Notes under the pieces: generated by a model
What the model saw: only the letters and a program-made list of their open reading frames with translations
Told to the model about the DNA's origin: nothing
Database searches by the model: none
Shown: positions 1-58,570 of the stretch, piece after piece
How the letters are laid out: each line of letters starts with the position of its first letter
Position numbering within the stretch: position 1 is the first letter of the stretch
Made by a program: the position numbers and the translations under genes
Assembly (NCBI GenBank): GCA_025355995.1
Contig: JANXYQ010000101.1
Location: 1-58,570, forward strand
Source: Spirochaetaceae bacterium
Lineage (GTDB): Bacteria > Spirochaetota > Spirochaetia > Treponematales > Rectinemataceae
Length of the DNA stretch: 58,570 nucleotides
Direction: 5' to 3'

Positions 1-629
1 GTTTCAATCCACGCGCCCGCGAGGGGCGCGACACCCTATGTTTAGTTTCCGGTCAAGTGTTAAGCTGTTTCAATCCACGCGCCCGCGAGGGGCGCGACTT
101 TCGGTAAAGAGGCTGAGCATCCATGTCCAAGGTTTCAATCCACGCGCCCGCGAGGGGCGCGACGCGGATTCCAGTAGAGGACTACCCAACCTTCACGGTT
201 TCAATCCACGCGCCCGCGAGGGGCGCGACGTATGGTCAAGCTCGATGGCGGGACCGGTACCGCGTTTCAATCCACGCGCCCGCGAGGGGCGCGACGGAAG
301 TTGCGGACGTGGTGGATATGGAACCTGACAGTTTCAATCCACGCGCCCGCGAGGGGCGCGACCTTGAAAACGGGAGATGTTGCCTACATGTACGGTGTTT
401 CAATCCACGCGCCCGCGAGGGGCGCGACGAGCGTCCCTTGGCCGCGAGTCCGTAGTCCTCCTCGTTTCAATCCACGCGCCCGCGAGGGGCGCGACTCTGG
501 CAGGTCGTCGTTCGCGATTATCTCCGCCTTGTTTCAATCCACGCGCCCGCGAGGGGCGCGACTTCGAGACCAGTGAGTACATCGGAAGCCAGGTGCAGTT
601 TCAATCCACGCGCCCGCGAGGGGCGCGAC
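1..629 (-). CRISPR. Type I-C CRISPR array (10 repeats, 9 spacers visible)
   Basis: Ten identical 32-nt repeats start at 1, 67, 132, 198, 264, 331, 397, 464, 531 and 598. They begin GTTTCAATCC and end GGGGCGCGAC on the plus strand. Spacers are 33-35 nt. Each repeat carries a perfect 7-bp stem (CGCGCCC / GGGCGCG) around a GCGAG loop. Read on the minus strand, the repeat ends in ATTGAAAC, the usual 3' end of type I-C repeats, so the array is transcribed leftward, away from cas2. The first base of the window is the first base of a repeat, so the array almost certainly continues outside the window and its distal (oldest) end is not seen. There is no repeat degeneration in the visible part. Confidence 0.98.
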
Positions 630-839
630 ACTATTAGTTATATCATATTATATAGAAACGAATTCAATCGGCTCCCGCGCGAACCGGTAATTCCTTCCCT
701 TATATTTTCAAGGAGCGATTAGCTAATTAATTAGGCATCCATACGTTACTGCACGATAGGAGGAAAGAGAATTTGCGTCAGCTTCAGGTTCGCGCCCGAG
801 AGAATCCAAGCAACGCAAAACTGAATTCCAGCTCAGACG
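630..839 (-). promoter_or_regulatory. CRISPR leader
   Basis: This is the 210-nt stretch between the cas2 stop and the first repeat. It holds no plausible gene. The part next to the array is AT-rich, unlike the rest of the locus, and contains a TATAAT box on the minus strand (652-647), 17 nt from the first repeat. I could not find a clear -35 partner. Position and orientation (cas2, leader, leader-proximal repeat) are as in other I-C loci. By this orientation the newest spacer is 563-597. Confidence 0.75.
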
Positions 840-1127
840 CTACACGATCATCGGGCCTTCATGGTCCTGCACGTCCTTCGCGCCGATATGCTCGACTCTT
901 CGGCGCCATTCCGCGCCAAGGAAATAAAAACGCAAACTATCGTGCTCTGGCTCTATCTCGGTAATGAGTTTATCGCGCAACTCGGCCCATTGAGCTGGAT
1001 CGAGAAGGCATTCGAAGACGGAGCACTGTACGCGCTGGCCGAAGTTCTGGCAAATCTTTGCGACTTTTCGCAGCCTTTTCTTTCCATTATCTGTCTGCGC
1101 CACATCGTAACTCACGATGACCATCAT
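840..1127 (-). CDS. cas2: CRISPR-associated endoribonuclease Cas2
   Basis: This 95-residue protein opens with the ferredoxin-like strand and conserved aspartate typical of Cas2 (VIVSYDVAQ, Asp8). It then has a basic helix (KKRLRKVAKICQNFG) and the QCSVFEC strand. Length and order match type I-C Cas2. Cas2 dimers bridge two Cas1 dimers in the spacer-integration complex. The gene is last in the cas operon, 3 nt after cas1, and faces the leader. Two ATG codons are adjacent at the start; either could be used. Confidence 0.96.
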   Translation of the reverse strand: MMVIVSYDVAQTDNGKKRLRKVAKICQNFGQRVQCSVFECLLDPAQWAELRDKLITEIEPEHDSLRFYFLGAEWRRRVEHIGAKDVQDHEGPMIV

Positions 1128-1130
1128 CTT

Positions 1131-2162
1131 TCACTTCCAGAAGAAGGCCGGATAGCCGTCTAGATCGCCGCGGATATGGCGCGCGAGCAACAATGCCTGC
1201 GCGTGCATTGCTATCCCGAGATGCATCTCTTCTCCGATGAAGGGATGCGTAATCGATTCCTGCTTACGCTTCTGATATTCGGCTACGACTATTTTTCGGC
1301 CTTTTTCGTTCAGCAAGACTGCTCCCGATGTCGACACTTCGAAACACTTCGCATCCACTTGCTTGAGGTTTATCAACGACAGCGCCAACCTGTCTCCTAC
1401 GAAGGGTCGGAATTCCTCCATGATATCAAGGGCGAGGCTCATCCTTCCTGGTCTATCGCGATGGAGGAATCCGACGGCCGGATCCAGCCCGGTGGTCTCG
1501 AGGGCGGAGCGCATGTCGTGGTAGGTCATTACGTAGATGAATGACAAAAGGCAATTTACCCGATCGAGCGGCGGTCTCCTATTCCTATCAGCGAAAATAA
1601 ATACCGCCTTTTGCGCGCGTATCAGCTCATTGAAGACCGAATAATACCCTCGAGCCGCATCTCCCTCTATTCCTCGAAGCCTCTCGAGGTCCGTTTCAAT
1701 GAGCGCTTCTTCGATCGAGCGTTTTAGCGCAGCGTTAACGTTTTCGATTTCTTCCGTAGCCACCGCTGATCCATGATCGCGCAGCGCCCGCTGCAGGACG
1801 ACCCTGCAATTGGCTATCTTCGCCGCAATTATCGTGCGCGCGATCGTTACCGAGCGCTGTCTATCTTCGCTGATGCGATACTGCTCGCGGCGCAGGAGTA
1901 CATTCCCGCTCGTCGGCCCCATTACTCGGGCCAAGAACCGCCCATAGAAGCTCAGGTAACTGATCGTTACGCCGTTCTTCACGCAATGCCCCATCAAGCT
2001 TGGGCTAAGGAGAACGTCGCCGAAACAGACGATGGAGTTGATCGCCAGTACAGGAATGCGCAATCTTGTCTCGTCTCCTACCCGTACGACGATCGTTTCG
2101 CCGTCTTTCCTGAGATAGCTTTCCTGAGTCATCACGTACAAGGTGTTGAGGAGTCGCTTCAT
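1131..2162 (-). CDS. cas1: CRISPR-associated integrase Cas1 (type I-C)
   Basis: This 343-residue spacer integrase starts MKRLLNTLYVMTQ, the normal I-C Cas1 N-terminus. The chosen ATG at 2162 overlaps the cas4 stop as ATGA; a longer reading frame would run back into cas4 and is not credible. The metal-binding triad is visible as Glu166 (GIEGDAARGYY), His234 (GFLHRDRPGR) and Asp246 (LALDIMEEFRP). The N-terminal beta domain spans roughly residues 1-90 and the helical catalytic domain the rest. With Cas2 and Cas4 it forms the adaptation module. Confidence 0.97.
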   Translation of the reverse strand: MKRLLNTLYVMTQESYLRKDGETIVVRVGDETRLRIPVLAINSIVCFGDVLLSPSLMGHCVKNGVTISYLSFYGRFLARVMGPTSGNVLLRREQYRISEDRQRSVTIARTIIAAKIANCRVVLQRALRDHGSAVATEEIENVNAALKRSIEEALIETDLERLRGIEGDAARGYYSVFNELIRAQKAVFIFADRNRRPPLDRVNCLLSFIYVMTYHDMRSALETTGLDPAVGFLHRDRPGRMSLALDIMEEFRPFVGDRLALSLINLKQVDAKCFEVSTSGAVLLNEKGRKIVVAEYQKRKQESITHPFIGEEMHLGIAMHAQALLLARHIRGDLDGYPAFFWK

Positions 2163-2788
2163 TCTGCTTTCTCCCTCGTCATTCGCTCGATATAACGATC
2201 GACGCTTTTCCCGCTCCCGAGCTTGCCCGGCATACAGAGCCCGATCAAAGAGCAATGAGGGCATTTCGCCTCGTCGAAATCAGCCTTCGGAGTCCTTCCT
2301 TCGAGCAAAAGACTTATTGCCCTCGCCGCCGCGGCTCGAGTAATGCTCCTAAGATCATCATCCAAGGAAACCGTCTTCCGCCGCTTGGCCTTGCCGTAGA
2401 AAAGCTGAGCCTCGGCAATGGCGACGCCCTTCATCTCCTCGATGCACATCGCTTGGGCGCAGAGCTGTACCTCGTCGGCTCGGTGTCTCTTTGGCCTCCC
2501 CCGCTTGTACTCGATGATGCGTATGCCTCCGTCCTCGCCATACTCCACCGCGTCCGTCATCCCCGTCAGGCCTAGCTCGAGGGACCTTATGGGCATGCCG
2601 AATTCCTTGGACTTCCCGGGCCTCTTCTCGCGCGCGCCCGAGTGAGCCTTCTCGTGGAGGACCCTGCCTTCCATCGTATAGGCATTCTCCGCCCAAGCCT
2701 GTTCCAGATGGATAAGGGCGAACTGACGTTCGCAGAATATTATGTGCTGGAGGGCAGATAGCGGTAATAAATCATTGTCGTCAACCAT
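2159..2788 (-). CDS. cas4: CRISPR-associated exonuclease Cas4
   Basis: This 209-residue RecB-family nuclease trims prespacers and sets PAM and orientation. The four iron-sulfur cysteines are present: Cys19 near the N-terminus and Cys176, Cys179 and Cys185 in CPHCSLIGLC. Nuclease residues are His45, Asp79 and the Glu93-x-Lys95 pair (IIEYKRG). I chose the ATG at 2788 because GGAGGG sits 7 nt upstream; a TTG five codons earlier lacks this spacing. The stop overlaps the cas1 start. The gap to cas7 contains a strong hairpin. Confidence 0.95.
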   Translation of the reverse strand: MVDDNDLLPLSALQHIIFCERQFALIHLEQAWAENAYTMEGRVLHEKAHSGAREKRPGKSKEFGMPIRSLELGLTGMTDAVEYGEDGGIRIIEYKRGRPKRHRADEVQLCAQAMCIEEMKGVAIAEAQLFYGKAKRRKTVSLDDDLRSITRAAAARAISLLLEGRTPKADFDEAKCPHCSLIGLCMPGKLGSGKSVDRYIERMTREKAE

Positions 2789-2813
2789 GGTACTGCCCTC
2801 CAATATTACAGAA

Positions 2814-2847
2814 GGGGGCGCCCAGCCAATCTGGCCGCCGCGCCCCC
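2814..2847 (-). terminator. Hairpin between cas7 and cas4
   Basis: The outer arms GGGGGCGC (2814-2821) and GCGCCCCC (2840-2847) pair perfectly, with an inner CCAG/CTGG helix. On the transcribed strand it is followed by an AU-rich stretch rather than a clean U-tract. It may be a partial terminator, an attenuator or a processing/stability element separating interference genes from adaptation genes. Confidence 0.5.
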
Positions 2848-2876
2848 TGGCCTCGAATAGATGCCGTGTTCGGGTA

Positions 2877-3743
2877 TCAGCTCACTGGTACGACCTTGCG
2901 CGTCTCATCGAGGGCTACGCCGTCGAGCAGGATCTCGTAATCCGAGAAGGCGCGCGCCGGCTCCGCGCTCTTTCGCTTCCAGGTCACGCGCTCGAAAAGC
3001 TCATGAGCAGGCTTGTTGCCGAGAGCTGTTCCATGTTCGAAGATCACGAGACGCCTCGCGCTCATAAGCCCCCGCGCCGCCGAATGATCGTGCTCGAACA
3101 TCTCCTCGAGGGCCTTCCAAAAGAGTTCGAGGTCTTCCTGTCCGAATCCGGTTTGGGCAGCGAGGTGAGCCGAGACGAAGCCATGGGCCCGGTAGAGGCC
3201 ATAGGGTATCGTATACTTGCGGCCCATAGTGCGATTGTCGCCCTCTTGTTTCTCGGCCTCGGCTTCGGTCGCGACAGCCATTCTCGTGATGCTGTGCTCG
3301 AGGGTGACGACCGGCTCCACCGAACGGGCGAAGACGAGTTGGATCGGTCCGCGGACCTGGCCGCAATTATTGGTCTTCAGCGACATGACTGCCCCAAAGG
3401 TTCGAATGTCATAGAAGTTCGCGCACATAAACGCCCGCCCTTTTTCGACCTTGTCCCCGGGTTTTTCCTCATTCACGACACTAGCGTCCGCATAAGCCTC
3501 GCCTTGGGTCCTCGCGAGTACCGCTTTTTCTTTCACGTAGATATCAAAGGGCTTTTCGCAGGATTTGACGAGCTGTACGTAATTCCTTACTTTCCGCTTA
3601 AGGCAGACGTCGGTCACGAGTCCCATGCCCGTCTCCGCGTCGATGCGCGGCAGGTTGCCGGCGTCGGGGTCTCCGTTAGGGTTGCCATCCTGGACATCGA
3701 AGAAGTAGACGAAATCGTAGCGCTTGGCGATGGGGTTGTTCAT
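2877..3743 (-). CDS. cas7: Cascade backbone protein Cas7 (Csd2, type I-C)
   Basis: This 288-residue Cas7/Csd2 forms the multi-copy backbone that coats the crRNA spacer in type I-C Cascade. The N-terminus RYDFVYFFDVQDGNPNGDP is a hallmark of the family, followed by the GLVTDVCLKRKVRNYV helix and the characteristic RGPIQLVFARSVEPV segment. The start at 3743 has AAGGAG at good spacing. The gene lies 11 nt downstream of cas8c and is presumably co-transcribed with it. Confidence 0.96.
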   Translation of the reverse strand: MNNPIAKRYDFVYFFDVQDGNPNGDPDAGNLPRIDAETGMGLVTDVCLKRKVRNYVQLVKSCEKPFDIYVKEKAVLARTQGEAYADASVVNEEKPGDKVEKGRAFMCANFYDIRTFGAVMSLKTNNCGQVRGPIQLVFARSVEPVVTLEHSITRMAVATEAEAEKQEGDNRTMGRKYTIPYGLYRAHGFVSAHLAAQTGFGQEDLELFWKALEEMFEHDHSAARGLMSARRLVIFEHGTALGNKPAHELFERVTWKRKSAEPARAFSDYEILLDGVALDETRKVVPVS

Positions 3744-3754
3744 GGTTATTCTCC

Positions 3755-5521
3755 TTATTTGCTTTCTTTATTCGAGGTGAATAGCGCTTGGCGCTGATGA
3801 TAATAACCGATGGCGAAGCGAGCCTGGTCATCCATAATCAGGTGCCCTGGCATCGAGGTCGGCAGGCCATCGATGATCTCAGCCAAACGCTTTTCAAGAG
3901 AGATCTTGAAGCCTTGGTTCTCGATCTTCGAGAGATGGTGATTCTTCAGCTTGAGCAGCTGAGGGAATACCGCCACGGGATTCGAGGAGGCGGCCCCGTA
4001 GAATCGATCGCGGATGGTCGCGTTGAGCCCCGGGCTCGCGTCCTCCTGGATCTTCTCGAGCACGGCGAAAAGCCGTCCGAGCCTGTAGCCGACATTCGTG
4101 TTCGTTGAGTCGAGTGCCACGGTCATCTCCTTTTCGTTCTTAGGGTTATTTGCACGAAATTTCCGGTTCAAACAGGCTTTCAGGATCGAAGCATGGGGCC
4201 GAGTGACGCCCCGCTCGGCACGGATACGCCGTAGGCATTGGTTCGCGAAGGTCTCCGGGTAGGATGTGCCTTCCAGGACCGATCGTGTGACGTTGCCCGC
4301 GAGGTTGGGCGGGATATCCTCAGACTTCCAGTCGCGGACCGTCGAGCCGAGGAGATACTGTAGGCTCATCCGGCATTGGTCGTAGGGCGGTGCGACGATG
4401 TCGAGGTCCTCAAAGTGCTGCCTCATCCGCGAACAGAACTCCCCGATGCTGCCCTGGTGCCAGAAGCGGACTGAGATACGCGCGGCATTAGGAGCCAACC
4501 CCAGAATATAGAATTGGGTATCCATCTCATCGGGGGGGATGCCCGAGATGAGAGAGAGGAGATTGGCCTTCGCATCGGGGGCATCCGTGTCGGGATCGTC
4601 CTTTTTCTTCCCTGCAGCGAAGAAGAAGGACTTCACGCCTCTCTCGAACTGTGTATCCTGCTTCTGCGCCCAGAAAACAATCGTTGCATCTGAGATTCGA
4701 ATCCGATTCTCATCTTTTTTAAGAAGGGCGTTCAATGCAGTGGTATACGCGAATTCCGCGCTCTTCCCGACGGGGCAGTTGTAAGCCTGTTCCTTGCCAT
4801 AAGAATCATACCCCGAATGTTTTTGGATAGCGACGAGGGACTTCGTGTCCTTGTTGATAGACGTTCGATTATGCTTGCGCGCGATTGGCCCCATCTTGCC
4901 GGTAACGAGACAGATGGCATCCAATGAATCACCAATAGATTCTTCATCGTCTTCGCTTTCATCGGGTATAGAAACTGAATCGGTGATGTATTTTTTCACC
5001 AACGCATCATCAGTGATCGGCCCTGGATTTCCTTCGATTCGGAAAGTCATATTACATCCTGCGATTCTCAGGCACTCGCCAAATTGATCGCAACTGACGA
5101 CTAGAGTCTCTTGCTGTTTTTGAAAGAATCCTTCAATGGCCGCAACTCCGAGAACAGGTTTCAATAAAGCCGATAAATCGGCTATTCGAGTAAGAAATGC
5201 GCCATGCTGCTTCTGCGCAAGCTCTTTATCCTTAAGTTCATCGCTCCGTGCCTGCCCAAGCACATATCCCATATGGTCCCAAAGGATATTTGAAATTTTC
5301 CAAGCGCCTGGCCCAGCCCTACCTTCGCCTCGAGGTACGAGGTATATCTTGCCTTTTCGATTCTCCCCCTCCCTCGTATCCTCTAGCCGAACGAAGTTCC
5401 CTTCCCGGTCAATAACGATCAGGAAGGGAATCTCCTTCCACTCGAAACCCTCGGGGGCTATCCCGCTCGCGGGATCCGCGGCCTTCCTCTGGTAATACTC
5501 GTAGAGAGCCTGAAGTATCAT
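3755..5521 (-). CDS. cas8c: Cascade large subunit Cas8c (Csd1)
   Basis: This 588-residue type I-C large subunit is thought to recognise the PAM and recruit Cas3. It begins MILQALYEYYQRKAADP, typical of Csd1. The ATG at 5521 overlaps the cas5 stop as ATGA, so the longer open frame upstream, which reads through cas5c out of frame, was rejected. Family features include the early strand IPFLIVIDREGNFVRLEDTR and the later segment FYILGLAPNAARISVRFW. In many I-C systems an internal start near the 3' end yields a separate small subunit (Cas11c). I did not pick a specific internal start here, but the region 3755-4150 is where it would lie. Confidence 0.95.
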   Translation of the reverse strand: MILQALYEYYQRKAADPASGIAPEGFEWKEIPFLIVIDREGNFVRLEDTREGENRKGKIYLVPRGEGRAGPGAWKISNILWDHMGYVLGQARSDELKDKELAQKQHGAFLTRIADLSALLKPVLGVAAIEGFFQKQQETLVVSCDQFGECLRIAGCNMTFRIEGNPGPITDDALVKKYITDSVSIPDESEDDEESIGDSLDAICLVTGKMGPIARKHNRTSINKDTKSLVAIQKHSGYDSYGKEQAYNCPVGKSAEFAYTTALNALLKKDENRIRISDATIVFWAQKQDTQFERGVKSFFFAAGKKKDDPDTDAPDAKANLLSLISGIPPDEMDTQFYILGLAPNAARISVRFWHQGSIGEFCSRMRQHFEDLDIVAPPYDQCRMSLQYLLGSTVRDWKSEDIPPNLAGNVTRSVLEGTSYPETFANQCLRRIRAERGVTRPHASILKACLNRKFRANNPKNEKEMTVALDSTNTNVGYRLGRLFAVLEKIQEDASPGLNATIRDRFYGAASSNPVAVFPQLLKLKNHHLSKIENQGFKISLEKRLAEIIDGLPTSMPGHLIMDDQARFAIGYYHQRQALFTSNKESK

Positions 5522-6255
5522 CGCCTTACCTCCTCGGAATCCCAGGGAGGGATGGCCACGACGCCCTTCTGCATGCTCGCGCGGAAGAAGGCCGGTTTTA
5601 TGTTCTCGGGATCGGAGAAATCGAGGTCGTAGAGCATGAAGCCCAGCTCCCGGCTCTCCTCTATCGGCGGCGCTTCCTTGGCGGGATCCTCGACGAGGCG
5701 GTAAGAGCAGGAAAACTCGCGGCAGCCCAGGTAGGGCTGGTTGAAGCACTGTCCCTTGCGCGCCCTGCGCTCGAACATGGCGTTGTACTTACCCGGGTTC
5801 TCGTCCCTGCCGCTCTTCGCCGTCTCCACGCACTCGGCGGCGAAGGCCCGCTCTTCCTCGCCGACAAGATTGTCGGGTAGAGGATTCTTCGTGGGCGAAC
5901 GCTCGGCCGGTGGAATGAACTCGAGTTCGGCATAGAGTCGATACGAGACATCGCGCAGGAATAAGCCTGCCCGCTGCTGGCGATTGTCCTCGACGAAGAG
6001 CCCATCGCTGCGCTCGCTTATCACGGAGCCCACCTCGTTGCGACGCACCGAGGTCCATCGGATAGGCTTGAGGACCTCGATCCTCGTCGGCTTCCACCTG
6101 ATCGCCGGTTTCCAGAAGATGGCCTCGAACACGGCCCGGGTCGCCGATGGGGTGATGAGGTCGTAGCTCACCCGCTCCACCTTCATCTCGGGCCTCGTGA
6201 AGCAGGCGTAGTCGCCCGCCACCTCGAGGCAGAATGCCTTGTTGAAGTATTCCAA
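5518..6255 (-). CDS. cas5c: Cas5c, crRNA-processing endonuclease
   Basis: This 245-residue Cas5d/c-type protein replaces Cas6 in type I-C: it cuts the repeat hairpin and keeps the 5' handle. Recognisable segments are the N-terminal FCLEVAGDYACFTRPEMKVE, the TPSATRAVFEAIFWKP block and the cysteine-bearing YLGCREFSCSY segment. The start is a TTG, supported by a GGAGG ribosome site 5 nt upstream; no ATG is suitably placed. It follows cas3 by 35 nt and overlaps cas8c by 4 nt. Confidence 0.95.
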   Translation of the reverse strand: MEYFNKAFCLEVAGDYACFTRPEMKVERVSYDLITPSATRAVFEAIFWKPAIRWKPTRIEVLKPIRWTSVRRNEVGSVISERSDGLFVEDNRQQRAGLFLRDVSYRLYAELEFIPPAERSPTKNPLPDNLVGEEERAFAAECVETAKSGRDENPGKYNAMFERRARKGQCFNQPYLGCREFSCSYRLVEDPAKEAPPIEESRELGFMLYDLDFSDPENIKPAFFRASMQKGVVAIPPWDSEEVRR

Positions 6256-6290
6256 CCTTACCTCCTTTTATGAACTATGCTCTGCTCCGC

Positions 6291-8615
6291 TTATTGGATC
6301 AGGTCGTAGACGCCGAGCTCCGTCCCCTCGAGCTTGAGGCCGAAGACCTGGTCGTAGAGATGAGAGGACTCCTGCACGTAGAGCCCCTCCATGCCCCTGA
6401 CCTGCCTGATGCTTCCCATGCCCTCGAGGGCGGCGAAGGCCCGGATGGGAATATTCACCGAGAAGCGCTGGAGGCGTCGCATGAGGGCTCTATCAGGATC
6501 TCGCTTCTCGAGCTCCTCGACGAGCTCCATGCTCGATTTCCGCCCTACCCCGGCCTCGCGCCGAGGCTCGAAGTCTACGATGACCGACCTCTGCCCCCCA
6601 TCCTCGATGAGGGAGAATTTAGAAGCCGCCGTCCTGAACTGGATCTTGAGTTCACAGGCGTCGGGGCCGGCGAGGAGGCCCATGATCCCTTTCTCATCGA
6701 AGCTGTTGACCTTGCCGTAGAAGAGCTTGAAGTATTTCGCGTAGAGCTCTGGCTCGAGGCGCGCCGCTTCTTCGGGGTAACAGCGGAGCATCTCGCTCCC
6801 CGCATCCTGCCCCTTGCGCAGGAGGCCTGAGGGGGCGTCCTTAGGCGGTCTAAAAACGACCACACGACCGAGGCCACCCGCTTCGTTGAGCCTGCCCTCG
6901 CGATTGCAGCGGCCCGCGGCCTGAGCGATGGAGTCGAGGCCGGCGAGGGCTCGGTACACGACGGGGAAGTCTATGTCGACACCCGCCTCGACGAGCTGGG
7001 TGCTCACGACTCGCAGGGCGTCGTTGCCGGCCAGTCGGTCCTTGATGGCGGCGACCACTTCGCTACGATGCTCCGGGCACATGAGAGCGGATAGATGCAT
7101 CGAGCCCTCAGGGAGCAGTTCGTAGAGGCTCCGACAGTCCTTGCGCGTGTTGACGATGCAGAGGACCCGGTCGAGGGCGCTAAGCTCTCCGGCGATCTCT
7201 TCCCAGCTCACCGGCTCCTCGCCTTTTGGATGCCTGATGAGCTCGACGCGTCGGAGAGCCGCCGAGAGGGCCGCGGGCTCGTCCACGATCTCCCTTACCA
7301 TCCCCTCGGAGAAGCCGTCCAGGATCGCCTGCCCCGACCCAATCCTCCCCGTTAGGGCTGGTTGAGTAGCTGTGCAGAGGACGAGGGAAGCCCCGAACAG
7401 CGTCGAGAGCCCTTTCAGCGCCGAGACCACGGGTTTCAGATAGTCGGGAGGGAGCATCTGCGCCTCGTCGAAGATGACGACCGAATCGACAAGATTGTGG
7501 AGCTTGCGGCAGGCCGAGCTCCGCGCGGCGAAGAGGGACTCGAAGAACTGCACGTTCGTCGTGACGATGATCGGAGCGTCCCAGTTCTCCGATGCGAGGC
7601 GCGAATGTGGAGTCTCCTTGTCGGGATCGAGGTTGCTATGGTGCTCGATCACAGCATCGTCGCCGAAAACCTCGCGATACTGCTTTGCCGTCTGCTCGAT
7701 GATGCTCGTATAGGGTATGACGACGATGATCCGCCGCTTGCCGTGCTTTAGCGCATGATCGAGGGCGAAGGCCATGCCCGAAAGGGTTTTGCCTCCTCCC
7801 GTCGGGACTGTTAAGGAGAAGACTCCTGGTTTCCAGGCGCCATGGGCACGGCACTGATCGAGGATGCTCGCCCGAATCTGGTTCACGGGCGAAGCCGGCG
7901 CCTGGCGCATTTTCTCGACCATGTAGCTATCGAAACGCCCCTTCAGAGCCTCCAGAGCGAGACTAGAACCGCTCGCGACTCTGGCCGATGCCTTCGCCCC
8001 ATCCATGTAGGTCTCGGTATCGAGGAAATCCGCGTCCACGAGGCAGGAGTAGAGCATCCGTACCCACAAGTGTATCTGCTCGGCCATGAAATCAGCGTTC
8101 CCCTCGCTCAATTCCAGGCGGCCGGGGGTGGAACTCGGCAGATCGGCTTCCAGAAAATCTCTGGGAGGTTTTCCCTCGAAGGCAGCCGCAAGATGGCCCT
8201 CTTCGGCCAGGCGGTCTTTCAAGGCACCGCCCACTCCGATCACGTGGGCCCAGTCCGGCAGCCCCGCGTGGTGCCCCGCGATCAAGTAGCCGAGGGCGCG
8301 GCCGATATCGGGCCCGATCTCGGCGCAGCGATCGGCCGCCCATATTGCTCCGACCACCGAATGGTCGACCCTGCGGGCGCCCCCCTCGCTCTCGTCCGTC
8401 TCGTAACCCGAGGTGGTTCGAATGTAGTCTTGAAAAGCCGGCTTATACTTTCCAAGGTCGTGCCAGAGCCCCGCGACCCGACCCCAGTCGCCATTCCCGA
8501 AGGTCGAGGAGAAACACTCCGCAAGCGCGGCTACGCCCCGGATATGATCTTCGAGCATGTGCGGCTCATCCCAATCGCCATTGGGTTTTTGATGGACGTG
8601 GGCAATATTTTCCAT
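6291..8615 (-). CDS. cas3: Cas3 helicase-nuclease
   Basis: This 774-residue effector has an N-terminal HD nuclease fused to a superfamily 2 helicase; it degrades target DNA after Cascade binding. HD residues are His52-Asp53 (LWHDLGKYKPAF), Asp84-His85 and His115-His116. Helicase motifs are Walker A PTGGGKT (271-277), the DEAQ box (383-386) and motif VI (AGRCNREGR). It is first in the cas operon, and a good sigma-70 promoter lies about 40 nt upstream. The start ATG has only a weak ribosome site. No lesion is visible, so interference should be functional. Confidence 0.97.
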   Translation of the reverse strand: MENIAHVHQKPNGDWDEPHMLEDHIRGVAALAECFSSTFGNGDWGRVAGLWHDLGKYKPAFQDYIRTTSGYETDESEGGARRVDHSVVGAIWAADRCAEIGPDIGRALGYLIAGHHAGLPDWAHVIGVGGALKDRLAEEGHLAAAFEGKPPRDFLEADLPSSTPGRLELSEGNADFMAEQIHLWVRMLYSCLVDADFLDTETYMDGAKASARVASGSSLALEALKGRFDSYMVEKMRQAPASPVNQIRASILDQCRAHGAWKPGVFSLTVPTGGGKTLSGMAFALDHALKHGKRRIIVVIPYTSIIEQTAKQYREVFGDDAVIEHHSNLDPDKETPHSRLASENWDAPIIVTTNVQFFESLFAARSSACRKLHNLVDSVVIFDEAQMLPPDYLKPVVSALKGLSTLFGASLVLCTATQPALTGRIGSGQAILDGFSEGMVREIVDEPAALSAALRRVELIRHPKGEEPVSWEEIAGELSALDRVLCIVNTRKDCRSLYELLPEGSMHLSALMCPEHRSEVVAAIKDRLAGNDALRVVSTQLVEAGVDIDFPVVYRALAGLDSIAQAAGRCNREGRLNEAGGLGRVVVFRPPKDAPSGLLRKGQDAGSEMLRCYPEEAARLEPELYAKYFKLFYGKVNSFDEKGIMGLLAGPDACELKIQFRTAASKFSLIEDGGQRSVIVDFEPRREAGVGRKSSMELVEELEKRDPDRALMRRLQRFSVNIPIRAFAALEGMGSIRQVRGMEGLYVQESSHLYDQVFGLKLEGTELGVYDLIQ

Positions 8616-8650
8616 AATCAGCCTACTTTTGATACTATTTACCTCCGGCG

Positions 8651-8678
8651 ATTATATACCTCCGGCCTACGAGCGCAA
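8651..8678 (-). promoter_or_regulatory. Predicted promoter of the cas operon
   Basis: On the minus strand, TTGCGC (8678-8673) and TATAAT (8656-8651) are separated by 16 nt, upstream of cas3. The -10 box is perfect. It is flanked on both sides by the direct repeat ACCTCCGGC (plus strand 8641-8649 and 8658-8666, 17 nt apart), which could be a regulator site overlapping the promoter. The same -35 hexamer is used in front of the lipoprotein gene at 14498. Confidence 0.6.
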
Positions 8679-8749
8679 CGGAATAGCGCATCGCCCCCTA
8701 CCCCCTCTCCTCCTTCTCATCCGTGTAGCGATCCGACGAATTACCCGGT

Positions 8750-8771
8750 CTTGTAGATGAATGTCTACAAG
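8750..8771. repeat. Perfect 8-bp inverted repeat upstream of gene 8828
   Basis: CTTGTAGA (8750-8757) and TCTACAAG (8764-8771) flank TGAATG. Outer CCCGG/CCGGG bases could extend the pairing imperfectly. It lies between divergent cas3 and the unknown gene at 8828, so it may be an operator or a 5'-leader hairpin of the latter. Confidence 0.5.
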
Positions 8772-8827
8772 CGAGAATCCGGGAACCGTGGTAATAGACC
8801 AGTATCTCAAATCAAGAGGAGGACACT

Positions 8828-9298
8828 ATGTCCCAGACCAACTCGATCGCGGTCTCCATCCCTGCAGCCGACCTCGCCGAGATCCGCGGCGCGATCGGCG
8901 TCCTGCGAGCCAAGCTCGCGCCCCACCTCATGAGCCTGACGCCCCAGGACCGTCAGGAGCTGCCCAAGATGGGCGACCGCACCATCGGCTTCGTGCAGAA
9001 GGCCTATGAGTATGGTACCAGGCATTCCGAGCTTGCGCCGGGCTTCCTCGATTTCCAGGCGCTCGAGACCGACGTCAAGGCGGTCGAGCTCCTTCGGGAG
9101 CTCAGCATGAGCCTGGATCCCCTTAACGAGGCGCTGAGCGACAGCCTCACCCTCTCCGGCAGCGAGGCCTTCCAGGGCGCCCTCCTCTTCTACGGCAACG
9201 TCAAGGCGGCGGCCAAGGCCAAGGCCCCGGGGGCCGCGGCCATCTACGACGACCTCTCCAGCCGCTTCCCCGGCGGGGCGCAGAAGAAGAAAGCATAA
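8828..9298 (+). CDS. Conserved protein of unknown function
   Basis: This 156-residue, probably cytoplasmic, mostly helical protein has no signal peptide or membrane segment. The start has an ideal ribosome site (AGAGGAGG). Segments such as QELPKMGDRTIGFVQKAYEY and GAAAIYDDLSSRFPG resemble a family of hypothetical proteins I recall from Bacteroidota and other phyla, with no known function. The C-terminus is alanine- and lysine-rich. It diverges from cas3 and is followed by a strong hairpin, so it is probably a single-gene unit. There is no evidence linking it to CRISPR except position. Confidence 0.85.
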   Translation: MSQTNSIAVSIPAADLAEIRGAIGVLRAKLAPHLMSLTPQDRQELPKMGDRTIGFVQKAYEYGTRHSELAPGFLDFQALETDVKAVELLRELSMSLDPLNEALSDSLTLSGSEAFQGALLFYGNVKAAAKAKAPGAAAIYDDLSSRFPGGAQKKKA

Positions 9299-9308
9299 CT
9301 CGACAGAT

Positions 9309-9335
9309 GGGGGGGTACTTCCGAAGTACCCCCCC
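9309..9335 (+). terminator. Stem-loop after gene 8828
   Basis: A perfect 12-bp stem (GGGGGGGTACTT / AAGTACCCCCCC) has a 3-nt loop CCG. It begins 10 nt after the stop of gene 8828. There is no U-tract, so termination may be Rho-assisted, or the structure may protect the 3' end. Confidence 0.6.
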
Positions 9336-9339
9336 CCTA

Positions 9340-9698
9340 CTTACGGACTCCGGCCTCGGAGTTCGGGACTCCGGCGCCGGGGTCTTTATGTAGGCACGCC
9401 GAGCCTGGAACCACGGCGTCGGAGCAGGGAGGACCGATGCCGGAGCTCCGAACTAGGAAGGGTGAGTACCTAACTGCGATAGCCGAGTCGAGCGCTCGGG
9501 GCGCGATTGTTTGAACTAGGCCAGCAGAGCTTCGAACTCAGCGTTGGGCTCACGCAACACTGGCCGGTTTAGTATGGGCGGCGATTTGGAAGAGGGGCTC
9601 TGCGGGGCCGGCCCAGAACGAAGCGCGAAGCGGTGAGCGCTTCGATTCGAGCCGAACCTTTCTACAAGGTTTCGCCCCGGCGCGACTTCTGGCCCGGG
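9340..9698. other. Gene-free GC-rich spacer with imperfect inverted repeat
   Basis: No reading frame here looks coding. It contains an imperfect 15-nt inverted repeat (9360-9374 AGTTCGGGACTCCGG against 9440-9454 CCGGAGCTCCGAACT, 13 of 15 matching) and a repeated GAACTAGG (near 9450 and 9513). It may be a decayed repeat element or mobile-element edge. The alcohol dehydrogenase stop lies at its right end. Confidence 0.4.
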
Positions 9699-10868
9699 CT
9701 ACAGCGCCAATGCGTAGATCGCCAGGGCCTCCGCCTTGCCCACCTTCACGAAGTTGCCGACCTGCCTGGTGCCGCCCGAGCTCAGCTTGTCGGCCATCTC
9801 GCCGAAGCGCTCCGCGCCGATGCCGAGCCCGGAGAGCCGCACTTTAAGGCCCAGGTACTGCCAGAAGCCCTCGAGGCGCTCGATGCCGGTGAGGGCGGCT
9901 CGCTCGAGGTCCATGAAGGCGTTGTCCACGCCCCAGACCCGCGAGGCGATCTGGGCGAAGCGGGCGAGATCGTGCTTGTAGGCGAATTTCATCCAGGCGG
10001 GGAAGACCACCGCGAGGCCAGCGCCATGGGCTATGTCGTAGGCGGCCGAGAGCTCGTGCTCGAGGTCGTGGGAGCCCCAGTCGCCGACTCGGCCCGCGTT
10101 GAGCAGGTTGTTGTGCGCTATGGTGCCGGACCACATGAGCTCTGCCCAGGCGTCGTAGTCGTCGCTCTTCGCGAGAACTCGGGGCGCGCAGTCGATGACG
10201 GTACGAAGGGTGGCCTCGATGAGGCGGTCGGTGAGCTCGACGGGGCGGGAGTTCGTGAAGTAGCGCTCCATCAGGTGGGACATGATGTCGGCGACGCCGT
10301 TGGCCGCCTGCTCCTTGGGCAGGGTGAAGGCCAGCTCGGGATTGAGGATCGAGAAGCGCGGGTAGATCAGCTCGGAGTTGAAGCCGCGCTTGAGCATGCC
10401 CTCCTCGTTGGTGATGACGGAGGCGGTGCTGGCCTCGCTGCCGGCGGCGGGGATCGTGAGGATCGTAGCGACGGGCAGGGCTTCCTTGAGCTCGGCCTTG
10501 CCTGCGAAGAAGTCCCAGACCTCGCCCGCGTAGGGTACGCCCATCGCTATGGCCTTGGAGGAGTCGATGGCGCTGCCGCCGCCAAGCGCGAGGACAAGGC
10601 CGACCTTCTCCTTCCTGCAGAGGGCGATGCCTTCGTGGACGAGGGCGAGACGAGGGTTGGGGGCGACGCCGCCGAGCTCGACGCAGGCGACGCCGGCGCT
10701 TTTAAGCGAGGCGACGACGCGGTCGAAGAGGCCGGATTTCTTGACGCTGCCGCCGCCGTAGTGGATCAGAACCTTGGAGGCGAAGGCTTTTGCCTCGGCG
10801 CCTACCTGGGCCTCCGCGCCGCGGCCGAAGATGATCTTGGTAGGGTTCCGGAAAACGAAATCGTCCAT
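9699..10868 (-). CDS. Iron-dependent alcohol dehydrogenase (butanol dehydrogenase type)
   Basis: This 389-residue group III alcohol dehydrogenase is of the YqhD/BdhA type and reduces aldehydes to alcohols with NAD(P)H. The nucleotide-binding motif GGGSAID is at 96-102. The metal ligands are visible as Asp194, His198 (VADIMSH), His267 (GSHDLEHE) and His281 (YDIAHGAG). It lies 3 nt after the KDPG aldolase gene, with GAGGGAG before its ATG, so the two form an operon. A role in disposing of aldehydes or of reducing power from sugar fermentation is likely; the substrate cannot be read from the sequence. Confidence 0.93.
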   Translation of the reverse strand: MDDFVFRNPTKIIFGRGAEAQVGAEAKAFASKVLIHYGGGSVKKSGLFDRVVASLKSAGVACVELGGVAPNPRLALVHEGIALCRKEKVGLVLALGGGSAIDSSKAIAMGVPYAGEVWDFFAGKAELKEALPVATILTIPAAGSEASTASVITNEEGMLKRGFNSELIYPRFSILNPELAFTLPKEQAANGVADIMSHLMERYFTNSRPVELTDRLIEATLRTVIDCAPRVLAKSDDYDAWAELMWSGTIAHNNLLNAGRVGDWGSHDLEHELSAAYDIAHGAGLAVVFPAWMKFAYKHDLARFAQIASRVWGVDNAFMDLERAALTGIERLEGFWQYLGLKVRLSGLGIGAERFGEMADKLSSGGTRQVGNFVKVGKAEALAIYALAL

Positions 10869-10871
10869 GAC

Positions 10872-11531
10872 TTACTCCCTCGCCAGGGTTCGGGCGGCGC
10901 GCGCGAGGCCGACGGCTTCCGCGCTCAAGGCGGCGATGTCGGCCCAGCCGCCCGCGGCGATGAGCTCCTCCGTGACCATCCAGCTTCCGCCTATCGCGGC
11001 GACGTAGGGCAGGGACAGGTAGCTCGCCAGGTTGCCGGCGTCGATGCCGCCGGTGGGGACGAAGGACACCTCGGAGTATGGGCCGTGGAGGGCCTTGAGC
11101 ATCCTCACGCCGCCGGAGGCCTCGGCGGGGAAGAACTTGAGGAGTTCGCAGCCCTTCTCGAGGGCGAGCTCGACCTCCGTCGGGGAGTTCACGCCCGGGA
11201 CGATGGGCAGGCCCGAGGCGAGGCAGAGGTCGACTATGCGGGGGTTGAAGCCAGGCGAGACGGCGAAGGAGGCGCCGGCGTCCAGGGCTGCGCGGACCTG
11301 GTCCGGCTTGGTCAGGGTGCCGGCCCCCACGAGTATGGCCGGGTACTCCCTGCGCAGGAGGCGGATGGCTCCGGGGGCGGCCGCGCTGCGGAAGGTGACC
11401 TCGGCGACGAGGAGACCGCCCTCTACGAGGGCCCGGCCGAGGCTCAGCGCGTCCTCGGGCCGCTCGAGCCTGATGACGGGAACGATGCCCGTCGCGCGGA
11501 TACGTTCGAAGGTCCCTGGGGTCTCCATCAT
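10872..11531 (-). CDS. eda: KDPG/KHG aldolase
   Basis: This 219-residue class I aldolase cleaves 2-keto-3-deoxy-6-phosphogluconate (or 4-hydroxy-2-oxoglutarate) to pyruvate and an aldehyde product. The Schiff-base lysine is Lys131 in LLKFFPAEASGG, and the catalytic Glu44 is in AEVTFRS. PTGGID is the phosphate-binding loop. AAGGAG precedes the first of two adjacent ATG codons. It is first in an operon with the iron alcohol dehydrogenase and divergent from a PfkB kinase, so it may serve hexuronate or sugar-acid breakdown. No kinase, dehydratase or uronate isomerase accompanies it. Confidence 0.94.
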   Translation of the reverse strand: MMETPGTFERIRATGIVPVIRLERPEDALSLGRALVEGGLLVAEVTFRSAAAPGAIRLLRREYPAILVGAGTLTKPDQVRAALDAGASFAVSPGFNPRIVDLCLASGLPIVPGVNSPTEVELALEKGCELLKFFPAEASGGVRMLKALHGPYSEVSFVPTGGIDAGNLASYLSLPYVAAIGGSWMVTEELIAAGGWADIAALSAEAVGLARAARTLARE

Positions 11532-11627
11532 AGTCGTGCGCTCCTTTTTTCCGGCTTGCGTCCTATCCTAGCATCCTTCGCCCGGCTCGTCTCGACGCCG
11601 CGGCCGCTTTCGCTATAGCATCCGGGC

Positions 11628-12560
11628 ATGAGCGACAAACCTAAAGCGGGGGGCGGATACCTCGCCGTCTGCCTCAATCCCACCATCCAGAAGACCCTCC
11701 TGTTCCCGAGGCTCGCCCCCGGCGAGGTCAACCGCACGGCCGAGCACCGCGCGGACGTCGCGGGCAAGGGCGTGGACTGCGCCCGCGTCCTCACCCAGCT
11801 CGGCAGGCGCGCCCTCCACCTGACCCAGCTCGGCGGCCCGACGAGGGACTGGTTCCTCGCGATGTGCGAGGCCGACGGCGTGGAGCTGCGCTGGGTCGAG
11901 TCGGGGTCGGAGATCCGCTTCTGCACGACCGTCATAGACGCTTCGGCCGGGAGCGCCACCGAGCTCGTCGAGGAGTCCAGCCCGGTCGGCGCGGGCACCG
12001 CCGAAAGGGTCCTCGCTGAGTTCGACCGGTCCTTGGGCGAGGTCGGGACGGTCATGCTCTCGGGCACGAAGGCCCGGGGCTTCCCCGCCTCGACGATGCC
12101 CGAGCTTGCCCGGCGGGCCGCGGCGGCGGGCAAGCGCCTCTTCCTAGACATCAAGGGCGCGGACCTCCTGGGATGCCTACCCTTCCGGCCCCTCGTCGTC
12201 AAGCCCAACCTCGAGGAGCTCATGCAGACCTACCCCGCGGCAGCGGGCTCGCTCGCGATTGACGAGGGCGCGGCGCGCGAGCTGGTCGCCAGGGTGGGCC
12301 GGGAGTACAAGGAAAGCTACGGCGCCTGGCTCGTCGTGACGAGGGGCGCCAAGCCCACGCTTTTCTGGGACGGGGAGGGCTTGCGCGAATGCGCCGTCAG
12401 GCCCGTCCGCGTCCTCAATCCCATAGGCTCGGGGGACTCCTTCAACGTCGGCGTCGCGACCGCCCTCGAGGACGGGGCGGGCATCGCCGAGGCAGTCGCC
12501 GAGGGCACCAGGCTCGGGGCCCTCAACGCGGAGAGGCTCAAGCCCGGGTCAATCGCGTAG
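11628..12560 (+). CDS. PfkB-family sugar kinase (1-phosphofructokinase / tagatose-6-P kinase-like)
   Basis: This 310-residue kinase has an N-terminal pattern (CLNPTIQKT, PGEVNR, AGKGVDCARVL) that is closest to FruK/LacC-type phosphosugar kinases. The C-terminal anion-hole motif NPIGSGDSFN contains the catalytic Asp270. It probably phosphorylates a ketohexose phosphate. No phosphotransferase system or partner gene is adjacent, so the substrate is open. No convincing ribosome site precedes the ATG. Its 3' end overlaps the convergent histidine kinase gene by 23 nt. Confidence 0.85.
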   Translation: MSDKPKAGGGYLAVCLNPTIQKTLLFPRLAPGEVNRTAEHRADVAGKGVDCARVLTQLGRRALHLTQLGGPTRDWFLAMCEADGVELRWVESGSEIRFCTTVIDASAGSATELVEESSPVGAGTAERVLAEFDRSLGEVGTVMLSGTKARGFPASTMPELARRAAAAGKRLFLDIKGADLLGCLPFRPLVVKPNLEELMQTYPAAAGSLAIDEGAARELVARVGREYKESYGAWLVVTRGAKPTLFWDGEGLRECAVRPVRVLNPIGSGDSFNVGVATALEDGAGIAEAVAEGTRLGALNAERLKPGSIA

Positions 12561-14397
12561 CCGAGTCCAGCGTCACGGTGAACGCCGTCCTGCCGGGCTC
12601 GCTCGTGAAGCCGATGGTCCCGCCGTGGCGCTCGACGATCACGCGCGCGACGTCGAGGCCGAGCCCCTTCCCCTCGCCCATGGGGGTCTCCGTGAAGAAG
12701 GGCTCGAAGACGCGATCGCGCATCGCCTCGGGGATCCCCGGCCCGTCGTCGACTATGGTCACGCTGGCCTTGGCGCCGTCGTCGCGGATGTCGACATGGA
12801 GCTCGCCCGATCCGCCCATGGCGCGGAGGGCGTTCTCGAGGATGTTCGTCCACACGAGGCCGAGCTCCTCCCTATCGCCCATGACCCGGGCCGTCGGCGC
12901 CCCCGACCACGAGACCCGCACCCGGCCCGCGGCGACGCTCGGCACGAGTAGGAGCTCCTCGTCCAGGTGGGCGCGGAGATCTATCTCCGCGTCCGCGCGG
13001 GGCAGGTCGCGGCGAGCGTAGGAGCGGAGGGTATCCACCACCCGCGCCGCCCGGGCCGCGGCCAGCGCCACGACCTCGTCGGCGCGGGCGACGGCCGCCG
13101 CCCGCGCGGCCAGGTCGAGGAGCCGCGCGCCGCGCTCGGTCGCGAGGAGGGCCGCAGCCTCGCTCGGCACCGAGGAAAAGCCCATGTCCGAGAGGGCTTC
13201 CGCCCACTTGTCCGAGTCGCCCCTGCCCGTCGCCTCGAGCTCCCCGCGCATCGAGCGGCGGCTGTTCCTGATAGCGTGGGAGTCCAGGTCCCCGAGGCCG
13301 ACGCGCGCGCGCTCGAGGCAACGGAGGAAGAAGGCGCGCTCGGCCTCGAGCGAGCCCTCGAGCAGGTCGGGCAGGGAGCGCAGGATCGCCGAGAGCTCGT
13401 CGCTCGCCGAGCGGCTGGAGCTCAGTATCGCCGCCAGGGGCGTATTGAGCTCGTGGGCGACGCTCGCGACGATCCTGCCCATGACGGCCTTCCTCTCCGA
13501 GGACACGAGCCGGTCCTGGGCCTCCTCGAGCTCGGCGTAGGCTGACGCGAGCCTGCCGTTGGTCGCCACGAGGCTCTCGTTGGAGCGGGCGAGCTCCTCC
13601 GTCCGGATGCGCACCTCGGTTTCCAAACCCTGGTGGTAGCGCTCGATCTCCACGAGCATGGAGTTGAAGACCGAGGCGAGGACCTCCGCCTCCCCCACGC
13701 CGCCCGAGACGGTGGCCCTGACGCCGAAGTCGCCGCGCGCGACGGACAGGGCGAGGCCCGCGAGCTCGTTGAAGGGCCGCGTGAGGCGACGCGACAGGAC
13801 TATGGAGACGGCGAGGGCCCCGAGGACGGCCAGGAGGGCGCTCGGCAGCGAGATCAGGACGATGGCGCGGAAGTTCCTGTTCAAGCCCAGGAGAGAAGCC
13901 TCGAACTCCCGCTCCACCATGCCCGAGCGCTTCTCAATCAAGGACATCAGCTCGTCCTGGTTGGCACGGAATTTCTGGACCGCGTCGGGCGATACTGACA
14001 GGGCCGAGGGGCGCGTGGGATCGAGGTAGGACGAGGCGAACACGAAGAAATTGCGGAATGAGCCGTTGAGGGCCTCGAAGGAGCCCCGTTGCGAGGGCAA
14101 TAGGGCGGCGAGGCGGTCCATGTTCCGCCGGAAGGCGTTCGCGTCCTCGGCGAGCGCAGCCTCGACCTCGCCCCTTCGGGCCTGACCCAGGAAGAGCGCA
14201 TCCCACACCTGACCCTTCACGCGCAGCACGATCTGGGCGGAATCCTGGATCGCCCGCTCGGCCCCGAGTTCGCGCTCGGCGATCACGCGTATTCTGCCCG
14301 AGGTAGCGTAGAGGGCGGCGAAGTTGAGGGCGAGGAGGACGGCGAAGATCGAGATGATGATGCCGAAGCCCAGGAGGAGGCGCGACCTGTATTTCAT
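12538..14397 (-). CDS. Membrane sensor histidine kinase with HAMP domain
   Basis: This 619-residue kinase has a membrane helix at 8-30, an extracytoplasmic helical sensor region to about 175, and a second helix at about 178-201. HAMP (203-256) and a coiled coil follow. The phosphoacceptor His315 is in VAHELNTPLAAI. The ATPase domain has N-box NILENALRAMG and G1 VDDGPGIP and is intact. About 130 residues with the pattern RNSRRS...DKWAEALSDMGF separate the H-box from the rest of the dimerisation helix pair; I recall a similar insert in other bacterial kinases. No response regulator is nearby. It diverges from a lipoprotein that may be its ligand sensor. Confidence 0.9.
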   Translation of the reverse strand: MKYRSRLLLGFGIIISIFAVLLALNFAALYATSGRIRVIAERELGAERAIQDSAQIVLRVKGQVWDALFLGQARRGEVEAALAEDANAFRRNMDRLAALLPSQRGSFEALNGSFRNFFVFASSYLDPTRPSALSVSPDAVQKFRANQDELMSLIEKRSGMVEREFEASLLGLNRNFRAIVLISLPSALLAVLGALAVSIVLSRRLTRPFNELAGLALSVARGDFGVRATVSGGVGEAEVLASVFNSMLVEIERYHQGLETEVRIRTEELARSNESLVATNGRLASAYAELEEAQDRLVSSERKAVMGRIVASVAHELNTPLAAILSSSRSASDELSAILRSLPDLLEGSLEAERAFFLRCLERARVGLGDLDSHAIRNSRRSMRGELEATGRGDSDKWAEALSDMGFSSVPSEAAALLATERGARLLDLAARAAAVARADEVVALAAARAARVVDTLRSYARRDLPRADAEIDLRAHLDEELLLVPSVAAGRVRVSWSGAPTARVMGDREELGLVWTNILENALRAMGGSGELHVDIRDDGAKASVTIVDDGPGIPEAMRDRVFEPFFTETPMGEGKGLGLDVARVIVERHGGTIGFTSEPGRTAFTVTLDSATRLTRA

Positions 14398-14443
14398 CTA
14401 CGCTCAACTATAGCCCGGCCGCCGGCTTATTGGAACGCCCGAT

Positions 14444-14472
14444 TTGCGCTCGCCTCGGGCCGGACCTATAAT
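14444..14472 (+). promoter_or_regulatory. Predicted promoter of lipoprotein gene 14498
   Basis: TTGCGC (14444-14449) and a perfect TATAAT (14467-14472) are separated by 17 nt. The expected transcript start lies about 20 nt before the ATG and its GAGGAGG ribosome site. Confidence 0.7.
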
Positions 14473-14497
14473 TAAGCTGTCCAGCGAGGAGGCAGCC

Positions 14498-15499
14498 ATG
14501 CTTAGGATACTCTCGTCGGCCTGCTTGGTCCTCGCGCTCTCGTCCTGCGGGACGGCCGTCCGGGAAAGCCGCGATGAGGTCAAGGCGGTCGCCGAGAGGA
14601 TGCAGTCCGGATTCTCAGCGGTGCGCGCCGCCGAGGACGCCATGGCCGCCGCGATCGAGGCGGTCTACGCCCGAGGCGCCTCGCTCGACCTGTCCGTCGA
14701 CGGGATGGACGCGAAGGACGGCGGGATCTTCGCGACCTTCGAGGGAGGCAAGTATTACTACAAGACGATCAAGTCGGGGTGCAGCTACTATTGCAGCCCC
14801 ATGGGAAAAGTCACGGACGAGATTAGGCGGGAGATACGGACCATGGGCTACTTCGAGGGCGCGCTGCAAGCGGCCTGGGACGCCCTCCCGCCCTACCTGT
14901 CGATCGTATTCTACGGAGTCCACGAGCCGACTTCGATCGGCGTGATGGCCCCCTGGATGGATGTGGTCTCGCTCTTCCCCCCGGCCTTGCCCTTCACGGT
15001 ATTCGAATGGTACCGCCGCGGGCTCGCGTCCCCCGGACCGGGGCTCTGGGCGGCCCTGCCCTTCGCGGACCTCGGGAACGGCTGGGTCATCGACCTGGCC
15101 AAGCCGATCAAGGCCGCCGGGAAGACCAAGGGAGTGGCGGTAATCAGCGTCTTCATGATGAAGGCGAGCGACTACTACCTCGGGAAGGCCAAGACGCCCC
15201 TCCTGCTGCTGGCGTCCGATTCTACCCTGATGGGAGCCAGCCCGAGCGCCCGGACGGCCTTCGCCCTCGCGCCCCTCGAGGACACCGCCCTGCTGAAACA
15301 GCTGTCGGCGAACAGCTTCGCCCCCGCGAGCCAACGCTTGAGCGACCCGTCGCGAGCGCCGGAGATTCGGGCGCTCGCGACGCGGGTGCTCGCGGGCGAT
15401 AGCGGCTTCGAGGCGACGATCGGCCTGTCGAGGTGGACGGTCGAGTCCGCGCGCGTGCCGGAGATAGGCTTCTACCTCGTCGGCCTGGGCAGGCGCTAG
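14498..15499 (+). CDS. Lipoprotein with Cache-like sensory region
   Basis: This 333-residue predicted lipoprotein has signal MLRILSSACLVLALSSCGTA, with cysteine 18 as the lipidation site (lipobox LSSC). I chose the ATG at 14498, which has GAGGAGG 5 nt upstream and starts exactly at the signal sequence. The middle part (KDGGIFATFEGGKYYYK, RTMGYFEGALQAAW, WVIDLAKPIKA) resembles extracellular Cache sensor folds. It diverges from the histidine kinase, so a partnership in ligand sensing is plausible. The stop codon is shared base for base with the convergent HAD gene (CTAG). Confidence 0.75.
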   Translation: MLRILSSACLVLALSSCGTAVRESRDEVKAVAERMQSGFSAVRAAEDAMAAAIEAVYARGASLDLSVDGMDAKDGGIFATFEGGKYYYKTIKSGCSYYCSPMGKVTDEIRREIRTMGYFEGALQAAWDALPPYLSIVFYGVHEPTSIGVMAPWMDVVSLFPPALPFTVFEWYRRGLASPGPGLWAALPFADLGNGWVIDLAKPIKAAGKTKGVAVISVFMMKASDYYLGKAKTPLLLLASDSTLMGASPSARTAFALAPLEDTALLKQLSANSFAPASQRLSDPSRAPEIRALATRVLAGDSGFEATIGLSRWTVESARVPEIGFYLVGLGRR

Positions 15500-16149
15500 C
15501 CCAGCGCGGCCGGCGGCGGGCCCAGCAGGTCGCCCGCGAACCAGTAGGCCCCCGCAGCGCGAAGCTCGGCCTCGGTAAAGCTGCCGCCTATGCCGAGGCA
15601 GGGGCAACCCGCCGCCTTGGCCGCCCGTACGCCCGTCAAGGCGTCCTCCACGACGAGGCAGCGCCCGGGCGCCAGGCCCAGCCGCCGCGCGGCCTCGAGG
15701 TAGATGTCGGGAAAGGGCTTCTTGCGCTCCACCTCGAGCCCGTCGACCACCGCGTCGAAGTCGGCCTCCGACAGGCCTATCTCGCGCAGGTTGGCTTCGA
15801 CCTTGCGCCTGTCCGCGCTCGTCGCGATCGCGACCTTCAGGCCCCGCGCGCGGCATTCGCGGACGAAGGCGGCCGCGCCGGGCACCTCGCGCAGCTCGCC
15901 TCGTATCACCTCGAAGTACAGCTCATAGGTGCGGGCCTTGTCCGACTCGACATCGAGGGAGACGCCGTGCTTGGCGGCCACGCCGCTGATGAAACGCTCC
16001 TCGCCCGTCCCCACGAAGGGCAGGAAATCCTCTCGCGTCGCGCGGATACCGTAGCGCTCGGCGAGCATCGCCATGGCCGTGCGGGCGATGAAGGCCTCGG
16101 AATCCACGAGGACCCCGTCCATGTCGAAGAGGACGCCTTCTATCGCCAC
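15496..16149 (-). CDS. HAD phosphatase, beta-phosphoglucomutase-like
   Basis: This 217-residue HAD subfamily I protein has motif I DMDGVL (Asp9 and Asp11), motif II in ATSAD, the conserved lysine in KKPFPDIY and motif III VVEDALTG. The helical cap lies at 15-85. It may remove phosphate from a sugar phosphate or interconvert hexose phosphates. The start is GTG at 16149, overlapping the dehydrogenase stop by one base, with GGAG 5 nt upstream. It is the last gene of the long DeoR-E2-E3-E1-PHP-SDR-kinase-dehydrogenase operon. Confidence 0.9.
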   Translation of the reverse strand: MAIEGVLFDMDGVLVDSEAFIARTAMAMLAERYGIRATREDFLPFVGTGEERFISGVAAKHGVSLDVESDKARTYELYFEVIRGELREVPGAAAFVRECRARGLKVAIATSADRRKVEANLREIGLSEADFDAVVDGLEVERKKPFPDIYLEAARRLGLAPGRCLVVEDALTGVRAAKAAGCPCLGIGGSFTEAELRAAGAYWFAGDLLGPPPAALG

Positions 16150-17411
16150 TAGATCTCCGGCGCGTTAGCGAGCAGGTAGTCTTCCGCCTCTTTGCACCAA
16201 AGCATGTTGTTGCCCTTCACGATCCTGGCGAGCTCGGCGTAGAGGGGATCGGTCGCCCCCCGCGCCTCGAAGTCGGACAGGGCGACGAGGTCGAGCCTCT
16301 TGTGGGTGTAGATGAGCTTCTTCCCGCCGGGGATCTTGTCGAGGGCGATGGTCGTGGCGGGGACGGCGTCGAGGCCGCCGACGTGGGTGATCATCGCTAC
16401 GGGATTCAGCCGCCCGTCGGCCATCATCTCGAGGGACTCCTTGATGTCGTCCGTGTTCCCGCCGGAAGTCCCGACGAGGTGGTGCGACTCGTAGTGCACG
16501 TCGTAGAAATTGAGGGTCGCGCCGAAGGCGGTGTCCGTCGGGCCCGCGAAGAAGTTGAGGCAGCCGTCCGGGCCCAGGAGCCTGTCGCCCATCTCGACTA
16601 CCGGCCTCACCGGAGCGAAGACGAAGACGTCGTCGAAGAGCTTGCCGCCGTTGAGCTCCTTGAGGCGGGCAACCGGGTCGGCGAGGTCCTTGGTGTTGAC
16701 GTAGTGGAGCTCGACGCCGTTCCGCCTCGCCTCCTCGACGGTGAAGATCGAGGCGGCGCGCCTCAGGCGCGCCTCGTCGATGTCGGTGACGACCACCCTG
16801 CCCGGCTTGCGCGGGGCGTGCATGGCGTAGTCGATGGCGCCGATGCCCATGGGCCCGACGCTCGCCAGCAACGCGAGGGAACCGCCCTCCACGATGCCCA
16901 TTTGGTGGACGTAGGACCCGCCCTTCGTGTGGTACTGCGCGTGGTAGGCTCCCACGATGCAGGAGACGGGCTCGGCGAGGGAGCCCATGAAATAGGCCTC
17001 GGCCTTGTACTCGAGGAGGCAGCCCAGCTCCATCACCTCCGAGGGGATGACGATGTAGGTGGCGTCGCCGCCTATGTACTGGTAGGAGTAGCCGGGCGCC
17101 CAGAGCGTGCCCTTGTTGTTTAGGGCGGGCTGTATGGCGAACTTCTGTCCCGCCTTGAACTGCTTCTTCCACTTCTCTCCGATCTCGACGAGCTCGCCGC
17201 AGAACTCGTGGCCGATGATGACGGGGGTGGTCGCGAGGGGAGCGCGCACGCGCTTGTGCTTGTCCCCCTGCATTGCCAGCTTGTGGCTCGACATGCAGAT
17301 CGAGTCCGACACGATCCTCCCAAGGATCTCGTCGTCCTTTATCTTCGGGAGCTCGAATTCCTCGAGCCTCAGGTCGTCGACGCCGTGTATCCTCACCGCC
17401 TTGGTCTTCAT
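16149..17411 (-). CDS. Zinc-type alcohol dehydrogenase, L-sorbose-1-phosphate reductase-like
   Basis: This 420-residue medium-chain dehydrogenase has the zinc-site region GHEFCGELVE and a nucleotide fold around SVGPMGIGAIDYA. Long relatives of about 410-420 residues include sorbose-1-phosphate reductases (SorE). The ATG at 17411 overlaps the kinase stop as ATGA and has GGAGG 6 nt upstream; an ATG two codons earlier has no spacing. Together with the upstream SDR (sorbitol-6-phosphate dehydrogenase-like) it could interconvert ketose phosphates through a polyol phosphate. This is an inference from family resemblance. Confidence 0.85.
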   Translation of the reverse strand: MKTKAVRIHGVDDLRLEEFELPKIKDDEILGRIVSDSICMSSHKLAMQGDKHKRVRAPLATTPVIIGHEFCGELVEIGEKWKKQFKAGQKFAIQPALNNKGTLWAPGYSYQYIGGDATYIVIPSEVMELGCLLEYKAEAYFMGSLAEPVSCIVGAYHAQYHTKGGSYVHQMGIVEGGSLALLASVGPMGIGAIDYAMHAPRKPGRVVVTDIDEARLRRAASIFTVEEARRNGVELHYVNTKDLADPVARLKELNGGKLFDDVFVFAPVRPVVEMGDRLLGPDGCLNFFAGPTDTAFGATLNFYDVHYESHHLVGTSGGNTDDIKESLEMMADGRLNPVAMITHVGGLDAVPATTIALDKIPGGKKLIYTHKRLDLVALSDFEARGATDPLYAELARIVKGNNMLWCKEAEDYLLANAPEI

Positions 17412-18940
17412 GCGCATCCTCCGTCCTTCGCCGCCAGGGCTAGCCATGCCGCCCTGTATTTCCCGAGATCGCCCAGGCCCGTCATGGGCTCCACAGGCTT
17501 GTACTCTATTTCGAACCTTTCGCCCAAGGCGTCGGGCTCCAGTCCCTCGAGGGCGGCGGCCGCCGTCATGGCCGCCCCGAAGGCCGTCGCCTCGGAGATG
17601 TCGGTCAGGAAGACCCCGCCTCCGAGCGCCGCCGCGAGAACCCCGTTGTAGCCCTCGTTCCTGCGGAAGCCCCCTTCGGTGAAGACTTCGGTCCCGCTTC
17701 CCCTTCCCGCTCGCTCGAGGGCGACGAGGGTCTGGAACGCCAGGGAGAGGTTGAGGGCGGCGAGGGCGCGGGGGCCGTCGCGAAGGAGGCTCGGGACGCT
17801 CGCGCCCGAGGCTATGTCCGCCAAGGAGTGGCTACGCCCGCGCTGGACCGCCCTCGCGATCGAGCCGGGGAACTGGCCGGAGCCCGGCACGAGCTCGGGC
17901 AGGATGAACTCTGATGCCCCTTCGATGACGGAGCGGTATACGGCGGCCCCTGGGTCGCGGAGCGCCTCGCCGCCGCTATTCGCGCCGCCGCTATTCGCCG
18001 CGATGGCCCTGCTCCAGGCCTCGTACTCCATGCCGCCGAGGAAGATGGCGGTCTTCACCGGCTTGTTGTATGCCGAGCGGTTGAAGAAGACGATCTTCCC
18101 TAGCTCGTCGGGCCTGAAGCCGAAGCTCTCCTGCGGGTGCATGAGGACGCACCAGGTGCCCGTCGAGTTGAGGATGAAGTCCCTGCCCTTTCGCTTCGCG
18201 AGGTGCGGCAGGAGGGAGGCGTTCGAGTCGTGTATGCCCATCGTGACGAGGACGTCGGGCGAGAGGCCCGTGCGCCGCGCCAGCTCGCCCTTGATCGTAC
18301 CCAGCGCATCCCAGGAGTCGCGCAGGGGGAAAGGCATGAGCGCGGCGATGCCGAGGGCGTCGGCGACGGTGGAATAGCGCCCCGCCTCCCAGTCCCATAG
18401 ATAGGTATGGCAGCCCGTATACGTGCCCTCGGCGCCGGCCTTGCCCGTCAGGCGGTAGCCCCAGTATTGCGGGTAGTTGAGCACCAGGCGGGCGCGGGCG
18501 AAGGCCTCGGGGAAGCGCTCTTTCAGGAAAAGCAGTCCCTTGGAGGGGTTGATCATCGCGGAGAGCGGCGGCGTACCGGTCGAGGACTGCAGGGCGCGCC
18601 TGTCGCCGGCCAGGGCGTAGAAGCGCTCCTGGAATTCGGGACCCGGCTCGTGGGTGTAGTAGACGCAGGGCGCGCAGGGCTCGCCGTCCTCGCCGACGCA
18701 GACCATCGTAGCCCCGTGGGTTGTGACGGCGATGGCGCCGATCGCGTATTCCTTCCCGAACTCGGAGAGCCGGTCGAGGAACCAGCCTTCCATGCTCGCG
18801 AGATCGTGGGTCTCGAGTCCCTCGACGAGGATCGGGTCGAAGGTCCTCGATTCCGACGCAAGCATGCGCAGGCCGCGGTCGTAGATCGCGACCTTCTTGT
18901 TGGTCATCCCGATGTCGATGACGGCGATCGCCTTCTCCAT
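17408..18940 (-). CDS. FGGY-family carbohydrate kinase
   Basis: This 510-residue kinase has two actin-like ATPase domains. The N-terminal phosphate loop is VIDIGMTNKK. Further motifs are AVTTHGATMVCV, GIHDSNASLLPHL (catalytic-aspartate region) and the ATP-binding FTEGGFRRNEGYNG. It is closest in feel to fuculose/rhamnulose/xylulose-type kinases, so a ketose or polyol is the likely substrate. The ATG at 18940 follows the SDR stop by 8 nt. A 15-bp in-frame tandem repeat gives ANSGGANSGG near 17970-17999 in a surface loop. It supplies the phosphorylation step of the operon in place of a PTS. Confidence 0.9.
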   Translation of the reverse strand: MEKAIAVIDIGMTNKKVAIYDRGLRMLASESRTFDPILVEGLETHDLASMEGWFLDRLSEFGKEYAIGAIAVTTHGATMVCVGEDGEPCAPCVYYTHEPGPEFQERFYALAGDRRALQSSTGTPPLSAMINPSKGLLFLKERFPEAFARARLVLNYPQYWGYRLTGKAGAEGTYTGCHTYLWDWEAGRYSTVADALGIAALMPFPLRDSWDALGTIKGELARRTGLSPDVLVTMGIHDSNASLLPHLAKRKGRDFILNSTGTWCVLMHPQESFGFRPDELGKIVFFNRSAYNKPVKTAIFLGGMEYEAWSRAIAANSGGANSGGEALRDPGAAVYRSVIEGASEFILPELVPGSGQFPGSIARAVQRGRSHSLADIASGASVPSLLRDGPRALAALNLSLAFQTLVALERAGRGSGTEVFTEGGFRRNEGYNGVLAAALGGGVFLTDISEATAFGAAMTAAAALEGLEPDALGERFEIEYKPVEPMTGLGDLGKYRAAWLALAAKDGGCA

Positions 18941-18948
18941 GCTGGCCC

Positions 18949-20157
18949 CTAGTTGAGCATGACCTGGCCGCCGGTGACCGGCAAGGCCTGTCCGGTCTCG
19001 TATTCCTGCTCGACGAGATAGTAGATCGCGCGCATGACATCCGGCCCCTCGCAGCCCCTGCCCATGGGCACCTTGGCCTCGTAGGCGGCCTTGACGTCGG
19101 CGACGGTCGCGGCGCCCGGCACCTTGCCCGAGCGCAGGTACTGCACGAATAGCCCTTTCTCGGGGTCGGACCAGAGGGGCCCGTCGAAGAAGTTGCCCGG
19201 GCATATCGCGTTCACCTTGACGCGCCACTCGACCAGCTCGAGGGCGTAGCTCTGCACGAGGCCCAAGCCGCCGAACTTCGAGCCGGCGTAGGAGCCGTTC
19301 TTGTTCGAGCCCTGCAATCCCGACTTAGAGTTGATCTGCACGATATCCGTCGCCCAGCGAGGCGCGGTCCGCGACTGCCTGCGCAGGAGGAGGCCGGCGT
19401 ATTTGGACATGAGGAAGAAGCCGACGTAGTTGACGTCGGTCACGAATTTGAAGGAGCCGAGCTCCTGGTCCAGCACCGAGCTGGCCTTGAGCACGCCGGC
19501 GTTGCTCACCACGAGATCGATGCCTCCGGCCTCCTTCGCAGCGAGGGCGAACATGGCGGCCACCGAGGCTTCGTCGGACACGTCGACCGCGACGGGGAGG
19601 GCCGCGGTGCGACCGGCCTCGGCGTTGAGCGCGGCGCAGAGCCTCTCCGCCCCGGCGATATTGAGGTCGGCCACGAGGACGAGGGCGCCGGAGGACGCGA
19701 GCCCGCGCACGATCTCCTCGCCGAAGCCCTGGGCCCCGCCGGTCACGAGGGCTATCCTGCCATCGACCACGCCGCCGCGGGCGCGGGCGGACCCCGCTGC
19801 CGCCTCGCCGCGGGGAGGCAGGAGCATCGGGGCGGAGTCGCGCCTCGCGGCGCGGCGCCGAGCCTCGTCCAGGCTCAAGCCCGGCCAGTAGGCGGCGCTC
19901 GAGTCGCCCGAACGGACGAGCACGCAGCCCGGCAGCGCCGAGGCGCGCTTCTCGCGCCATGCGGAGAGGGCGCGAGCGAATGCCTGGGCTGAGGCTCCCT
20001 CCGCGGCGGCGTCCGATCCGGGGGCGAGCTCGACGACGAGGGCGTCGACCGGCGCCGTTCCCGCCTCCGTGGGGGAGAGGAAGACGGGTCGCGCGAAGGC
20101 GTCCAGATAGAGGCCGCGCGCGAGCGGCGCGGCGAATGCGTGATCGATGTCGCTCAT
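18949..20157 (-). CDS. Short-chain dehydrogenase, sorbitol-6-phosphate 2-dehydrogenase-like, with N-terminal extension
   Basis: This 402-residue protein has a classical SDR from about residue 132 onward: cofactor motif TGGAQGFG (139-146), NAG (219-221) and catalytic Tyr290-x3-Lys294 (YAGSK). A GNFFDGPLW substrate loop recalls sorbitol-6-phosphate dehydrogenases and the dehydrogenase half of RhaD-type fusion proteins. The first 130 residues are not SDR and may be a remnant or linker from such a fusion. The ATG at 20157 overlaps the PHP gene stop as ATGA. It probably oxidises a polyol (phosphate) to a ketose (phosphate). Confidence 0.88.
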   Translation of the reverse strand: MSDIDHAFAAPLARGLYLDAFARPVFLSPTEAGTAPVDALVVELAPGSDAAAEGASAQAFARALSAWREKRASALPGCVLVRSGDSSAAYWPGLSLDEARRRAARRDSAPMLLPPRGEAAAGSARARGGVVDGRIALVTGGAQGFGEEIVRGLASSGALVLVADLNIAGAERLCAALNAEAGRTAALPVAVDVSDEASVAAMFALAAKEAGGIDLVVSNAGVLKASSVLDQELGSFKFVTDVNYVGFFLMSKYAGLLLRRQSRTAPRWATDIVQINSKSGLQGSNKNGSYAGSKFGGLGLVQSYALELVEWRVKVNAICPGNFFDGPLWSDPEKGLFVQYLRSGKVPGAATVADVKAAYEAKVPMGRGCEGPDVMRAIYYLVEQEYETGQALPVTGGQVMLN

Positions 20158-21521
20158 CGTGTGTACCTTCCTTCCAGCAGATCGCCGAGCGCCTTGCCCG
20201 GATCGCCGGGCCTGGACAGGTCGAGGGCCCTTCCCGCCTCGGCGTAGGCGGCCAGCCGCCTCTCGAGGGGCAGGGAGGCCAGGGGATTGGCGGGGGAGAA
20301 CAGGCCGGCGCGGGGCTCGACGGAGGAGAGCCGCTCGTGGGCCACGAGGGCCCAGGTGGAGTCGCGGAGGTTCGCGAACTCCGGGCGCCGGAGCTCGGGG
20401 CAGTTGAAGGACTGCCGCGGGCTGTTGATGTCGACGCCCGAGATCTGCATGAGCCCCCGGTCCCGGCAGAGCTCGCGCACGCGCTTCAGCTGCTCCGGCG
20501 TGTTGCGGGGCGGCATGTAGGCCACCGCGAGGTAGCCCAGCCCTTTCACCGCGTCGAAGAGCTCCTCGATGAAGTCGTCCTCGAATTTCTCGGCCTTCTT
20601 GTCTCCCGTGGGAGACTCGCGGACGTCGCCTAGATAGGCGTAGGCGGGGATCGCCCCGATGGAGCGGGCGAAGGCGACCACCGATCCGGCGTCGGGGCAT
20701 TCCTCCCGGTCGGGTTGCTCGAACACGCGATCCAGGAAGCCCGTCTTGAGCAGGCCCAGGAGGTCGTAGGAGAGCATGGCGTTGCCCTCGTCGGCGACGA
20801 GGGCCGCGACCTTGCCGGTCGGGACGATGCCCAGGCTTTCGGCCAGGCCGTCGAGCAGGGCCTGCCCCCGCCCGTAGCGGCCGATCAGGCGCTCGGCGAC
20901 CGCCGCGAGGAGGTGGCGCTCGGTCACGCCTCCGCCCTCGGCCGATTTGGAGCGGCCGAGGACGTCTCGCCCCATATCGATCCCCTCGATCCCCGCTTCG
21001 CGCAGGAGGTTCGAGGCCGAGGCCGCCATGCGCTCCGTGCGCTCGGCGCGCCTGCGCCTGATCGGGGCGATGAAGGCGTCGAGCTCGTCTATCCTGCCCG
21101 CCGGCACGCCCTGGATGGTCATGTAGGCGATGCCCTTGGAATCCGGGTTGTTGATCTTCCGGTCCGCGAATAGAGGAAAGCCCACGCGCAGCTCGCAGCC
21201 GGTGACGCCGCCGATGCCGACGAGGGCGCAGGCTGCGACCATCTCCCGCGAGGCCGAGATGGAGTCGTGGTCCACCGACCCGGCGACCGCGAGGCCGGCC
21301 TCGCGCGCGAGCAGCGCGGCCATGGAGGGAGAGTAGGGGCTGAAGCTGTAGATCGTGTGGATGTGGTTGTTCGACTCCCCGGTCGGTCGGCCGGCCGGGG
21401 GCAGGGCGCCCGCCAGCCGCCCGAGGGCGTCGAGGCGCTCCTCGCGGGCGGCGGCCGCGTCGTTCGCCGTGGCGCGGAGCGCCTCGGCGGCCTTAGCGCG
21501 GAGCGGGGCTGCGTCGGCCAT
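20154..21521 (-). CDS. PHP-domain metal-dependent hydrolase
   Basis: This 455-residue protein has the PHP signature HIHTIYSF (His53 and His55), DHDS (Asp84-His85) and Glu110 (TGCEL), with a late metal-binding block SGVDINSP. PHP proteins are phosphoesterases or related hydrolases using two or three metal ions. The length exceeds that of a bare PHP domain, so there is extra helical material between residues 120 and 330. A much longer open frame upstream runs antisense-like through E1 and is rejected. The ATG at 21521 has AAGGGAG about 10 nt upstream. Its place between the dehydrogenase complex and sugar enzymes suggests a phosphoesterase or lactonase-like step in the same pathway. Confidence 0.85.
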   Translation of the reverse strand: MADAAPLRAKAAEALRATANDAAAAREERLDALGRLAGALPPAGRPTGESNNHIHTIYSFSPYSPSMAALLAREAGLAVAGSVDHDSISASREMVAACALVGIGGVTGCELRVGFPLFADRKINNPDSKGIAYMTIQGVPAGRIDELDAFIAPIRRRRAERTERMAASASNLLREAGIEGIDMGRDVLGRSKSAEGGGVTERHLLAAVAERLIGRYGRGQALLDGLAESLGIVPTGKVAALVADEGNAMLSYDLLGLLKTGFLDRVFEQPDREECPDAGSVVAFARSIGAIPAYAYLGDVRESPTGDKKAEKFEDDFIEELFDAVKGLGYLAVAYMPPRNTPEQLKRVRELCRDRGLMQISGVDINSPRQSFNCPELRRPEFANLRDSTWALVAHERLSSVEPRAGLFSPANPLASLPLERRLAAYAEAGRALDLSRPGDPGKALGDLLEGRYTR

Positions 21522-21526
21522 CCCGC

Positions 21527-23983
<2,457 letters not shown>

Positions 23984-24000
23984 GACTTAGCTCCTCTCTC

Positions 24001-25380
24001 TCACTCTAATTCGAATAACGCGTCCCGTATTGCTTCGCACACGGTCGGGTGGGGGAATATGATCTCGCGCGCGTCCGAGGACCGCAGCTCCTGCTCTATG
24101 AGGGCGGCCGCTCCCCAGATCATCTCCGAAGCGTAGGCGCCCACGACGTGGACGCCGAGTATCCTGTCGGTCGCGCGGTCGGCCAGGACTTTGACCGCGC
24201 CCTGCGAGGCGAATCCGTTCTCGGCGCAGAACCTGCCGGAGACCTTCAGGGGGAGGCTCGCCTTCTTCACCTCGAGGCCCTTGGCCAGGGCCTCCTGCTC
24301 GGTCATCCCGACGCCCGCGGCCTCGGTTATACCGTAGACCGCCCAAGGCACGGCGTCGTAGCGCATGATCTCCGCGCCCCGCGAGGCCCCGCCGCCCGAG
24401 AGGATGTCCGCGACGGCCACGTCGGCCATCCGATAGGCCGAGTGCGCTAGGAGGCTCTTGCCGGTGACGTCGCCCACCGCCCAGACTCCCGGCAGGTTCG
24501 TGCGCATGCGCTCGTCGACCGTCACGCCCTTCGGCGTCAGGTCGAGGCCCTCTTCCTTGGCGCCCCAGCCCTCGAGGACGGGCCTGCGGCCGACCGCCAT
24601 GAGGACGAGGTCGGCCTCGGCCTTCGCGTCGCTCCCGTCCTTCGCCGTGTAGCGGACGGTCGCTCCCTCGATCCGCTCGACCTTGCAGCCGAGGCGGAAG
24701 CTCACGCCCTTCATCGCCTTGCGCAGCACGGGCGCCTGGTCCTTGTCCATGAAAGGGACTATCTCGTCCATCATCTCGACCACTTCGACCGCGCAGCCCA
24801 GGGCTGCGAAGAGGCCGGCGAACTCGACGCCGATCACGCCGCCGCCGATCACGCAGAGCCTCTTCGGCACCTCCGCGAGGTCGAGGAGGCCCGTGGAGTC
24901 GGCCACCAGGGGATTGCCCTTCGCGCCGGGTATCGGCGGCATCGCGGGCGTCGAGCCGGTAGCGATGATGATCGCGGGCGCCCCGTGGAGCGCGGCCGCG
25001 CCGCCGACGACGGCCTCGACCTTCCCGATGCCGACGAGCCTGGCCTCGGCGGCCAGCACCTCGACCCCGAGCCTCTTCTCGGTCATCGCGATCCCGCCGC
25101 GGAGCTTCTCGACCACGTCCTTCTTCCAGGCCTGCATGGCCGTCCAGTCGTAGCTCACGCCGGTCGCGTTGACCCCGAACTTGGCGCCCTCGAGGGCGTG
25201 GACGTAGTGCTTGGCGGAGTTGAGGAGGGTCTTCGTGGGTATGCAGCCCACGTTGAGGCAGGTGCCGCCCAGCGCGGCCTTCTCGATCAAGAGTACCTTT
25301 TTCTTCTTCGCGCCGAGGCGCTCCGCGGCAACGTAGCCGCCCGGCCCTCCGCCGATGATTATAACGTCGTAATTCGCCAT
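24001..25380 (-). CDS. lpdA: Dihydrolipoyl dehydrogenase (E3)
   Basis: This 459-residue flavoprotein disulfide reductase has the FAD motif IIIGGGPGGYVAAE, redox disulfide Cys41/Cys46 (GGTCLNVGCIPTK), the NAD motif VIGGGVIGVEFAG and the C-terminal active-site His in IFPHPTVCEAI. It reoxidises the E2 lipoyl group and makes NADH. It lies 7 nt after E2 in the operon and is probably dedicated to this complex. Confidence 0.95.
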   Translation of the reverse strand: MANYDVIIIGGGPGGYVAAERLGAKKKKVLLIEKAALGGTCLNVGCIPTKTLLNSAKHYVHALEGAKFGVNATGVSYDWTAMQAWKKDVVEKLRGGIAMTEKRLGVEVLAAEARLVGIGKVEAVVGGAAALHGAPAIIIATGSTPAMPPIPGAKGNPLVADSTGLLDLAEVPKRLCVIGGGVIGVEFAGLFAALGCAVEVVEMMDEIVPFMDKDQAPVLRKAMKGVSFRLGCKVERIEGATVRYTAKDGSDAKAEADLVLMAVGRRPVLEGWGAKEEGLDLTPKGVTVDERMRTNLPGVWAVGDVTGKSLLAHSAYRMADVAVADILSGGGASRGAEIMRYDAVPWAVYGITEAAGVGMTEQEALAKGLEVKKASLPLKVSGRFCAENGFASQGAVKVLADRATDRILGVHVVGAYASEMIWGAAALIEQELRSSDAREIIFPHPTVCEAIRDALFELE

Positions 25381-25387
25381 ATCCGCC

Positions 25388-26755
25388 TCATGCCATCAGG
25401 AGGAGGTCGATGTCGGCTATCGCGTCGGCGAAGGCCTTGAGCAGCCTGGCGGCCGGGGCGCCGTCGACGATCTGGTGGTCCACGGTGATTGAGAGCCCGA
25501 GCCTCTGCTCGAGGACGACCGTCCCGCCGGGGCCCGCCGCGGCGCGCGGCACGATCGCGTCCACGCCGAGGATGGCCACCTGGGGCGCGTTGAGCACAGG
25601 CGTGAAGGACTCGATGCCGAAGGCGCCGAGGTTGCTCACCGTGAAGGTGCCGCCGGAGAGCTCGTCGGGGTTGATGTTGCCGGCCTGGCAGGCGGCCGCG
25701 AGCCGCTTGGCCTCGGCCGAGATCTCGCGCAGGGACAGGAGGTCGGCGTTCCGGATCACGGGCACCATGAGGCCGCGCGGCGTGTCGACCGCCAGGGCGA
25801 GGTGCACGCGCTCGTAGGCGCGCAGGATCCCGTTCTCTAGGGTCGCGTTGGCGTTCGGGAAGCGCGGCAGGACTCGGGATACCGCGTACAGGACGAGATC
25901 GCCGATGGTGACCTCGCTCAGGCCGAGGCTAGGGTCGCTCGCCTTGAAGCGCGCCCGCACGGACTGGAGCTGCTTGGCGTTGGCGGTGGAATTGAAGGTG
26001 AGCTGGGCGGTGGTCGTCAGCGACTCGCGCATGCGCTCGGAGATGATCTTCCGCACGCCTTTCTGCGGCGTGTCGGCGAAGGGCCCTGGGAAATCGCCAA
26101 GCGCTCCGCGCTTGGCGGCTGCGAGGGCTTCGCCTTCGCCGGCGCGGCTCCGGGTGGCCGAGAGGTCGGCGAGCCCGGCGCGGCCGCCCAGAGCGGTTCC
26201 CGAGGCCGGCGCCGCCGCGCCCGCGATGACGGCGGCCTTGGCGGAGGCGGTCAGGGCCGGGCGGCCTATCGCAGCGGAGCGCACATCGCGCTCGATCACC
26301 CTGCCGCCGGGCCCCGTGCCCGCCAGGCCAGCCGCGTCGACGCCCTCCGCCGCGGCCAGAGTGCGGGCGCGGGGAGAGACCGCCGATCGGCCTTGCGCTG
26401 CGGCGGCCGCGGGCGGTGTTGCGGGAGCCGCGTTGGCGAGTGCGGCGCCGGCGATAGGTGCGGCGGTCGAGGAAGCGGCGGCGACGGAACCGCCGACGGC
26501 TGCCTTCCAATCCTCGCCCTTCGCCCCGATCACCGCTATGGGTTCCAGGACGGGGACGTCGTCCCCCTCCGGGCGGAGTATCTTGAGCATGACGCCAGCG
26601 GCGCCGGCCGGGACGTCGAAGCTCGCTTTGTCAGTCTCTACCTCGCAGACCGTCTGGTCCGCAGCGACGGTCGCCCCCTCGGCCACCGTCCAGCGGACGA
26701 TGATGCAGGATTCGACCGTGTTCCCCTGCCGGGGCATGATCAGCGCGTGAGCCAC
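25388..26755 (-). CDS. Dihydrolipoamide acyltransferase (E2)
   Basis: This 455-residue protein has one lipoyl domain (lysine 43 in ETDKASF), an alanine-rich linker, a peripheral-subunit-binding domain near 127-163 (SPRARTLAAAEGVDAAGL), a second Ala/Gly-rich linker and the catalytic core ending in DHQIVDG (His427, Asp431). It transfers an acyl group from E1 to coenzyme A. The start is GTG with GGAGG 6 nt upstream, 19 nt after the DeoR gene. The gene order E2-E3-E1 is unusual for pyruvate dehydrogenase, which usually begins with E1. Confidence 0.93.
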   Translation of the reverse strand: MAHALIMPRQGNTVESCIIVRWTVAEGATVAADQTVCEVETDKASFDVPAGAAGVMLKILRPEGDDVPVLEPIAVIGAKGEDWKAAVGGSVAAASSTAAPIAGAALANAAPATPPAAAAAQGRSAVSPRARTLAAAEGVDAAGLAGTGPGGRVIERDVRSAAIGRPALTASAKAAVIAGAAAPASGTALGGRAGLADLSATRSRAGEGEALAAAKRGALGDFPGPFADTPQKGVRKIISERMRESLTTTAQLTFNSTANAKQLQSVRARFKASDPSLGLSEVTIGDLVLYAVSRVLPRFPNANATLENGILRAYERVHLALAVDTPRGLMVPVIRNADLLSLREISAEAKRLAAACQAGNINPDELSGGTFTVSNLGAFGIESFTPVLNAPQVAILGVDAIVPRAAAGPGGTVVLEQRLGLSITVDHQIVDGAPAARLLKAFADAIADIDLLLMA

Positions 26756-26774
26756 GTAAAGCCTCCGTCTATCC

Positions 26775-27569
26775 TCATACTTGCGTGCACTTTATCGATG
26801 CGTCCTCGAGTTCGCGCGCGGCGCCCTCCCCGAGGCCGGTGTCCGTGATGATCCCGTCGACCTTCGCGAGGGGCAGGACGTTGACGAAGCCGGACTTGCC
26901 CCACTTGGAGGAGTCGGCGAGGAGGAGCGTCGCCTCGGCGCAGGCGCTCATCGCCTTCACGATCTCGGCCCCGTCCACGAGCTGGGTAGTCATGCCCTTC
27001 TCCAGCGAGAAGCCGTCGGTGCCCACGAAGGCCAGCCTCACGTTGAGGCCCGCAATGGTGCGCAGGGCCACCGGGCCGACCATCGACTCCGTCTCGCGGC
27101 GGAACTCGCCGCCAGTCAAGGTGATCTGGAGGGCGGGGTTGAGCCGGGCGTAGGAGAATACGAGGGTCGAGTTCGTGACGACCTGCACGTCGCGCTTGCC
27201 GATGAGGTAGCGCACGAGGAGGGCGGTGGTGGTGCCCGCCTCGATCATTATCCTGTCGCCGTCTCGCACGAGCTCGGCGGCCGCGCGGGCGATCCTGCCC
27301 TTTTCTTCTATATTGTGCTGCTGCCGATCCACTATGCTTTGATGGAGGGCGGGATAGGCTCCTCCGCGACTCCGGACGAGATAGCCCTTTTCCTCGAGCT
27401 CCTTGAGATCGGACCTGACGGTCACTTCTGAAACGCCCAGCTCCCGGCTCAAGAGAGCTACCGAAAGCGATCCTCTCTCGGATAAAAGCTTGAGGATCGT
27501 GCGTTCTCGCTCCATCAGCTCTTCAATCAATTCCGAAACCCTTTCGATACGCTTGCGATATACACTCAT
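26775..27569 (-). CDS. DeoR-family transcriptional regulator
   Basis: This 264-residue repressor has an N-terminal winged helix (RTILKLLSERGSLSVALLSRELGVSEVTVRSDLKELEEKG) and a sugar-phosphate-binding DeoRC domain (IEAGTTTALLVRYL, TNSTLVFSY, GTDGFS). The ATG at 27569 has no ribosome site. An internal ATG at 27515 (MERERTIL) would give the more usual DeoR N-terminus, so the start is uncertain. As first gene of the operon it probably controls E2-E3-E1 and the sugar genes in response to a sugar phosphate. A palindrome at 27599-27614 is a candidate operator. Confidence 0.92.
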   Translation of the reverse strand: MSVYRKRIERVSELIEELMERERTILKLLSERGSLSVALLSRELGVSEVTVRSDLKELEEKGYLVRSRGGAYPALHQSIVDRQQHNIEEKGRIARAAAELVRDGDRIMIEAGTTTALLVRYLIGKRDVQVVTNSTLVFSYARLNPALQITLTGGEFRRETESMVGPVALRTIAGLNVRLAFVGTDGFSLEKGMTTQLVDGAEIVKAMSACAEATLLLADSSKWGKSGFVNVLPLAKVDGIITDTGLGEGAARELEDASIKCTQV

Positions 27570-27598
27570 TTTATAAATTATCTACAGAGATTGCAAGA

Positions 27599-27614
27599 GT
27601 TTTCGAAAGAAAAC
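27599..27614. promoter_or_regulatory. Candidate operator of the DeoR regulator
   Basis: The inverted repeat GTTTTC-GAAA-GAAAAC is 16 nt and lies 30 nt upstream of the regulator gene in an AT-rich stretch. TTGCAA and TAAAAT, separated by 17 nt, lie between it and the coding region on the minus strand. DeoR-type operators often contain GAAA-rich half sites. Confidence 0.45.
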
Positions 27615-27735
27615 AACTAAGTTCCATATTTTGTCTCTTCGTAAAGAATTAATGGCGTCTCCGAACTTGACAACCAGGAAGACTAAACGAAAGTCAAAAG
27701 CATCAAGAATAATTTGTCGAATCGTCGGGGGAACT

Positions 27736-28177
27736 GTGGGCAACGAGCAAAAAGAAGCCATCGAAGGCATAAAGACTTTCTTCGTGGTACCGGACCTTTC
27801 GGCTATGCCCGAGGATTTTCTCTCCAATTTTTTTCTGAAAGGCTTCGAGGCCTAGTATCTCCTGGACGATCAATACCTCGACATCTCAGGCAAGATACGG
27901 GTTCTCTTCTCGATCTTCCCCGAGCTGATATTCTTCTTCAATACGGATCGAAGGCTCGGAGGCATCGAATGGCCGGCCTTCATCCGAGGGCTCAAGGACG
28001 AGTATGGGGAGAGGGCGAGGATGGGAGTCCTCTACGGCAAGCACATCGGCGACGAGACGCGGAGGAAAATCGAAAAGACCTATCTCTACGATATCGGCAT
28101 CGACTGCGCCTGCATCCCCATCGAGTACCGGAAAGCGAGCAACCTCGTCCTCCTCATGGGCGTCCTGACGACGACGG
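27736..28177 (+). pseudogene. Remnant of a PilZ-associated spirochaete protein
   Basis: A single reading frame codes for EGIKTFFVVPDLSAMPEDF, then meets an in-frame TAG at 27853-27855. It resumes with YLLDDQYLDISGKIRVLFS and continues through FFFNTDRRLGGIEWPAFI to SNLVLLMGVL, where similarity ends abruptly near 28175. I recognise the pattern as the N-terminal half of a PilZ-domain protein family common in treponemes; the PilZ domain itself is missing. A GTG at 27736 after a G-rich stretch is the likely old start. It has two lesions: a nonsense codon and loss of the 3' half at the junction with an inverted MFS fragment. Confidence 0.7.
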
Positions 28178-28363
28178 CCGAGGTCGCGAGGGCGAGGAGG
28201 CCCGCCAGCAGGGGGCGCCTCGGGCCCGAGCGATCCACCCAGATCCCGACGAGGGGCGTCATCGCGGCCATCGCCGCTGCGTAGGCGGCGAAGAGTGTTC
28301 CGATCGAGTAGCTCGACCGCCCGAGGCGCCCATTCGCTCCGGCGCGCCAGAGCTTGCTTTCAT
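28178..28363 (-). pseudogene. Truncated, frameshifted MFS transporter fragment
   Basis: On the minus strand an ATG at 28363 with a good AAGGAG site begins MKASSGAPERMGASGG. After a frameshift the coding sense continues as SSYSIGTLFAAYAAAMAAM, then TPLVGIWVDRSGPRRPLLAG and LLALATSAVVV. This is the first two helices of a major facilitator permease, including the loop motif GxxxDRxGxRxxL. It stops at about 28178, where the PilZ-associated remnant begins on the other strand. It lies directly downstream of the PadR gene and has a PadR-type operator in front of it, so PadR probably once controlled it. Confidence 0.65.
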
Positions 28364-28399
28364 TCGAATCTCCTTCGGTTCCAATTGGATCGGAAGCCT

Positions 28400-28415
28400 T
28401 ATTACATTTGGAATA
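28400..28415. promoter_or_regulatory. PadR-type operator before the MFS remnant
   Basis: TATTACATTTGGAATA matches the palindrome upstream of padR (28969-28984) with one arm mismatch plus two centre changes. A further partial copy, TTCCAATTGGAT, lies at 28379-28390. Confidence 0.6.
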
Positions 28416-28429
28416 TCACTAGAAAAAAA

Positions 28430-28957
28430 TCAACCTCGCTCCGCGTCCTGCTCGCCCAGCCACTCGAGCTCTGCCTCGATCCTGCGCTGGTTGAGCAGCA
28501 CCGAGGCCGATTGCCAGTAGCCGCCCTCGGGATGCTCATCGAGGAAAGCGAGCTTGGCCCCGAGTCCCTCAAGCTGGCCGCGCAGGACCTCTCCCCGCCT
28601 GCGGAGCAGCTCCGCCCGCTTCCTCGCGCCGAGCCGCGGCAGGAAGGCGAGCACGAGGTAGAAGCTGTCCTTCGCCGAGCCCGGCAGCTCCGCGGACTTT
28701 TCCATGATCGAGGCGAAGGCGGCTCGGCCGCGGGGCGTTATACGATATTTTTTGCGTTCGGGCTTGCCGCCCTCCCTCTCCAGTCCCCTCTCCTCGAGGA
28801 GTCCTTCGGCGGCCATGGTCCGTAGGGCGTGGTAAATGGAGCTGAAGCTTATCTCCGTCCAGGTCTCGAGGCCCCAGCGGCGACCCTTCTCGATGAGCTC
28901 GTAGCCATGGGCCTCTCCCTCGAGCAGGGCCCCCAGGACGAAAAGCCTGACGGACAA
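28430..28957 (-). CDS. PadR-family transcriptional regulator
   Basis: This 175-residue protein has an N-terminal winged helix (FVLGALLEGEAHGYELIEKG, SFSSIYHALRTMAAEGLLEE, the Y-H/L-x-L PadR pattern) and a C-terminal helical dimerisation region (Vir_C-like). The start is TTG with an excellent AAGGAGG site 5 nt upstream. PadR proteins typically repress adjacent efflux genes in response to small aromatic or drug-like molecules. The adjacent transporter here is broken, so the regulator may now control only itself. Confidence 0.9.
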   Translation of the reverse strand: MSVRLFVLGALLEGEAHGYELIEKGRRWGLETWTEISFSSIYHALRTMAAEGLLEERGLEREGGKPERKKYRITPRGRAAFASIMEKSAELPGSAKDSFYLVLAFLPRLGARKRAELLRRRGEVLRGQLEGLGAKLAFLDEHPEGGYWQSASVLLNQRRIEAELEWLGEQDAERG

Positions 28958-28968
28958 GGTCGCCTCCT

Positions 28969-28984
28969 TATTCCAACTGGAATA
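28969..28984. promoter_or_regulatory. PadR operator (autoregulatory)
   Basis: The perfect palindrome TATTCCA-AC-TGGAATA lies just upstream of the TTG start of padR, adjacent to its ribosome site. A near-identical copy precedes the MFS remnant, which supports a real binding site. Confidence 0.7.
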
Positions 28985-29068
28985 TATCGACTCGCCCCAG
29001 CCGAGTCAAACCCGGGAGCCCGGCCCGCGGGCTCGACGGGAACGGGACGCCGGGGGCATACTCCCGCC

Positions 29069-29866
29069 ATGACGCCCGAACTTCGCCAACGCCTCGACGC
29101 GACCATCAAGGCCTTCATCATCGACATGGACGGCGTGATCTACCACGGCAACCGCCTGCTCAGGGGAGCCGCCGAGCTCGTCGAGTGGCTACGCCGATCC
29201 GGCAAGCGCTTCCTCTTCCTCACCAACTCGAGCGAGCGCTCCCCGGCCGAGCTTTCGCAGAAGCTCTCCCGGCTCGGCATCGAGGTCGAGGCGGAGCACT
29301 TCTACACGAGCGCCCTGGCCACCGCGGCCTTCCTGGCCTCCCAGAGGCCGGGCGGGAGCGCCTTCGTCATCGGCGAGCCCGGCCTTATCAGCGCCATGTA
29401 CGATGCGGGCTATTCGATGAACAACGTCAACCCCGACTATGTCGTCGTCGGCGAGAGCAGGGGCTACGGCCTCGAGTCGATAGAGAGGGCGGTGCGCTTC
29501 GTCATGGGCGGGGCGAAGCTCGTCGGGACCAACCCCGACCTCAATGGTCCCTCGGAATTAGGCATCGTACCAGCCTGCGGCGCCCTGGTGGCGCCCATCG
29601 AGCTCGCCACGGGGAGGAAGGCCTATTTCGTCGGCAAGCCCAATCCCCTGATGATGCGCCACGCCCTCAGGCGTCTGGGCGCCACCCGCGAGGAGACCGC
29701 CGTCATCGGCGACCGCATGGACACGGACATCATCGCGGGCATCGAGGCCGACATCGAGACGATCCTCGTGCTGTCCGGGGTGACCTCCCGCGAGGAGATC
29801 GGGCGCTTCTCGTATTCGCCGCGCAACGTGCTCGAGGGCGTGTTCGAAATCCCCGGCGAATCATGA
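29069..29866 (+). CDS. HAD hydrolase, NagD-type
   Basis: This 265-residue HAD subfamily II phosphatase has DMDGVIYHG (Asp19 and Asp21), FLTNSS (motif II), KPNPLMMRHAL with the conserved lysine, and GDRMDTDI (motif III). NagD-type enzymes dephosphorylate nucleotides or sugar phosphates such as 4-nitrophenyl phosphate-like substrates. The start at 29069 was chosen because the domain begins there; 80 extra upstream codons lie antisense to padR. The stop codon lies inside a perfect 14-bp hairpin. Confidence 0.88.
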   Translation: MTPELRQRLDATIKAFIIDMDGVIYHGNRLLRGAAELVEWLRRSGKRFLFLTNSSERSPAELSQKLSRLGIEVEAEHFYTSALATAAFLASQRPGGSAFVIGEPGLISAMYDAGYSMNNVNPDYVVVGESRGYGLESIERAVRFVMGGAKLVGTNPDLNGPSELGIVPACGALVAPIELATGRKAYFVGKPNPLMMRHALRRLGATREETAVIGDRMDTDIIAGIEADIETILVLSGVTSREEIGRFSYSPRNVLEGVFEIPGES

Positions 29867-29887
29867 ATCAGTAGATTCATGATTCGC
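29856..29887. terminator. Perfect 14-bp hairpin over the HAD stop codon
   Basis: GCGAATCATGAATC (29856-29869), loop AGTA, and GATTCATGATTCGC (29874-29887) pair without mismatch. The TGA stop at 29864-29866 is inside the left arm. The hairpin sits between convergent genes and is followed by a second hairpin, so it probably acts in both directions. Confidence 0.65.
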
Positions 29888-29889
29888 CA

Positions 29890-29928
29890 GCGGTATTCCG
29901 CGAGAAATCCTCAATCGCGGAATACTGC
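29890..29928. terminator. Second hairpin between convergent genes
   Basis: GCGGTATTCCGCG (29890-29902) and CGCGGAATACTGC (29916-29928) pair with one wobble. An A/T-rich stretch (ATAAAACATTTA) follows just before the ribokinase stop. It is likely a bidirectional terminator. Confidence 0.6.
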
Positions 29929-29937
29929 ATAAAACAT

Positions 29938-30822
29938 TTATAGTTCTGCTCTCGTGGGGATCGACTCGGCCGCCCCCGGGCGGGTCACGCAGATCGCGGC
30001 GGCGCGTATCGCCTCGCCGAGCGCGACCTCGACGCCCTCGCCCCGCGCCAGGGCGGCGATGAAGAAGCCGGTGAAGGTATCCCCTGCCGCCGTGGTATCC
30101 ACGGCCTCTACCTCCCACGCCGCCAGGGCGAGCGCGACGCCGTCCGCGCCCGAGTAGCGCGCGCCCTCGGCGCCCAGGGTCAGGACGAGATTCGTCGCCG
30201 GGAAGCGCGAGCGCAGCGCCTTCAGGATGGAGTCCGGCTCGGCGGCGCTGGCGCCCTCGCCCGCCAGGGCGGCTCCCTCGACTTCGTTCAGCAGGAGGTA
30301 GTCGACCTCGAAAAGCGGAAGCCGGGCCAGGTTCTCCTTCGCGGGCGAGGGATTGAAGAAGATCGTGAGGCCCCTGCGGGAGCCCTCGGCTAGGGCGTAG
30401 CCGGTCTCGCTCGTCTCGTTCTGCAGGAGGAGGGCGTCGCCCTCCCCCCAGCCCTCCAGGAAACCGTCGATGTCCGCCCGGCTGAGGTCGTGATTGGCCC
30501 CTCCAAGCAGGATGATGCAGTTTTGCCCGGCCGAGTCGACCTGGATGATGGCCCGGCCGGTTGGCGCGCCCGCCTCTATGACCCTGGAGGCGTCTACCCC
30601 GGCCGCCCTGAGCCCGTCCACAAGGAAGCGGCCGTCCGCGCCGACCTTGCCCGCGTGGCAGGCCTCCGCCCCGGCTCTGGCCAGGGCGATGGACTGGTTG
30701 TTGCCCTTGCCCCCGGCGTGACGGGCGTAGGAGCCGCAGGCGATGGTCTCGCCCGGCCGAACGAAGCGCTCCACCGAGAAGACGTCGTCGATGTTGAGCG
30801 AGCCTATGTTGAGGACGCGCAT
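29938..30822 (-). CDS. rbsK: Ribokinase
   Basis: This 294-residue PfkB kinase of the ribokinase group has GGKGNNQ (38-44) for sugar binding and TTAAGDTFTG with catalytic Asp248. It phosphorylates the imported pentose or deoxy sugar. It is the last gene of the SBP-ATPase-permease-permease-kinase operon, 7 nt after the second permease. No ribosome site is evident, so translation may be coupled. Substrate identity (ribose or another aldose) cannot be fixed from sequence. Confidence 0.92.
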   Translation of the reverse strand: MRVLNIGSLNIDDVFSVERFVRPGETIACGSYARHAGGKGNNQSIALARAGAEACHAGKVGADGRFLVDGLRAAGVDASRVIEAGAPTGRAIIQVDSAGQNCIILLGGANHDLSRADIDGFLEGWGEGDALLLQNETSETGYALAEGSRRGLTIFFNPSPAKENLARLPLFEVDYLLLNEVEGAALAGEGASAAEPDSILKALRSRFPATNLVLTLGAEGARYSGADGVALALAAWEVEAVDTTAAGDTFTGFFIAALARGEGVEVALGEAIRAAAICVTRPGAAESIPTRAEL

Positions 30823-30829
30823 CGGCGGA

Positions 30830-31840
30830 TCAGGCCCTCGTCGCGCGCGCGCCGCGGCGTACGGCGAGGCGCGCCTCGCGCCTCGCGAGGAGGCTGTTGA
30901 CCACGAGCGCGAGTATGAGCACCCCGCCCCAGATCACGTCGCGGTAGAAGTTGGAGATGCTGTTGAACATGTTCAGCCCCGACGAGAGGAACTGGAGGAT
31001 GAAGACGGCGAGGGTCACGCCGGCGATCTTCCCGAAGCCGCCGTTCGGGTCGATGCCGCCCAGCACGGCGATGAGCACGCATTGCAGCGTGTAGGGCGTT
31101 CCGTACTCCGCCTTGGCCGAGTTGGCCCGCGCCATCATGATGAGGCCCGCCACCGAGGAGAGCAGGCCCGACAGCATGTAGGTGCGGACTAGGATCGAGG
31201 CGTTGCCGAGCCCCGCGTACTGAGCGGCCTTGGGGTTCGTCCCCAGCATGTACATGCAGGTGCCGAAGCGGGCGCGGGACAGCATGAGCCCTATGGCCAG
31301 CGCCGCGAGGAGGAAGATGAGAAAGGAGAGGGGGAAGAGGCCGAGGAACTCGGTGTTGCCAAGGTTCGAGTAGAGGAGGGGCAGGCCGCTCTGGGGCCGG
31401 CCGTTCGTGATGCCGATGGCGATGCCCGTGTAGAGCTGCTGGGTGCCGAGGGTCGCCAGGATCGCGGGGATCTTGAAGCGCGAGATGAGTAGGCCGGCGA
31501 AGGCTCCGCAGGCCAGGCCGCAGGCGAGGGCGAGCAGGGCCGCGAGGGCCACGAAGGGCAGGGCCTGCTCGGGGGGCGCGCCGCGCGGCACCGCGCCGAT
31601 AAGCAGCTTGGCCGCGAGGATGGCGGAGAGGTTCGCCGTGCCGACGACGCCGAGGTCGATGCCCCCGGTGATCATGGTCAGGCTGATGCCGATGGCCATG
31701 ATGCCGTACTCGGGGAACTGCCGCATCATCGAGCCGAAATTCGCCATCGTGACGAACTGCCCGGGGCGCAGCGCCGCCATCAGGGCGAACACGACGGCGA
31801 GCATCACGAGGAGGCGCGCGAGGTTCTGGTCCTTCTTCAT
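30830..31840 (-). CDS. Sugar ABC transporter permease (RbsC family, second copy)
   Basis: This 336-residue inner-membrane permease of the branched-chain/ribose type has about 9-10 hydrophobic helices and the conserved segments GGIDLGVVGTANLSAI and ALGTQQLYTGI-like. GGIDPNGGFGKIAGV is the cytoplasmic loop contacting the ATPase. It overlaps the upstream permease by ATGA. An 11-G tract lies immediately before its ATG, in place of a normal ribosome site. The two permeases are different proteins and probably form a heterodimer. Confidence 0.93.
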   Translation of the reverse strand: MKKDQNLARLLVMLAVVFALMAALRPGQFVTMANFGSMMRQFPEYGIMAIGISLTMITGGIDLGVVGTANLSAILAAKLLIGAVPRGAPPEQALPFVALAALLALACGLACGAFAGLLISRFKIPAILATLGTQQLYTGIAIGITNGRPQSGLPLLYSNLGNTEFLGLFPLSFLIFLLAALAIGLMLSRARFGTCMYMLGTNPKAAQYAGLGNASILVRTYMLSGLLSSVAGLIMMARANSAKAEYGTPYTLQCVLIAVLGGIDPNGGFGKIAGVTLAVFILQFLSSGLNMFNSISNFYRDVIWGGVLILALVVNSLLARREARLAVRRGARATRA

Positions 31841-32862
31841 GCCCCCCCCCCCTTGGTCTTCTTGAGCTCGCGCCGGCGGCCGGTGGCCGAGGCGATCTGG
31901 CGCGCGGTCACCCCCGTGCCGATGATGATCACAGCGCCGGTGAAGGCCCGGGACCAGTAGGTCGGGATGCCGATGAGGATGAGGCTGTTCGCCAGGATCG
32001 TCATCAGGGCGATGCCGAGGATCGTGCCCGTGAGCGTGCCGAGGCCCCCCGTCACCCTCGTCCCGCCGAGCACGACGGCGGCGATCACCGTGAGCTCCAT
32101 GCCGAGCATGGTCGAGGGATCGGCGTAGGCCATCATGGAGATCCTCGAGATGCCTGTGATCCCCGCGAGCGCGCCGACGAAGCAGTAGAGGAACATCTTG
32201 ATCAACCGCACGTTGAAGCCCGCGCGCTCCGCGGCGGCCTCGTCGCCCCCGATCGCGTAGATGCCGCGGCCGAGCATGGTGTAGCGGAGAAGGAGGAAGG
32301 CGAGGGCCAGCATGCCCACGAGAATGAGTATCTGCGAGGGCATCTCGGAGGTAAGGCCGAGCTTCGCGTTGGTCGCGGTGAAGAGGATCTCCTTGCCGTG
32401 GGCGATCATGGACGGAGGCACGTCGGAGGCGCTCGCCGCGAAGGCCCCGTACATGAGCCCGGTGTAGAGGCTTCCCGTCCCGAGCGTGACCACCAAGGTC
32501 GGAAGGCGGAGGAAGGCGATGAGGAAGCCGTAGAGGGCGCCGAGGAGGAGCCCGAAGCCGCCCGACATGGCGTAGGCCAGGAGGACGTTGCCCGAGTAGC
32601 CCGACTGGAGGAGGATCTTGTCGGTGACGTACATCGCGAGCGAGGCGATGGCGGTGAAGGAGACGTCGATCCCCCCGGACACGATGACCATCATGCAGCC
32701 GATCGAGAGGAGGCCGGGCACTATGAGGGCTCGGGCGAGGTCGACGAGGTTGTTGCCGGTAAAGAACTGGCCGGAGCGCGCCTGGATGAGCAGGCTGAGC
32801 ATGACGATGGCCGCCAGGACCCAGGGTTCCGAGCGCGCGAGGATCCTGCGAGCTGTGATCAT
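31837..32862 (-). CDS. Sugar ABC transporter permease (RbsC family, first copy)
   Basis: This 341-residue membrane protein of the same family has MVIVSGGIDVSFTAIASLAM, TLGTGSLYTGLMYG and the loop GGTRVTGGLGTLTGTILGI. The C-terminal tail is basic and ends KKTKGGGA, encoded by the 11-G tract that runs into the next gene. AAGGG precedes the ATG, 13 nt after the ATPase gene. Confidence 0.93.
   Translation of the reverse strand: MITARRILARSEPWVLAAIVMLSLLIQARSGQFFTGNNLVDLARALIVPGLLSIGCMMVIVSGGIDVSFTAIASLAMYVTDKILLQSGYSGNVLLAYAMSGGFGLLLGALYGFLIAFLRLPTLVVTLGTGSLYTGLMYGAFAASASDVPPSMIAHGKEILFTATNAKLGLTSEMPSQILILVGMLALAFLLLRYTMLGRGIYAIGGDEAAAERAGFNVRLIKMFLYCFVGALAGITGISRISMMAYADPSTMLGMELTVIAAVVLGGTRVTGGLGTLTGTILGIALMTILANSLILIGIPTYWSRAFTGAVIIIGTGVTARQIASATGRRRELKKTKGGGA
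31842..31852. repeat. 11-G homopolymer at the permease-permease junction
   Basis: Eleven C on the plus strand (eleven G in the mRNA sense) encode the glycines at the end of the first permease and end one base before the ATG of the second. A length change would alter the first stop and the translational coupling. Confidence 0.8.
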
Positions 32863-32875
32863 ATGCTTACCCTTC

Positions 32876-34369
32876 CTACGCCACGCCCGTGGAGAGCTCG
32901 CTTAAGACCGACTCCGTCGTGGAGGCGGGGTCGAGCTCCCGGACGAAGGCGCCTTCGCGCATGACGATGATCCTGCTCGCGCAGGCGAGCACCTCGGGCA
33001 GGTCGTCCGAGACGATGATGATGGCGAGGCCCTCCGCGGCGAGCTTCCTCATCAGGGCGTGGATGTCGTACTTCGAGCCGATGTCGACGCCCATGGTCGG
33101 CCCGTTCAGGATGAGCACCGAAAGGTCGTTCGCGAGCCAGCGCGCGAGCACGACCTTCTGCTGGTTGCCTCCCGAGAGGGTGCGCACCGGGAGCGAGGGG
33201 TCCTTCGTCGCTATCGATAGATCCCGTATCCAGCGCGCCGTCGTCTCGGCGACGGCCTTGCGCCTGAGCAGCCCGAGGCCGCCCGCGAGGCGGTCGAGCA
33301 CGGCGATGACGGTATTGCGCTCGATGGTCTGCGGGAGGAAGAGCCCCTCGGTGAGGCGGTCGGAGGGGACGTAGCCGAGGCCGTGGCGGATGGCCTCTTT
33401 CACGCTCCTGATCCTAGCCCGATTCCCGCGGACCTCGACGGCGCCGGAGTCGGGCCGCGTAAGGCCGAAGAGGGTCTCGACCAGCTCGGTCCGCCCCGAC
33501 CCGAGCAGGCCGGTGATGCCGAGGATCTCCCCCGGCGCGAGGTCGAAACTGATCCCCGAGTAGCAGCCGCGCCTCGACAGGCCCTTCACCGAGAGGATGG
33601 GATCGCCGCGCGGCCCGGCGGGTCGGTAGGATTCCTCGGAGAACTCGCGTCCGGTCATGTGGAAGGCGAAGGCGCTCCGATCGAGCTCATCCGTGCTGCC
33701 CATCGCCACGTTCTCGCCCGAGCGGAGGATCGTGTAGCGCTCGGATATCTCGAAGACCTCGTCCAGCTTGTGGGAGACGAAGAGGATGGAGATTCCGCGG
33801 GACTGGAGGTCCTTTATGACGGAGAAGAGGGCCTTTACCTCCTTCTTCGTGAGCGCGGAGGTGGGTTCGTCCATGATGATGAGCTTGGAGTCCTGGAGCA
33901 GGGCCCGGCAGATGGCGATGAGCTGGCGGTCGGCCACGGAGAAGTTCTCCACGCGCTCGTCGAGGTCGATGTCGAAGCCGATCTGCGAGACGGCGCGCGC
34001 GGCTATGGCCCTCGCGCGACGGTAGTTCATGAAGGCGCGCTTGTCCATCAGTTCCATGTTGAGCGCCAGGTTCTCCATCACCGTCAGGTTGGGGAAGATG
34101 GAGAAATCCTGGTAGATGACCTGGACGCCGTGCGAGATGGCCTCGATGGGGCTGAGGCGCGTGAGGCGGCGGCCGCCGATCTCGATCCACCCGGCGTCGG
34201 GCTCGTGCGCCCCGGAGATCACCTTGATGAGGGTCGACTTGCCCGAGCCGTTCTCGCCGGCGAGGCAGTGGATCTCGCCGGCGCGGATCTCGAGGCTGAC
34301 CCCCTTTAGGGCCCGCACCCCGCCGAATGACTTCTCAATCCCCTCTACCTTCAGCACCGTGGACGCCAT
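32876..34369 (-). CDS. Sugar ABC transporter ATP-binding protein (RbsA/RhaT type)
   Basis: This 497-residue protein has two fused ATPase domains. Domain 1 has Walker A GENGSGKST, a divergent signature FSVADRQ and Walker B IIMDEPTSAL. Domain 2 has a degenerate Walker A (GLLGSGRTE), the canonical signature LSGGNQQK and an altered Walker B LILNGPTMGVD, in which Asp-Glu is replaced by Asn-Gly. I recall this pattern in rhamnose-type transporters. Only one composite site should hydrolyse ATP. The ATG at 34369 has GGAGG 5 nt upstream; a TTG nine codons earlier is less likely. Confidence 0.93.
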   Translation of the reverse strand: MASTVLKVEGIEKSFGGVRALKGVSLEIRAGEIHCLAGENGSGKSTLIKVISGAHEPDAGWIEIGGRRLTRLSPIEAISHGVQVIYQDFSIFPNLTVMENLALNMELMDKRAFMNYRRARAIAARAVSQIGFDIDLDERVENFSVADRQLIAICRALLQDSKLIIMDEPTSALTKKEVKALFSVIKDLQSRGISILFVSHKLDEVFEISERYTILRSGENVAMGSTDELDRSAFAFHMTGREFSEESYRPAGPRGDPILSVKGLSRRGCYSGISFDLAPGEILGITGLLGSGRTELVETLFGLTRPDSGAVEVRGNRARIRSVKEAIRHGLGYVPSDRLTEGLFLPQTIERNTVIAVLDRLAGGLGLLRRKAVAETTARWIRDLSIATKDPSLPVRTLSGGNQQKVVLARWLANDLSVLILNGPTMGVDIGSKYDIHALMRKLAAEGLAIIIVSDDLPEVLACASRIIVMREGAFVRELDPASTTESVLSELSTGVA

Positions 34370-34400
34370 TCGCGCCTCCGCTTGGGATGATGACAAAGAA

Positions 34401-34429
34401 CGCGGGCGGGTGATAGTCCCCCGCCCGCG
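34401..34429 (-). terminator. Intercistronic hairpin after the binding-protein gene
   Basis: CGCGGGCGGG (34401-34410) and CCCGCCCGCG (34420-34429) form a perfect 10-bp GC stem with a 9-nt loop between the SBP stop and the ATPase gene. Such hairpins usually lower downstream expression so that the binding protein is made in excess; here a short U-containing run follows on the transcribed strand. Confidence 0.6.
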
Positions 34430-34451
34430 CCTCGGATGAACAAGTGCCCGA

Positions 34452-35486
34452 TCAGAATCCGAAGCTGTCCACGTTGGCCTTGGTGATGTTGATCCAGCTC
34501 TGGCCCAGGAGGACCTTGGTGGAGCCGGGCGCGAACTGCATGCTATTCCAGCCCTTCGCCTTCAGGTCGATGCCGTTGGCGACCTTGTCGCCCTTGAGGA
34601 CCGCGACCGCCGCGGCGAGCATGGCGTAGCCGGCCTCCGCAGAATCCCAGAGCATGACGGCATCGACGGTACCCCTCTTGATGAAGGGCGCGTTCTCGTT
34701 GGGCATGCCGACCGAGGTCACGAAGGCTTTGCCCTTGAGCCCGAGCTCCTCTATGGCGCGGGCGGTGCCGGGCGTCGAGAGCGAGGAAGTCCCGAGCACT
34801 CCCTTGAGGGCAGGGTATTTCTTGAAGAGCTCCTTGGCGCGCTGATAGGCGGTGTCGAGGTTGTCCATGATCTCGACGCGGGGCTCGGCGGCGAGGAGGG
34901 TCATGCTCGGGTACTTGGCCTTCTGGTAGGCGACGGCGGCGTCCGCCCATTCGTTGTGGGAGGCGTTGGTGACGTTGCCGACCATGGTGGTGTAGGTGCC
35001 CTTCTCGCCCATGCTCTTGGCGAGCACCTGCATGAGGGCCGCGCCGAGGCCCTGGTTGGAGAAGGCCTCGATGTCGTAGAGGCAGTTCTGCTGGGAGGAG
35101 CCCTCGTGGTCGATGACGACGATGCCCTTCGACAGCGCCTGGCCGAGCACCGGCTCGAGGGCCGCGGGATCGACCGGCACGACGCAGATCGCGTCGACGC
35201 CCTGGGCGATCATGTCCTCGATGACCTGGGCTTGCATGGCCGCGTCGGTCTTGGGCGGGCCTTTCTGGAAGACGTTGATGCCCGTGTCCTTCGCGTAGCG
35301 TTTGACGCCCTGCTCCATGCGGACGAACCAAGCGTTGGTCGCGTCCTTCGGGACCAAGGCGATTTTCCAGGCCGACTGCGGCTTGGATGACTTAAACTTC
35401 ATCGGGTCGTAGGTCTGTCCGAAGAAAGGGACAGCCACGACGAGGACCAGAATGAGCGAAAGCATGACAACCAACGTCCGTTTCAC
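34452..35486 (-). CDS. Sugar ABC transporter substrate-binding protein (RhaS/LsrB type)
   Basis: This 344-residue periplasmic protein has a cleavable signal (MKRTLVVMLSLILVLVVAVP then FFGQ). The mature part (WKIALVPKDATNAWFVRMEQG, AMQAQVIEDMIAQGVDAICVVPVD) is a Peripla_BP_4 domain like rhamnose or autoinducer-2 binding proteins. No lipobox is seen. The start is GTG with AGGAGG 5 nt upstream. It is first in its operon and behind a good promoter. Confidence 0.93.
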   Translation of the reverse strand: MKRTLVVMLSLILVLVVAVPFFGQTYDPMKFKSSKPQSAWKIALVPKDATNAWFVRMEQGVKRYAKDTGINVFQKGPPKTDAAMQAQVIEDMIAQGVDAICVVPVDPAALEPVLGQALSKGIVVIDHEGSSQQNCLYDIEAFSNQGLGAALMQVLAKSMGEKGTYTTMVGNVTNASHNEWADAAVAYQKAKYPSMTLLAAEPRVEIMDNLDTAYQRAKELFKKYPALKGVLGTSSLSTPGTARAIEELGLKGKAFVTSVGMPNENAPFIKRGTVDAVMLWDSAEAGYAMLAAAVAVLKGDKVANGIDLKAKGWNSMQFAPGSTKVLLGQSWINITKANVDSFGF

Positions 35487-35520
35487 TTTAACCTCCTGTG
35501 AGCTGAAGACTGCGTTGTTG

Positions 35521-35548
35521 AGTCTAGCATATGCCTTCGAACTGTCAA
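35521..35548 (-). promoter_or_regulatory. Predicted promoter of the sugar ABC operon
   Basis: On the minus strand, TTGACA (35548-35543) and TAGACT (35526-35521) are 16 nt apart, about 35 nt upstream of the GTG start. The rest of 35487-35763 is AT-rich, gene-free and separates the operon from the divergent LacI gene. I did not find a convincing LacI operator palindrome in it. Confidence 0.6.
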
Positions 35549-35725
35549 GTAATTTTAGTAATAGTTAAGTTCTTATTTAGTTAAACGAAAACCAGGACCC
35601 CCAAGGTATCTAATATATTCCCTTATATCTTCTATTATATCCAATTGACAATTAAAAACCGACATTAGGATCGCTGATTCCGTGACTCAAAGAGGAGTAT
35701 TATTTATTAAATATTTAGTACCTCG

Positions 35726-35752
35726 TTGACATCTCACGATACCTGCTATACC
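35726..35752 (+). promoter_or_regulatory. Candidate promoter of the lacI-type gene
   Basis: A consensus TTGACA (35726-35731) is followed after 15 nt by TATACC. The short spacer and the closeness to the ATG at 35764 would give a nearly leaderless mRNA, consistent with the missing ribosome site. Another TTGACA lies at 35645. Confidence 0.35.
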
Positions 35753-35763
35753 GTGGGCTAAAT

Positions 35764-36810
35764 ATGGCCGTAACGATCAAGGACATCGCCAAAATAGCCA
35801 GCGTCTCTCCGGCCACGGTCTCCCTTGTGCTAAATAATAAGCCGGGGGTCGGCGACGAGACTCGGGAGCGGATCATCCGCATAGCCGGGGAACTGGACTA
35901 CCAGGGCCCGAAAACGAGCCCCGCTCCTGCCAGCGAAACCGTCTGCTTCCTCCATATATCCAGGCACGGACACACGGTGAACCGCGATCATGACGTTTTC
36001 ATCGCGGACTACATCGAAGGCCTCGGCCAGGGCTCCAAGAACGAGGGCCTCAACCTGGAGATCCTGACCTTCCGGACCACGCCCATCGGGAAGATCATCG
36101 ACGTGGCCCTCGGGCGCGCGGCGGCCGGCTTCATCGTGCTCGGGACCGAGCTTTCGGAAGAGGACATCGCCGCCTTCTCCGCCCTCTCCGTTCCCGTAGT
36201 CTTCATCGACACCTACGTGGATTTCCTTTCCTTCGACTTCGTCGACATGAACAACGAGGACTCGGTGTATACGATAGCCTCGGAGTTCGCTTCGCACGGG
36301 CACCGGGATATCGGGATGGTGACGAGCTCCATAGAGACGCGCAACTTCAAGCTCCGGGAGGAGGGCCTCGCGGCGAGCCTCGATAGGCTCGGCCTCTCCT
36401 TCGACCGTCGCCGCCTCTTCGCGGTGGACCCGACCTTCCACGGCGCCCACCGGGACATGCGCAAGCTCCTCCGAGAGGGGGCCAAGCTCCCCACCGCCCT
36501 CTTCTGCGCGAACGACATAATCGCCTGTGGCTGCCTGCGGGCGTTCAAGGAGGAGGGGATACGCGTTCCCGAGGACCTCTCCATCGCAGGCTTCGACGAC
36601 TTGCCGATCTCGGCCGTCGTCGACCCGCCGCTGACCACCGTCCAGGTCTCGAAGGCGCAGATTGGCCGCATGGCCATACAGCTCCTCACCACGCGGGTCC
36701 GGAGCCCCTCCAATTCGCCGCCCGTGAAGGTGCTCATCGGGGGACAGCTCGTCGAGAGGCAGAGCGTGCGCGACATATCGGGAGATTCGGATTCAGGAGG
36801 CTCGGCATGA
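35764..36810 (+). CDS. LacI-family transcriptional regulator
   Basis: This 348-residue protein has an N-terminal helix-turn-helix and hinge (TIKDIAKIASVSPATVSLVLNN) followed by a periplasmic-binding-protein-like sugar domain (FIVLGTE, CANDIIACGCLRAFKEEGIRVPEDLSIAGFDD). It diverges from the sugar ABC operon and overlaps a TIM-barrel isomerase by ATGA, so it most likely regulates both in response to the imported sugar. No ribosome site precedes the ATG. Confidence 0.94.
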   Translation: MAVTIKDIAKIASVSPATVSLVLNNKPGVGDETRERIIRIAGELDYQGPKTSPAPASETVCFLHISRHGHTVNRDHDVFIADYIEGLGQGSKNEGLNLEILTFRTTPIGKIIDVALGRAAAGFIVLGTELSEEDIAAFSALSVPVVFIDTYVDFLSFDFVDMNNEDSVYTIASEFASHGHRDIGMVTSSIETRNFKLREEGLAASLDRLGLSFDRRRLFAVDPTFHGAHRDMRKLLREGAKLPTALFCANDIIACGCLRAFKEEGIRVPEDLSIAGFDDLPISAVVDPPLTTVQVSKAQIGRMAIQLLTTRVRSPSNSPPVKVLIGGQLVERQSVRDISGDSDSGGSA

Positions 36811-37784
36811 ACAAGTACTCGATCATCCTCGGGAACCTGGGGAACACCTGCGACCGCTTCCTCTCGACCGGCTACAAGGATCAGCTCCCCAAGGCCGAGA
36901 TGATCCGCCAGGCCGCGGGCATACCGGGCGTCGAGGGAGTCGAGCTCGTCGGCACCTGGGACGTCACCCCGAAGAACGTAGACGAGGTCGGCTCCCTCCT
37001 CGCCAAGCACGGCCTGGCCTGCTCCTCGATCATCCCCGACCATTTCTCCCAAAAGCGCTGGGGCAAGGGGGCCTTCACCTCGAGGGACCCGTCGATCCGC
37101 GCCCAGGCCCTCGACGAGACCATGATCGCTGCCGAGATGGCGCGCACGCTCAAGTGCGGCCTCGTCAACCTCTGGCCCGGCCAGGACGGCTACGACTACG
37201 TCCTGCAGTCGGACTTCCGCGCCGAGCGCCGCTGGACCATCGAGGCCGTCGCGAAGGCCGCGAAAGCCTATCCCGACATCCGCTTCTCCCTTGAATACAA
37301 GCCCAAGGAGCCCCGCACGCACTCGACCTGGGCGCGCGCGGCCGATACCCTCCTCGTCGCCAAGGAGACCGGCATGCCCAACGTTGGCGTCACGATAGAC
37401 ACCGGCCACTCGCTCTCCGGCGGCGAGAACATGGCGGAGGCAGCCGTCATCCTCTCGGACTTCGGCAAGAAGCTATTCCACATGCACTTCAACGACAATT
37501 ACCGCTCCTGGGACGACGATATGATCGTCGGCTCGGTGCACTTCGCGGAGTTCGTGGAACTGATGTTCTGGCTAAAAGAGGTAGGCTACGAGGGCTGGTA
37601 CTCCATGGACCAGTACCCCTACCGCGAGGACGGAGAGGCGGCACTGAGAGCCAGCGTGGAATTCGTGCAGGGGGTCGAGGCTATGCTCGACGCCGCGGCG
37701 ATCGCCGAGCTTCGGGAGATCGTCGCCGCGGGTGACCCCATCCGCTCGACCAGGTGGATCCGCTCGCGGCTGTTCCGGAAATAA
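36807..37784 (+). CDS. Xylose isomerase-like TIM-barrel sugar isomerase/epimerase
   Basis: This 325-residue AP-endonuclease-2/xylose-isomerase-fold protein has metal-ligand blocks FSLEYKPKEPR (Glu), GVTIDTGHSL (Asp/His), LFHMHFND (His, Asp) and a late SMDQYPY in place of the usual Glu block. Relatives include short L-rhamnose- and tagatose-type isomerases. Its translation is coupled to the LacI gene. With the kinase, mutarotase and transporter it completes an uptake-isomerise-phosphorylate route. A phosphate aldolase is not present in the window. Confidence 0.87.
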   Translation: MNKYSIILGNLGNTCDRFLSTGYKDQLPKAEMIRQAAGIPGVEGVELVGTWDVTPKNVDEVGSLLAKHGLACSSIIPDHFSQKRWGKGAFTSRDPSIRAQALDETMIAAEMARTLKCGLVNLWPGQDGYDYVLQSDFRAERRWTIEAVAKAAKAYPDIRFSLEYKPKEPRTHSTWARAADTLLVAKETGMPNVGVTIDTGHSLSGGENMAEAAVILSDFGKKLFHMHFNDNYRSWDDDMIVGSVHFAEFVELMFWLKEVGYEGWYSMDQYPYREDGEAALRASVEFVQGVEAMLDAAAIAELREIVAAGDPIRSTRWIRSRLFRK

Positions 37785-37789
37785 GCCCG

Positions 37790-38221
37790 CTACCGGACCA
37801 CGCCCTTCTTGACTATCACGCAGCCGTAGGCCTTCTTCTCCGTGGTCGCGACCACGGCGTAGGCCTCCTTGGCCCTCGCGTAGAAGGCGAAGCGCTCGAC
37901 CTCCTCCACGGCTCCGTCCCCGCGCTCGTCGCGGCGGCGAACGATCGCGCGGACCTCGTCGTGGACGTCGGAAGGAGTCTTGTCCCCGGGTACGCGCTGC
38001 ATTACCGCCACCGGTCTCTCGACGTAGGTATCGAGGGGGAAGAGCTCGAGGATGGCGTCGAGGACCGCCGTCATCCGATGCCCGTCCGCGCGGACGAGCC
38101 GCCTCGCGGTACTCGCCGCCGGGTAGTTCGAGTCCCCGAGGACGAGCTCGTCGCCGTGGCCCATCTCGTGAAGGATCTTCAGGAGCTCGGGGGAGATGAT
38201 GTCCGGTATGCCTTTAAGCAT
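37790..38221 (-). CDS. RbsD/FucU-type sugar mutarotase
   Basis: This 143-residue protein has the family motifs HEMGHGDELVLGDSNYP (catalytic His22, Asp30). It interconverts sugar anomers after uptake. FucU-type length and the KKAYGCVIVKKGVV ending fit fucose-type rather than ribose-type enzymes, so a deoxy sugar is possible for the nearby transporter. It has AGGAGG 5 nt upstream of the ATG and overlaps the upstream TcdA-like gene by 8 nt. It ends 5 nt from the convergent isomerase. Confidence 0.9.
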   Translation of the reverse strand: MLKGIPDIISPELLKILHEMGHGDELVLGDSNYPAASTARRLVRADGHRMTAVLDAILELFPLDTYVERPVAVMQRVPGDKTPSDVHDEVRAIVRRRDERGDGAVEEVERFAFYARAKEAYAVVATTEKKAYGCVIVKKGVVR

Positions 38222-38990
38222 GATTGCCTCCTAATGGGATTATAGCGAGAGCGCGCACCACCACCGAGGCGGCGACCATCCCGAATACCGGCGGTACGAA
38301 GGAAATGGAGCCCGGGACGGCGCGGAATCCCTCGCAGGGGCAATCCGCCTCCCGCTTCGGGCAGATGCCCTCGTGCCGGCAATCCTTCCCGGCCCCGCGG
38401 ACGGCGATTGGCTCTTCCCTGGAGTAGACCACGTCGAGGCGGTCGACCCCAAGCCGCCGAAGCTCCCTGCGCATCACGCGGGCGAGGGGGCAGACCGAGG
38501 TCCGGTAGACGTCGGTCGCCTCGACGCGCGTCGGGTCGAGCTTGTTGCCGGCGCCCATGGCGCTGACGATGGGCACGCCGAGGGCCTTCGCGCGCAGCAC
38601 GACGGCTATCTTGGCCGACAGGGTGTCGATGGCGTCGACCACGTAGGAAAGGCCCGGGCCGACGAGGCGCTCCGCGGTGCCGGGGCCGAAGGTCTCCCGG
38701 CGGGCGTCTACCCTGGCCGAGGGATTGATATCGAGGATCCTATCGCGCATAGCCTCGACCTTGGGTTTCCCCAGGGTGCTCCGCATCGCGATTACCTGCC
38801 TGTTGACGTTGGTCGGGCCGATCGAGGCGTTGTCGACGAGCACGAGGCCGCCGACTCCCGCGCGCGCCAGGGCCTCCGCGGCGTACGAGCCCACCCCTCC
38901 CAGGCCCAGCACGGCTACGGTGCTCGCCTCGAGCCTGGCTAGGCCCTCCGGCCCGACGAGGAGCTCGGTCCTCGAGAACTCATTCGACAT
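38214..38990 (-). CDS. tcdA: ThiF/MoeB-family protein, TcdA-like tRNA t6A dehydratase
   Basis: This 258-residue E1-like adenylating enzyme has the ATP-binding GLGGVGS (29-35), NVNRQ (arginine finger region), VDAIDTLSAK and a C-terminal PGSISFVPP typical of TcdA/CsdL. TcdA cyclises threonylcarbamoyladenosine at tRNA position 37. A four-cysteine cluster (near CRHEGICPKREADCPC) may bind zinc. It is probably a housekeeping gene; overlap with the mutarotase is likely incidental. Confidence 0.9.
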   Translation of the reverse strand: MSNEFSRTELLVGPEGLARLEASTVAVLGLGGVGSYAAEALARAGVGGLVLVDNASIGPTNVNRQVIAMRSTLGKPKVEAMRDRILDINPSARVDARRETFGPGTAERLVGPGLSYVVDAIDTLSAKIAVVLRAKALGVPIVSAMGAGNKLDPTRVEATDVYRTSVCPLARVMRRELRRLGVDRLDVVYSREEPIAVRGAGKDCRHEGICPKREADCPCEGFRAVPGSISFVPPVFGMVAASVVVRALAIIPLGGNHA

Positions 38991-39041
38991 TGCGGGGCCG
39001 ATTGTGGCCTGGCCCCGGCGGAATGGTCAATGAAGGGATGG

Positions 39042-39260
39042 CTAGTTATTCGAATTATCCAACTCGTCCCGATAGAGCCCCTCGAGTCGCTCCTTCAGCT
39101 TCCAGCCGTCCGGGTCCAGGTATTCCTCATCGTCCACATTGGCCCAATACGCGACCGCGTTCAGGCTTTCGACGATGATACGGAGATCGTTTAGGTTGAG
39201 GTCGAGATTGAGCGACTTCTTGAGAATTCTATCCATTTCGCTGATGCTAAATGTTGTCAT
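39042..39260 (-). CDS. Small protein of unknown function
   Basis: This 72-residue acidic protein begins MTTFSISEMDRILKK. I chose the ATG at 39260 because GAGGTGG lies about 6 nt upstream; an ATG five codons earlier abuts its own purine tract. The pattern NLDLNLNDLRIIVESLNAVAYW followed by WKLKERLEGLYRDEL suggests two or three amphipathic helices. I do not recognise a family. It is AT-richer than its neighbours and is followed upstream by an AT-rich gap, so it may be acquired DNA. Confidence 0.6.
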   Translation of the reverse strand: MTTFSISEMDRILKKSLNLDLNLNDLRIIVESLNAVAYWANVDDEEYLDPDGWKLKERLEGLYRDELDNSNN

Positions 39261-39489
39261 ACCAGCCCACCTCATCTCCTAATATGCAATTCTCATGCCA
39301 GTAATCAGAAATGACGGAGATAAATATTCTCTTATATTGTAATGCAATACCAGCAGCTGCAATAGGAATAATGTGCATATCTCATATTCTAGTTCCATTA
39401 TCGTAATATATCATTACACTATTGAATAAAGTTGTATTTATTTGATCGGGTATACGATCGAAGCAATCACGTCTCGCAGGAGCAGAAAT
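39261..39489. other. AT-rich gene-free spacer
   Basis: This stretch lies between the small unknown gene and ridA. It is clearly AT-rich in a GC-rich region. It contains a short inverted repeat GTAAT-ATATC-ATTAC near 39405-39419 but no confident promoter that I could place for either divergent gene. Confidence 0.5.
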
Positions 39490-39870
39490 ATGCCAAGGAA
39501 AGCCATCACCGCCGAAGGCGCCGCCGCGATCGGCCCCTATTCGCACGCAGTCGACTCGGAGGGGCTAGTCTTCCTATCGGGCCAGACGCCGATCGATCCC
39601 GCCACGGGGAAGCTGGTCCGAGGGGATATCGGCGCGCAGGCCGCGCAGAGCTTCCGCAACCTCCTCGGGGTCCTGTCGGCCGCGGGCCTGAGTCCCGAGG
39701 ACGTCGTCAAGGTCAACGTATACCTGGCGGACATGGCCGATTTCCCTGGGATGAATGCGGTCTACGAGCGGCAGTTCGCCGCGCCTTATCCCGCCCGCAC
39801 GACTATCGGCGTCGCCTCGCTGCCCCTGGGCGCGAGGATAGAGATCGAGCTCATAGCCCGGCGGTCATGA
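39490..39870 (+). CDS. ridA: RidA-family enamine/imine deaminase
   Basis: This 126-residue YjgF/YER057c/UK114 protein has catalytic Arg103 in ARTTIGVASLP, Gly31 in LSGQTP, and IEIE with Glu118/120. It hydrolyses reactive 2-aminoacrylate to pyruvate and ammonia. The ATG at 39490 has AGGAG 7 nt upstream and gives the standard N-terminus. It appears to be a single gene. Confidence 0.95.
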   Translation: MPRKAITAEGAAAIGPYSHAVDSEGLVFLSGQTPIDPATGKLVRGDIGAQAAQSFRNLLGVLSAAGLSPEDVVKVNVYLADMADFPGMNAVYERQFAAPYPARTTIGVASLPLGARIEIELIARRS

Positions 39871-39924
39871 GGGCGTCGCCCGGGCTTCATTGCAATCGGG
39901 CCCGCCGCGAATATACTTCACGCA

Positions 39925-41106
39925 ATGGGAACCGAGCAGGACCCGCCCGCGACGCTGGCGATGGACGGCCCTAGGGCGCGGCTCGCACTCAGGCTCATCT
40001 GCTCCCTCAGCGCGGGGGGCGTCGGCATCATCCTGCTGGCCGACGCGCTCAATGGCTTCTCGAGGAATTTCATCGCCATCGCCCTGATGTTCGCCGCCTT
40101 GGCCGGCTGCGCGGCGATGAGCGGCTTCAGGGCCTTGTCTCGCCTTACCGCCGCGGTTTTCCCCGCCGTCGTACTCGCGTTCCTCGTCCTCGTCTTGGCG
40201 ACCGGCAGCGGTATCCACGATCCTACCTCCCCCGCCTTCATCGTCGTCATCCTCGTGGCGACCCTCTTCCTCGGCAAGCGCGGCGCCATCGCCTACACGG
40301 GGCTGTCGATGCTCGCCTCCGGGATAGTGATCGGCCTCGACATACTGAGGCTCCTCGACAACCCGTTTCATTCCAACTGGGGCACGCTGGTCGCGTTCTG
40401 GGTCGTGACGGCGCTCGGCGGCACGCTTCTTTGGTTCCTGCTCGGCGAGCTGGAGCGCAAGACCCTGCGCGAGGCGGCGGCCGCCTCGAAGGTCCTGGCC
40501 CTCAACGAGGCGCTGGAGCGGCGCGTCGAGGAAAAGGATTTCCTGCTTAGGGAGCTCCAACACCGGGTCAAGAACAACCTGCAACAGCTCGCCGCGCTCG
40601 TGTCCATAGACTCGGGCGCCCCGGACGAGGGCGCGGAATCCTTCAGGCGCGCGGCCGAGCGCAGGATCCAGGCTATGGCCGACCTCTATGACCTCGGCTC
40701 GGCCGGCGACAAGGCCTCCGAGGTCCTCATCGGCGCCTACCTCGAGACAGTCTGCCGATCCGCCCTACCGCAGCGCCGCGCAGGCCCCCTGGACCTCGAC
40801 CTCGATCCAGGAGCCAGGGCGCCGATGGACAAGGCCCTGCTCGCCGGCCTCCTCGTCGCCGAACTCGTCTCCGCCGCCCAGCCCAGCGCGGTGCGCCTCT
40901 CGGTGCGCGAGGAGGCCAACGGCGCCTGGATCGGGATCGAGCTCTCCGAATCGTCGATGGACATCGCGGCGCTGATCGCGAACTCAGGCCACAGCCTGTT
41001 CGGCATACTCGAGGACGAGCTGGGGGCGGCGGTCTCCATCGACCTCGAGGGCAGTCGAATAGCGGCGACCTTCCTCCTCGCGAGGGAAGGCAATGAGCGC
41101 GGATAA
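39925..41106 (+). CDS. Membrane HisKA_2-type kinase with degenerate ATPase domain
   Basis: This 393-residue protein has five or six N-terminal membrane helices (about 20-172), a coiled linker and a HisKA_2 block LQHRVKNNLQQL (His213). The ATPase domain is decayed: the N-box reads AELVSAA (312-318) where active kinases have NELVTNA, and no DxGxG box is visible in GIELSESSMDIAAL. It probably does not bind ATP normally and may act as a partner or phosphoacceptor for the intact kinase at 41686. No ribosome site is visible before its ATG. Confidence 0.8.
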   Translation: MGTEQDPPATLAMDGPRARLALRLICSLSAGGVGIILLADALNGFSRNFIAIALMFAALAGCAAMSGFRALSRLTAAVFPAVVLAFLVLVLATGSGIHDPTSPAFIVVILVATLFLGKRGAIAYTGLSMLASGIVIGLDILRLLDNPFHSNWGTLVAFWVVTALGGTLLWFLLGELERKTLREAAAASKVLALNEALERRVEEKDFLLRELQHRVKNNLQQLAALVSIDSGAPDEGAESFRRAAERRIQAMADLYDLGSAGDKASEVLIGAYLETVCRSALPQRRAGPLDLDLDPGARAPMDKALLAGLLVAELVSAAQPSAVRLSVREEANGAWIGIELSESSMDIAALIANSGHSLFGILEDELGAAVSIDLEGSRIAATFLLAREGNERG

Positions 41107-41128
41107 TCCCCATAGGAGGAATGGTGGT

Positions 41129-41689
41129 ATGTCAGGAATACGATTCCAGCACAGGATTCTCCTCGGCCTTGCCCTCGCCTGGGCGGCGGCCTTCGCCGTC
41201 GCCCAGGGCTCGGAAAAGGCCGCTATAGATGCGATACGCCTGCCCGCCGGCCTATCGGCCGCGACCGCGGACCTGAGGATCGGCGGCGCGATCCGCGGCG
41301 GATCCGCCGTCCTCCTGGACGCGGCCGCCGTAAAGACCTTTCCGGCACGGAGCTTCACCTGCGTAGATCCCTGGGACGGCAAGGAGCACCGGTTCGTCGG
41401 CGCCCTCCTCTCCGACATCATGTACAGGGTCGGCATCGACGAGTCCGTGACGCGAATCACCATCTTCGCGAAGAACAAGTACAGCATTCCGATCCGCCGC
41501 TCCGACTATGAGAAATTCGGCTACATCCTCGCGTGGATGATGGACGGTGACCTTTTCGCCGAGGATAAAGCGACGAAGAACCGCGGTACTTTCATAATCG
41601 CGATCAATTTCGCCAAGTACCCGGAGCTCGATCCGCAGCTCTACAAGCACCAGCTCGTCTGGCAAGCCTGCGAAATCATCGCCGAATGA
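41129..41689 (+). CDS. Secreted protein with molybdopterin-oxidoreductase-like fold
   Basis: This 186-residue protein has a signal peptide (RILLGLALAWAAAFAVAQG). The mature part (ADLRIGGAI, VKTFPARSFTCVDPWDGKEHRFVGALLSDIMYRVG, YSIPIRRSDYEKFGYILAW, KHQLVWQACEI) resembles the sulfite-oxidase-type fold found in short periplasmic proteins next to kinases. Key cofactor residues are not evident, so it is more likely a sensor than an enzyme. I chose the ATG at 41129 with AGGAGG 9 nt upstream. It overlaps the next kinase as ATGA. Confidence 0.7.
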   Translation: MSGIRFQHRILLGLALAWAAAFAVAQGSEKAAIDAIRLPAGLSAATADLRIGGAIRGGSAVLLDAAAVKTFPARSFTCVDPWDGKEHRFVGALLSDIMYRVGIDESVTRITIFAKNKYSIPIRRSDYEKFGYILAWMMDGDLFAEDKATKNRGTFIIAINFAKYPELDPQLYKHQLVWQACEIIAE

Positions 41690-43122
41690 GCGAGGGAAAC
41701 GGCCACGGCGCCAAACGCAAACGGGAAACAGCGCTCCGGTACTCTTTCTTCGTGGTCCTCGCCTGCCTGGCCGTCTTTATCGTCCTCGCCTATGTGGGGA
41801 ATCTCCAGCTCGCGTCGCAGATCGACGAGGATCGAGCGGCCTTCGAGCGGAATATCTACGAACAGAGCACCTCCCTCAATCGCGTGGTATTCGCCGTCTA
41901 CGACCTCCTCCGCCACTCGACCGATGATGGCGGTAACGCCGGTTTCGCGGGCATCGTGAGGCTCGGGCAGGCGGCCCTGAACAACGCCGCCATACCCGCC
42001 ATCATCGAGCCTTCCTTCCTCTCGCCCTTCCTGGGAGACGATCCACTCTTCCTCGCGGAGCGGGCGGCGAAATCGAACGAGCGGTACCTCGAGCGCGTCG
42101 GGAGCCTGACCGCGCTCCTGGCTGCAGCCGAAGCGTCGGGCAATACCGAGGAAGGCCGGACGAGGCTGGGGGCCTTCCTCGCGCCCGCCGCCGGCTTCAT
42201 GGAAGAGCTCCGGGACCGTTCGATGCTGTACATCCAGATAGAGGGAGCCTATCATTCCGCGAATCGGGGGAACCTCGCGCGCCTCCATTCCCGCATATCG
42301 ACGAACCTGGCGGAGTTCTCGATCATCACCGTCCTGCTCATAGTCATCTCCATGCTCTTCTTCCGCTCGCGGATGACCATCGAACGCGAAATCAAGGCGC
42401 ACCGAGACCACCTGGCCGAGTTGGTGGCCGAGAGGACCGACGAGCTGGGCGCGACGAATTCGCGACTGCGAGCCGCGCTCGGCGAGAAGGAAGTCCTCCT
42501 CAAGGAGGTGTACCACCGCGTGAAGAACAACCTCGCCATCGTCGCGAGCCTGATCTCGCTTCAGCAGACCGAGGCCAAGCCCGAAAACCTCGAGGAAGCC
42601 TTCGACGGCCTTAGCAAGCGCGTGGGGGCGATCTCGCTGATACACGAGCGTCTCTACCGCAGCGCGGACCTGTCGAGCATCGCCTTCAGGGACTACGTGG
42701 GGGAGCTCAGCCGGACCCTGATCTATTCCCTGTCCCGGAATCCGGCGGCCATCGCGCTGGACCTCTCCGGCTCCGACGCGAATTTCGGTCCGGACATCCT
42801 GGTCCCGCTCGGCCTCATCATCACCGAGCTCGTGACGAATTCGCTGAAATACGCCTTCAAGGGACGGCCGGGGGGTAGGATCGGGATCTCCCTCGCCGAG
42901 ACGGGCGAAGGTTTCGTCCTCGAGGTCCGGGACGACGGGACGCCGCCCGCCGACAGGAGGACCATACTAGAGAGCAAGTCCCTGGGCGCCATCCTCGTGA
43001 CCAGCCTCGTGGCGCAGATAGGGGGCAGCCTGGAGCTCGAGCTGTCCGGCGGGACCCGCGCGATCATACGCTTCCCCTACGAGCCAGTCGGGCCGGGCGA
43101 GCGGGCCTTCGCGGCCACATAG
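41686..43122 (+). CDS. Membrane HisKA_2-type sensor histidine kinase
   Basis: This 478-residue kinase has helices at about 20-40 and 212-226 around an extracytoplasmic sensor domain and a short coiled coil. HisKA_2 has His277 in EVYHRVKNNLAIVASL. The ATPase domain is intact (ITELVTNSLKYAF with Asn385, VRDDGTPP, SLGAILVTSLVAQIGG). It is translationally coupled to the secreted protein upstream, which makes that protein a candidate ligand-sensing subunit. No response regulator is adjacent. The 3' end overlaps a convergent gene by 46 nt. Confidence 0.88.
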   Translation: MSEGNGHGAKRKRETALRYSFFVVLACLAVFIVLAYVGNLQLASQIDEDRAAFERNIYEQSTSLNRVVFAVYDLLRHSTDDGGNAGFAGIVRLGQAALNNAAIPAIIEPSFLSPFLGDDPLFLAERAAKSNERYLERVGSLTALLAAAEASGNTEEGRTRLGAFLAPAAGFMEELRDRSMLYIQIEGAYHSANRGNLARLHSRISTNLAEFSIITVLLIVISMLFFRSRMTIEREIKAHRDHLAELVAERTDELGATNSRLRAALGEKEVLLKEVYHRVKNNLAIVASLISLQQTEAKPENLEEAFDGLSKRVGAISLIHERLYRSADLSSIAFRDYVGELSRTLIYSLSRNPAAIALDLSGSDANFGPDILVPLGLIITELVTNSLKYAFKGRPGGRIGISLAETGEGFVLEVRDDGTPPADRRTILESKSLGAILVTSLVAQIGGSLELELSGGTRAIIRFPYEPVGPGERAFAAT

Positions 43123-43856
43123 GCCTTGCGTCTCCCGTCCTTGGGGCCCTCCACGAGGAGGCCCGCGCGGGCGAGGCAGTAGAGTATCTTCCGCGCCCTA
43201 TCGGAGCCGATGTCGAGGGCCTCGCCGAGGGCGGCCGAGGTCCAGGGAGGGATGAGCGACTTCGGGATTAGGGCGAGCCACTGGCCTCGCGTCCGGAAGG
43301 AGCGGGAGGAGAGGACCTCGACGAGCTCGCGGTCGACGGTCCTGTCCCCCTTCCTTCGCCACGAGCCGGAGCCGTCGCGAGTCTTGGTCTCCGCGGTCCT
43401 CACGAGCAGGACCTCGATGGTCACGTTGCGCGACGCGATCAGCCCCGCGGCCTTCACGAGCTCGTCGAAGAGGCTGTACAGATCCCCGTGCTTCGGGCTC
43501 TTGCGCACGGAGAGGAGCTCTTGGGTCTTCGGGTCGAGGCGGCGGATCTCCCGTTCGACCGATACAGGGTGGACGACGCGGACGCGATGGCCCGCCGCGG
43601 CGAGCGCGAGGACCTTGGGCACTATCTTCCCGAGGCTCCCGGTCTGCACCTCGACGAGCTCCCCGTCCGCGCGCACGAGGTCGACCACCTTCCCGCCCAC
43701 CAGGGCCTCGAGGCGGTCCCCCGGTCCCGCGAGCCGCGCCTTCAGCGCGGAGTGGAGACTGTGCTCGGAGTACAGGTTGATTCCCGATCGTTCGGCCACG
43801 AGGGCGGCGCGCGGCGGCGCCGCGCCGCTGAGGCTCGCCTTAGCCAATAATCCCAT
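43077..43856 (-). CDS. Conserved protein, nuclease-like N-terminus with winged-helix C-terminus
   Basis: This 259-residue protein has the segments INLYSEHSLHSALKA, GGKVVDLVRADGELVEVQT and LGKIVPKVLALAAAGHRVRVVHPV, which resemble a PD-(D/E)xK-like fold (Asp in VDLV, Glu-x-Gln in EVQT). The C-terminal part (SAALGEALDIGSDRARKILYCLARAGLL) looks like a winged helix. I recall similar conserved hypothetical proteins from treponemes. The start at 43856 begins at the conserved region; the longer frame upstream is antisense-free but runs out of phase through the kinase gene and is rejected. Confidence 0.75.
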   Translation of the reverse strand: MGLLAKASLSGAAPPRAALVAERSGINLYSEHSLHSALKARLAGPGDRLEALVGGKVVDLVRADGELVEVQTGSLGKIVPKVLALAAAGHRVRVVHPVSVEREIRRLDPKTQELLSVRKSPKHGDLYSLFDELVKAAGLIASRNVTIEVLLVRTAETKTRDGSGSWRRKGDRTVDRELVEVLSSRSFRTRGQWLALIPKSLIPPWTSAALGEALDIGSDRARKILYCLARAGLLVEGPKDGRRKAYVAAKARSPGPTGS

Positions 43857-43888
43857 GCGCCCAGTATGCACGACGCGAGACCGCGAGG

Positions 43889-45133
43889 CTACGCGCCGCC
43901 GACCTGATCGAGCCAGTCGTCGCGGTACGAGCGCACCTTCTCGCGCTTCTCCCCGGGCTTCGACTCGTAGTAGGTCCCGCCGAGGAAGCTCAGGGTGAAG
44001 GCGCCGGCGGCTATGCCCCAGGACAGGGCCCCCGCGAGGTCGAGGCTCCCCTCGACGGCGCGGCCCGCCTTGAGCTGCAGCGCGAGGGAGGCGAGGATGC
44101 CGCCCGCGAAGGCGTCGCCGCAGCCGGTCGTATCCCCCCGCGGGGAGGAAGGATCGGATCGCGCCCGCGCGGCGCGCCCGCTTACCGGGAACTCCCGCGC
44201 CGGGAAAGGCGCGAAGCGGCCCAACCCCGACCAGGCGACCACCGGATCGCCTCCCCGCGACACGACGAAGGCGCCGACGCCGCTGCCCTCGAAGAAGCGG
44301 AGCGCCGACGCGAAGTCGCGCTCGCCCGAGAGGCGGAGCGCCTCGTCTCTGTCCATGACGAGGAGGTCGCAGGACTCGTAGGATTCGCGGGGCCCCGGCG
44401 AAGGTCCGCCAACAGGTAAAGTTCCGCCGATAGGCGCGGGGCCGCCGAGGGGCCAGGCGCCGATGGGGTCGCGGCGCTCTGCGCGGAAGTCGAAGACGGT
44501 GTTGACGAAGGTCAGCGCGCCGCGCGAGCGCGCGAGGGCGAGGACGCCGGGCAGGCCCTCGTGGAGGCCGGGCACGAGGGCGGTTCCGCCTAACGCGACG
44601 AGATCGGCATCGAAGAAGCCCTCGCCCAAGTCCGAGGGGAGGAAGCGTTCCGCCGCGCCTATGTCGTTGACGAAGCAGCGCTCCCCCCGGCCGGAGTCCC
44701 AGAGCGGGTCCGAGAGGACGAAGGTCGAGGGAGTGCGGCCGGGCAGGGTCCGGAGTCTCGACGCGTCGAGGGGAGTGCGGGCGAGCTTCTCGCGGAGGTC
44801 CCGCCCTATGCCGTCGTCGCCCGTCGCGCCCGAGAAGGCGACGGGTATCCCCTCGCCCTCGAGCATCTGCGCCGCGTGGACGAGGGCGACGACCGAGGGG
44901 CCGCCGACATTCAGGGCGGGAGGGACCGACCCCGCGATGGCGGGAAGGATGTCGGAGAAGGGCCGTCCCGTGAAGAGCTCGGCGTCCTCGGCGAACACCA
45001 GGCGCCCCGGAGACAGGCCGCCGTCGCCCTCGCGGCGCGAGCGCACCCAGGCGAAGGCAGCCGACGAGAAGTCGGCCTTGGGATACAGGATGTCCATGAG
45101 GCAGCAACCCGCCCCCGCAATTCGTACCGGCAT
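43889..45133 (-). CDS. PfkB-family carbohydrate kinase
   Basis: This 414-residue kinase has an N-terminal GAGCCLMDILYP, the substrate block NVGGPSVVALVHAAQML, and the anion-hole motif GDTTGCGDAFAGG with the catalytic aspartate. It carries extra low-complexity loops (PLGGPAPIGGTLPVGGPSP) and is longer than the usual 300-330 residues. It lies 12 nt downstream of the lyxose-isomerase-like gene, so the pair probably converts an aldose to a ketose phosphate. Confidence 0.87.
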   Translation of the reverse strand: MPVRIAGAGCCLMDILYPKADFSSAAFAWVRSRREGDGGLSPGRLVFAEDAELFTGRPFSDILPAIAGSVPPALNVGGPSVVALVHAAQMLEGEGIPVAFSGATGDDGIGRDLREKLARTPLDASRLRTLPGRTPSTFVLSDPLWDSGRGERCFVNDIGAAERFLPSDLGEGFFDADLVALGGTALVPGLHEGLPGVLALARSRGALTFVNTVFDFRAERRDPIGAWPLGGPAPIGGTLPVGGPSPGPRESYESCDLLVMDRDEALRLSGERDFASALRFFEGSGVGAFVVSRGGDPVVAWSGLGRFAPFPAREFPVSGRAARARSDPSSPRGDTTGCGDAFAGGILASLALQLKAGRAVEGSLDLAGALSWGIAAGAFTLSFLGGTYYESKPGEKREKVRSYRDDWLDQVGGA

Positions 45134-45145
45134 GAGTACCGCCTA

Positions 45146-45820
45146 TCAAATGTAGCGTTTCAGGTCGGAGGCCAGGAGGCGGAAGGGAGCCTCGTCCTCC
45201 TCGATCTCCGGGAAGCGACCGGCGGGCTTGTAGAAGCGGTTGTCGGAGGCGTCGTCGTTGACCGCGCTCACCTCTCCCACCAGGACCCTGCCCTTCCCCG
45301 CCTGGCCGTAGAAGCGGTGGTAGACGCCTTGCTCGAGGCAGACGCTCTCGCCGGGGCCGAGGACGATGGACGATCCGGCGCCTATCTCGCGCGCCGTCCC
45401 GTCGATGCGGAGGCGCACGCGCCCCTCCGAGAGGCCTTCATCCGGGGTCGAGGCCCAGAGCTGGACGACCAGGCTCCCTCCGCCTCGGACGATGATGTCC
45501 TCCATCTTGGACCAATGGAAGTGCAGCGGCGTCTCCTGGCCCTCGCCTACTATCATGATCTTCTCGGCGTAAGTCTTCTTGTCGCGCTTCGGGTTCCCGT
45601 TGCGGATGGTGAAGAGGAGGAGGCCCCTGCTGTCGAAATCGTCCGAGCCGAAGTCGGTCAGGTCCCACCCGAGCATGTTGTCGACGATCTCGGACTCGTC
45701 CTCGTATCGGCCCTTCCAGTCCGCGGGGGCCCTGAAGGCCCAGGGAGGCAGCCTGAAGCGCATGGACTCGAAGAAGGCCTCCGCCTCGGCGATGCGTCCG
45801 TTGATCTCGCTTCTCCGCAT
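45146..45820 (-). CDS. D-lyxose ketol-isomerase-like cupin
   Basis: This 224-residue cupin has metal ligands visible in TPLHFHWSKMEDI (His100, His102, Glu107) and GVYHRFYG (His168), with Lys87 nearby. Length and pattern fit D-lyxose isomerases, which interconvert D-lyxose/D-xylulose and D-mannose/D-fructose. The ATG at 45820 follows a purine-rich site; a far longer open frame upstream is antisense to the amino-acid binding protein and is rejected. Confidence 0.88.
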   Translation of the reverse strand: MRRSEINGRIAEAEAFFESMRFRLPPWAFRAPADWKGRYEDESEIVDNMLGWDLTDFGSDDFDSRGLLLFTIRNGNPKRDKKTYAEKIMIVGEGQETPLHFHWSKMEDIIVRGGGSLVVQLWASTPDEGLSEGRVRLRIDGTAREIGAGSSIVLGPGESVCLEQGVYHRFYGQAGKGRVLVGEVSAVNDDASDNRFYKPAGRFPEIEEDEAPFRLLASDLKRYI

Positions 45821-45865
45821 TCGGCTTTCCCCCGACCCCGAAGATGACACGCCCGGGCCTCTAAC

Positions 45866-45889
45866 GCAAGCGCTCGGCGCAAGCGCTCG
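45866..45889. repeat. Tandem 11-nt repeat in divergent promoter region
   Basis: GCAAGCGCTCG occurs at 45866-45876 and 45879-45889, period 13. Each copy contains the palindrome AGCGCT. It sits just upstream of the promoter for the amino-acid transporter and may be a regulator site. Confidence 0.45.
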
Positions 45890-45897
45890 CCACCGCC

Positions 45898-45927
45898 TTG
45901 AAAGGGCGTTCTTCCGCGGAGTAATAT
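45898..45927 (+). promoter_or_regulatory. Predicted promoter of the amino-acid transporter operon
   Basis: TTGAAA (45898-45903) and TAATAT (45922-45927) are separated by 18 nt, about 45 nt upstream of the start codon. Confidence 0.55.
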
Positions 45928-45973
45928 CCTTCGAATGGTGCCCGCGGCGACGCGAGGCGCAAGGAGGCATATG

Positions 45974-46777
45974 ATGAAACGTGGCATCGCTCTCGCACTT
46001 ACGCTCGCCGCCGCCCTGATCGCCCTCGGCGCCGCCGCCGGGGCGCAGGCGACGAAGCTTCCCGACCTCAAGGGCAGGACCATCGTCGCGGTCACCGAAA
46101 ACGCGTTCTTCCCGCTCAATTTCGCCGACCCGAAGACCGGCAAGGGCATAGGCTGGGAGTACGACGCCGTCAACGAGATCGGCAAGCGCCTCAACGCGAA
46201 GATATCCTGGAAGCTCTCCAGCTGGGACACCATGATCCAGGCCATCCGCGACGGCCAGTTCGACGTCGGCATGGACGGCATCTCGATCACCGACGAGCGA
46301 AAGGCCCAGGTGGATTTCTCCGACCCCTATATGATCGTGCTGCAGTACATGCTCGTCAGGGCCGACGAGAAGCGCTTCACGGACCCCAAATCCTTCGCGG
46401 CCGACCCCAAGCTCCTCATCGGCGCCCAGGCCGGCACGACCAATTTCTACTCGGCCGTCTACGACGTACTCGACGGCGACGAGAAGAACCCCCGCATCAA
46501 GATCTTCGAGACCTTCGGCGCCTCGGTCCAGGCCCTCCAGGCGGGCGACGTCGACATGGTCCTCATGGACGCCGGCTCGAGCAAGGGCTTCATCGGCGCG
46601 AACCCCGGCAAATACAAGACCGTGGGAGACCAGATCGGCGGCAGCGACTCCTACGGCTTCATCTTCAAGAAGGGCTCCGATCTCGAGGCCCCTATCAACG
46701 CGGCCCTCGCCGCGATGAAGGCTGACGGGACCCTCGGCAAGCTCACGATGAAATGGTACGTCGAGTACAAGCCATAA
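45974..46777 (+). CDS. Amino-acid ABC transporter substrate-binding protein
   Basis: This 267-residue periplasmic protein (SBP_bac_3) has signal [21 protein letters not shown] with likely cleavage after AGA. The mature part has [57 protein letters not shown] and a C-terminal TMKWY. It binds a polar amino acid or small amine. AAGGAGG lies 6 nt before the second of two ATG codons. It is followed by a permease, a SAM-cleaving enzyme and hrpB in a tightly overlapped unit. Confidence 0.93.
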
Positions 46778-47598
46778 AAACGCGACTACTGTCGACGCGA
46801 CTACTGTCGCGAATGCCCTGGTGGCTCGTCGCCCTCGCCGGCCTCGGGATTTTCGCAATAGTCTCCTTCCTGGCCTCGCCGGGCTATAGGATAATCCTGG
46901 GGGCCGTCGCGAGCGGCCTCGGCGTGACCGTAACGGTTTCGCTCATCGCGTACGGCTTCTCCGTCCTCCTCGGTCTCGCCCTGGGCCTGCTGCGGTCCTC
47001 GCCCTTCAGGCCCGCCCGCGAGGCCGCCACCTTCTACATCGAGCTGGTGCGCGGTCTGCCCATGCTCGTCATCCTGTACTACATCGCCTTCGTCGGCGCC
47101 CCGGCCCTCGCCGCCGCCCTCAACTGGCTCCTCGCCCCCCTCATCAGGGCCGGCCTCCTCGAAGCGATAAAGTCGCGGAGCTTCGACTTCGCGACCAGAG
47201 CGGTCCTCGCGCTCACGCTGGGCTACGGGGCCTTCATTGCGGAAATCTTCCGCGCCGGAATAGAGAGCGTGGACAAGGGCCAGGTGGAGGCGGCCTACGC
47301 CCTCGGCATGACGCGGTCCCAGGCCATGCTGCGGGTCATCCTGCCCCAGGCCATCCGCAACGTGCTGCCCGCCCTCGCGAACGAATTCGTCGCCATAATC
47401 AAGGACTCGGCCCTCGTCTCGGTCCTCGGCGTCCAGGACATCACCCAGCTAGGGAAGGTCTACGCGGCCTCGACCTTCCTCTTCTTCGAGACCTACAACG
47501 CAGTCGCCTTCTTCTATTTAATCCTCACGGTGAGCCTCTCGCTCCTCGTCCGGACCCTCGAGCGCAATCTCAAGATCGGGAGGAGGAGCCATGCCTAG
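46753..47598 (+). CDS. Amino-acid ABC transporter permease (HisM family)
   Basis: This 281-residue inner-membrane permease has about five helices and the family loop [25 protein letters not shown]. Two starts are possible: 46753, inside the binding-protein gene, or ATG 46813 ([10 protein letters not shown]), just before the first helix; neither has a ribosome site. A perfect tandem 15-bp repeat (46781-46810) lies between them. No ATP-binding gene follows, so the ATPase must be encoded elsewhere or shared. Confidence 0.88.
46781..46810 (+). repeat. Tandem 15-bp repeat at the permease 5' end
   Basis: CGCGACTACTGTCGA is followed directly by CGCGACTACTGTCGC. Each unit is a small inverted repeat (GCGAC-TACT-GTCGC). 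It lies after the SBP stop and encodes [10 protein letters not shown] if the upstream permease start is used. Confidence 0.75.
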
Positions 47599-48466
47599 CG
47601 ACACGCCCCCGAGGGCGGCCCTCGTGCTGCAGAGCGACTTCGGCGTATCCGACGGCGCGGTCTCGGCCATGTATGGGGTCGCCTTCAAAGTCGAGCCTTC
47701 CCTTCGCATCTTCGACCTCACGCACGAGATCCCGCAGTACGACATATGGGAAGCCTCGTACCGGCTCGTGCAGACCGTGGGCTACTGGCCCGCGGGCACG
47801 GTGTTCGTATCGGTCGTCGACCCCGGCGTGGGCAGCTCGCGGCGCTCGGTCGCCGTCCGCACGCGCACCGGCCAGGTGATCGTGACGCCGGACAACGGCA
47901 CCCTCACCCACGTGAAGCTCCTCCTCGGCATCGCCGAGGCCAGGGAGCTGCGCGAGGAGGGCAACAGGCTCTCCGGCTCCGAGCTCTCCTACACCTTCCA
48001 CGGCCGCGACGTATTCGCCTACACCGGCGCGAGGCTGGCGACCGGTAGGGTGGCCTTCGCCGACCTGGGACCGGAGATCGACCCCGGCAGCCTCGTCGAG
48101 CTGGCGCACGGGACGGCGAGTCGCGAGGGGGACATCGTCTCGGGCACGATCGACGTGCTCGACGTGCGCTTCGGGAGCCTCTGGACCAACATCACCCACG
48201 AGCTCTTCACCGAGCTGGGCGTCGACTACGGGCGCCGCGTCGAGGTCGCGATCCGCAACGACACGCGCGAGCTGTACCGGAACACGATGGCCTACGAGCG
48301 CTCCTTCGCCGACGTCAACGTGGGCGAGCCCCTGGTCTACATCAATTCCATACTCAACGTCGCCGTCGCCATCAATCAGGGTTCCTTCTCGCGCGCCTAC
48401 AACATCGGCACCGGCCCCTCCTGGAAGATCTCCTTCAGGAAGGCGCCGCGCATAGTCTACGAATGA
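47591..48466 (+). CDS. SAM hydroxide adenosyltransferase (DUF62 family)
   Basis: This 291-residue protein has all the recognisable family segments: LQSDFGVSDGAVSAM, FDLTHEIPQYDIWEASY, FVSVVDPGVGSSRRSVAV, VTPDNGTLTHV and YTFHGRDVFAYTGA. The family cleaves S-adenosylmethionine with hydroxide to adenosine and methionine and is related to fluorinase. GGAGGAGG precedes the ATG, which overlaps the permease by 8 nt. The coupling to a transporter suggests a role in methionine, adenosine or SAM-related solute handling. Confidence 0.92.
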   Translation: MPSDTPPRAALVLQSDFGVSDGAVSAMYGVAFKVEPSLRIFDLTHEIPQYDIWEASYRLVQTVGYWPAGTVFVSVVDPGVGSSRRSVAVRTRTGQVIVTPDNGTLTHVKLLLGIAEARELREEGNRLSGSELSYTFHGRDVFAYTGARLATGRVAFADLGPEIDPGSLVELAHGTASREGDIVSGTIDVLDVRFGSLWTNITHELFTELGVDYGRRVEVAIRNDTRELYRNTMAYERSFADVNVGEPLVYINSILNVAVAINQGSFSRAYNIGTGPSWKISFRKAPRIVYE

Positions 48467-51003
48467 GCGCCGCCCGGCGCGAAGCCCTCCCGATCGAGCC
48501 CTACCTCCCCGAGATCGCCCGCCTCCTAGGCGAGGCGGGCGCCCTCGTCCTCGCGGCCGAGCCGGGAGCGGGCAAGACCAGCCTCGTTCCGCCGGCCCTC
48601 GCCAACGCGATGGCGGGTGCCGCGGCGGGCAAGGTCCTCGTCATGGAGCCCAGGCGGGTCGCGGCGGTGGCCGCCGCCGCGCGCATCGCCGAGCTCTGGG
48701 GCAAGAGGCTCGGCGACGAGGTCGGCTATCGCGTGCGCGGGGAGTCCTCGACGAGCCCGCGCGCCCGGATCGAGGCGGTGACCCCCGGCGTCCTCCTGCG
48801 CATGATCCAGTCGGACCCCGGCCTCGAGGAGGTCGGCTGCGTCGTGCTGGACGAATTCCACGAGCGCTCGGCCCAGGCCGACCTGGCCTTCGCCCTCCTA
48901 GCCCAGTCGCGGCAGCTCAGACCGGGGCTGCGGCTCCTCGCCATGTCCGCGACGATGGATACCTCGAGAGCCGCCTCCGCCCTCGGCGCGATGGTCCTCG
49001 AAGTGCCCGGCAGGACCTTCCCAATAGAGACGCGGTACTCGAGGCTTCCCGAGGGCCGGGGCTCCGAGGCCGCGCCGGCCCAGGCGCGGGCCCTCGCCCG
49101 CGCGGCCCTCGACCTGATCGACGAGGCCGGCGGGGACGTCCTGGTCTTCCTTCCCGGCGCCGCGGAAATCGCTCGGGCGGCAGCCGAATTCTCCGCCCTC
49201 GCCGGCTCGCGGGGACCCGGCGGCCGGCAGGTCCAGGCCGTGGCCCTCCACGGCTCCCTACCCCTCGAGGAGCAGCGCAGGATCCTCTCCCCGCCGGCCG
49301 GCGCGCCGCTGCGCGCGATCTTCGCGACCTCGGTCGCGGAGACCAGCCTCACCGTCCCCCGCGTCCGGGCGGTGGTGGACTCGGGCCTGGCGAGGCTCTC
49401 GCGCTTCCAGCCGCGGGCCGGCCTCAACCGGCTCGTGACCGAGCGCGAGGCCCAGGACCGCGCCGACCAGAGGCGCGGCCGCGCGGGCCGCCTCGGGCCC
49501 GGCATCTGCCTGCGCGCCTGGGGTCCTTCCGAGGTCCTGCCGACGCGCACGGAACCGGAACTCCTCCGCGCCGAGCTCTCCGGGCTAGTCCTCGAGGCCG
49601 CGCTCTGGGGAACGCCCGGAAGGCTGGACCTGGACTGGCTCGACCCTCCGCCCGAGGGAGCGTGGAGGGCAGGACAGGAGCTCCTCGTCGAACTCGGCGC
49701 CCTGTCGGAGGACTTCGCGCCTACCCCCTTCGGCAGGAAGATGGCGGCCCTAGGCACCGAACCGCGGCTAGCAGCCCTCGTCCTGCGCGGCGCGGAGGCC
49801 GGCGAGGGCTGGATGGCCTGCCTCGCGGCCTCCCTCCTCTCTGAGCGGGGCGGGAGCGGCGACCTCGCCCAGGGCATGGAGGACGCGGCCTCGGGACGGG
49901 CGAGCCGCGACGGGCCGACTATCACCGAGGCGAGGCGGCTCGCGAGATCGGCGGGCATTCCCCCAAGGGGGGCCTCGGGACGCGATGTCAGGCCTGAGGC
50001 CCTCGGCCCGCTGCTCGCCGCAGCCTTCCCCGACCGCATCGCCCAGAGGACCGAGTACCGGGGGACGAACGCCAGCTTCCGGATATCCGCGGGGCGCCTG
50101 CTGCGCGCCTCCGGTCCCCTCGCCCAGGCCCCGTGGATCGTGGCCCTCGACGCCGACGCGGGGGCGTCGGAGGGCAAGGTCTACTCCGCCTGGGCCCTGG
50201 CCGAGGACGAGGCATTAGGGGCCCTCGAAAGCCGTTCGAAGGAAGTCGTGGAAGTGGAGTGGAGGGGCCTCGAGCCGAGGGTAAGCCGATCCAGGCGAGT
50301 CGGGGCCATCGCCCTATCGTCCGGCTCCGCCGGCAGGCCCTCCCGCGGCGAGCTCGCCTCCCTGCTGACGTCGCGCATCGCGTCCGAGGGCCTCGGCATC
50401 CTGCCCTGGGAGGAGGGGGCGGTCGAGGCCCTCGCGCGCCTGCGCTTCTTCGCTGGCGACGCTGCTGTCGCCGGCGACGCTGCCGTCGCCGGCGACCCAT
50501 CGGCCCGCGGCGGGATGGACGAGGCCTCGCTGACGGACGCAGCCCTCCGCGAGAGGGCTGCCGAATGGCTAGGGCCCTTCCTGCTCGAGGGGGGCGGCCC
50601 CGTACTCGACGGCCCCTCGCTCAAGAAGGCCGTAACCACCCTCGCGCCCCGGGCCATCAAAGGCGACCTGGATCGCGCCGCACCCGAGAGGATCGAACTG
50701 CCCTCGGGCTCCTCGCGCCCAATCTGCTATCGCGGCCAGGGCGGCCCCTTCGTCGAGGCCAGGGTCCAGGAATTCTTCGGCCTCGCCGAGCATCCGCGCC
50801 TACGCGGCCGGCCCCTCGTCCTCAAGCTCCTCGACCCGGGCGGCAAGCCCCTCCAGGTGACCTCCGACCTGCCCGGCTTCTGGAAGGGCTCCTGGACTCA
50901 GGCGCGCAAGGACCTGCGGGGGCGCTATCCCAAGCACGAATGGCCCGAGGACCCCGCCGGCGCCGCGCCGAGCCGTTCGGGGATCAAGAGGAAACAGAAA
51001 TGA
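48463..51003 (+). CDS. hrpB: ATP-dependent helicase HrpB
   Basis: This 846-residue DEAH-type helicase has motif I GAGKTS (35-40), a DEFH box (130-133), SAT in AMSATMDT, and motif VI region DQRRGRAGRLGPG. The C-terminal HrpB domain ends in the characteristic WKGSWTQARKDLRGRYPKHEWPEDP pattern (split here for reading: WKGSWTQARKD, then RYPKHEWPEDP). It is an RNA helicase of uncertain role. It overlaps the SAM enzyme gene as ATGA. A tandem 18-bp repeat near 50456-50491 encodes AGDAAVAGDAAVAGD in a linker. Confidence 0.94.
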   Translation: MSAARREALPIEPYLPEIARLLGEAGALVLAAEPGAGKTSLVPPALANAMAGAAAGKVLVMEPRRVAAVAAAARIAELWGKRLGDEVGYRVRGESSTSPRARIEAVTPGVLLRMIQSDPGLEEVGCVVLDEFHERSAQADLAFALLAQSRQLRPGLRLLAMSATMDTSRAASALGAMVLEVPGRTFPIETRYSRLPEGRGSEAAPAQARALARAALDLIDEAGGDVLVFLPGAAEIARAAAEFSALAGSRGPGGRQVQAVALHGSLPLEEQRRILSPPAGAPLRAIFATSVAETSLTVPRVRAVVDSGLARLSRFQPRAGLNRLVTEREAQDRADQRRGRAGRLGPGICLRAWGPSEVLPTRTEPELLRAELSGLVLEAALWGTPGRLDLDWLDPPPEGAWRAGQELLVELGALSEDFAPTPFGRKMAALGTEPRLAALVLRGAEAGEGWMACLAASLLSERGGSGDLAQGMEDAASGRASRDGPTITEARRLARSAGIPPRGASGRDVRPEALGPLLAAAFPDRIAQRTEYRGTNASFRISAGRLLRASGPLAQAPWIVALDADAGASEGKVYSAWALAEDEALGALESRSKEVVEVEWRGLEPRVSRSRRVGAIALSSGSAGRPSRGELASLLTSRIASEGLGILPWEEGAVEALARLRFFAGDAAVAGDAAVAGDPSARGGMDEASLTDAALRERAAEWLGPFLLEGGGPVLDGPSLKKAVTTLAPRAIKGDLDRAAPERIELPSGSSRPICYRGQGGPFVEARVQEFFGLAEHPRLRGRPLVLKLLDPGGKPLQVTSDLPGFWKGSWTQARKDLRGRYPKHEWPEDPAGAAPSRSGIKRKQK

Positions 51004-51217
51004 CGGTTGTGTGAAGCCGAGAGCCGCCCATACGATAGGAGATAGGCAAGAACGCGCAGCCCGCATATCGAATGAAGGCTTGACGCGGAGCGCAGACACG
51101 GTAAACTGAGGACCTGTCGGTTTGGAAATACCTAGATTGGTTTGGGTATCCAGGAATTCCCGGACAATAAACTTTCATCGCAGGATGCTAGAAAAAAACA
51201 TTTCAAGGAGTGGACAG
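51004..51217. other. Spacer between hrpB and the broken lipoprotein gene
   Basis: The 214 nt contain no gene. A promoter (51080-51107) is followed by a roughly 100-nt untranslated leader with repeated GGTTTGG (about 51119 and 51139) that could fold. A/T content rises to the right, where the acquired-looking lipoprotein gene begins. Confidence 0.5.
51080..51107 (+). promoter_or_regulatory. Predicted promoter of the lipoprotein pseudogene
   Basis: TTGACG (51080-51085) and TAAACT (51102-51107) are separated by 16 nt. Confidence 0.5.
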
Positions 51218-52305
51218 ATGCGAAAATAGTCTCTTGGGGCGGATTTTCCTTAGTCCTCGCGTTGGGGTTGAGTTTGGTAAGTTGCCCCCAGAATATAAAT
51301 GTTGGAGCAAACGGCTACTCCGTCACCTACAATGGGAATGGCAACTCCAGCGGTTCCGCGCCCACGGATGGTACTGCCTATCAGCAAGGGGATACCGCAA
51401 CAGTCTTGGGAAATACGGGAAGCCTCGTGAAGACTGGGTACAGTTTTAACGGTTGGAATACCATAGCCGATGCAAGCGGCACGGCATATGCCATTGGCGC
51501 GAAAATAGAAATCGAATCGGCCAACGTCATCCTCTATGCAAATTGGGTAGTAATTCCGCTTAGCGAAGTTTCTGGACTAAGCGCCGACTACGGAAACACG
51601 CGAGCCAAGCTGAGTTGGACCGAGCCCAGCGATTCCGCTTTTACCGGCGTAGAAATTCGCGCATCCGGCTTCACGACCGTCGCCGTGAGCAAGGGGACAA
51701 AAAGCCAGGCTATTCTTGGCTTGACCAATAATACGACGTATACATTTAAAGTCGTGTCTGTATACAGCGACAATTCAAAATCTAGTGGAGTTACGATCGC
51801 GGTGACTCCCAACGGGAGCGCTGGCGTAAATCTGATCGAAAATGGCAATTTCGCCGACGGGCTGAGATCCTGGAATAAGAATTTAGGGAAAGATTGGGGA
51901 TCCGGGCTAACCGGGAACGCGACGGTTTCGGTCGCCTCGGGTGTACTCGATATTAATGTGGTAAGCGTCGATTCAGGCAACCCCACCGACATTCAAGTCA
52001 ACCAAACTAGCCCAGGATTTCTCCTCAGCAATGGATTTACGTATAAAGTTACATTAACGGCAAGGGCTGACAGCTCTGATACGATTGGTGTCTCTGTATG
52101 GGAGAATGGTCATGATACTAACAATAATGGCTAATTTTGGAACGCATACGGGGGGTATCAATCATTTAGCCTCACTACTTCAGCGCAAGTTTTCACGTAT
52201 ACTATCACCATGACTGAATCTAACAACGATGCGGGGTTGTGTTTCTTTTGCGGGTATGCCACTGGGAATATTTATATAAGCGATGTATCCGTAGTGCAGC
52301 AATAG
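51218..52305 (+). pseudogene. Broken surface lipoprotein (InlB-type repeat, FnIII, CBM-like module)
   Basis: An ATG at 51218 with AAGGAG 7 nt upstream begins Met-Arg-Lys and then hits TAG at once. Adding one A to the A-run at 51223-51226 restores MRKIVSWGGFSLVLALGLSL followed by VSC, a perfect lipoprotein signal. The frame then encodes a Listeria-Bacteroides (InlB B) repeat (VTYNGNG...GYSFNGWNT...LYANW), a fibronectin III domain and a CBM_4_9-like module (NLIENGNFADGLRSWN). A TAA at 52132-52134 interrupts this module, yet the same frame resumes with FWNAYGGYQSFSLTTSAQ and ends naturally at 52305 (YISDVSVVQQ). There are two independent lesions. Base composition is AT-richer than the neighbours, which suggests acquisition. 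Confidence 0.8.
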
Positions 52306-52309
52306 GACT

Positions 52310-52849
52310 TCATTTGCCATCCCTGGTCCCCCGACCAGACTTTTTGTTCACCGCGACCGCCGCTATCATAAGTATGAGCGCGGCCAGGATGTACAGGTCG
52401 GCCAGGTTCATGATGCCGGTTCGGAGCCGGCCTATGCCGAAGTTGAGGAAATCCCGGACTTCGCCGTAGGCGATCCGGTCGACTAGATTGCCGATGCCGC
52501 CGGCGGCGATGAGCACTACCGTCGCGACATCGGCCCCTCCCCTCCGGCCGGGGGCCCGGCCCGAGCCCAGGTGGCGCAGGACCGACCAGCCGAGGAAGGC
52601 GAGGACGGCCACGGGCAGCGCGACGAGGAGGACGATCCTGAGCGCCGGAGGCAGGCCGCTCCCGAGGGAGAGGAAGGCCCCGCGGTTGCGCGTGAATATC
52701 AGCACCGCGAAATCGCCGAGCAGCCTCACGGTCCCGCGTCCCGCCAGGCGCGAGGCCGCGAGGGCCTTGGTCCACTGGTCCACGGCGACGAGGGCGAGTG
52801 CGGAAACGGCCATAAGGCCGCCCAGGACGGGCTTCGAAGGAGCTTTCAT
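52310..52849 (-). CDS. lspA: Lipoprotein signal peptidase (signal peptidase II)
   Basis: This 179-residue, four-helix membrane aspartyl protease cleaves prolipoproteins. The catalytic dyad is Asp124 (GNLVDRIAYGEV) and Asp151 (MNLADLYIL). The N-terminal VDQWTKAL and NRGAFLSLG motifs are typical. The ATG at 52849 follows AGGGG; a longer frame upstream reads antisense into the HD gene. It converges on the lipoprotein pseudogene, 4 nt apart. Confidence 0.94.
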   Translation of the reverse strand: MKAPSKPVLGGLMAVSALALVAVDQWTKALAASRLAGRGTVRLLGDFAVLIFTRNRGAFLSLGSGLPPALRIVLLVALPVAVLAFLGWSVLRHLGSGRAPGRRGGADVATVVLIAAGGIGNLVDRIAYGEVRDFLNFGIGRLRTGIMNLADLYILAALILMIAAVAVNKKSGRGTRDGK

Positions 52850-52948
52850 GAGGTTCCCCTTTCGGTAGGAGCCGAGTATATCCATAAAGCCCCCTATATC
52901 GTCAGTAGGCAGTTTACCTCCCCGCCCGCCCTGTATATCTTTACCTCG

Positions 52949-54082
52949 ATGTATAGGCCCCTGGAACTCCTGTCCGAAGCCGGCGTCTCTGTCCGCGAGG
53001 CTTCGTTCACGGCCCTCGACGCCTATCTCGGCCTGAAGCCAGCCCCGATCCGCTTCGCGCTGGCGCTCTGCGCCCTCCAAGACCTCGCGAGGGCTTTCGA
53101 CTCTCTCCGCTACCCAGGGACCCATTACGCGGACGCCGCGATAGACCTCAAGGATATCCCGGACACGGAGACGGGGGCCTCGGGCGCGGGCACTCTCTAC
53201 ATACGCTGCGCCGATTCGGACAAATCCGCCGACGCCGCGGCCTTCGCTCCCCTCGACCTCCTCCGCGACCCCGGGCGGGACGTGTACATCGACCCGAAGG
53301 AGGTCTACTACGGCCTACGCGGGAAGTCGGTCGCGATGCGCCGCTCCCCCTCGGACCAAGGGCTATTCGAGGCCGCGGTCCTCGTCTCCCGCTACCCCTA
53401 CGAGCTCGAGGGCGAGTCTCTCCCCGGCCTCCCTCGCGACTTCGGCGTCGAGGCCCAGCGCGACATCCTCACCCTCATGCTCACAGGGCCGACCCCCGAG
53501 CGAGGCCTCGAGCTCCTGCGCAAGTCCGGCTTCGTGGACGCCTATTGGCCGGAGCTCGCCGGCCTCGCGGGCCTCGACCAATCCAAGGAATTCCATCCCG
53601 AGGGCGACGCTTGGGCGCACACGCTGGAGACCTTCCGTCACCGCAAGCTGCCGGCCTTGAACCTCTCCCTCGCCCTCCTCCTGCACGACGCCGGCAAGCC
53701 CAGGGCCGAGCAGGTCGACGGCAGGAAATTCGACCGACACGCCGAGATCGGCCGCTCGATCGCGGAGCGCTTCCTCCTCCGCCTCGGCTTTGCGACCTCG
53801 ATCGTCAACGACGTGTCCTTCCTCGTGCGCTACCACATGATGCCCGCCGCCCTGCCCCGCCTGCCCGCCAACCGGGTTGAGGGAGTGATCGACGACCCGC
53901 GCTTCCCCATTCTCCTCGAGCTGTACAAGTGCGACGAGCTCTCCACCTTCCGCGGGCCCGACGGCTACTACGAGGCCTGCGCCGCCTACAAGGCCTACCT
54001 CAAGAACTCGCGCAACCCCTGGCGCGGCGCGGACGGCAAGAAGCTCGCGCGCCTGTACCTTGAGCCGGATAGACCGCGCTAG
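52949..54082 (+). CDS. HD-domain protein related to tRNA nucleotidyltransferase C-terminal region
   Basis: This 377-residue protein has an HD phosphohydrolase region, His224 (DAWAHTLE) and His246-Asp247 (LLHDAGKPRAE), followed by VRYHMMP and a C-terminal helix set (LYKCDELSTFRGPDGYYEA) that resembles CCA-adding enzymes. The segments LLRDPGRDVYIDPKEVYYGL and EAQRDILTLMLTGPTPERGLELLRKSGF also recall that family, but the N-terminal nucleotidyltransferase motif (GG and DxD) is missing. Function is unknown; a nucleotide or RNA phosphohydrolase is possible. The start is uncertain because no ribosome site is visible. Confidence 0.8.
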   Translation: MYRPLELLSEAGVSVREASFTALDAYLGLKPAPIRFALALCALQDLARAFDSLRYPGTHYADAAIDLKDIPDTETGASGAGTLYIRCADSDKSADAAAFAPLDLLRDPGRDVYIDPKEVYYGLRGKSVAMRRSPSDQGLFEAAVLVSRYPYELEGESLPGLPRDFGVEAQRDILTLMLTGPTPERGLELLRKSGFVDAYWPELAGLAGLDQSKEFHPEGDAWAHTLETFRHRKLPALNLSLALLLHDAGKPRAEQVDGRKFDRHAEIGRSIAERFLLRLGFATSIVNDVSFLVRYHMMPAALPRLPANRVEGVIDDPRFPILLELYKCDELSTFRGPDGYYEACAAYKAYLKNSRNPWRGADGKKLARLYLEPDRPR

Positions 54083-54134
54083 CGGCCACTACAATGCAAT
54101 TCCTTACTGGCATAGCCAAGCGTTTGGACGCGAA

Positions 54135-54162
54135 CGCCCGCTCGGGCGGAACCCCGAAGGGG
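54135..54162 (+). terminator. Two short GC hairpins after the HD gene
   Basis: CGCCCG-CT-CGGGCG (54135-54148) and CCCC-GAA-GGGG (54152-54162) occur in series 53 nt after the stop. There is no U-tract, so termination is only suggested. Confidence 0.35.
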
Positions 54163-54206
54163 CCCTGTGGCTCCCCGCCTGGTCGAAGGGCGCGGGAAAA
54201 TTCAAC

Positions 54207-54371
54207 GCGAGCGTCATCAGGCATATCTACTTCGGCTTTCTGTCGATGATGTGCGCGAACTCCGTATTCCCGCACCTCGTCGCGACCATCGCCCCGAGGA
54301 AATACGCCCCGGGCTCCCTGACGGGAATCTTCTTGAACGCTCCGCTCTCGCTGAAGCCCCTGCTCGCTATC
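54207..54371 (+). pseudogene. Remnant of an HXXEE-type membrane protein gene
   Basis: A short stretch codes for HIYFGFLSMMCANSVFPHLV, then ATIAPRKYAPGSLTGIFLNA and PLSLKPLLAI. This looks like the middle of small membrane proteins of the HXXEE family (pattern RRYxPGxxTxxLLxxPxS). The flanking codons on both sides do not continue a sensible protein, and the frame runs into the convergent GH3 gene. I interpret it as a decayed gene fragment within the 323-nt gap between the HD and GH3 genes; otherwise the gap holds only the hairpins at 54135-54162. Confidence 0.45.
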
Positions 54372-54405
54372 GGCGGTCGCCTATCGAGGCACGGCGGGAA
54401 CCGCG

Positions 54406-56541
54406 TCACTCGATCGAAAACCGAAGGGCCTGCAGGTCGCGGTTTCGCGAGGACGAGCCGACGAGGGCGGTGAAGGCGCCCTTCTCGACGACCCTGCGGC
54501 CCTCGGCGTCGATTATCCACAGCTCCGAGGCGGGAACCTCGAGGGCGACCGTCCTGGCCTCGCCGGCGGCGAGCTCGACGCGAGCGTACGCGACCAACTC
54601 GCGCCGCGCCCAGGTGGCGGAGGTCACCTCGTCCTCGACATAGAGCTGGACGATCTCCACGCCCGCGCGGCTGCCCGCGTTGCGCAGCGGCACTTCGACC
54701 CGCAGGGTGCCGCCTGGGGAGAGCCGGTCGGCGCTCAGCGACGGAGCGCCGTACTCGAAGCGGGAGTAGCCGAGCCCGAAGCCGAAGGAGAAGGCGGGGT
54801 CCTGGGTCAAGTCCGCATAACGCGTCCCGTGCTGGCCCCGGACCTGGTTGTAGTACACCGGCTGCTGCCCCGCGTGGAAGGGCATCGAGACGGTGAGCTT
54901 GCCACAGGGGTTTATGGCGCCGAAGATAGCCTCGGCCAGGGCCTGGCCGCCCCTCATGCCGGGGTTGAAGCACTCGATGATGGCGGCTGCGCCGAGGATG
55001 GCCCTCGGCAGCACTAGGGGCTTGCTCGCCACGAGGACGACGATCGTCGGGACGCCGAGGGCCGCCGCGCGGTCGGCCAGGTCGACCTGGCCGTCGCGCA
55101 GCTCGAGGGTGGCCGTGCTCTTGCCCTCGCCGACGTACTCGAGGTTGTCGCCGACGACGAGGACGACCAGGTCGGCGCCTTCGGCCTCGCCGGGCCCGAG
55201 GATCCTCCAGCCGGACGGCAGGAGGGCCTTGATCCCGTCCAGGGGCGTTACGATCGAGGCGCGCGGGTGACCGGCGCCGCTCGGGCTCGTCATCTGGCCT
55301 GAGCCTAGGCTCCAGTCCCCGAGCAGGGCGAGGGGATCGTCGGCGTTTGGCCCGAGCACCGCGATCCTCCGGGGCCGCGAGGGATCCAGGGGCAGGAGGG
55401 GCGCCCCGTCGACCGTGTCGTTCTTCAAGAGGACCAGGGACTCGTGGGCGGCGCGCAGGTTGAGCGCGGCATGCTCCGCGCAGCCGATCGTCTTCGCGAT
55501 GCGCTCGCTATCGCTCTTGCCGGGATCCTCGAAGAGGCCGAGGCGGAATTTCAGGGCAAGGACGCGCCTGACGGTCGCGTCCAGCTCGGCCTCGGTAAGG
55601 AGCCCGCGCTCCAGCGCCGCGAGGCAGCCCTCGAAGAATTTCGGCGTGGCCATGATGAGGTCGTTGCCGGACTTGAGGGCGAGGGCCGCGGCCTCGGCGA
55701 AGTCGGCGCAGACCTTCTGGTCGTCGACGAGCCTGCCCACGTTGTCGTAGTCTGTTACGAGGATGCCCTCGAAGCCCCACCCCTCCTTGAGCACCTCTAC
55801 GAGGAGCCAGCGGTTGACCGTCGACGGCAGGCCGTCGATGGATTGGTAGCCGGTCATGAAGGCCATGCAGCCCTCTCGCGCGGCTCGCTCGAATGGCGGC
55901 ATGAAGTACGAGAGCAGCTTGCGGCGCGAGAGCTCCGCCTCGGAGGCGTCGCGGCCGCCCAGGGTCTCGGAGTAGCCCGCGTAGTGCTTGGCCGTCGCGA
56001 GCACCGCCTCCGGGTCGTCCAATCCCTTGCCCTGGTAGCCGCGGATCATCGCCGACGCGAATTCGCCGATCAGGAAAGGATCCTCGCCGAAGGTCTCGTC
56101 GATCCTGCCCCAGCGCAGGTCGCGCGCCAGGCAGAGCACGGGCGAGAAGGTCCACTTGATGCCCGTAGCGCGCATCTCCCTGGCCGTGACCCGCGCTACC
56201 TCCTCGAGGAGGCCCGTGTCCCAGCTGCAGGCGAGGGCGAGCTGGGTCGGGAAGATCGTGGCCCCGGCCCAGAACGAGTGCCCGTGTATGCCGTCGTCCG
56301 CCATCAGGACGGGGATGCCCAGGCGGGTGCGCAGCGAGGCCTCGATGGCCGCGCCCGCCTCCGCGCCGTTGAGGTGGAAGAGGGAGCCCACGCCCATGCG
56401 GCCGATCGCGCCCTGCATGTCGTAGCGGCCGTCCAGCTGCATGAGCTGCCCGACCTTCTCGCGCGCGCTCATGCGCGAGAGGAGGTCTTCGACGCGCTCC
56501 GACAGGGAGGCCGAGGGGTCGCGGAATACGGGTGCGTCCAT
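54406..56541 (-). CDS. Glycoside hydrolase family 3 beta-glucosidase/xylosidase
   Basis: This 711-residue enzyme has a TIM barrel (about 20-330) with the substrate-binding AKHYAGYSE and the nucleophile Asp264 in GILVTDYDNVG, an alpha/beta sandwich (about 360-590) and a C-terminal fibronectin III-like domain (about 620-705, with ETVRVEV-like strands). There is no signal peptide, so it acts in the cytoplasm on imported oligosaccharides. It lies 9 nt downstream of the sugar permease, so it likely processes the sugar brought in by the transporter at 56.5-58.5 kb. Confidence 0.93.
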   Translation of the reverse strand: MDAPVFRDPSASLSERVEDLLSRMSAREKVGQLMQLDGRYDMQGAIGRMGVGSLFHLNGAEAGAAIEASLRTRLGIPVLMADDGIHGHSFWAGATIFPTQLALACSWDTGLLEEVARVTAREMRATGIKWTFSPVLCLARDLRWGRIDETFGEDPFLIGEFASAMIRGYQGKGLDDPEAVLATAKHYAGYSETLGGRDASEAELSRRKLLSYFMPPFERAAREGCMAFMTGYQSIDGLPSTVNRWLLVEVLKEGWGFEGILVTDYDNVGRLVDDQKVCADFAEAAALALKSGNDLIMATPKFFEGCLAALERGLLTEAELDATVRRVLALKFRLGLFEDPGKSDSERIAKTIGCAEHAALNLRAAHESLVLLKNDTVDGAPLLPLDPSRPRRIAVLGPNADDPLALLGDWSLGSGQMTSPSGAGHPRASIVTPLDGIKALLPSGWRILGPGEAEGADLVVLVVGDNLEYVGEGKSTATLELRDGQVDLADRAAALGVPTIVVLVASKPLVLPRAILGAAAIIECFNPGMRGGQALAEAIFGAINPCGKLTVSMPFHAGQQPVYYNQVRGQHGTRYADLTQDPAFSFGFGLGYSRFEYGAPSLSADRLSPGGTLRVEVPLRNAGSRAGVEIVQLYVEDEVTSATWARRELVAYARVELAAGEARTVALEVPASELWIIDAEGRRVVEKGAFTALVGSSSRNRDLQALRFSIE

Positions 56542-56550
56542 GGGAGCGCC

Positions 56551-57588
56551 CTACTTTTCTACGCCGGTGACGACGATGCCCTGCATGAAGAAGCGCTGGG
56601 TGAAGAAGAATATCACGACGGGGACTATGCAGGACATCACGGTCGCGGCCTGCACCAGCGAGATGTGCGTGCTGTATTGGCCCTGAAAGAGCCCGAGGCC
56701 GATGGTGATCGGGTAGAGCTTGTCCCGGCCGGCGAGGTAGACGATCGGGTTGAAGTAGTCGTTCCAGCAGTAGAAGAAGTTGAAGAGCCCGGCAGCCACG
56801 AGGGCGGGCACCGACTGCGGCAATATGATCCGGTAGAGGATCTGTATGGGGTTGGCCCCGTCGATCCTGGCGGCGTCGTCCATCTCCTGCGGGATGCTCA
56901 TGAAGAATTGCCGAAGGAGGAAGATATTGTAGGCGTTGGCGAAGAAGGCGGGCACGATGAGGGGCAGCCAGGTCCCGACCCATCCCAGCTTCTGGAAGAT
57001 GATGTAGGTCGGGATGAGGGTGATGGCCGTCGGCAGGATCATCGTGGACATGACGATGATGAACAGGAAATTCTTGCCGGGGAAGTTGTGCCGCGAGAAG
57101 CCGTAGGCGACGAAGGAGGAGGAGAGGAGGACCCCGATCGTGTTGAGGATGGCGTAGACCAGGGTATTCCGGAGGAGGAGGGCGAAGTTGATGGTCTTCC
57201 AGGCGGTGGGATAGTTCTCGAAGTGGGGATCGAGCCTCATGACGGGCTTGAGAGTGCGCCAGTTCCCCTCCCACGCGATCGGCGGACCGGAAGGGTTGGC
57301 CGGGTCGACGAAGGTCGTGCTCGCCCTCGTCTTGTCGAGGGCGGCGAGCACCCGGGGCCGGCCGTCGATCTGCACCTCGTAGAGCTCCAAGGCCTTCCCC
57401 TGGTAGGACAGGGTCGTGGGGCTCTTTGGCAGGAGGGCCTGGGTGGTGGACGATACCTGGGCCTCGGTCTTGACCGACATAACGAGGCCGTAGATGAGCG
57501 GCACCAGGAATACCAGTAGGGCGCCTATGACGACTATGGTGATGATGCCGCGCTTCGCGCCGCGGCTCGCTCTCTTGCCGGCCCTCAT
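56551..57588 (-). CDS. Carbohydrate ABC transporter permease (MalG type)
   Basis: This 345-residue, six-helix permease has the conserved loop EMDDAARIDGANPIQILYRIILP near 240-260. A large loop of about 75 residues between helix 1 and helix 2 (about 45-125, GKALELYEVQIDGRPRVLAAL) should lie outside the membrane, as in several MalG-like proteins. The ATG at 57588 overlaps the partner permease gene as ATGA; a longer out-of-phase frame upstream is rejected. Confidence 0.93.
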   Translation of the reverse strand: MRAGKRASRGAKRGIITIVVIGALLVFLVPLIYGLVMSVKTEAQVSSTTQALLPKSPTTLSYQGKALELYEVQIDGRPRVLAALDKTRASTTFVDPANPSGPPIAWEGNWRTLKPVMRLDPHFENYPTAWKTINFALLLRNTLVYAILNTIGVLLSSSFVAYGFSRHNFPGKNFLFIIVMSTMILPTAITLIPTYIIFQKLGWVGTWLPLIVPAFFANAYNIFLLRQFFMSIPQEMDDAARIDGANPIQILYRIILPQSVPALVAAGLFNFFYCWNDYFNPIVYLAGRDKLYPITIGLGLFQGQYSTHISLVQAATVMSCIVPVVIFFFTQRFFMQGIVVTGVEK

Positions 57589-58520
57589 CGCTTTTCCCCC
57601 GCGTAGTAGACCCAGCGCCTCTGCGTCGCGAAGAGGATCGCGGTAAAGAGGAGGCCGATCAGGAATATGAGCCAGGCCAGGACGGCGCCGTAGCCCATGT
57701 TGAAGTAGGCGAAGCTCTGCCTGTAGAAGTACACCATGATGAAGTTGGTCCGGCCGCCCGGATATCCGGTGCCGTTGTTGATGACGTAGGGCACCGTGAA
57801 GTACTGCAGGAGCCCTATCAGCCCCACGATCAAGTTGAAGAAGATCACCGGGGTGAGCATGGGCAGGGTTATGCGGAACATCTGCCGCCACCAGCTCGCG
57901 CCGTCGACCTCCGCCGCCTCGTAGAGCTCGGTGGGCACTCCCTGCAGGCCGGCGAGGAAGATTATGAAAGTATTGCCCACGCCCCAGAGGGTGATGAACG
58001 AGTAGGTGACGTAGATGAGGGCGGGGTTGTCGGTCCAGCGGATGCCGGAGGCGCCCGAGAGGGGCAGGCCGGTGATCGCGGCCAGGATCTTGTCGACCCA
58101 GCCGGTCTGCGCGTTGAGGGCGCCGATCCACATGATGGCCGAGGCGACGAGCGGGATCATGGTCGGGAGGTAGAAGAGGGTCCGGAACAGGGACTTCCCG
58201 AGGAGGTGCTTGGAGTTGAGCACCACGGCGAGGGCGAAGGCGAAGACGAAGGTGGCCGTGAGGCTGATCGGGATAAAGGACAGGATCTTGAGGACGCTGG
58301 CGAGCGCCTCCTTGTCCCCCACGAAGGCGCGGATCCAATTGGCGAAACCGACGAAGGAGGCCTTCTCCGGGGTCGCGGGGTTGAAGTCGGTGAAGGAGAA
58401 GGCCAGGGAGGCGACCATCGGCGCGAGGTAGAGCACGATGAAGCCGAACAGCCAGGGCGCGATGAAGAGATAGCCCCAACGGCGCTCCCAGAACCGCAGA
58501 TTCGCCAATCGCTTTGCCAT
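57585..58520 (-). CDS. Carbohydrate ABC transporter permease (MalF/UgpA type)
   Basis: This 311-residue, six-helix permease has N-terminal YLFIAPWLFGFIVLYLAPM and the ATPase-contacting loop ELYEAAEVDGASWWRQMFRITLP. It pairs with the downstream MalG-type permease. The binding protein should lie upstream, just beyond the right edge of the window. No ATP-binding gene is visible, as is usual when a shared MsmX-type ATPase is used. Confidence 0.94.
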   Translation of the reverse strand: MAKRLANLRFWERRWGYLFIAPWLFGFIVLYLAPMVASLAFSFTDFNPATPEKASFVGFANWIRAFVGDKEALASVLKILSFIPISLTATFVFAFALAVVLNSKHLLGKSLFRTLFYLPTMIPLVASAIMWIGALNAQTGWVDKILAAITGLPLSGASGIRWTDNPALIYVTYSFITLWGVGNTFIIFLAGLQGVPTELYEAAEVDGASWWRQMFRITLPMLTPVIFFNLIVGLIGLLQYFTVPYVINNGTGYPGGRTNFIMVYFYRQSFAYFNMGYGAVLAWLIFLIGLLFTAILFATQRRWVYYAGEKR

Positions 58521-58559
58521 TCTCGTCCCTCTCCCCGCTTGATGGAATCGTCGGAAGCC

Positions 58560-58570
58560 GGGGGGGGGGG
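58560..58570. other. Terminal poly-G run
   Basis: Eleven consecutive G end the window. Runs of G at contig ends are a known artefact of two-colour sequencing chemistry, so these bases may not be real. Confidence 0.6.

Follow-up and report, generated by a model that had tools for sequence, protein, structure and literature searches.

The window, by which we mean the whole 58,570-nt stretch of spirochaete DNA that was analysed, carries a gene for a secreted protein related to the pterin-binding protein PruR (gene 2) coupled to a gene for an intact HisKA_2 sensor kinase (gene 3), and upstream of these a gene for a membrane HisKA_2 protein (gene 1) that by its sequence is a genuine pseudokinase. 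The relatives of the source genome (G000) are uncultured Spirochaetaceae and other spirochaetes, and comparison among them indicates that the conserved unit is the pair of genes 2 and 3, not the triad; the pseudokinase-plus-pair arrangement was found only in the window genome among the genomes searched. The described cases of pterin signalling via PruR come from Proteobacteria, where the partners are c-di-GMP enzymes or HisKA-type kinases, and literature searches, whose coverage of subscription papers was poor, returned nothing on PruR in spirochaetes. What is new here, as read from gene content, is PruR-linked signalling with a HisKA_2 kinase in a non-proteobacterial organism, together with a pseudokinase of uncertain role.

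The three plus-strand genes occupy 39925-43122 (open reading frames as called: 39925-41106, 41093-41689 and 41686-43122; Table 1). Because of the AGGAGG at 41114-41119 the start of gene 2 is better placed at ATG 41129, and genes 1 and 2 are therefore separated by 22 nt and do not overlap. A consensus scan of 39300-43400 gave four promoter-like sites (0.5 expected), a number that by itself is no evidence of function; on the plus strand the same scan gave no such site from the start of gene 1 to gene 3. The position of the site just upstream of gene 1 agrees with genes 1-3 possibly forming a single transcript. The convergent gene downstream has no Pfam match at E 0.001. None of the 91 receiver-domain matches of the genome lies on the window contig (C64), in line with the original prediction that no response regulator is adjacent.

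Table 1. Features of the three-gene set and its flanks.
Feature	Position	Strand	Basis or remark
RidA-family gene, upstream flank of the three-gene set	39442-39870		
Promoter-like site, TTGCAA-16-TATACT	39890-39917	+	Consensus scan; ends 7 nt 5' of the gene 1 start
Gene 1, predicted membrane HisKA_2 pseudokinase, 393 aa	39925-41106	+	Pfam, alignment, hydrophobic segments
Shine-Dalgarno-like AGGAGG for gene 2	41114-41119	+	Read directly; 9 nt 5' of ATG 41129
Gene 2, predicted secreted PruR-like SUOX-fold protein, 186 aa	41129-41689	+	ATG 41093 further upstream is an alternative start
Gene 3, intact HisKA_2 sensor kinase, 478 aa	41686-43122	+	Pfam; ATGA overlap with gene 2
Convergent gene, downstream flank	43080-43808	-	Ends at about 43077; 3' end overlaps the gene 3 end by ~40 nt

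The relationship of gene 2 to PruR was seen in both single-sequence and profile searches. By phmmer it matches the solved pterin-binding proteins 7kos, 7rkb and 7kom (E 7e-9 to 6e-8) and its family profile finds 7kos at E 1e-21; the significant PDB matches are pterin-binding proteins only, one of them labelled after the SUOX-type domain, and the match list of the profile search holds no Moco enzyme. Against the Pfam SUOX-type model gene 2 reached only 0.09. Its one hydrophobic segment (residues 10-28) is a predicted secretion signal, and its length of 186 aa compares with ~170 aa for PruR proteins. In the alignment N116, Y118 and W178 match the positions at which Asn, Tyr/Phe and Trp contact the pterin in PruR (PMC13259868), and gene 2 probably reports an extracellular pterin-type molecule. 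FolE1 was found in none of the seven genomes tested; an absence of pterin synthesis, which this had suggested, was rejected, as FolE2 is encoded in all seven and synthesis can therefore start.

Gene 3 was predicted from the outset to be an intact HisKA_2 kinase joined to gene 2 by an ATGA, and this is borne out by Pfam matches to HisKA_2 (7e-23) and HATPase_c (1e-8), with no HisKA match, and by the overlap at 41686; the H-box, N-box and DxG motifs are all present. The predicted topology consists of a transmembrane segment (residues 20-38), a periplasmic domain of ~165 residues (about 45-207), a second transmembrane segment (208-226), the DHp domain and the HATPase domain. The WX7E motif, present in four of five plasmid-encoded PruR partners, is absent from gene 3 and its four relatives, and a profile comparison, made with thin profiles, detected no relation of the gene 3 periplasmic domain to those of DcpA-type proteins or the hybrid kinases.

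The gene 2 family was found in eight of the 149 genomes searched, and a second contig scan returned the same seven relatives, all uncultured spirochaetes. In five genomes (G000, G003, G004, G040 and G048) the gene is coupled to a gene 3 homologue and in three further spirochaetes to a HisKA-HATPase-receiver hybrid, while wider sampling added two more PruR-like genes, the one in G640 coupled to a WX7E hybrid kinase and the one in G465 to a PAS kinase. This range of HisKA_2, hybrid HisKA and PAS partners suggests that the PruR-like protein is an exchangeable input module. The G640 locus (G640:C2 1369-3431) consists of a classical-looking PruR and a HisKA hybrid kinase in which WX7E was read by eye (WSYAQLNFE), and the proteobacterial type therefore also occurs in the phylum. 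At G465:C31 1077-3437, in a distant member of the phylum, a single receiver domain, a PruR-like protein and a PAS sensor kinase lie together, the receiver gene being a feature unlike the window. No gene 1 lies alongside the pairs in G003, G004, G040 and G048, from which it follows that the pair can do without it. The interpretation that had been placed on this locus is thus partly supported: the reading of the SUOX-fold protein as the likely ligand sensor of the adjacent kinase agrees with its PruR-like character and with the pair being present in five genomes, but the three-part device proposed with it was found in no relative searched.

Gene 1 has a Pfam match to HisKA_2 (E 9e-12) and none to HATPase_c. 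It has about six hydrophobic segments with short loops, a DHp domain with H213 and a degenerate CA domain. Alignment with gene 3 and its four relatives confirmed what had been proposed for this protein, namely that the helix of His213, the phospho-accepting residue, is kept and that the N-box asparagine and the DxG box are lost, and it showed the H-box to be kept as well. In the N-box region ITELVTNSLKYAF is replaced by VAELVSAAQPSA, which is followed by an eight-residue gap, and in the DxG box VRDDGTPP has become IELSESSM. Such a loss is unusual within its genome. Of 44 HisKA_2 matches in the window genome the best 30 were checked (two were missed by the pattern and one is cut short), and all 27 readable proteins among them keep both the N-box residue (N, once D) and, by pattern or by eye, the acidic D-D/N/S/E-G box. 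Comparison with the ortholog in G003 by simple pairwise counts, with dS near 1, gave dN/dS values of 0.30 for the membrane module, 0.15 for the DHp domain and 0.33 for the degenerate CA domain, which indicates that purifying selection on gene 1 is about as strong as on genes 2 and 3 and is strongest in the His-bearing DHp domain. That gene 1 is a decaying pseudogene in the window genome is unsupported, given these values (0.15-0.33) and the open frame. Its interest lies in being a membrane HisKA_2 protein without an ATP site, outside the Alphaproteobacteria and apparently under selection.

The model that we prefer, and to which we would give slightly better than an even chance, is that the PruR-like protein and kinase 3 are a sensing pair and that gene 1 is a phosphotransfer protein of the PhyT/Spo0B/ChpT kind. 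In the periplasm the secreted protein would bind a pterin-type molecule and may dock on the ~165-residue periplasmic domain of kinase 3, docking would set the autophosphorylation or phosphatase state of the kinase, and the signal would presumably pass from there to an unlinked response regulator. With its phospho-accepting His on two dimerising helices, gene 1 would act without ATP, either by passing phosphoryl groups between receivers or by sequestering a receiver used by kinase 3. A PruR kind of function for the pair is proposed because of the relationship to PruR at E values of 7e-9 and 1e-21, the retained Asn, Tyr and Trp and the coupling in five genomes, and the model is supported by published precedent, since PruR modulates DcpA via the DcpA periplasmic domain and PruR also occurs with DcpA-TorS-BaeS type (DTB) kinases (PMC13259868). 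The PhyT-like role is suggested because the His is kept, the ATP motifs are lost in both orthologs and dN/dS is lowest in the DHp domain. Several features count against the model: the periplasmic domain of kinase 3 has neither WX7E nor a detected relation to DcpA, gene 2 has at residue 78 a cysteine in a molybdenum-ligand column, unlike described PruR, and gene 1 has no PhyT-type periplasmic sensor domain, with no receiver gene on the contig.

The distribution of gene 1 bears on its relation to the pair from two sides. A search for its membrane module, which covered 394 genomes from the order and 395 from the class, yielded only G003, a hit to the module in G004 and a single marginal hit. The G003 gene, the only ortholog found, likewise lacks the N-box Asn and DxG, so that homologues do not contradict the degenerate state of gene 1; it is split by two frameshifts, which could be real decay or an assembly error. 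In G004 (G004:C53 3946-5868) the membrane module stands on a different histidine kinase of 641 aa with an intact ATPase, and the module is therefore a shared sensor or anchor module. It is a plausible, though less probable, alternative that gene 1, as a pseudokinase restricted to its lineage and possibly belonging to some other phosphorelay, is unrelated to the pair and lies upstream by chance. Gene 1 is missing near the other pairs, and in G003 it is on a different contig from the pair and upstream of another sensor-kinase/response-regulator pair. Against this, it stands in the window only 22 nt away on the same strand with a promoter-like site only before gene 1, and both genomes in which it was found also carry the pair. 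Proximity and co-occurrence thus speak for the functional link assumed in the preferred model, and absence from the other pairs speaks against it.

Cys78 of gene 2 bears on the nature of the ligand. The molybdopterin-binding cysteine that the original prediction had proposed looking for has a candidate in this residue, which in two alignment modes and in the profile alignment falls in the column of the molybdenum-ligating cysteine of E. coli MsrP, and which aligns also with the cysteine of a spirochaete SUOX-like protein. Because it occupies this column, gene 2 is termed PruR-like and is not filed as PruR. It is unlikely, but conceivable, that gene 2 binds Moco or free molybdopterin with Cys78 ligating the metal, and that kinase 3 reports periplasmic Moco or a redox reaction. 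The cysteine is found in four of the five HisKA_2-linked members and MoaC in all seven genomes tested, so that, with FolE2, synthesis grounds speak against neither Moco nor simple pterins. On the other side, the column holds Ser in G004 and in every hybrid-kinase-linked member and Thr, or once Met, in five plasmid and four PDB sequences; the gene 2 domain is as short as PruR, its similarity is clearly to PruR, and its PDB matches are free of Moco enzymes. PruR proteins are reported to lack the molybdenum-ligating cysteine and to have a pocket that is probably too small to take Moco (PMC13259868). With the cysteine at a metal-ligand column, the question of the bound ligand can be approached by a single substitution. 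A second SUOX-like protein is encoded in the window genome at G000:C136 about 1027-1890, its gene being followed by one for an apparent ECF-type sigma factor and by another that is FecR-like.

We consider it very unlikely that proteins 1 and 3 act as a heterodimer or in series, with kinase 3 phosphorylating His213 in trans and the secreted protein as the common sensor. The two genes are near each other on the same strand and possibly on one transcript, both proteins are membrane-anchored, and the retained His213 and DHp domain are the most constrained part of gene 1, but the pair occurs in four genomes with no gene 1 beside it and in G003 gene 1 lies elsewhere. Gene 1 is also no close paralog of gene 3: the two share 28% identity and gene 3 ranks only 27th of the 38 HisKA_2 proteins compared for similarity to gene 1, which disfavours a recent paralogous heterodimer. 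An origin of gene 1 by recent tandem duplication of gene 3 was rejected on the same two figures. Direct phosphorylation by kinase 3, while possible, is the least supported form of a link to the pseudokinase. Most improbable of all is a PruR-derived sensor that has kept or regained the Mo-ligating cysteine and reports Moco or the redox state of a molybdopterin or pterin to the HisKA_2 kinase, with the membrane pseudokinase as an ATP-independent relay, although, if true, it would be a Moco- or pterin-responsive phosphorelay outside the Proteobacteria.

Among known systems MsrP (YedY) of E. coli shares with gene 2 the SUOX-type fold and the Cys in the same column, but is a larger Moco enzyme with only marginal sequence similarity. 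The soluble proteins Spo0B and ChpT resemble gene 1 in their degenerate ATPase domain but have no counterpart of its roughly six membrane segments. Both are phosphotransfer proteins derived from histidine kinases (PMC5898713). PhyT (formerly PhyP) of Sphingomonas melonis is membrane-anchored and HisKA_2-type with a degenerate ATPase; it moves phosphoryl groups between receivers via its His and sequesters one of them (PMC5898713). Gene 1 shares the membrane anchor, the HisKA_2 type, the phospho-accepting His and the degenerate ATPase, and by analogy may also share the phosphotransfer, but where PhyT has a putative periplasmic sensor domain and a phyR-type locus, gene 1 has short loops only and no phyR-like neighbour. 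The spirochaete gene 2, at about 25-29% identity to proteobacterial relatives, differs from PruR (7kos, of Agrobacterium tumefaciens, and 7rkb, 7kom and 7kp2) in having Cys for Thr at the Mo-ligand column, and shares with it the secreted SUOX fold, a similar size, the pterin-contact Asn, Tyr and Trp and the coupling to a gene for a membrane signalling protein. Gene 3 differs from the PruR-DTB kinases in having a HisKA_2 core and not a TorS/BaeS-like HisKA core, and in having no WX7E and no receiver domain. The gene order of the pair is nevertheless like that of the PruR-DcpA and PruR-DTB operons of Proteobacteria (plasmid examples), and as in PruR-DTB a PruR-type gene stands directly before the gene for a transmembrane sensor kinase that has a single periplasmic domain.
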